DNA of 23,363 nucleotides, from positions 1 through 23,363 of IMG/VR virus record IMGVR_UViG_3300036466_000084, one strand, 5' to 3'. Under the pieces are notes generated by a model. The model saw only the letters and a program-made list of their open reading frames with translations. It was not told where the DNA came from and ran no database searches. Numbering within the stretch: the first letter of the stretch is position 1; every line of letters starts with the position of its first letter. This document shows positions 1 to 23,363 of this stretch, piece by piece. The position numbers were made by a program, and so were the translations under genes. Source of the DNA: a virus.

Positions 1-3000
1 CGCACTAATCTCAGTACCCGCAATAAGCCTATCCCCCGCAATAGTGTCTTTAGCAACAATAGAGCCGTTAACTTGCAAGGCTACAGTTACCCAAGAAGAG
101 CCATTAAACTGCCTAGCTTGAGAGTCTGCACCATCTGTACGAGTCTGTGTGAATATGTCACCAACAACAGGATCGCGCCCAACAAGCGCTGTAAATCTGC
201 TAGTCGCTGTTGATGTTGTCCATGTTATAGCTGAATAAGTTGCCCCATAGAAGCCAGCACCTGCTGAACCATCCTGCCCTGCAACGCCTTGAGGACCTGT
301 TTCACCGTCTAAGCCTGTAATCCTAGTTACATCACGCCACGCACCTGTCACACCATTTGTTACTGTTGCGGTACGTCTGTAGATATCACCAGTAGTGTAG
401 TTATCGTGCCAGTTTGTTGACCCATCTACAGAATATTGATAAACCTCATAGATAGTGTCTCCATCTAAAGCACGTATATCATCTTCACTATTTACACTGT
501 AACCACCAATAACTAGATCACCATTTAGCGTCCATTTTCCTCGATTTGCATTATAGAATAGAGCAGGGTTTCCAGCAGTATCATCAAACTGAATCTTGTC
601 ACCTTGGAATCGTAATCCATTCGTAGACGAATCGGCTGTAATACCTGTAACGGTTGTTTTCCCGTCTACAGTGTCACTAACTCCTAAAAACGCCCTGCTT
701 GACACAACACCTAGATCATCAACAGTGGAATCTAATAATAGTTCAGCAGATGATAGATCACCTTGCGTGTTTTCAACATCAGTAGTTAAAGCGGCAAGCG
801 CTCTCGCTGTACCATCAATACTTGTCTCAGCGTTTTGTATGCGGGTACTATTAGCATTAATCTGTCCGCCTAATACACCTGTGCTTGCTGTTAATTCTAA
901 TATCTCTTGAGCTTGAGCACCTTGCTCATCAGATACCGATTTTAACTGGGCATCAACTGTAGCAACAGAGTCTCCTAGCTCTAAGTCTTTATTACGTTGA
1001 TCTAATAGTTTCAGTTCAGTGTAAAATTGCAGCTCTGCTAAGTCTCTACTTTTAGTCTCAAGTCTATTGACACTTATCAACTGGTTACGAATGCTCGCCC
1101 CATCTAACGCACTAACTTCCTGCTGTACACTATTTAAGCCGCCTGTTAATCCTGCTATCTGATCATCAATTCCACCTGTTTCAGCATTGAAGCTGACTAC
1201 TGTGTTACGTATAGTGGCATTTGCTCCATCTATCCATGTTGCTGCTAAATTAGCCTTAGTTATTGTTCCAGAGCTGTCTAACTCTTGTTGTGTAGCTTTT
1301 AGTGAGATGATTGCATCTTCGCCATCAAGTACTTGAGTTACATTATTTAGAGTTACGGTGTTTTGGTCATAAAACGCAGTTGTTACAAAACTAGTTAATT
1401 GACCTTCGATAGCATCAACATCTATTCCAAGTTGATTAACCTGTGCCGTTATACCATCTAGTGCATCTAGTTGTGCAGATGGTTTGCCTATTGTTATAGA
1501 CGATATGTCGTATGTATCAGCTACGCTATCACCTAGTACTAATCTCAGGCCAGTTACAGTACCTGTATAGGTTGATTCCTCCGCTAGATTTAACGTTTTA
1601 GTATTTGTAACACCCACTGCAACATCATTGATGACACCGCTGTACGTTTGCGTACTACCTCCACTAAATGTAACTATCAAATCGCCTGTATACCCACTTC
1701 CCGCTGTTCGCTCACATGTTATGGTAATCACTGGGTTTTCATCAGCAGAGTAGCTAAGCATTTGATTTTCAATGTCACCCCACGTAACTGAGATCAGACT
1801 ATTGCCCTGAGTTAACGTACCATTTACAGCACTCCACCCTTCTGCACTGTTGAAGAATCTAAATGAATAGGCTGGCAGTATTGCATCAATTGCACCTGCC
1901 ACATACTCAGTCATTTCAGTGTAGCTAGCTTTTATTGCAACTTGCCCTGCCAACACATCAATACTCGCATTGGCATCAGTTACTGAGTCACCCAAATCAA
2001 CTATTTTGCCAGCGTTGATGCTTACACGGGCATCCACACCATCAATTAAAATTCCAGCTTGAGTAAACTGATCATCTGCATAGTTGAATGCCCTTAGTTC
2101 TATTGTCCCACTGTCAGGGTTAACTTCAAATGTTGCGTCAGTTAATTTATTTAGATCTTTGTTAGATTCTCGTCTAAACTGTGCAAGTGATGCTGTGGTG
2201 TTGAATAGCTCCTTGTCACTGCTTTCACGCTTTAATGTTTCAAGCTGCAAGTTTGGTTTTATTGTGCCGTCTATCTCATTTTTGTTAGCTATGATATCAT
2301 CTACTGCGTCATTTAAGTCATTACGAATATCTGTAACGTCAGCGTAAGGGATTACTGATCCTATCACTGTACCTGATGGCTCTGAATCTGCACTGGCTGT
2401 GTTAGAAACTGTGGTGTATATTTCATACTCACTGTTATAATCCAACCCTTCAATGATAAAAGTTCCTGACTGGGAACCTTCATCATAAACTACTCGTGCA
2501 TCTCCTTCAAAAACATAGCTATCATCTAGTAGAAATTCTCCCGTTTCATTGGTCTTTTTATAATAGACTTTCATCTTTTCAAGCCATACACCATCATGTT
2601 CGAATTCTACCTGAATGCCAGAAATAGAATAAGCATTAGCTCTTAGCAAATTCATAGCATTAGGTACAAGTACATCAGGTCCAAACGCTATTTGGGCTCT
2701 TCCATAATTGACCTCTGCTTCTCCAAACCCATCTATCCAAGATGCCTCAAAAACATAGTCCCTATTGTCATATACCAGTGTATCATTTGGAAGATCTACC
2801 TCAGAGATCTGGTTACTGCGGAATACTAACGCTGAAGGGGGTCTTGGAGAGTTCACATCTGAGCTTTCCCATATGTACACAACAGAGCCTATGGCATCCT
2901 CTGGTACACCGCTATTGGAAGACAGTACAATGTCCCCTGTGACTCTTACAGTTATCTCAGGAGAAAGAGGGGCGATATTATTCACTGTCCTTGTGACAGT

Positions 3001-5484
3001 CGGTGCAGATGCCAAAGTGTCATCATATGCTACAAGTCTTGCTACAAAGTCTCTAGAATATTCTTCACCAAATGTCTCTGTAAGTGCCTGTGGTGTTATT
3101 TGATAAGATCTATAATCACCTGTCAGTTTATACTCTAAAGTGTTTCCGCCTTGAGTTATGCGAAGAATGTAACCCATAAGGTAAGGAGTTTCAGTACCAA
3201 CTACTTGGTCCCATTTTAATGTGAAACCATTTCCTTCATAACTTCCTTGACCATCTTCTGTATCAAAACCTGTTGGCTGCGGGATAGTGGATGCACCAGA
3301 CTCCGTTATGTCTAGGTTAATACTTACGCTTTTGGCTGAACTACTTTCACCTGTTACCTCATCTAAAATATACACAGAGAACTCATATCTAGCGGGTTCA
3401 AGAGGTATCGGTAATATGTTATTAGAGACAGATATCTGCCCGCTATCAACTAGAAGACCTGTACCGTTAGGATCTCTTTCCACATCTCCTGTGAACTTCT
3501 TCCAAGAGTAAACATATGTACCACTTTCTGCATCATCCCAGTTTGCAGAAATACCTGCTGTAGTCTTTATAAGAGAAAGCCCTTGTATCACCTCTTGCAG
3601 TTCTGGTACTAGTCTTGTAGGGGGTACTACCAATTCTGTACCATTCTCTATATAACTCTGTAGTGAATCATTGTACTCTAGACATTCTAGTTGTAAAACA
3701 CCTTTATTGTCTGTTACACCCATAACACGTACCAGTGTGGGCTTCAGCCCATCTACATCATTACTTTCTACAGCAAAAGATGTGAAATCTTCTGGCACAG
3801 ATTGCAACGGAGTTGAAAGAGTGACACTATGATTTGTCCATGAAGATATCGGGTATCTTACTGGAACACTTCTATCGTTGTCTAGTACTAAATAAGGATT
3901 TGAAATGCCCCCTAAGTTAATAGGTGTTCTTTTGTCTACAATAATCTCAGTAGATGTAGTTCCTGTTGCAACCTTACCACAATAATTAACTCTTGAGTAT
4001 ATACGATCATATAGTGCAATTACTTCACCTATCTGTACATCCTCGTGCGTATGTCCTACTGAGAAGACATAAGTTGATGTAGCTATCTGTGAGGTAGCTA
4101 GAACCTTTTCAATCGTTCTACGGGCTTCCTGAGGAACTGTACAGGTGTCGGATTTAAGCTTTTGGCTTATTAGTCCATTTTTTGTAATAGCTAAGTCATC
4201 TTGGACTGATATAATATTCTTCTGAAAGTTATTAGTCTCATCAGAATATTCAATCTCTACATAGTTTGTTTTCTTCTTATCAGGAACTGTTGTTCTTTTT
4301 ACCTTCTCATCTTGAATATCATAAGAAGTGATAACTCGTCTATTATCTGTCTGTTTGTCAATCAGTACACCGATTCTGCCGCTGGTGTCTTCATAGAGCT
4401 TACCATCTGCTGCACCTACGATCTGTGATGCTATTCTGAAATAGTTATCTGCTTTTAAAAGCTCTTGACTGTGCTTATATCTCTGAGAACCATCAGGCAG
4501 TGTCTCTGAAAGGTACTTGTCAAATTCTACAAAACTGGCTATATTAATTTTGTCGAGAGGAAGACCAGCGCCCCATTTATCATCTACAAGAACAGCCATT
4601 GCATTCCAAGCATGACTGCCTGATGTGGCTTTGGTGAACTCTCCTAAGAATGTCTGTTCAGCTCCCACATAAACAGGTACGTCAACTCTATAACCATTGA
4701 CTAAGTATTCTCGTTTAGGCGTAGATCCACTCACGTCACTAGATACCACTTTACCACTTACCATTGCGATGTCTTTGTAGGTTTGTGTATCTTTGTATAG
4801 CTCTGTGGCGATAGATGCCGCCCAGTTACCAGTCACCACTGTTCTATAGTAATTGGTAAGGATGTCCATCTCTACTTCATATTCCCACGCCCTATTAAGA
4901 TCTTGATCTCTAGCGAAAAGTGTAAGTTGGACTGAGACAGGGTTTGTAGAATAATAGTAAGGAGTGTCTGATCTTACTGTCTTAACTCGACTACCATTTT
5001 CATCTAAGAGATGCAGCTTGAAGTTAGCCTGAGCACGTTTACGTCTGTTTTTATTATCCTTGTGGGTGAACTGAGGAGCTGTAAAAGAAATACGGACACC
5101 TACAACACCTGCACTGCTTACTGATCTTTTAAAGGTTGTCAATGTACCTGTGTTGTCATCACCCTCTACAGAGTCTGCTTGCTTAGATAACCCATAGGCT
5201 CTCTCAACATAAGGGAAGTCACCTTCAAAAGGTCGGGTTTCTGCCTCTCCTGTATGGGTATAGAACTCTGATAGGGGGAATTCACCTGTTGTGATATCTG
5301 TATCGTTTATATAAACATTGTCTATAGAAGATATTGGTCCAACTGAGACTACATCTACAAAGTTTGCATTACTTTCACTACCAAAGTTTATAAGCCCTGA
5401 TACAGAATAGAGGCTGGGCTTATCGAAGCCCTGATTAGTAACTTGCTGGCCAATCGTTCTTAATGGCTTTTTATTTGTTATCAC
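1..5484 (-). CDS. J: Tail tip / host-specificity protein, gpJ-like (3' end outside window)
   Basis: The frame is open from a GTG at 5484 to the window edge: 1,828 codons with no stop, so the C-terminus is missing. The GTG is preceded by GGAG six bases upstream. Its first bases overlap the TGA stop of the gpI-like gene (GTGA), and an in-frame TAG lies two codons before it, so this start is well fixed. The N-terminal ~600 residues resemble lambda gpJ, the central fibre that binds the receptor and closes the tail tip. Residues about 620-960 look like fibronectin type III or similar beta domains. A long region of helical and beta segments follows (DUF1983-like), then a short collagen-like Gly-X-Y stretch near residues 1724-1744. 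Known gpJ proteins end in the receptor-binding part, which here lies beyond position 1. Identification rests on sequence character and on the lambda gene order M-L-K-I-J. Confidence 0.9.
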   Translation of the reverse strand, partial: MITNKKPLRTIGQQVTNQGFDKPSLYSVSGLINFGSESNANFVDVVSVGPISSIDNVYINDTDITTGEFPLSEFYTHTGEAETRPFEGDFPYVERAYGLSKQADSVEGDDNTGTLTTFKRSVSSAGVVGVRISFTAPQFTHKDNKNRRKRAQANFKLHLLDENGSRVKTVRSDTPYYYSTNPVSVQLTLFARDQDLNRAWEYEVEMDILTNYYRTVVTGNWAASIATELYKDTQTYKDIAMVSGKVVSSDVSGSTPKREYLVNGYRVDVPVYVGAEQTFLGEFTKATSGSHAWNAMAVLVDDKWGAGLPLDKINIASFVEFDKYLSETLPDGSQRYKHSQELLKADNYFRIASQIVGAADGKLYEDTSGRIGVLIDKQTDNRRVITSYDIQDEKVKRTTVPDKKKTNYVEIEYSDETNNFQKNIISVQDDLAITKNGLISQKLKSDTCTVPQEARRTIEKVLATSQIATSTYVFSVGHTHEDVQIGEVIALYDRIYSRVNYCGKVATGTTSTEIIVDKRTPINLGGISNPYLVLDNDRSVPVRYPISSWTNHSVTLSTPLQSVPEDFTSFAVESNDVDGLKPTLVRVMGVTDNKGVLQLECLEYNDSLQSYIENGTELVVPPTRLVPELQEVIQGLSLIKTTAGISANWDDAESGTYVYSWKKFTGDVERDPNGTGLLVDSGQISVSNNILPIPLEPARYEFSVYILDEVTGESSSAKSVSINLDITESGASTIPQPTGFDTEDGQGSYEGNGFTLKWDQVVGTETPYLMGYILRITQGGNTLEYKLTGDYRSYQITPQALTETFGEEYSRDFVARLVAYDDTLASAPTVTRTVNNIAPLSPEITVRVTGDIVLSSNSGVPEDAIGSVVYIWESSDVNSPRPPSALVFRSNQISEVDLPNDTLVYDNRDYVFEASWIDGFGEAEVNYGRAQIAFGPDVLVPNAMNLLRANAYSISGIQVEFEHDGVWLEKMKVYYKKTNETGEFLLDDSYVFEGDARVVYDEGSQSGTFIIEGLDYNSEYEIYTTVSNTASADSEPSGTVIGSVIPYADVTDIRNDLNDAVDDIIANKNEIDGTIKPNLQLETLKRESSDKELFNTTASLAQFRRESNKDLNKLTDATFEVNPDSGTIELRAFNYADDQFTQAGILIDGVDARVSINAGKIVDLGDSVTDANASIDVLAGQVAIKASYTEMTEYVAGAIDAILPAYSFRFFNSAEGWSAVNGTLTQGNSLISVTWGDIENQMLSYSADENPVITITCERTAGSGYTGDLIVTFSGGSTQTYSGVINDVAVGVTNTKTLNLAEESTYTGTVTGLRLVLGDSVADTYDISSITIGKPSAQLDALDGITAQVNQLGIDVDAIEGQLTSFVTTAFYDQNTVTLNNVTQVLDGEDAIISLKATQQELDSSGTITKANLAATWIDGANATIRNTVVSFNAETGGIDDQIAGLTGGLNSVQQEVSALDGASIRNQLISVNRLETKSRDLAELQFYTELKLLDQRNKDLELGDSVATVDAQLKSVSDEQGAQAQEILELTASTGVLGGQINANSTRIQNAETSIDGTARALAALTTDVENTQGDLSSAELLLDSTVDDLGVVSSRAFLGVSDTVDGKTTVTGITADSSTNGLRFQGDKIQFDDTAGNPALFYNANRGKWTLNGDLVIGGYSVNSEDDIRALDGDTIYEVYQYSVDGSTNWHDNYTTGDIYRRTATVTNGVTGAWRDVTRITGLDGETGPQGVAGQDGSAGAGFYGATYSAITWTTSTATSRFTALVGRDPVVGDIFTQTRTDGADSQARQFNGSSWVTVALQVNGSIVAKDTIAGDRLIAGTEISA
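253..315 (-). repeat. Collagen-like Gly-X-Y run within gpJ
   Basis: Seven consecutive Gly-X-Y triplets (GLD, GET, GPQ, GVA, GQD, GSA, GAG) are encoded here in the gpJ frame. Collagen-like repeats in phage fibres and tail tips form short trimeric rods. The stretch sits between an upstream carbohydrate-binding-like segment and a following glycine- and aromatic-rich segment. That placement fits a flexible trimeric linker before the distal receptor-binding part. Confidence 0.75.
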
Positions 5485-5981
5485 ACTCTACTCCTGAACA
5501 CTTTAGAATCTATCCCGTATGATGCCACACGGCTACCAGTTCGTCTTCTGCCAAGTATTACTGGCATACTGCCACCTTGCCCTACAACGTTCTCTGGGCT
5601 AGTCCAGTTAGCTCCTGATGTAGTCTCTTGGTTAACCTCTAGCTTAGGTGCTAGAAGAAAGGCTGCACCTATAGCCACCACTGCAATAACAATTGCTATG
5701 ATTGTAAGGAGCTCAGCACCATCTGCCTTAGGATAGATATGTATAATTGTTTGCTTATTACTTAACTCTTGCTCTGGATCAAACAACTCTGTCAACTGTC
5801 CATCCTCTGTTTCGAAGGAAATACCTAACAGCTTCTCTTTAAGCAACTCTGGGTATGCACATTTAAAAATAATATTGAAAAGGTTGTACATACTGTCTGC
5901 ATACACTTCTAAAGGCTCTGACTGATATCTTTCTTTAAAAACACCGTGGAAGTGTATTGTTCGTTTCTGTGGATGCTTCAT
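5481..5981 (-). CDS. I: Tail assembly protein, lambda gpI-like
   Basis: A 166-residue protein. Residues 1-85 look like the beta-grasp N-terminal part of gpI-type tail assembly proteins. Residues about 90-111 form one strongly hydrophobic segment (LLTIIAIVIAVVAIGAAFLL). The C-terminal part contains GSMPVILGRRRTGS, the recurring gpI-type pattern of a G-x-P-V-x-x-G-R-x-x-x-G-S stretch. In lambda, gpI is needed to assemble the tail tip but is not found in the finished virion. The ATG at 5981 has AAGGAG just upstream and overlaps the stop of the gpK-like gene as ATGA, so the two are probably translationally coupled. The 3' end overlaps the GTG of gpJ. The assignment is firm from position and hydrophobic segment; the exact biochemical role is not visible. 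Confidence 0.8.
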   Translation of the reverse strand: MKHPQKRTIHFHGVFKERYQSEPLEVYADSMYNLFNIIFKCAYPELLKEKLLGISFETEDGQLTELFDPEQELSNKQTIIHIYPKADGAELLTIIAIVIAVVAIGAAFLLAPKLEVNQETTSGANWTSPENVVGQGGSMPVILGRRRTGSRVASYGIDSKVFRSRV

Positions 5982-6295
5982 GATATCTCCTTAATACTTG
6001 TAAATGACTTACCATCAGTCCCTATGATAAGGTACGGTATGCTTATTGATTGCTGAGAAATTGTGTCCATCTGACTAGGGTTATTATCCAGTTTAGGATG
6101 AGAATGGACTAGATAGTCTATATCATTATTCAATATAAAAAGAGTATCCTTGGCAGACAATTGGTATCTGTTTTTTGGATCTTTTGAAATATTCTTTAAT
6201 GCATAAAAACTTCCTCCTTTTATATAACCTACCATTTCCTCAGGCCACTTATTTAAAGTCTCCTCTTGGATACTCTTTTCACATTGTAAATTCAA
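5978..6295 (-). CDS. K: JAB/MPN metallopeptidase, gpK-like without NlpC/P60 domain
   Basis: A 105-residue protein with a complete JAMM zinc-site pattern: Glu20 in PEEMVGYI, then His64-x-His66, seven residues, Ser74, two residues, Asp77. JAB-domain proteins are zinc peptidases; in lambda gpK a JAB domain is joined to an NlpC/P60 cysteine-peptidase domain and helps tail-tip assembly. Here the reading frame ends soon after the JAB domain, so no NlpC/P60 domain is present. The start is a TTG at 6295, supported by AGAGG five bases upstream and by a one-base gap from the gpL stop. Met21 is a possible later start but would remove Glu20. The gene sits between gpL- and gpI-like genes, exactly where gpK belongs. 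Confidence 0.82.
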   Translation of the reverse strand: MNLQCEKSIQEETLNKWPEEMVGYIKGGSFYALKNISKDPKNRYQLSAKDTLFILNNDIDYLVHSHPKLDNNPSQMDTISQQSISIPYLIIGTDGKSFTSIKEIS

Positions 6296-6296
6296 T

Positions 6297-6869
6297 CTAA
6301 CCTCTTTCTCTTGATATATTTCTGTTCACTGCTGGGAAGATATTTATAGCTGATGCTGTCCCATTGGGCTCACCTGCTGTGAAAGAGGTTGTAGGAACTT
6401 TAATCTCTTTAGATAAAGGGTCTAAAGTTTGTATAACAACTTCTCCAAGCTTGTTACCATCCTCTACATAGCTCACTACATGATCTAATCTTTTCACATA
6501 TGCTAAGGAATTAGCGTCTGGAGATGAGTCTAAAAATCTGCCAAATACCTTGAGTTCAATAATCCTTGCACCTTGTATATCTCCACCTACTCTATCTATA
6601 AACCTAGTAATGGTTAAGTCTTCATTGTCAGACAAGAACAGCTTTGCACCTGTCTTATTAGATTTTGCTGTTCTCTTTATTTGTTGAAGATCGTAAGGAT
6701 GTGGCGTATATTGATTGCCCTGATATTGCACCCCTGTTCCATTTTCTCCATAGTTATTTACAAACCTGATCACATGGGTAGGGTCTCCAGTCACTTCTCT
6801 CATATCTATTGTAAGTAGGTAGACCAAACCACCTAGATCTTCTTTTGCTCTATGAGTAACTAAGCTCAT
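6297..6869 (-). CDS. L: Minor tail protein, gpL-like
   Basis: A 190-residue protein following the gpM-like gene, starting at ATG 6869 with AGGAAGG just upstream. The N-terminal part (about residues 12-60: YLLTIDMREVTGDPTHVIRF and on) and the stretch with RFIDRVGGDIQGARIIELKVF match the general look of the phage minor tail protein L family, which forms part of the tail-tip hub around the distal end of the tape measure. Lambda gpL is longer, with a cysteine-rich C-terminal domain that binds an iron-sulfur cluster. This protein has no cysteine at all and stops about where that domain would begin. I am confident of the family from order and sequence character. Confidence 0.8.
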   Translation of the reverse strand: MSLVTHRAKEDLGGLVYLLTIDMREVTGDPTHVIRFVNNYGENGTGVQYQGNQYTPHPYDLQQIKRTAKSNKTGAKLFLSDNEDLTITRFIDRVGGDIQGARIIELKVFGRFLDSSPDANSLAYVKRLDHVVSYVEDGNKLGEVVIQTLDPLSKEIKVPTTSFTAGEPNGTASAINIFPAVNRNISRERG

Positions 6870-6881
6870 TGGCCTTCCTCC

Positions 6882-7268
6882 TTATTCGTTGTATAAATAT
6901 TCTAAATTAAGAGACGCTTCAAAAATTGTCCCTGCTGTGTTTGTTTGTTTGAAAGAATTAGGAACAATCCTCCAAATCCTTGTCTGTGCTATGTCAAAGG
7001 GTTTCCACCTGACCATGTTTGTTTGAGCTAATCTGTAGAAATCTCTTACAACGTCTATGTCATAATCAACACCTTGTCCTTTATCAAACTCTAAAAGCTT
7101 CCACTTGACTTGCCATGTAGAATTTCTGGATGCTTCTACACTTGGACCATTAAAACTTCTTTGTGATACCTTACCAGAATACTGTACTTCATTTAAGTCA
7201 AAACCATCGGATGTTGGTCCTGAATCTCTGTCAATAATATCCTGATAAGGAAGATCAATGATTGCCAC
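6882..7268 (-). CDS. M: Minor tail protein, gpM-like
   Basis: A 128-residue protein directly after the tape measure gene, the position of gpM in lambda-type tails. The start is GTG at 7268 with GGAGG seven bases upstream; no ATG gives a better start. The protein has the beta-rich look of gpM/distal-tail components, with paired aromatic and charged strands such as STWQVKWKLLEFD and a C-terminal FEASLNLEYLYNE. GpM is thought to sit at the tail-tube to tail-tip junction. The assignment depends mostly on gene order. Confidence 0.75.
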   Translation of the reverse strand: MAIIDLPYQDIIDRDSGPTSDGFDLNEVQYSGKVSQRSFNGPSVEASRNSTWQVKWKLLEFDKGQGVDYDIDVVRDFYRLAQTNMVRWKPFDIAQTRIWRIVPNSFKQTNTAGTIFEASLNLEYLYNE

Positions 7269-7287
7269 TAATATTCCTCCTTATTAT

Positions 7288-10200
7288 TTAAATTGGATTT
7301 AAGAACCCACCTACTTCATTTTCTTCCTGTATAGTTTGCTGAGACACGCCCTGAGCTATTTGCTGCACACGTTCCTCATACTCCCTTAGCCTCATCTCAA
7401 TTAAGCCTACAGTGCGCTCTGATGCATCTCCTTGGATTACAATACTAGTAGGTACAGAAATTGAACTACCTCCGCCTTGTCTTACAGGCAAACCAGCATT
7501 CATTCTTTCAAGGGTATCTTTGTATCTAGCTGTAGCAGGAGCTGTCATCACTGACTCACCTCTTGCAATATTTGCCTTGATACTGTCTGATCTTCCTGTA
7601 CCTGCCCCTTGTATATCTACACCACCGAAAGCAAAAGATGGCTCTTTTAAAGATCTTGCCTGACCTACCAACTGTGTACCTGTTGCAAACGCTTCTGCTA
7701 TTATAGGTATATTTGCAGGCCAACCTATCGCTGATGCCTTAGCTATACTTTGAACGAGTGCGGTTGATGTTTCAAAGATTGCAGCAGCTTTAGAGATCTT
7801 AGCCAACTTCTTGCTATTACCTGCAACCGCTGATAGCATCTTAGCTCCACTAGATATAACACCTGCAACCTCTCCTTGTCTGGATAGTGTCTGCGCTTCT
7901 GCTGTAGCTTCCCAAGCTGCTATTTTGGCATTGGTTATCCTGTCCTCATAGTCCACATTGAGCTGTCTTTTTCTTTCAAGATATTGCTCTTCAGATATCA
8001 GATCCTCTTCCTTCCAGAGATCTTTTAGCTCCTTTTCCTTAGATCTCAGTTCTTCCTGTAAGAGATTGAGCTCTGTGGCTGCTTGAATATTCTTTTCTTC
8101 ATCTACAAAGAAACCCAAAGGGATGAGCAGATCGTTCCTCTCTTCTGCAAATTTCTCCTCAATTGATTCTTTGAGTTTGTCTGCTGTTTCTTGAGAGATC
8201 CCTACCTTGCCTTTAAGCTCTTCATCAGCCGTGATGACCATATCTTGTATTTTTGAGAGCTCTTGAGGTAAGCTATCTGCAAGCTGACTAAGTGAGCCTT
8301 CTATCTGTGAATTGCCATTTATAGAAAAACTTACACCCATACTTGCCAGATCTTGGTACTTTTGTAGTTCAAGTCTCTTAGCTGCAATACCTTCTGCATT
8401 GAGCAACAGTTGTGTATATTCTTCACTATCTAGAGCTATAGCATTTGTCTTGATGGTGTTCAGCGCTTTTAGACGTTCTTCTTCATAGATGTATTCAGAG
8501 GATGTCTTACTAACACCTGTTGACAGTAGCTTTTGTAACTCAATCTGTCTGTTAAGTGTAGCTACGTTTGCACTATTGGAATCACTGGCTTTTAATGCAT
8601 TAAGTACAGCTTGGTTACGTTGAGCTTTAAGTAATTCAACATTTTCTTGATATAAAGCTTTGGCCTGATCTGATGTAACCTCTCCACTCATACGCTTTAT
8701 TTCATTAGCTGTCTTTATACTGGCTGAAAGCTGTATATACGCTTCTGAGTTTTTGAGAATACCGCTTGTTGTTGCTCTATATAGCTCCACTTCTCTTTCA
8801 AGCCCATCTTGCTGTGCTTGTAATGATTTGGTTTTCTGAAGTACAGTGTTATAAGTCACACGTTGCCTAGTAAGATCAGATGTTGCTAGGATGTTCTCAT
8901 AAATAATCTTTAGCTCTTTTTCTTGAACTGTAAGATTCTCTTTCCCACCTGCAATAACATTCTTAATCTTAGAGAGAGACTCTTCTGATACAGCAAGTTC
9001 TCTTTTCGTAGCCTCTGTTAGTGCATCTTGTCCAGCTTTAACTGAAAGGTAGTAGTCACTTGCTGTATCCCCTGTCTGCAAGAAGGATGCTGTAAGTTGC
9101 TTCTGTTTCTCAAGCTCTTGTTCAGAAGTATCTCTTGCTTTTTGCTGTGCATCTGTTAGAAGGGATACATAGTCAGAGTATTCACCATTTTGTTGCTTCT
9201 GTTTCTCTACCAGTTCCTCTTTAAGTCTTAGTAGTGAAATAGACTCTTTCTGCTCATCTGTGTAAAACCTGTCAGAAAGTTCTCTGGCCGAGATTATCCC
9301 ATCACCTATTCCAATCCAAGATGCTTGCATCCTAAGGAAGCCCTCAACAGCAGTTCCTGCCTCTAGTGATAATCTTCCCACCTTATCTGCAAGGCTAAGT
9401 TCATCACCTGACTTACTTAACTCTTCGAGACGCTGATCTATTAGAGCTATTTGCTTGGCTGTGTCTTCTGATGTCTTGGTAAGCCCCTGCATCTCATTTC
9501 TTTGCTTTCTCAGCGTGGTTTCAACGTCTGTCTCTGACAGTTGTTGTGCGAGCTCTAACCATTGTGACCAATTTTGAACAACTGTCCTAAGTGGTCCACT
9601 AGCTCCTCTCCCTAGCGTTTCGAACAACTCTGTCCATTGCTGGTTGACTGTATCGAGATCTCCAGCTAAAGTGTCTGCTTGCGCCCTAGCTATATCCCCA
9701 TACCTCTCATTAATTCTGCTTAGGATTATCTCTTGAGCTTCATAAAGTCTACCTTCTACTTGTAAACTCTTTATCCGATCCTTGTCACCTTTTTCAAGAT
9801 CAATCCTTAACTCTTTTAGAGACTCCAGTTTAGAGATTGGATTATCTAGTACTCTGCCTAACTGGTTAACAACTTCTTTAGTAGATTTACCAGCTACAAT
9901 AGCAATATCTTGAGATTTCCTTATGACATCTTCAAACACAGCAGATGAGACATTTGTAAAAGACAGGAGAGATTGGATACTGGTTCTTACATTATCTGTA
10001 CTGTCTAGAGTACCTCTTGCTATGTTTCTGGCCATCATATCTAATTGGGTAGCTGAGTACCCTGCTGCATTACCTGTTGCCTCTATCTGAGCTTCAAGTG
10101 TTTTAAATGCAACCTCAGACTCTTTAGCAGTTGTTATGCCTCTGGAGAGTTGTTGGGTGAATAATGCAACACCTATGCCAAGACCTGTTAGGGCTATTGC

Positions 10201-11085
10201 CCCCTTTATGCCACCTGTAGTTTTAAGGATAGCACTTAAGGTTGTAAGTCGCGATGCTATGCCACCTAATGGTCCATCTACAAGTGCTGCCTGTTTAGCC
10301 ATGTCATCTAGGCCATCAGTGAACTTACTTGCACCTTTAGTGCCCTCTGTTGTCTCTTTTTGAAGACGCTTTCTGGCTGCTGTAGATTGCTCTATGGCTT
10401 TAGTATTTTTAACTATCTGGTTGTATTCATCAGACCCAGTTTTAAGTCCTTTCTGCTTAGCTTTCTCAATCCCAAGGATTTCACCTCTGGCTTCTGCATA
10501 CTCATCACTTAATCTATCTAAGCCTTTCTCTTCTAGCTTGAGAAGTTTTGTTGCTGTCTCTCTAGCTATATTAGAAGATGCTAATGCTTTCTCCTGAGCC
10601 TTCTCAGCGGCTGTCTGTTTGCCTTGAGCTAGTGCCTCTAACTCTGCTGCCTTTTGTGATTTAGTCATCTCAGCGGCTTTCTGAGCTTGCTCTGCTGCTA
10701 ATCTCTTAGAGGCTGTTGTTGCTAATTCTGTTGCCTTGATGTTGTTGAGAAGTATGTCATATTCTTTACTACCTGTTTCTATACCTTTCTTAGCAGCAAC
10801 TTCTCTAGCTTTTATAGCTGCTTGCTCAGTTGCATACGCATCACTGAGCTTGTGAAGACCTTGCTGGTGCAATCCTAACATGTCTACAGCTTTCTTCCTA
10901 GCAATCTCTGCTGCCTTTAATGCTGTATTTAATTTAGTTTGAGAAGCTTCTTGTGCTTTATTCTCGGTGCTTAACTTACCAAGACCTTTGTCTAATTGAT
11001 CAAGCTTGCTTATTAAAGCATCAATTGCCGATGTTGTCTTCTCAACGCTGTCATGCTTAATCCTGAGTTCGGCTTCTTGAGCCAT
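7288..11085 (-). CDS. H: Tail tape measure protein
   Basis: At 1,265 residues this is the longest complete gene here. It starts at ATG 11085 with AGGAGC upstream, right after the G/GT chaperone region, as usual for tape measure proteins. The sequence is almost all helical, rich in Ala, Glu, Gln, Lys and Leu. A glycine/alanine hydrophobic stretch near residues 270-310 (GGIKGAIALTGLGIGVALF) resembles the membrane-active segment of these proteins. The C-terminal part has the FAFGGVDIQGAGTGRSDSI and ARGESVMTAPATARY patterns common in siphophage tape measures. The N-terminus has two diverged ~80-residue repeats (about residues 55-132 and 167-244, offset 112), and related shorter units recur near 765-800 and 855-890. 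In this family, gene length sets tail length. By the usual ~1.5 angstrom per helical residue, about 190 nm would be the upper bound; that figure is inference. Confidence 0.93.
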   Translation of the reverse strand: MAQEAELRIKHDSVEKTTSAIDALISKLDQLDKGLGKLSTENKAQEASQTKLNTALKAAEIARKKAVDMLGLHQQGLHKLSDAYATEQAAIKAREVAAKKGIETGSKEYDILLNNIKATELATTASKRLAAEQAQKAAEMTKSQKAAELEALAQGKQTAAEKAQEKALASSNIARETATKLLKLEEKGLDRLSDEYAEARGEILGIEKAKQKGLKTGSDEYNQIVKNTKAIEQSTAARKRLQKETTEGTKGASKFTDGLDDMAKQAALVDGPLGGIASRLTTLSAILKTTGGIKGAIALTGLGIGVALFTQQLSRGITTAKESEVAFKTLEAQIEATGNAAGYSATQLDMMARNIARGTLDSTDNVRTSIQSLLSFTNVSSAVFEDVIRKSQDIAIVAGKSTKEVVNQLGRVLDNPISKLESLKELRIDLEKGDKDRIKSLQVEGRLYEAQEIILSRINERYGDIARAQADTLAGDLDTVNQQWTELFETLGRGASGPLRTVVQNWSQWLELAQQLSETDVETTLRKQRNEMQGLTKTSEDTAKQIALIDQRLEELSKSGDELSLADKVGRLSLEAGTAVEGFLRMQASWIGIGDGIISARELSDRFYTDEQKESISLLRLKEELVEKQKQQNGEYSDYVSLLTDAQQKARDTSEQELEKQKQLTASFLQTGDTASDYYLSVKAGQDALTEATKRELAVSEESLSKIKNVIAGGKENLTVQEKELKIIYENILATSDLTRQRVTYNTVLQKTKSLQAQQDGLEREVELYRATTSGILKNSEAYIQLSASIKTANEIKRMSGEVTSDQAKALYQENVELLKAQRNQAVLNALKASDSNSANVATLNRQIELQKLLSTGVSKTSSEYIYEEERLKALNTIKTNAIALDSEEYTQLLLNAEGIAAKRLELQKYQDLASMGVSFSINGNSQIEGSLSQLADSLPQELSKIQDMVITADEELKGKVGISQETADKLKESIEEKFAEERNDLLIPLGFFVDEEKNIQAATELNLLQEELRSKEKELKDLWKEEDLISEEQYLERKRQLNVDYEDRITNAKIAAWEATAEAQTLSRQGEVAGVISSGAKMLSAVAGNSKKLAKISKAAAIFETSTALVQSIAKASAIGWPANIPIIAEAFATGTQLVGQARSLKEPSFAFGGVDIQGAGTGRSDSIKANIARGESVMTAPATARYKDTLERMNAGLPVRQGGGSSISVPTSIVIQGDASERTVGLIEMRLREYEERVQQIAQGVSQQTIQEENEVGGFLNPI

Positions 11086-11096
11086 AAGCTTTGCTC

Positions 11097-11932
11097 CTAT
11101 TTATAATTATCTATTACTGTAGCTCTATATGCAAGATCCATTTCCATCAGAACTTTGTATTCCCATTTGCTCACTTTCCTACCTGATAGTTCAAAGTGAT
11201 CTCTCATCTTGGTAGGATTAAGAGGAGGCACTCCTAGATCTGTACTTTGTTCTCTCAGGTAATGTACATCCCAGAATAGATCTATCAACGATCCTACATC
11301 TGAAATGTCCAGATTACGCTCTCTTTCCAACAAGTCAGATTTTTCACCAAACTTCTCTTCTTTGAGTTTATGAGCATTTCTGGCAACATGTACTTTCTTG
11401 CCTTTCCTGACTGGAACATCAAGTGCAGCGTGTAATTCTATCCATTCTACAACTATGCACTTGCACTTGGCAAAAAAGCTTCTCTATCCTTAATAAGAGC
11501 TGCCAACTGATTATATATATGATTGTTGGCTGGGTCTGAGAATAGCTCAGAAGCTCTCTGAGGAGAGTATTCGCCTTCAAAGAACTCTTCATCCCATTTC
11601 TCAACTGATGCGATTACAGCCTCTCTCATAAAGCTCTCAATGGCTTCTTTAAACTTCTCCTGAGGAACACTGATGTCAACCTCTTCTACCTTATCTTTTT
11701 CAGCTTTCTCTTTGATCTCTTGGATCTCTTTACGAGCAAGTTCAGTGTCTTCTTGATAAGCAATAATATGAGGAGCTACTCGTTTCTGATAGATAGGATC
11801 ATCTTCTCCTCGAATCTCCACCCATCCCACAACAGTATCTTTCTGAACCTTGCCATCTTTATCTATAATATCTAATTTGATATCTTTCTTAACTGTGCGG
11901 AACTGTGTTCCACTAATTGTAAACTTTGCCAT
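11097..11932 (-). CDS. GT: Tail assembly chaperone fusion gpGT (made by -1 frameshift)
   Basis: The G frame (from 11932) slips back one base at the heptamer T TTT TTG (11471-11477) and continues to the TAG at 11097-11099. Residues 1-154 come from G and about 124 from the T frame, giving roughly 278 residues. The T frame is open from the slip site and reads AKCKCIVVEWIELHAALDVP just after it. No start codon with a good ribosome site lies within the T part: the first candidate is a TTG at 11333, preceded in frame by coding sequence and lacking a Shine-Dalgarno sequence. In lambda, gpGT binds tape measure protein through G while T recruits tail tube subunits. The following gene is the tape measure, as expected. 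Confidence 0.85.
11420..11463 (-). promoter_or_regulatory. Stem-loop stimulating the G/GT frameshift
   Basis: On the minus strand CAAGTGCA (11456-11463) can pair with TGCACTTG (11420-11427), an 8-bp perfect stem closing a 28-base loop. The stem begins seven bases after the slippery heptamer, the typical distance for a frameshift stimulator. A second, overlapping CAAGTGCA (11462-11469) could pair with the same downstream arm but would start only one base after the heptamer. The two pairings exclude each other. The zero-frame stop TAG lies in the loop near its start. Confidence 0.65.
11453..11932 (-). CDS. G: Tail assembly chaperone gpG-like (unshifted product)
   Basis: A 159-residue protein starting at ATG 11932 with AGGAG upstream. 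It is acidic and mainly helical in its middle (residues about 60-100 are rich in Glu and Lys), which fits gpG-type chaperones that coat the tape measure during tail assembly. It lies between the tail tube/completion genes and the tape measure, the standard place. The zero frame ends PSASA-stop only five residues after the slippery heptamer, so the unshifted product differs from the fusion only at its extreme end. It was not recognised by any specific sequence motif; context and the frameshift carry the call. Confidence 0.85.
   Translation of the reverse strand: MAKFTISGTQFRTVKKDIKLDIIDKDGKVQKDTVVGWVEIRGEDDPIYQKRVAPHIIAYQEDTELARKEIQEIKEKAEKDKVEEVDISVPQEKFKEAIESFMREAVIASVEKWDEEFFEGEYSPQRASELFSDPANNHIYNQLAALIKDREAFLPSASA
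11471..11477 (-). promoter_or_regulatory. -1 ribosomal frameshift slippery heptamer TTTTTTG
   Basis: Read on the minus strand in the G frame the heptamer is T TTT TTG, fitting the X XXY YYZ rule for simultaneous slippage of two tRNAs. After slipping, both sites read TTT and translation resumes at GCC in the -1 frame, which stays open to 11097. The zero-frame stop lies 18 bases past the heptamer, so the site is just upstream of the end of G. Confidence 0.85.
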
Positions 11933-11943
11933 TAAATGTCTCC

Positions 11944-12369
11944 TTATTTTATTAATCCATTCTTCTGTAAATTACTTATCCAGATACTCTCCACTTGAGG
12001 AACTGTTGGTGTTACCATCCCATTAGGAGCTTGTCTTGAACTGCCTGCTTCTAAGTCCCATATGTAATCCACGGGGTTGTAGAATAGTGACTCTGGTTTC
12101 TTGTATAAATCTTTGACTTGGTTTGAAATCGCATTTAAAGATGATAAACCTTTTCCGCCTTCAAACCCTGCCTCTCTTTCTGACTCTGTTGTATCATCTG
12201 CTGTGACATTCCAGTTATTAGATGCCAAGCCTGTCTTGAGAGGTGTTTGATAGACAAGCTGCTCCCCAATCTCATACATAGTCACTTGATGAGAGATGAT
12301 CAAGTCTTGCTTGATCATCTCCAGCTCATGAACAGTAGCCTTTATAGCTGCTGAAAGTGGGTTAGCCAT
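11944..12369 (-). CDS. Tail completion-like protein (HK97 gp10 / gpZ-type)
   Basis: A 141-residue protein with a helical N-terminus, then TPLKTGLASNNWNVT (residues about 61-75) and NPVDYIWDLEAGSSRQAPNGM (about 97-117). These match the two conserved parts of HK97 gp10-like proteins: a turn after '(V/T)-x-x-G-x-x-x-x-(S/N)-W', and 'N-x-x-x-Y-x-x-x-x-E-x-G-(S/T)-x-x-x-A-P-x-G-(M)'. These proteins attach the finished tail to the head. The ATG at 12369 overlaps the stop of the tail tube gene by eight bases and has only a weak ribosome site, suggesting translational coupling. Lambda's equivalent gene (Z) lies before the tail terminator, so finding this one after the tail tube gene is unusual. Confidence 0.72.
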   Translation of the reverse strand: MANPLSAAIKATVHELEMIKQDLIISHQVTMYEIGEQLVYQTPLKTGLASNNWNVTADDTTESEREAGFEGGKGLSSLNAISNQVKDLYKKPESLFYNPVDYIWDLEAGSSRQAPNGMVTPTVPQVESIWISNLQKNGLIK

Positions 12370-13600
12370 CTAAAACACCGATAACAATACTGTCACCAAC
12401 TAACTGATCAACAGTAGCCATACCGCTGATACTTGCTGTAACAAGACCTGAGTTAGGGTTGTTGAGTGTATATGCTGTTGCTTTGAAAGCTGGTAAGTAA
12501 AGAATTAAAGACTTGTTACTTGCACGATCTTTCAGTTTAAGAAGAACCTTGTTATACATTTCATTCTTGAATGTTACGAAATCATCTTCACTTTGGAACA
12601 GTGCCTCATAATCTAATGTAATACGTAGCTTTCCAGATACTGTACCAATTGCATCGAAATCACAACCAACAAAATGAGTCTCTGTACCATTCTCAATACC
12701 AACCGTGCCTGACATCCAAATACAGCGAGTATTAGTGCCCTCTGAGATAAGCTCACCATCTTGTAATACAAGTGGATCATACTTAACATGAGGCACAACT
12801 GCTGTGTGAGCATCTGCGCTATCTGTTAATGCAGGATCAAACTGAGTATACTCTTGACTTGCATATTTGCCAGATGCTAACATAGAGAATGTAGCTTTAG
12901 CTGATGCGTCAGATGGTAGGTCAAATGAAACTCCAGACACAACTGCACCTGCTGTCATGAATCGTGCAATGGTTGCACCATCTTCAGAATACAAGATCTC
13001 TTCTGCATTGAAAGATTTAAGATTACGATCAGGGCGAATATTGTTAACTGGTTCTACAATCAAATCAACTGCTGTAGCCGCAAGTGTTGCTTCTTTTTGA
13101 GCTGGACAATAGAATGTAACATCAGTAGCTGTAGCTGAAACAACTACTGCAATATCTGACAGGTTTTCTAAAGGAGCTTGAACTGTTAAGTTAAAGATTG
13201 TACCTGCCGCTATACCTGCTGTAGTTTGATCACCAGATAACATCGGAACAACTAATTCGAACTTCTTAGTTGCAGATACGCTTGCTGCTGTTAGTGTAAC
13301 ATCTGTGCCACTAAGTGTTGCTTCACCATATAAAGCTGATTCTAGCAATGCTGTATAGTTCTCAGGGTCAATTTCAACAGGGAATGAACCTGCTACATTC
13401 TTATTACCAAGTCGAACGCTATCTAGCTGTGCATTTGGTGTACGTGCTTCTGACTCGATAGTGCCACGGGTCTCATCAAAGCTACCATCATTATTTTGGA
13501 AGTATTTACCACCTGCATAACTTGAAGGTGGCTTTGCCCAACCCTGATCTTCCTCTACTAATGTAATCGTAGAGTTATCACCCTTAAAGAGTGTTGCCAT
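12362..13600 (-). CDS. Major tail tube protein
   Basis: A 412-residue, beta-rich protein starting at ATG 13600, with AGGAG upstream. It sits between the tail terminator-like gene and the assembly chaperones, where lambda has gene V. The N-terminal part contains ESEARTPNAQLDSVRLGNKNV followed by GSFPVEID, a look shared with tube proteins of lambda-like and T5-like phages. A central alanine/threonine-rich segment (about residues 90-185) and a C-terminal segment ending in SISGMATVDQLVGD look like beta strands. It is longer than lambda gpV (246 residues), so it probably carries an extra inserted or appended domain. Tube proteins stack as hexamer rings around the tape measure. Confidence 0.82.
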   Translation of the reverse strand: MATLFKGDNSTITLVEEDQGWAKPPSSYAGGKYFQNNDGSFDETRGTIESEARTPNAQLDSVRLGNKNVAGSFPVEIDPENYTALLESALYGEATLSGTDVTLTAASVSATKKFELVVPMLSGDQTTAGIAAGTIFNLTVQAPLENLSDIAVVVSATATDVTFYCPAQKEATLAATAVDLIVEPVNNIRPDRNLKSFNAEEILYSEDGATIARFMTAGAVVSGVSFDLPSDASAKATFSMLASGKYASQEYTQFDPALTDSADAHTAVVPHVKYDPLVLQDGELISEGTNTRCIWMSGTVGIENGTETHFVGCDFDAIGTVSGKLRITLDYEALFQSEDDFVTFKNEMYNKVLLKLKDRASNKSLILYLPAFKATAYTLNNPNSGLVTASISGMATVDQLVGDSIVIGVLDG

Positions 13601-13611
13601 AGAATATTCTC

Positions 13612-14121
13612 CTATTTATTATTATTTTTGAAGTAGTTCTCACAATCTATGAAAACTCTGTTAAACATCCTACCAGAATCACTATCAGTGACCACAGTAG
13701 CTTGTTGATATGTTTTTAGAACTGTGAGAGTATCACCATTGTCTAAAGGGATGTGCATGTTGTTAGGGAAGTGCTCTTCAATAAGACCTGCTACCATCTC
13801 ATTGTAAGCTGGTCCATGCTTTAAAGGTGTCTTTACCCAGATACCATACTGGTAAGCTTTCCTAGAAATACCACATTCAGCAGGTGTGTATATTCTTTGA
13901 GGTGACTTAACTAAAAAGTGCTCTATCCAAGATTGACCTTGTGGCATGATTTCAGCTCTTTCACCTTCTGATATATACACATCTGCTGTAGTAAAGGCTG
14001 GGAAATTGTAAATAGACAAATCTAGTTGACGACTCTTTGGACTACCTACCACCCCAGTCCCAATTGTGTTTAAATGGGTATTCAATTTTAACCTGATATC
14101 TAGGTCTACAAATACTGACAT
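13612..14121 (-). CDS. Tail terminator-like protein (gpU position)
   Basis: A 169-residue protein starting at ATG 14121 with GGAGC upstream. It follows the stopper-like gene and precedes the tail tube gene, the position of the tail terminator (lambda gpU). Features such as NFPAFTTADVYISEGERAEIMPQGQSWIEHF, a glycine-rich turn, and a C-terminal aromatic strand resemble the DUF4128/tail terminator group, which forms the hexameric ring that ends the tube. I did not find a unique signature, so the call leans on order and general look. Confidence 0.65.
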   Translation of the reverse strand: MSVFVDLDIRLKLNTHLNTIGTGVVGSPKSRQLDLSIYNFPAFTTADVYISEGERAEIMPQGQSWIEHFLVKSPQRIYTPAECGISRKAYQYGIWVKTPLKHGPAYNEMVAGLIEEHFPNNMHIPLDNGDTLTVLKTYQQATVVTDSDSGRMFNRVFIDCENYFKNNNK

Positions 14122-14122
14122 A

Positions 14123-14512
14123 TTATGCTCCTAGAAATACACGAGCTAGAATAGGTGTAACACCATCTGCTCTGGTTATTTGTGAATACTTGGCTGTAAA
14201 CTCTTTACCATCTGGTAAGGTTACTTCCATTCCTTTACTTTCTATCAGGCTTACAAAATCTGTAACACTTTCTCCACTTAATTTTAAAGGTGATACTAAT
14301 ATCTTCAGCATACCATTTGCAAGGGCAGGATTTGCTATATCTTCTCTAGAATAGTTTACAGCTACGAAATTGAGCGTCTCTGTCCTGCCTGTGCCGTCAG
14401 GAAATCCTGTGATAGGGTCAGTGCCGCCTGTTGTTTTAAAAACAGCTTCTGCACCATCTCCTGCTCTCAGAATAGCCTTTTGAACTTGAGAAGCTTCTCT
14501 ACTATATGCCAT
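14123..14512 (-). CDS. Head-tail connector/stopper-like protein
   Basis: A protein of 129 residues from ATG 14512, which overlaps the end of the adaptor gene by 11 bases and has GGGAG ten bases upstream. A longer reading from a GTG at 14551 has no ribosome site and lies fully inside the upstream gene, so I reject it. The pattern GDGAEAVFKTTGGTDPITGF (about residues 18-37), then NYSREDIANPALANG and a C-terminal TRADGVTPILARVFLGA match the small beta-barrel head-closure or stopper proteins of siphophages. There a strand with 'DP-x-TG', a middle 'I-x-x-x-x-I-x-x-G' and a C-terminal 'R-V' strand are common. Such proteins plug the portal after packaging. Confidence 0.68.
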   Translation of the reverse strand: MAYSREASQVQKAILRAGDGAEAVFKTTGGTDPITGFPDGTGRTETLNFVAVNYSREDIANPALANGMLKILVSPLKLSGESVTDFVSLIESKGMEVTLPDGKEFTAKYSQITRADGVTPILARVFLGA

Positions 14513-15269
14513 ACCAAGACTTCTCCCACTCTGTATCAACAAGGTTCTCACCGTCTAGCCAGAAACCATATACAGGGTTTTTAAAGTAAACAGATGTGAT
14601 AGCTTGAGATTGTAGGAATGAAAGATCTTTAACTAGATTGTCTGTTCTCTTCTCTTCCTCACTGAATGAGATACCGTCTATGGAAGCTAGATCATTACCA
14701 CCTGCTGACACAGATCCACTTACAGCTTCACCTGCTGATCTTGATAATTCTTCTGCAACAAATGCGAAAGGATCTAGTCTGGAATTGAACAGCATCTGGG
14801 TAATGTCTGCATCTTTGTATTCCACATTATTGGTATCTGTGTCTCCGAGGTATCTCCGCACAATATAAATAGGATTATTAACATCATTACTAGGATAAGT
14901 GACACTATCTGCTCCTTCTGCGTTTATAAGTTTAACAACGTAACGCAGTGGTATAGTCTCTAAAAATACCTGTAAGTCATAATCAGTATACCTAAGAGCA
15001 CCTTCATCTGTGTCACCTGTGAGCATCCTTATACGACTCTCGTAGCTTATTGGTGTTGTAGTAGTATAACCCCAAGGGGTTTCTCCTAAATAGCCTGTCA
15101 GGTCTTGCCACACAGCTACACGGCCACTCTCTACCAGCATTTCAATAAGAAGATCATCACTATATATATAGTTCCCAATTTCTGTATCTTTTAAATATGA
15201 TCTTAGATATGCTAACTGTGCAGCACCATCTTGTCCATCCCTTTCTGGGATATCTAAAACTGTAAACAT
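14502..15269 (-). CDS. Head-tail adaptor with a 58-residue triple repeat
   Basis: A 255-residue protein starting at ATG 15269, with AAGGAGG upstream. Three copies of a helix-turn pattern recur with an exact spacing of 58 residues: RSYLKDTE...YSDDLLIEML (from residue 23), RMLTGDTD...YTDYDLQVFL (from 81) and RRYLGDTD...YKDADITQML (from 139). The consensus R-x-x-x-(G/K)-D-T-(D/E)...Y-x-D-x-(D)-(L/I) resembles the first part of phage head-tail adaptor proteins (gp6/connector type), which form a ring under the portal. The C-terminal ~75 residues include a flexible glycine/serine-rich piece and an aromatic tail. The gene position between major capsid and stopper genes fits. What is odd is the triplication, as one unit is usual. 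Confidence 0.7.
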   Translation of the reverse strand: MFTVLDIPERDGQDGAAQLAYLRSYLKDTEIGNYIYSDDLLIEMLVESGRVAVWQDLTGYLGETPWGYTTTTPISYESRIRMLTGDTDEGALRYTDYDLQVFLETIPLRYVVKLINAEGADSVTYPSNDVNNPIYIVRRYLGDTDTNNVEYKDADITQMLFNSRLDPFAFVAEELSRSAGEAVSGSVSAGGNDLASIDGISFSEEEKRTDNLVKDLSFLQSQAITSVYFKNPVYGFWLDGENLVDTEWEKSWYGI

Positions 15270-15278
15270 AAAACCTCC

Positions 15279-15776
15279 TTAATCAAGGAGACCTTTCTTC
15301 TTGGCTTCCTGTTCTAAAATCTCTAACATCTTTTTGATGCTAACTGTAGTCTTGTTAGGCAGGGTGATTTTAAATTGCTTTGCATAACCTATCAAGTCTT
15401 TCTTAGTTTTCAGTAGTTCAGCATTTTCCATGTAGAACTTATCTTCATCTTCATCTAATGCACTTGCATCAATATTAGGATTAAATTCAGAAGGTGGGAC
15501 TGCTTCATGCGGATTAGCTACAAACATAGCAACTGGCATCATAAACCCATTATCAATGTATAGTTTTAAAGGATGGCCTTGCAAACTATCAAGTTCATCC
15601 TTAGTGCCTAACACGCCATTGTTAAAATGTGTGTGCATTACTGCTAGGTGACAGTATTCTGGATAGGCATCACCAAACTTTAGTTCATATCCATCTGCAA
15701 TCAACTTCTCACTAAGCACATAAAGTATACCTGTATTCCACGGATCATACTCTCGATTTTCTCTTTTTAAGCTCAT
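15279..15776 (-). CDS. Small unidentified head protein, possible FI-like accessory
   Basis: A 165-residue protein starting at ATG 15776 with AAGGAG upstream. It follows the major capsid gene after a terminator hairpin. The N-terminal ~100 residues are not recognised; the acidic middle (DASALDEDEDKFY) is followed by a positively charged C-terminal helical unit (residues about 119-162, LLKTKKDLIGYAKQFKITLP and on) that looks like a HeH/SAP-type nucleic-acid-binding helix-extended-loop-helix fold. Lambda has the FI accessory protein in a similar place, and other siphophages have small head proteins there. The C-terminal module could touch DNA or another head protein; that is inference. Confidence 0.55.
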   Translation of the reverse strand: MSLKRENREYDPWNTGILYVLSEKLIADGYELKFGDAYPEYCHLAVMHTHFNNGVLGTKDELDSLQGHPLKLYIDNGFMMPVAMFVANPHEAVPPSEFNPNIDASALDEDEDKFYMENAELLKTKKDLIGYAKQFKITLPNKTTVSIKKMLEILEQEAKKKGLLD

Positions 15777-15790
15777 TTTTTACTCCTTAC

Positions 15791-15826
15791 GAAAAATAGG
15801 GCAAGACAGGAGTTCCCATCTTGCCC
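15791..15826 (-). terminator. Factor-independent terminator after the major capsid gene
   Basis: On the minus strand GGGCAAGA (15819-15826) and TCTTGCCC (15799-15806) form an 8-bp stem with a 12-base loop, followed directly by TATTTTTC. It lies between the major capsid stop and the ribosome site of the next gene. Such a terminator after the capsid gene would lower transcription into the connector and tail genes. Confidence 0.82.
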
Positions 15827-15850
15827 ATAATTTACTATAGCTTTAAGCTA

Positions 15851-16984
15851 TTAGATTACATCTTTTAAGAATAAACCTAATGCAGGTGCTACGATATGGT
15901 AGCTAAAGGCTGTACGGCCTTCGATGAACTCAGAGCTAAATTCTTCCATGCGGTATCGTTTAAACACAGTGTTACCTAGTTCACCACCATCAGGGTACAG
16001 ACCAGTCCACTGAGCACATACAGCAGCAGTTGCTGAGTACTGACCATTTGAAGTCTTATCTACGTGCATAAGTAAGATACCGTTGCCACCAATAAATTGA
16101 TTAGCAAGAGTCGTATCGCCTAACGCATTAGTTGCATAACCTTCTTCATCAGTAGTGATTTGGAAAGTAGTACCATCAATTGTAGCTGCTGAAGCTGGCT
16201 CAACCACATCTAATACGAAGATATCAGAAGCATTGATACCTAAGTGGCTCGCGATAGTATCCATGATAGCATCATCAGAGCCAGAGTTACCATTGGTATA
16301 TAGTTTAGTGGTCTTGATCGAAGCATTACGCTTAAGAGCTGTCCACACAGTACGTGTCAGTACCATTGTGTTAGGACGTAAGCCTGATTTAAGCTGAATA
16401 GTCTGCATTGCTTCATCTAATACATCTAAAGGTTTAGATGTTGATGCTGTGAACTTCTGGAAAGCACCTGCTTCCACAACTGCAGTTGGATCAGTAAGGG
16501 CAGCCGCTTGGCCTGTCCAATCTGTAGCCCATACTCCATCTTTAAGAATAGCTGATGCCATTTCTTTCTCTTTATTAAGAAGGAATTGACGAGTGACAAA
16601 CTGAGCGGCATCTTCATAGATACGATCAATAGGCTTATCAGCATTTGCTACAGTCTCATCTGTAACTGGTTGCTTAAGTGCATACACTTTAGTAGTGAAT
16701 GGCTTACGGCTTACACCATATTTAGCCTTAGCTGCTTCTGCACCTTCCGCACGTTCTTTAACCTGATTGATCATGAAATATGCAGGTTCATAGAAGTAGT
16801 ACATATCTTGACGATGCTTAGAGTTAAAGTTACTTAGAATCTGACGGGCTTTAAAGTGTGTATCATCTTGTACAACTTTTACAGAAAAATCAGAAAGTGG
16901 CTTATCTACGTGAACTGAAGATAGACCATTTGTACCAGCTTCACCACCAACAGCGGCTTTAGCTTTATTTGCTTGTTCAGACAT
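15851..16984 (-). CDS. Major capsid protein
   Basis: A 377-residue protein starting at ATG 16984 with GGAGAC upstream. Layout and character fit an HK97-fold major capsid protein: a charged N-arm (KHRQDMYYFYEPAYFMINQV), a long helix with RIYEDAAQFVTRQFLLNKEKEMA (about 132-154), beta strands with LRPNTMVLTRTVWTALKRN (about 199-217), and a C-terminal P-domain-like stretch KRYRMEEFSSEFIEGRTAFSY. The GLRPNTMV...W pattern recurs in gpE-like capsid proteins. It is the only capsid-sized gene between scaffold/protease and connector genes, and a terminator follows it. Some 415 units would form a T=7 shell if the size class is usual; that is inference. Confidence 0.9.
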   Translation of the reverse strand: MSEQANKAKAAVGGEAGTNGLSSVHVDKPLSDFSVKVVQDDTHFKARQILSNFNSKHRQDMYYFYEPAYFMINQVKERAEGAEAAKAKYGVSRKPFTTKVYALKQPVTDETVANADKPIDRIYEDAAQFVTRQFLLNKEKEMASAILKDGVWATDWTGQAAALTDPTAVVEAGAFQKFTASTSKPLDVLDEAMQTIQLKSGLRPNTMVLTRTVWTALKRNASIKTTKLYTNGNSGSDDAIMDTIASHLGINASDIFVLDVVEPASAATIDGTTFQITTDEEGYATNALGDTTLANQFIGGNGILLMHVDKTSNGQYSATAAVCAQWTGLYPDGGELGNTVFKRYRMEEFSSEFIEGRTAFSYHIVAPALGLFLKDVI

Positions 16985-17029
16985 TAATGTCTCCTTTATT
17001 GTTATTATTATTTTTATTTACAAATGACA

Positions 17030-18391
17030 TTAAGCGTAGTTAGCTACGTATTCATCTGATTGACGTACAGTTGCACGAAGTGCAGCCATGTTGTAAGACT
17101 CACCTGCCTTATCTTTATCAGCAGCTAAAGACTTAGCCTTGGCTTCTACAAACTCATCTGGTGTCATTGTGTTGACTGTATCTGAACTACCAACATCACG
17201 GAATAGTTCACCAGCAGATGTAATGACTGATGCATTATCTAAAGCCTTTGCAAGCACAGAATAAGCATCTGGATTAGAAACTTCTAAATCCATCATTGTG
17301 TCTGTGATCTGATCTGTGGTACACTCTTCAGAGCTGATACGTTTATATTTCTCAGCACCTTCTTCACGGGCTTTAGCTCGGATAACAGCTTCACGCTCTT
17401 GTTCAGCATGTAAAGCTTTCTGACTATTCTCACGGAATAATGCTGCAAGTGTAGGGTCTGAAACTTCAAGTGCTTTTAGCTTGTCATCAAGAGTTGCCTC
17501 TTCAGCTACTTTTAAAGACTTAGCTTTAGATGTACGGTTAGTGACTTCTGTATAAACTTCATTCCAAACCTTACTCCATATAGCGTCATCTTCACACCAC
17601 TGAGCATCCTCTATTTTGTATACCGCATCATAGACAACACTAAAGACTTCATAAATGTCTGCTTCTGGAGCTTTAGCTTTAACCTCTGCAACAAGCTTAG
17701 CCACACCATCAAGTGCCGATTTAGATGCTTCTAGATATTCGTCCACTGAGTACATTTTCTGTTTCTCAACTTTCTCATCTTCATTTTTCGGTTCAACCAC
17801 TTTCTTTGCATCTTCTTCTTCACCTTCTGGATCAGCTTCTACTTTTTCTTCCTCATCTTCGTCTTCCTCTTTTACCTTGTCTTTAGCCTTAGCTTTCTCA
17901 ACAGCTTCTACTTTTTCTTCCTCATCTTCGTCTTCCTCTTTTACCTTGTCTTTAGCCTTAGCTTTCTCAACAGGTTCAGATTCTTCTTCTGATGCTTCTG
18001 TAACGTCCTCTGAGGGGTTTTCTTCCTCAGTCTGTTCAACTACAGCCTCAACCTCTGAAGTCTCTTCTGGTGCGTCCTCGGACACCTCAGCTTTAACCTC
18101 TGGGGTTTGCTCTTCAGCAGACTTTGACTTTTCAGTCTCAACAACTTCCTCTGAAGCAACTGCTTCTGATCCAGCCTGTTCTGCATCGAGAGCTTTAGCT
18201 TTATCAATCTTTGACATGATAGCTTTTCCCTCCTCAGTTTCTATAAATTCTTCATTACTTTTTAACTTAGTAATATTACGACCTAACGCGCCTTTGCCAA
18301 CTAAACTGATTGTGTGTACTTGATAGTCAGATAACACATTACCTGCTGTACCTTCTTCATCAATCTGCTGGATATTATGCTCTACAGCCAT
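17030..18391 (-). CDS. Acidic scaffold-like protein with tandem repeat
   Basis: A 453-residue protein starting at ATG 18391, two bases after the protease stop, with GGAG just upstream. Residues 23-47 contain YQVHTISLVGKGALGRNITK, a short motif like the start of XkdF-family proteins. Residues about 60-210 are extremely acidic and of low complexity, with two perfect copies of a 23-residue unit (141-163 and 164-186) rich in Lys, Glu and Asp. Residues about 213-453 are mainly helical. Scaffold proteins of tailed phages are acidic, helical and placed just before the capsid gene, so a scaffolding role is likely. A structural minor head protein is the alternative. Antisense reading of this stretch gives a serine-rich open frame, which is only a shadow. 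Confidence 0.65.
   Translation of the reverse strand: MAVEHNIQQIDEEGTAGNVLSDYQVHTISLVGKGALGRNITKLKSNEEFIETEEGKAIMSKIDKAKALDAEQAGSEAVASEEVVETEKSKSAEEQTPEVKAEVSEDAPEETSEVEAVVEQTEEENPSEDVTEASEEESEPVEKAKAKDKVKEEDEDEEEKVEAVEKAKAKDKVKEEDEDEEEKVEADPEGEEEDAKKVVEPKNEDEKVEKQKMYSVDEYLEASKSALDGVAKLVAEVKAKAPEADIYEVFSVVYDAVYKIEDAQWCEDDAIWSKVWNEVYTEVTNRTSKAKSLKVAEEATLDDKLKALEVSDPTLAALFRENSQKALHAEQEREAVIRAKAREEGAEKYKRISSEECTTDQITDTMMDLEVSNPDAYSVLAKALDNASVITSAGELFRDVGSSDTVNTMTPDEFVEAKAKSLAADKDKAGESYNMAALRATVRQSDEYVANYA
17833..17970 (-). repeat. Perfect 69-bp tandem duplication in the scaffold-like gene
   Basis: Two copies (17833-17901 and 17902-17970) are identical base for base by my reading. The unit encodes 23 residues, starting VEKAKAKDKVK, followed by an acidic block. 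Perfect identity suggests a recent slippage or unequal crossing-over event, and the copy number could vary between related phages. The length is a multiple of three, so the frame is kept. Confidence 0.92.
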
Positions 18392-18393
18392 TA

Positions 18394-18789
18394 TTACTCC
18401 TCTGATACCTTATGCTCAAAAACTGAGCCCTCAGGACTATATCCTGCCAATTCTCCTGTGATAAGCATTTCCCACACTACGTCTCCGACATGTGTTCTAT
18501 CAATCTCAGTCTTAGCCATCCACGTACCTGCTACTAAGGTTTCTCCGTCAATCTTACAATCGACCTCTAAGATGTATGATTCAATAACCCTTGCACAATC
18601 TACTTGCAACATGTGATTTAAGTCACAGCTTCCAAAATGATTCTTGTTATAATAATGGCAAGCATACTCAACCTCATTCTTAGATAGTCCATCATTGTGA
18701 AGATCAAATCGATCAGGGATAAGGACTGGTCCTAACACATGTCGCTTCTCTTCATCAAACTCACGGACATCTGGTATGATTACTGACAC
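18394..18789 (-). CDS. XkdF-like head maturation protease
   Basis: A 131-residue protein. The start is a GTG at 18789 with GGAGGG four bases upstream; the nearby ATG runs into a stop after three codons. Sequence parts match the XkdF serine protease look: VLIPDRFDLHNDGLSKNEVE (residues about 22-41), a helix with ACHYYNKNHF, DLNHM, VIESYI, then GTWMAKTEI, VGDVVWEMLITGELAGYSPEG (about 101-121). From the family, His59 (DLNHM) and Ser118 (GYSPEG) are the likely catalytic pair; this is inferred by position. Such proteases cut the scaffold and capsid protein during head maturation. It precedes the scaffold-like gene and is shorter than most XkdF proteins. Confidence 0.68.
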   Translation of the reverse strand: MSVIIPDVREFDEEKRHVLGPVLIPDRFDLHNDGLSKNEVEYACHYYNKNHFGSCDLNHMLQVDCARVIESYILEVDCKIDGETLVAGTWMAKTEIDRTHVGDVVWEMLITGELAGYSPEGSVFEHKVSEE

Positions 18790-18800
18790 ATAACCCTCCG

Positions 18801-19103
18801 TTAATAGTACCGAATAGGTGATGGTTTAAGTCCCATAGAACTTAATGCCTTTTTGACCTTTCCTTTATGGTACATATAATTGATATTCCCACTCTCTATA
18901 TAACCTGCATAGTACAAAGGGGAATAAACAGTGAGTATCTTCGTACTCTTATTCCATCGGGTAGCTAAGCTTCTTAGAAACTCTCCCGAATCAACAGCAG
19001 CGACATCACGGATCTTTTCTCTGACATAATCTCTAATCTTATTCAATTGAGATGGGTTGAGATCTAAATCAACTAATCTAATATCATAATAAAATCCGCT
19101 CAT
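18801..19103 (-). CDS. Small gp10-like protein between portal and protease genes
   Basis: A 100-residue protein starting at ATG 19103, a few bases past the portal stop. The pattern VDSGEFLRSLATRW (residues about 37-50) and YSPLYYAGYIESGNINY (about 59-75) resembles the 'V-D-(S/T)-G-x-x-x-x-S' and 'Y-x-x-x-(V/I)-E-x-G' cores of HK97 gp10-like tail/neck proteins, and the C-terminus is basic. The place, between portal and protease, is where some phages put a minor head protein. Function is not certain; it could be a neck protein or a truncated relative of the larger gp10-like protein at 11944-12369. Confidence 0.55.
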   Translation of the reverse strand: MSGFYYDIRLVDLDLNPSQLNKIRDYVREKIRDVAAVDSGEFLRSLATRWNKSTKILTVYSPLYYAGYIESGNINYMYHKGKVKKALSSMGLKPSPIRYY

Positions 19104-19111
19104 AAATCACC

Positions 19112-20656
19112 TCATTCATCTAAGATGTTTTTCAGAGTATCATCTGTAATATCGCTTGCTTTTGTATCTGGAATATCATTATCACTCACAGGTAGATCTG
19201 TGCCATCAGGATTATCAGGACTGTCAACGCTACTGGCTTGAGTTTGTTTCTTAAACTCTTCCTTTTCTTTTAAGCGCCTTTCTAAACCTTCCTTCTGTCC
19301 TGAATTGTCAACACCAAGAACCTGAGCTGCTTTGTTCTGAATCTGAGGTGTCACTTCAAACACACCCATTTCAATAGATTTCTGCAATGCACCAAAGAAC
19401 TCTGTAACATCATCTTTGACAAACTCTGAGAATGTAATCTTAGGTAAGAAATGATCTCCCTTTGAGACACCTTCACGGTTAATTGCAAACAAACGAGGGA
19501 TTGCCTCATTGTTCATAATACCTTGAATCTGGATCATTATCCCACGAAGTGAATTGATAAATACTTCAGATTGATTCTTGCTTAGTGCATATGAACCACC
19601 CTTACCTTGGATAGTCATGAATTGTGCAAGCATTGAACGAGCTATTGACTGCTCTTTCTGATCAATGATAATCTTAGCATCTTGGATCTTAGAATTACCA
19701 CCACCATCACTTGAGCCCATAATACGGACTTCAGCTAACAAGTTGTTTTGCTCATCCCTATCTGCTGGTAGGATAAATGCTTCATCTTTACGTGCATCAA
19801 TATTAAGAACAGCCTTTTTAACGGCCTGTACAGCCGCAGCAGCAGACTTGTTATTCTTAGCATCATTAGCTAACTTAGAGTTAATACGGGCATATGGTAT
19901 GCCCTCAAGACTCCTACGGAGACCTGTCATCTGTATCTTATTAGCATCAACTAAATCAAGCCAATCTAAGTATGCACCCTCAAGTAGACTCTTACCTGTC
20001 GGATCATTGTTAGATGCAGTAGTTCTAAATAACAACATACGAGAGCGAGGTATTTCTATCTCTTTTGCATCGTATGGTGATAATTGTGTGATACCTGTTA
20101 ATCCTAGGAAACCTGTCCCTCTTGGAGAGTTCCATTTGTAAATAGTTTTAGGGTTGACTGGTAGGAAAGATTTCCAACCTATCTTGCCGTCATAGTATCT
20201 ACTATTAAAACTAGGATTATTATCGTAGCCTGTTCTTGCCTTGAATTGAGGAACCATTATCTTGAATCCCATAGCGAGCATATCAAGGATCTCTGCAATT
20301 ACATCAGAAAATGGTGTCTGCATATCATCAAGACATTCTTCTAAGAACTTAGCTCGTTTACTTGCCCGTTCCCTGTCAGGATCATCTGGGTTTTCAGTTA
20401 TAATAAGTTTAGGAGTTTGACATAATGATTTAAAAGCAAGTATAATACCAGAGATTGTAGAATTGATCTGCATCTGGTTAAATACCTCAACCTTTCCACC
20501 TATTGTTTTAAGATTAGGTATGGGGTTTCTTTCGTCCGTGTAGAGGCTACAATCTACATAACCATCAGACTCACCTGCTGGCTTTGGGACTCTCCCGTTA
20601 TCTAATACGGGACTATCAATGAGAGTATTTAGTGGGTCATTTTTGCTTTCAGCCAT
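19112..20656 (-). CDS. Portal protein
   Basis: A 514-residue protein starting at ATG 20656, with GAGGAGG upstream and 25 bases after the terminase stop. It follows the large terminase, the usual order. The sequence resembles the DUF935 (Mu gp29-like) portal group: an N-terminal part (YVDCSLYTDERNPIPNLK), a helical middle with SGIILAFKSLCQTPKLII, an FLPVNPKTIYKWNSPRGTG stretch and IEIPRSRMLLFRTTASNNDP, then LLEGAYLDWLDLVDANKIQ. The acidic, poorly ordered C-terminus (about residues 460-514, SSVDSPDNPDGTDLPVSDND and on) is common in portal tails. The portal forms the dodecameric ring at one capsid vertex through which DNA is packed. Confidence 0.88.
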   Translation of the reverse strand: MAESKNDPLNTLIDSPVLDNGRVPKPAGESDGYVDCSLYTDERNPIPNLKTIGGKVEVFNQMQINSTISGIILAFKSLCQTPKLIITENPDDPDRERASKRAKFLEECLDDMQTPFSDVIAEILDMLAMGFKIMVPQFKARTGYDNNPSFNSRYYDGKIGWKSFLPVNPKTIYKWNSPRGTGFLGLTGITQLSPYDAKEIEIPRSRMLLFRTTASNNDPTGKSLLEGAYLDWLDLVDANKIQMTGLRRSLEGIPYARINSKLANDAKNNKSAAAAVQAVKKAVLNIDARKDEAFILPADRDEQNNLLAEVRIMGSSDGGGNSKIQDAKIIIDQKEQSIARSMLAQFMTIQGKGGSYALSKNQSEVFINSLRGIMIQIQGIMNNEAIPRLFAINREGVSKGDHFLPKITFSEFVKDDVTEFFGALQKSIEMGVFEVTPQIQNKAAQVLGVDNSGQKEGLERRLKEKEEFKKQTQASSVDSPDNPDGTDLPVSDNDIPDTKASDITDDTLKNILDE

Positions 20657-20681
20657 TAATCCTCCTCTTTATTTAATATCT

Positions 20682-20891
20682 TCACATGAAGACATCTTCG
20701 TCATCCACAAAGCCTATCAAGCTGTATGGATTATAAGCGTTATCAACTTGGTTATATAATTCCCCATATAAGTCGGTAACTTTAGTTTTTGAACCAGTAT
20801 CCATAGATTCTGTTACAGTCTCACTGTCAAACATGCCTCTCATGGAACTCGGATATAAGTATGTTAATCCCCAAACTAGGGAATCTAATCG
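20682..20891 (-). CDS. terL: Large terminase subunit, 3' exon
   Basis: After splicing, the frame continues from Asp402 into RLDSLVWGLTYLYPSSMRGM and 49 further residues, ending at TGA 20682-20684. SPD joined to RLDSLVWG restores the terminase nuclease motif (S-P-D-R-x-D-x-(L/S)-(V)-W). Without splicing, this stretch would be an orphan open frame with no start codon or ribosome site. Counting from the first ATG in the window the spliced protein has 471 residues, or 482 including 11 open codons at the right edge. Seen in sequence: the frame is intact on both sides; inferred: in vivo splicing. Confidence 0.88.
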   Translation of the reverse strand, partial: RLDSLVWGLTYLYPSSMRGMFDSETVTESMDTGSKTKVTDLYGELYNQVDNAYNPYSLIGFVDDEDVFM

Positions 20892-20906
20892 CTTTTTTCT
20901 TTGTTA

Positions 20907-20928
20907 CTGAGTTTAGTTTATCCCTCAG
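20907..20928 (-). other. Hairpin near the intron 3' end overlapping the HNH stop
   Basis: On the minus strand CTGAG (20924-20928) pairs with CTCAG (20907-20911) around a 12-base loop that contains the HNH TAA stop. It lies 15 bases before the terminal G and may be part of the P9 region of the intron. The helix is short and its role is inferred. Confidence 0.45.
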
Positions 20929-21796
20929 TTGTAATAGGTGTATTTCTTAATTTTATTAACTTGTTTACGTATTTCTTACCTTTTCCGTCTATCTTGTTTT
21001 GGAACTCTTCATCAGAAAGTGCTTTCAACCTGAGTATAAGATCTCGTTCTGATTGCTCCTTTGTTTTAGGAGAAGGCTTTACGTATGGCTTTTTCTTCTC
21101 TGGAGGGTTTATAATATTCTTAACATAAGTTATGAAAGAAGGTTTCTTATCTTTAAGGTAACCCTCAAGCTGAACCTTGTCCATGTTTCTAATCTTATCT
21201 TGAAACACTTGATTAGATGTGTTACCCTTCATTTTCTCAGATATCTTTTTTCTTCTCTCAGGCTTTCTGGCTGCTTCTTTTAAACTAATCAAAGCTTCTT
21301 CTGTGATAGGTTTTGATAGCTTTAATCTCCAAGCTTCTTTTTGATCTGGTGTCAGTTTCCTCATAGGATTCTTGTCACCTGAGATTCTTCCTACATTACC
21401 ATACTGAGAATTGTTCTTACCTCTTCTGCATTTTGCACAGAAAGCTTCATACTCTTCTTCAGTAGAAAAACGATCTCTAAATGGTACTCCGTAGCTACCG
21501 TTATTTTCACCCTTAATCTTTTCAGCTACCCGCTTTCTAACTTCTGGGTGTGCAGCTCTTTCTACCGCTCTAGATTGTGCCATTACAAAGTTGTTAATAA
21601 ACCCATGCTTCTTAGCATGTTCATCAGGAGTAAGTAATTCTAGATTCTCTGGATGATTATTACTGTGGTCATGATCCTTATGATGTATATGCATTTCTGC
21701 CATTTCATCATCAGAAGCTCCTGTCCACAGTTGATAAATCCTTCTATAAGATTTACTACCCTTTTGATACAACTCCATTGCTCTTTCTTTGTCCAT
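20918..21796 (-). CDS. HNH homing endonuclease inside the terL intron
   Basis: A 292-residue protein starting at ATG 21796, with AGGGA upstream. The HNH core is clear: His38-His39-Lys-Asp-His-Asp, then Asn46-Asn47-His-Pro-Glu-Asn51-Leu and Glu59-His60-Ala-Lys-Lys-His64. The His39...Asn51...His60/64 spacing resembles intron endonucleases of the I-HmuI kind. Downstream are NUMOD3-like DNA-binding patches: about residues 97-107 (ENNGSYG), 126-147 (KNNSQYGN...GDKNPM) and 193-200 (MKGNTSNQ). A basic Lys/Arg-rich C-terminus (NPPEKKKPYVKPSPK and on) follows. Such enzymes cut intronless copies of the gene and spread the intron by gene conversion. The stop codon lies in the loop of a small hairpin near the intron's 3' end. 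Confidence 0.88.
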   Translation of the reverse strand: MDKERAMELYQKGSKSYRRIYQLWTGASDDEMAEMHIHHKDHDHSNNHPENLELLTPDEHAKKHGFINNFVMAQSRAVERAAHPEVRKRVAEKIKGENNGSYGVPFRDRFSTEEEYEAFCAKCRRGKNNSQYGNVGRISGDKNPMRKLTPDQKEAWRLKLSKPITEEALISLKEAARKPERRKKISEKMKGNTSNQVFQDKIRNMDKVQLEGYLKDKKPSFITYVKNIINPPEKKKPYVKPSPKTKEQSERDLILRLKALSDEEFQNKIDGKGKKYVNKLIKLRNTPITTEG

Positions 21797-22124
21797 ATTT
21801 TAATTCCCTATTACATCTTTATGTTTCCATAAAGGTCAGACTATATCTTCATCTTCACCATTACGTGTTAAGAGTCTCCCGTTTCGATTCCACTTGGAAC
21901 CTACACACCTTAAAGGTGTTAGTCGTTGAGCCCATCTCTTCTTGAGAGACTTTGCTGCATTGGTTATCCAATCTTTAAAGGTTTTCACTATACCCACTTC
22001 CGTTACAAAATGGTGAACACAGTATATTGCTACCTGTGAACAGTACTTTAAAGCTCTAAGGATGTTCCTGCATTAGGGAGATTACAATTATCACTATTTC
22101 TAATGATACCAGACCGATAACATA

Positions 22125-23363
22125 ATCTGGCGATTTCTTATGCACCTGTGGATTGTACTCACACATTTGTGCTTCAAGGTCTCGATGAATACCTACATGG
22201 TATATCTTACCTCGCTCATATAGTAAACCTATTGGCTCTGCACGAGCACGTTTACCTTTGGATGCAAACACTTTCTTAACAACAACCATTTGGTCAATGT
22301 TAAAGATAGCTGCTGGTATAAAATCTCCACCATTGTTAGTCTCTATAACTACAGCATCTGCATTGTATTCATAATAGAGTCTTACGATGTCTCTGTATAT
22401 CTCAGATATCTTACCCCTTCGAGAAGCATCTTTGAATACATAACCTTTGTCATTCTTCCTACCTACAACTGTGATACCTGTCTCATCCGAGTTAATATCT
22501 TCAACCACGTTAGGGTCAACAGCTACAACTATAGAATCCATAGATTTGACTAGTTTTAAATAGCGTTCATCATACTTATCAGGATCAAGTCCTACGTCAT
22601 CAAGGTCTAAACGCTTTATTGTTTCAAAGGTAAATATTGCTCCTAGATTTTCCTCTAGGATCATGCCTAATACTTCTTGATTGTAGAGGCTTGTCCCTTC
22701 TCCCAGCTTAATCTCATCGATAAATGATTGTGGAAGTGAGTAGTTGTCGAAAGTAGTTCCTGTAGTAAATACTATGTTTGAACCTTCTTTCTGTGACTGA
22801 TCATATAAGTCTTTTAAAGGCTTTATTGGTCTAGGGGATGTAGTTATAATATACCTAGGATGTGAACCTGCACGTAATGCCATTTTAGCCATTTTCCAGA
22901 CACAATCATCTCCACCCGTTAGCCTGCAAAACGCAAATTCATCAATCCAGAGAAAGTGGAAGTTCTCGCCACGAACCCTGTCACCATTTTCAGAGCTGAA
23001 GATCTTAGCTGTTGCTCCATTAGGCCACGTAAGAGAACCATCTGATCTGTTATATTTCGGCTGGAATCCTATAGGAGATAATGCCACAATGCCAGAAGAT
23101 CCCTCTAGCATGTTCGTTCGTCCCTGTGCAAAAGTTGGAGCCACAAGACCTATACGTGCATTTGGGTTGTTTATTGCAAATTCTATTGTAGCTGGAGAAC
23201 CACACCATGTTTTACCATACGCACGACCACAACTCCAGACTGCTCCAACCCAATCTTTTGAGTCGTAGTCAGGCCAAAGTTGTCCATCTCTTAAATAGAT
23301 TCTATAATCCTTAGAGATGTATCTTAGCATTTCTGCATATCTTGTTCCGAAGATTGATTCTAG
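22125..23363 (-). CDS. terL: Large terminase subunit, 5' exon (start outside window)
   Basis: The packaging ATPase and nuclease. Counted from the first ATG at 23330: Walker A-like CGRAYGKT (34-41), Walker B FLWIDE with Asp130-Glu131, coupling motif ITTSPR (162-167), nuclease acidic residues Asp272 (VAVDPN) and Glu330 (VVIETNNGGDF). The third acidic motif starts with Asp402, the last codon of this exon. The frame is open for 11 codons before the ATG (LESIFGTRYAE), which has no ribosome site, so the true start lies beyond the right edge. Read through without splicing, the frame would end at a stop at 22056-22058 after 22 intron-encoded residues. The large subunit binds the portal, translocates DNA into the head and cuts the concatemer. 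Confidence 0.93.

Follow-up and report, generated by a model that had tools for sequence, protein, structure and literature searches.

The best described relative of the locus reported here is an intron in the terL gene of Shewanella phage KASIA (vB_SspS_KASIA, MZ568826). In KASIA-infected cells, shorter RT-PCR products were obtained, and the sequenced cDNA lacked the terL intron (PMC8541194). A further terL intron of KASIA interrupts the Walker A codons (positions 3146-3468 of locus L001); it is without an endonuclease and scored 41.7 bits, just under the Rfam cut-off. Homing endonucleases are known to prefer codons of functionally critical residues (PMC3984707). Metal is bound in the G20c nuclease by D294, D347 and D429, all of which are essential (PMC5389553).

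We analyzed a window of 23,363 bases, the viral record IMGVR_UViG_3300036466_000084, in which head and tail genes lie on the minus strand. According to its gene content it derives from a tailed phage whose relatives include Colwellia phage 9A and KASIA. A very long open frame of at least 1,828 codons occupies positions 1-5484 on the minus strand and runs off the window start; judged by its position, it is probably a tail protein. The N-terminus and start of terL are located beyond the high end of the window. We are highly confident that this terL carries a mobile, spliced group I intron with an HNH gene, inserted between the Asp and Arg codons of the third nuclease motif. Compared with KASIA, the insertion base (SPD|RLDS) and the architecture are the same and the HNH gene is homologous, but the KASIA intron is 1,264 nt long and its core is only about 67% identical to the core in the window. 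The features of the locus are as follows.

20682-20891, minus strand: terL 3' exon, RLDSLVWG...DDEDVFM, which completes the nuclease domain
20892-22124, minus strand: group I intron of 1,233 nt bearing P7.1 and P7.2 (group IA-like), from RF00028, empty-site homologues and the pairs shared with KASIA
20906-20929, minus strand: P9.2 hairpin ACUGAG/CUCAGU, directly before the 3' splice site (z -2.98)
20918-21796, minus strand: intact gene for an HNH homing endonuclease of 292 aa (Pfam HNH_3; PHROG HNH families)
20930-21815, minus strand: P9.1, UGUAAUAGG (21815-21807) with CCUAUUACA (20938-20930), nine pairs, with the endonuclease gene in its loop
21817-22136, minus strand: catalytic core, P1 to P9, from the Rfam match
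21839-21924, minus strand: P7, the guanosine-binding helix, GACUA (21924-21920) with UAGUC (21843-21839)
21875-22081, minus strand: P3, 22081-22076 with 21880-21875, enclosing P4-P6 and the P7 5' strand
21919-21905 and 21901-21886, minus strand: P7.1 and P7.2, hairpins between the P7 5' strand and the P3 3' strand
22056-22058, minus strand: in-frame stop at which unspliced TerL terminates, 22 codons into the intron
22109-22130, minus strand: P1, 5' exon CCAGAU (22130-22125) with guide GUCUGG (22114-22109)
22115-22118, minus strand: P10 guide strand AUCG, forming four pairs with 3' exon CGAU (20891-20888)
22125-23363, minus strand: terL 5' exon (Terminase_6N and Terminase_6C), ending ...KKSPD, aligned to the TerL of the intronless homologue L006 and of 9A
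22560-22600, minus strand: approximate recombination junction in terL, with identity to the related contig L008 of about 67% upstream and about 95% downstream

The 5' exon was identified by Pfam matches to PF03237 (1.3e-22) and PF17289 (1.3e-10). The 3' exon frame, RLDSLVWGLTYL..., spans 20891 to 20682. A first-pass annotation of the sequence had proposed that terL is split by a group I intron, and this was confirmed: the Rfam model RF00028 (Intron_gpI) matched over its full length (1-253 of 253) at 22136-21817 on the minus strand with 75.6 bits and an E-value of 7.7e-18, above the gathering cut-off of 50 bits. Joining the 5' and 3' flanks resulted in a single open TerL frame in which SPD is followed directly by RLDSLVWG, again as had been read from the sequence. 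Left unspliced, the frame reads YVIGLVSLEIVIIVISLMQEHP after SPD, 22 codons (22124 to 22056) that extend across P1-P4 of the ribozyme up to the stop. All of the splice-site features that the annotation had listed were present, namely the U at the exon end, a six-pair P1 that ends in U-G at the 5' splice site, the last intron base G, the four-pair P10, P3 and P7. Hairpins P7.1 and P7.2 between P7 and the P3 3' strand are a mark of the IA introns usual in phages. Therefore, the intron was placed with group IA, by these hairpins rather than by a formal subgroup classifier.

The fold was compared with that of the KASIA intron. Across 17 named stretches, all base pairs (85 of 85) were kept, standard in both phages and none broken, and 24 of these, P10 included, had changed on both sides. 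On a structure-blind alignment, 97.6% of cells were still paired, and two-sided change was seen at 19 pairs. As a control, the partners were slid by one to three columns, which reduced pairing to 35-41% with zero to three two-sided changes; a shuffle control gave 0 of 500. Thus the pairs are conserved much more than expected by chance. Compensatory changes were found at one pair in P3, two in P7 and two in P9.1 (UGUAAUACC/GGUAUUACA in KASIA). P7.2 covaries as well, and P7.1 was not alignable with KASIA. In P10, AUCG/CGAU of the window corresponds to GUCG/CGAC in KASIA, an exchange of A-U for G-C, and this covariation fixes the 3' splice site independently.

Next to these occupied alleles we found intronless ones. 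Empty-site TerL reading SPD|R was observed in L006/L007, in Colwellia phage 9A, in L013 and in at least 14 more distant homologues, so that the expected joining of SPD to R was borne out. No homologue continued as YVIGLV after SPD except L008, which bears the same intron. At the empty site of L013 the codons GAT|AGA are joined with no base lost or added, and precise excision of the intron restores terL as in the intronless relatives. Over terL, L013 and KASIA are about 90% identical, and L013 lacks the intron at SPD|R; the two thus form a natural pair of occupied and empty alleles. The Walker A codons of L013 are interrupted as well, by an intron (about 2880-3994) that holds a different HNH-like gene, and so KASIA and L013 carry an endonuclease in different terL introns. 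Sub-threshold group I matches of 29.5, 28.1 and 20 bits (G003:C1:13788-14046 and G002:C1:318-1053) were seen in relatives without an intron at this terL site.

CGA encodes the Arg 3' of the site in each of the three intron alleles (window 20891, KASIA L001 5859 and L008), and AGA does so in the closest intronless relatives. This difference fits both P10 pairing and co-conversion, which the codon does not separate. Co-conversion at the site was considered for KASIA and L013, where 11 mismatches in 48 nt were counted versus 4.6 expected; 89 of 1,269 positions equal that count, and the excess is only suggestive.

The closest copy of the intron is found on contig IMGVR_UViG_3300009428_000006 (L008, with its endonuclease gene as L009), at the same site and with the same length of 1,233 nt. 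The non-coding cores differ at only 8 of 328 positions (320/328 identical, 97.6%), while adjoining terL has a dS of about 0.33; the core must therefore be strongly constrained. In contrast to the core, the upstream half of terL is just about 69% identical. The change in identity near 22580 lies about 450 nt before the intron, and the identity of about 95% to L008 continues through the end of terL and the next genes. As an edge of co-conversion this junction was not accepted, as ordinary mosaicism is equally likely when the high identity persists over downstream genes. The dS values of the intron gene (0.26) and of the exons (0.32-0.34) are similar, which argues for shared descent of the whole block and not for recent homing between the window virus and L008.

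These data also bear on the possibility that terL is a pseudogene or mis-assembled, having received an unrelated HNH gene and a degenerate group I core that does not splice. The terL frame is indeed interrupted, and the L008 endonuclease contains a nonsense codon (E154*). However, three independent assemblies (window, L008 and KASIA) share this insert and its exact base of insertion, all 85 pairs are kept, and the core is far more conserved than synonymous sites. Both terL exons are under purifying selection, with a dN/dS of 0.076 for the 3' exon against L008, and the KASIA copy splices. We consider a decayed or mis-assembled gene scarcely credible. With the same site, the same structure and demonstrated splicing in KASIA, splicing of the window copy is very likely.

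The position of the intron was examined relative to the active site. TerL consists of a Walker A/B ATPase and an RNase H-like nuclease, according to Pfam and a model of the intronless homologue L006. This model (mean pLDDT 69) matches T4 gp17 and the D6E terminase with an E-value of 2e-15, as well as the G20c nuclease. In L006 numbering the intron separates D449 from D452 in the motif D-x-x-D, within SPDRxDA. In the first-pass annotation the residue before the intron was called Asp402; terL starts beyond the window, and the number is 449 in full-length L006. Its statement that the intron lies exactly at the catalytic Asp was put too firmly. The intron is inside D449-x-x-D452, but it is D452 that is invariant in the TerL alignment, and D449 is replaced by Asn in L029 and L031. 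D449 caps the last nuclease helix of the L006 model and is probably a metal ligand, the equivalent of G20c D429, and an insertion exactly at the catalytic Asp is to this extent probable. Sequence-profile mapping of D449 and D452 onto solved nucleases ended before the last motif, save for one insignificant match, in which D449 aligns weakly with the SDD of HSV UL15. Whichever Asp is the ligand, unspliced TerL loses D452 together with the last nuclease helix.

Such a truncated product could be made on purpose, with the 22 intron codons completing a functional, nuclease-dead motor and splicing acting as the switch. The frame extends by 22 codons in both the window and L008, and the product would retain the whole ATPase. 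In KASIA, however, the first intron codon is already a stop (GAT|TAA), so that the extension is not conserved beyond the nearly identical L008, and the intronless relatives are without any such product. We regard a deliberate motor of this kind as very improbable.

The intron also contains a gene that the first-pass annotation had not recorded. The intact frame of 292 aa at 20918-21796 has the HNH motif HIHHKD..NNHPENL and matches Pfam HNH_3 with 4.1e-8 and 33.2 bits (cut-off 24.8). The protein is 52% identical to its KASIA counterpart. Relatives were found in KASIA and on one IMG/VR contig; beyond these known relatives, a wider search added three bacterial MAG contigs with just weak matches to the HNH domain. 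Against L009 the gene has a dN/dS of 0.117; it is intact and under purifying selection. In L009 (4001-4879) Glu154 is changed to a stop with the remaining frame intact, which reflects either recent loss or a sequencing error.

We weighed whether the intron has kept splicing but lost its mobility, with the endonuclease retained for another role, such as that of a packaging partner of the terminase or a maturase-like helper. HNH proteins encoded beside terL aid packaging in some phages, and in the window and L008 intron and exons descend together, which points away from recent transfer. On the other side, the intron is patchy among close relatives, present in KASIA and absent from L013, which fits gain and loss, and the broken copy in L008 suggests that the protein is not essential there. 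An immobile intron is therefore unlikely, and we favor a mobile one. The annotation had also suggested that a conserved residue favors homing. This agrees with the established view (PMC3984707) and with other terL introns, which interrupt codons of Walker A and Walker B; for the window intron itself, homing is a prediction.

Based on the structure, the following course may be proposed. In the transcript the intron would fold, from P1 to P10. An external guanosine bound in P7 would attack the phosphate 3' of the U in GAU, and the freed exon U would then attack 3' of the terminal G, which would connect SPD with RLDSLVWG and so restore TerL. P9.1, P9.2 and P10 would bridge the endonuclease gene and draw the distant 3' splice site up to the core. 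Translated from the P9.1 loop, the HNH protein would cut intronless terL at or near the site, and the intron would then be copied in via recombination during mixed infection. The last codons of the HNH gene form the 3' strand of P9.1 and the 5' strand of P9.2, P9.2 overlaps the gene end and stop codon, and the ribosome-binding site of the gene abuts P9.1. Because the 3' splice site needs P9.1 and P9.2, splicing and HNH synthesis might be mutually exclusive on one RNA, an idea that we hold to be doubtful. If true, ribosomes on the HNH gene would block exon joining, and production of the TerL nuclease would be tied to low HNH translation.

In comparison with known systems the finding is of low surprise, since for KASIA an intron at this position has been described before and its splicing demonstrated (PMC8541194). 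Group I introns in terL had been mentioned in the annotation for Lactobacillus phage LL-H, rightly so, as its record (NC_009554) annotates a split, HNH-bearing terL. Unlike the window, exon 1 of LL-H ends near the Walker B strand (motif assigned by eye) and not in the nuclease motif, and the TerL is unrelated. Shewanella phages 1/4 and 1/40 likewise have group I introns and an HNH gene in terL, but in 1/40 the Walker A and Walker B regions are interrupted (motif by eye), and the TerL of both phages is unrelated. In the Bastillevirinae, terL group I introns of SIOphi and phiAGATE were shown to splice in vitro or in vivo (PMC11878797). These are Bacillus phages with another TerL family, and the nuclease given for their terL genes is VSR-like (PMC11878797). 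Annotators should join the two parts of TerL over the intron in this virus group, as the protein is otherwise without the last nuclease motif. The locus extends the small number of terL introns whose splicing is known by a well-supported set of occupied (window, L008, KASIA) versus empty (L013, L006, 9A) alleles. In summary, the comparison supports the idea that phage introns settle in active-site codons, with terL cases now at Walker A, Walker B and the third nuclease motif.
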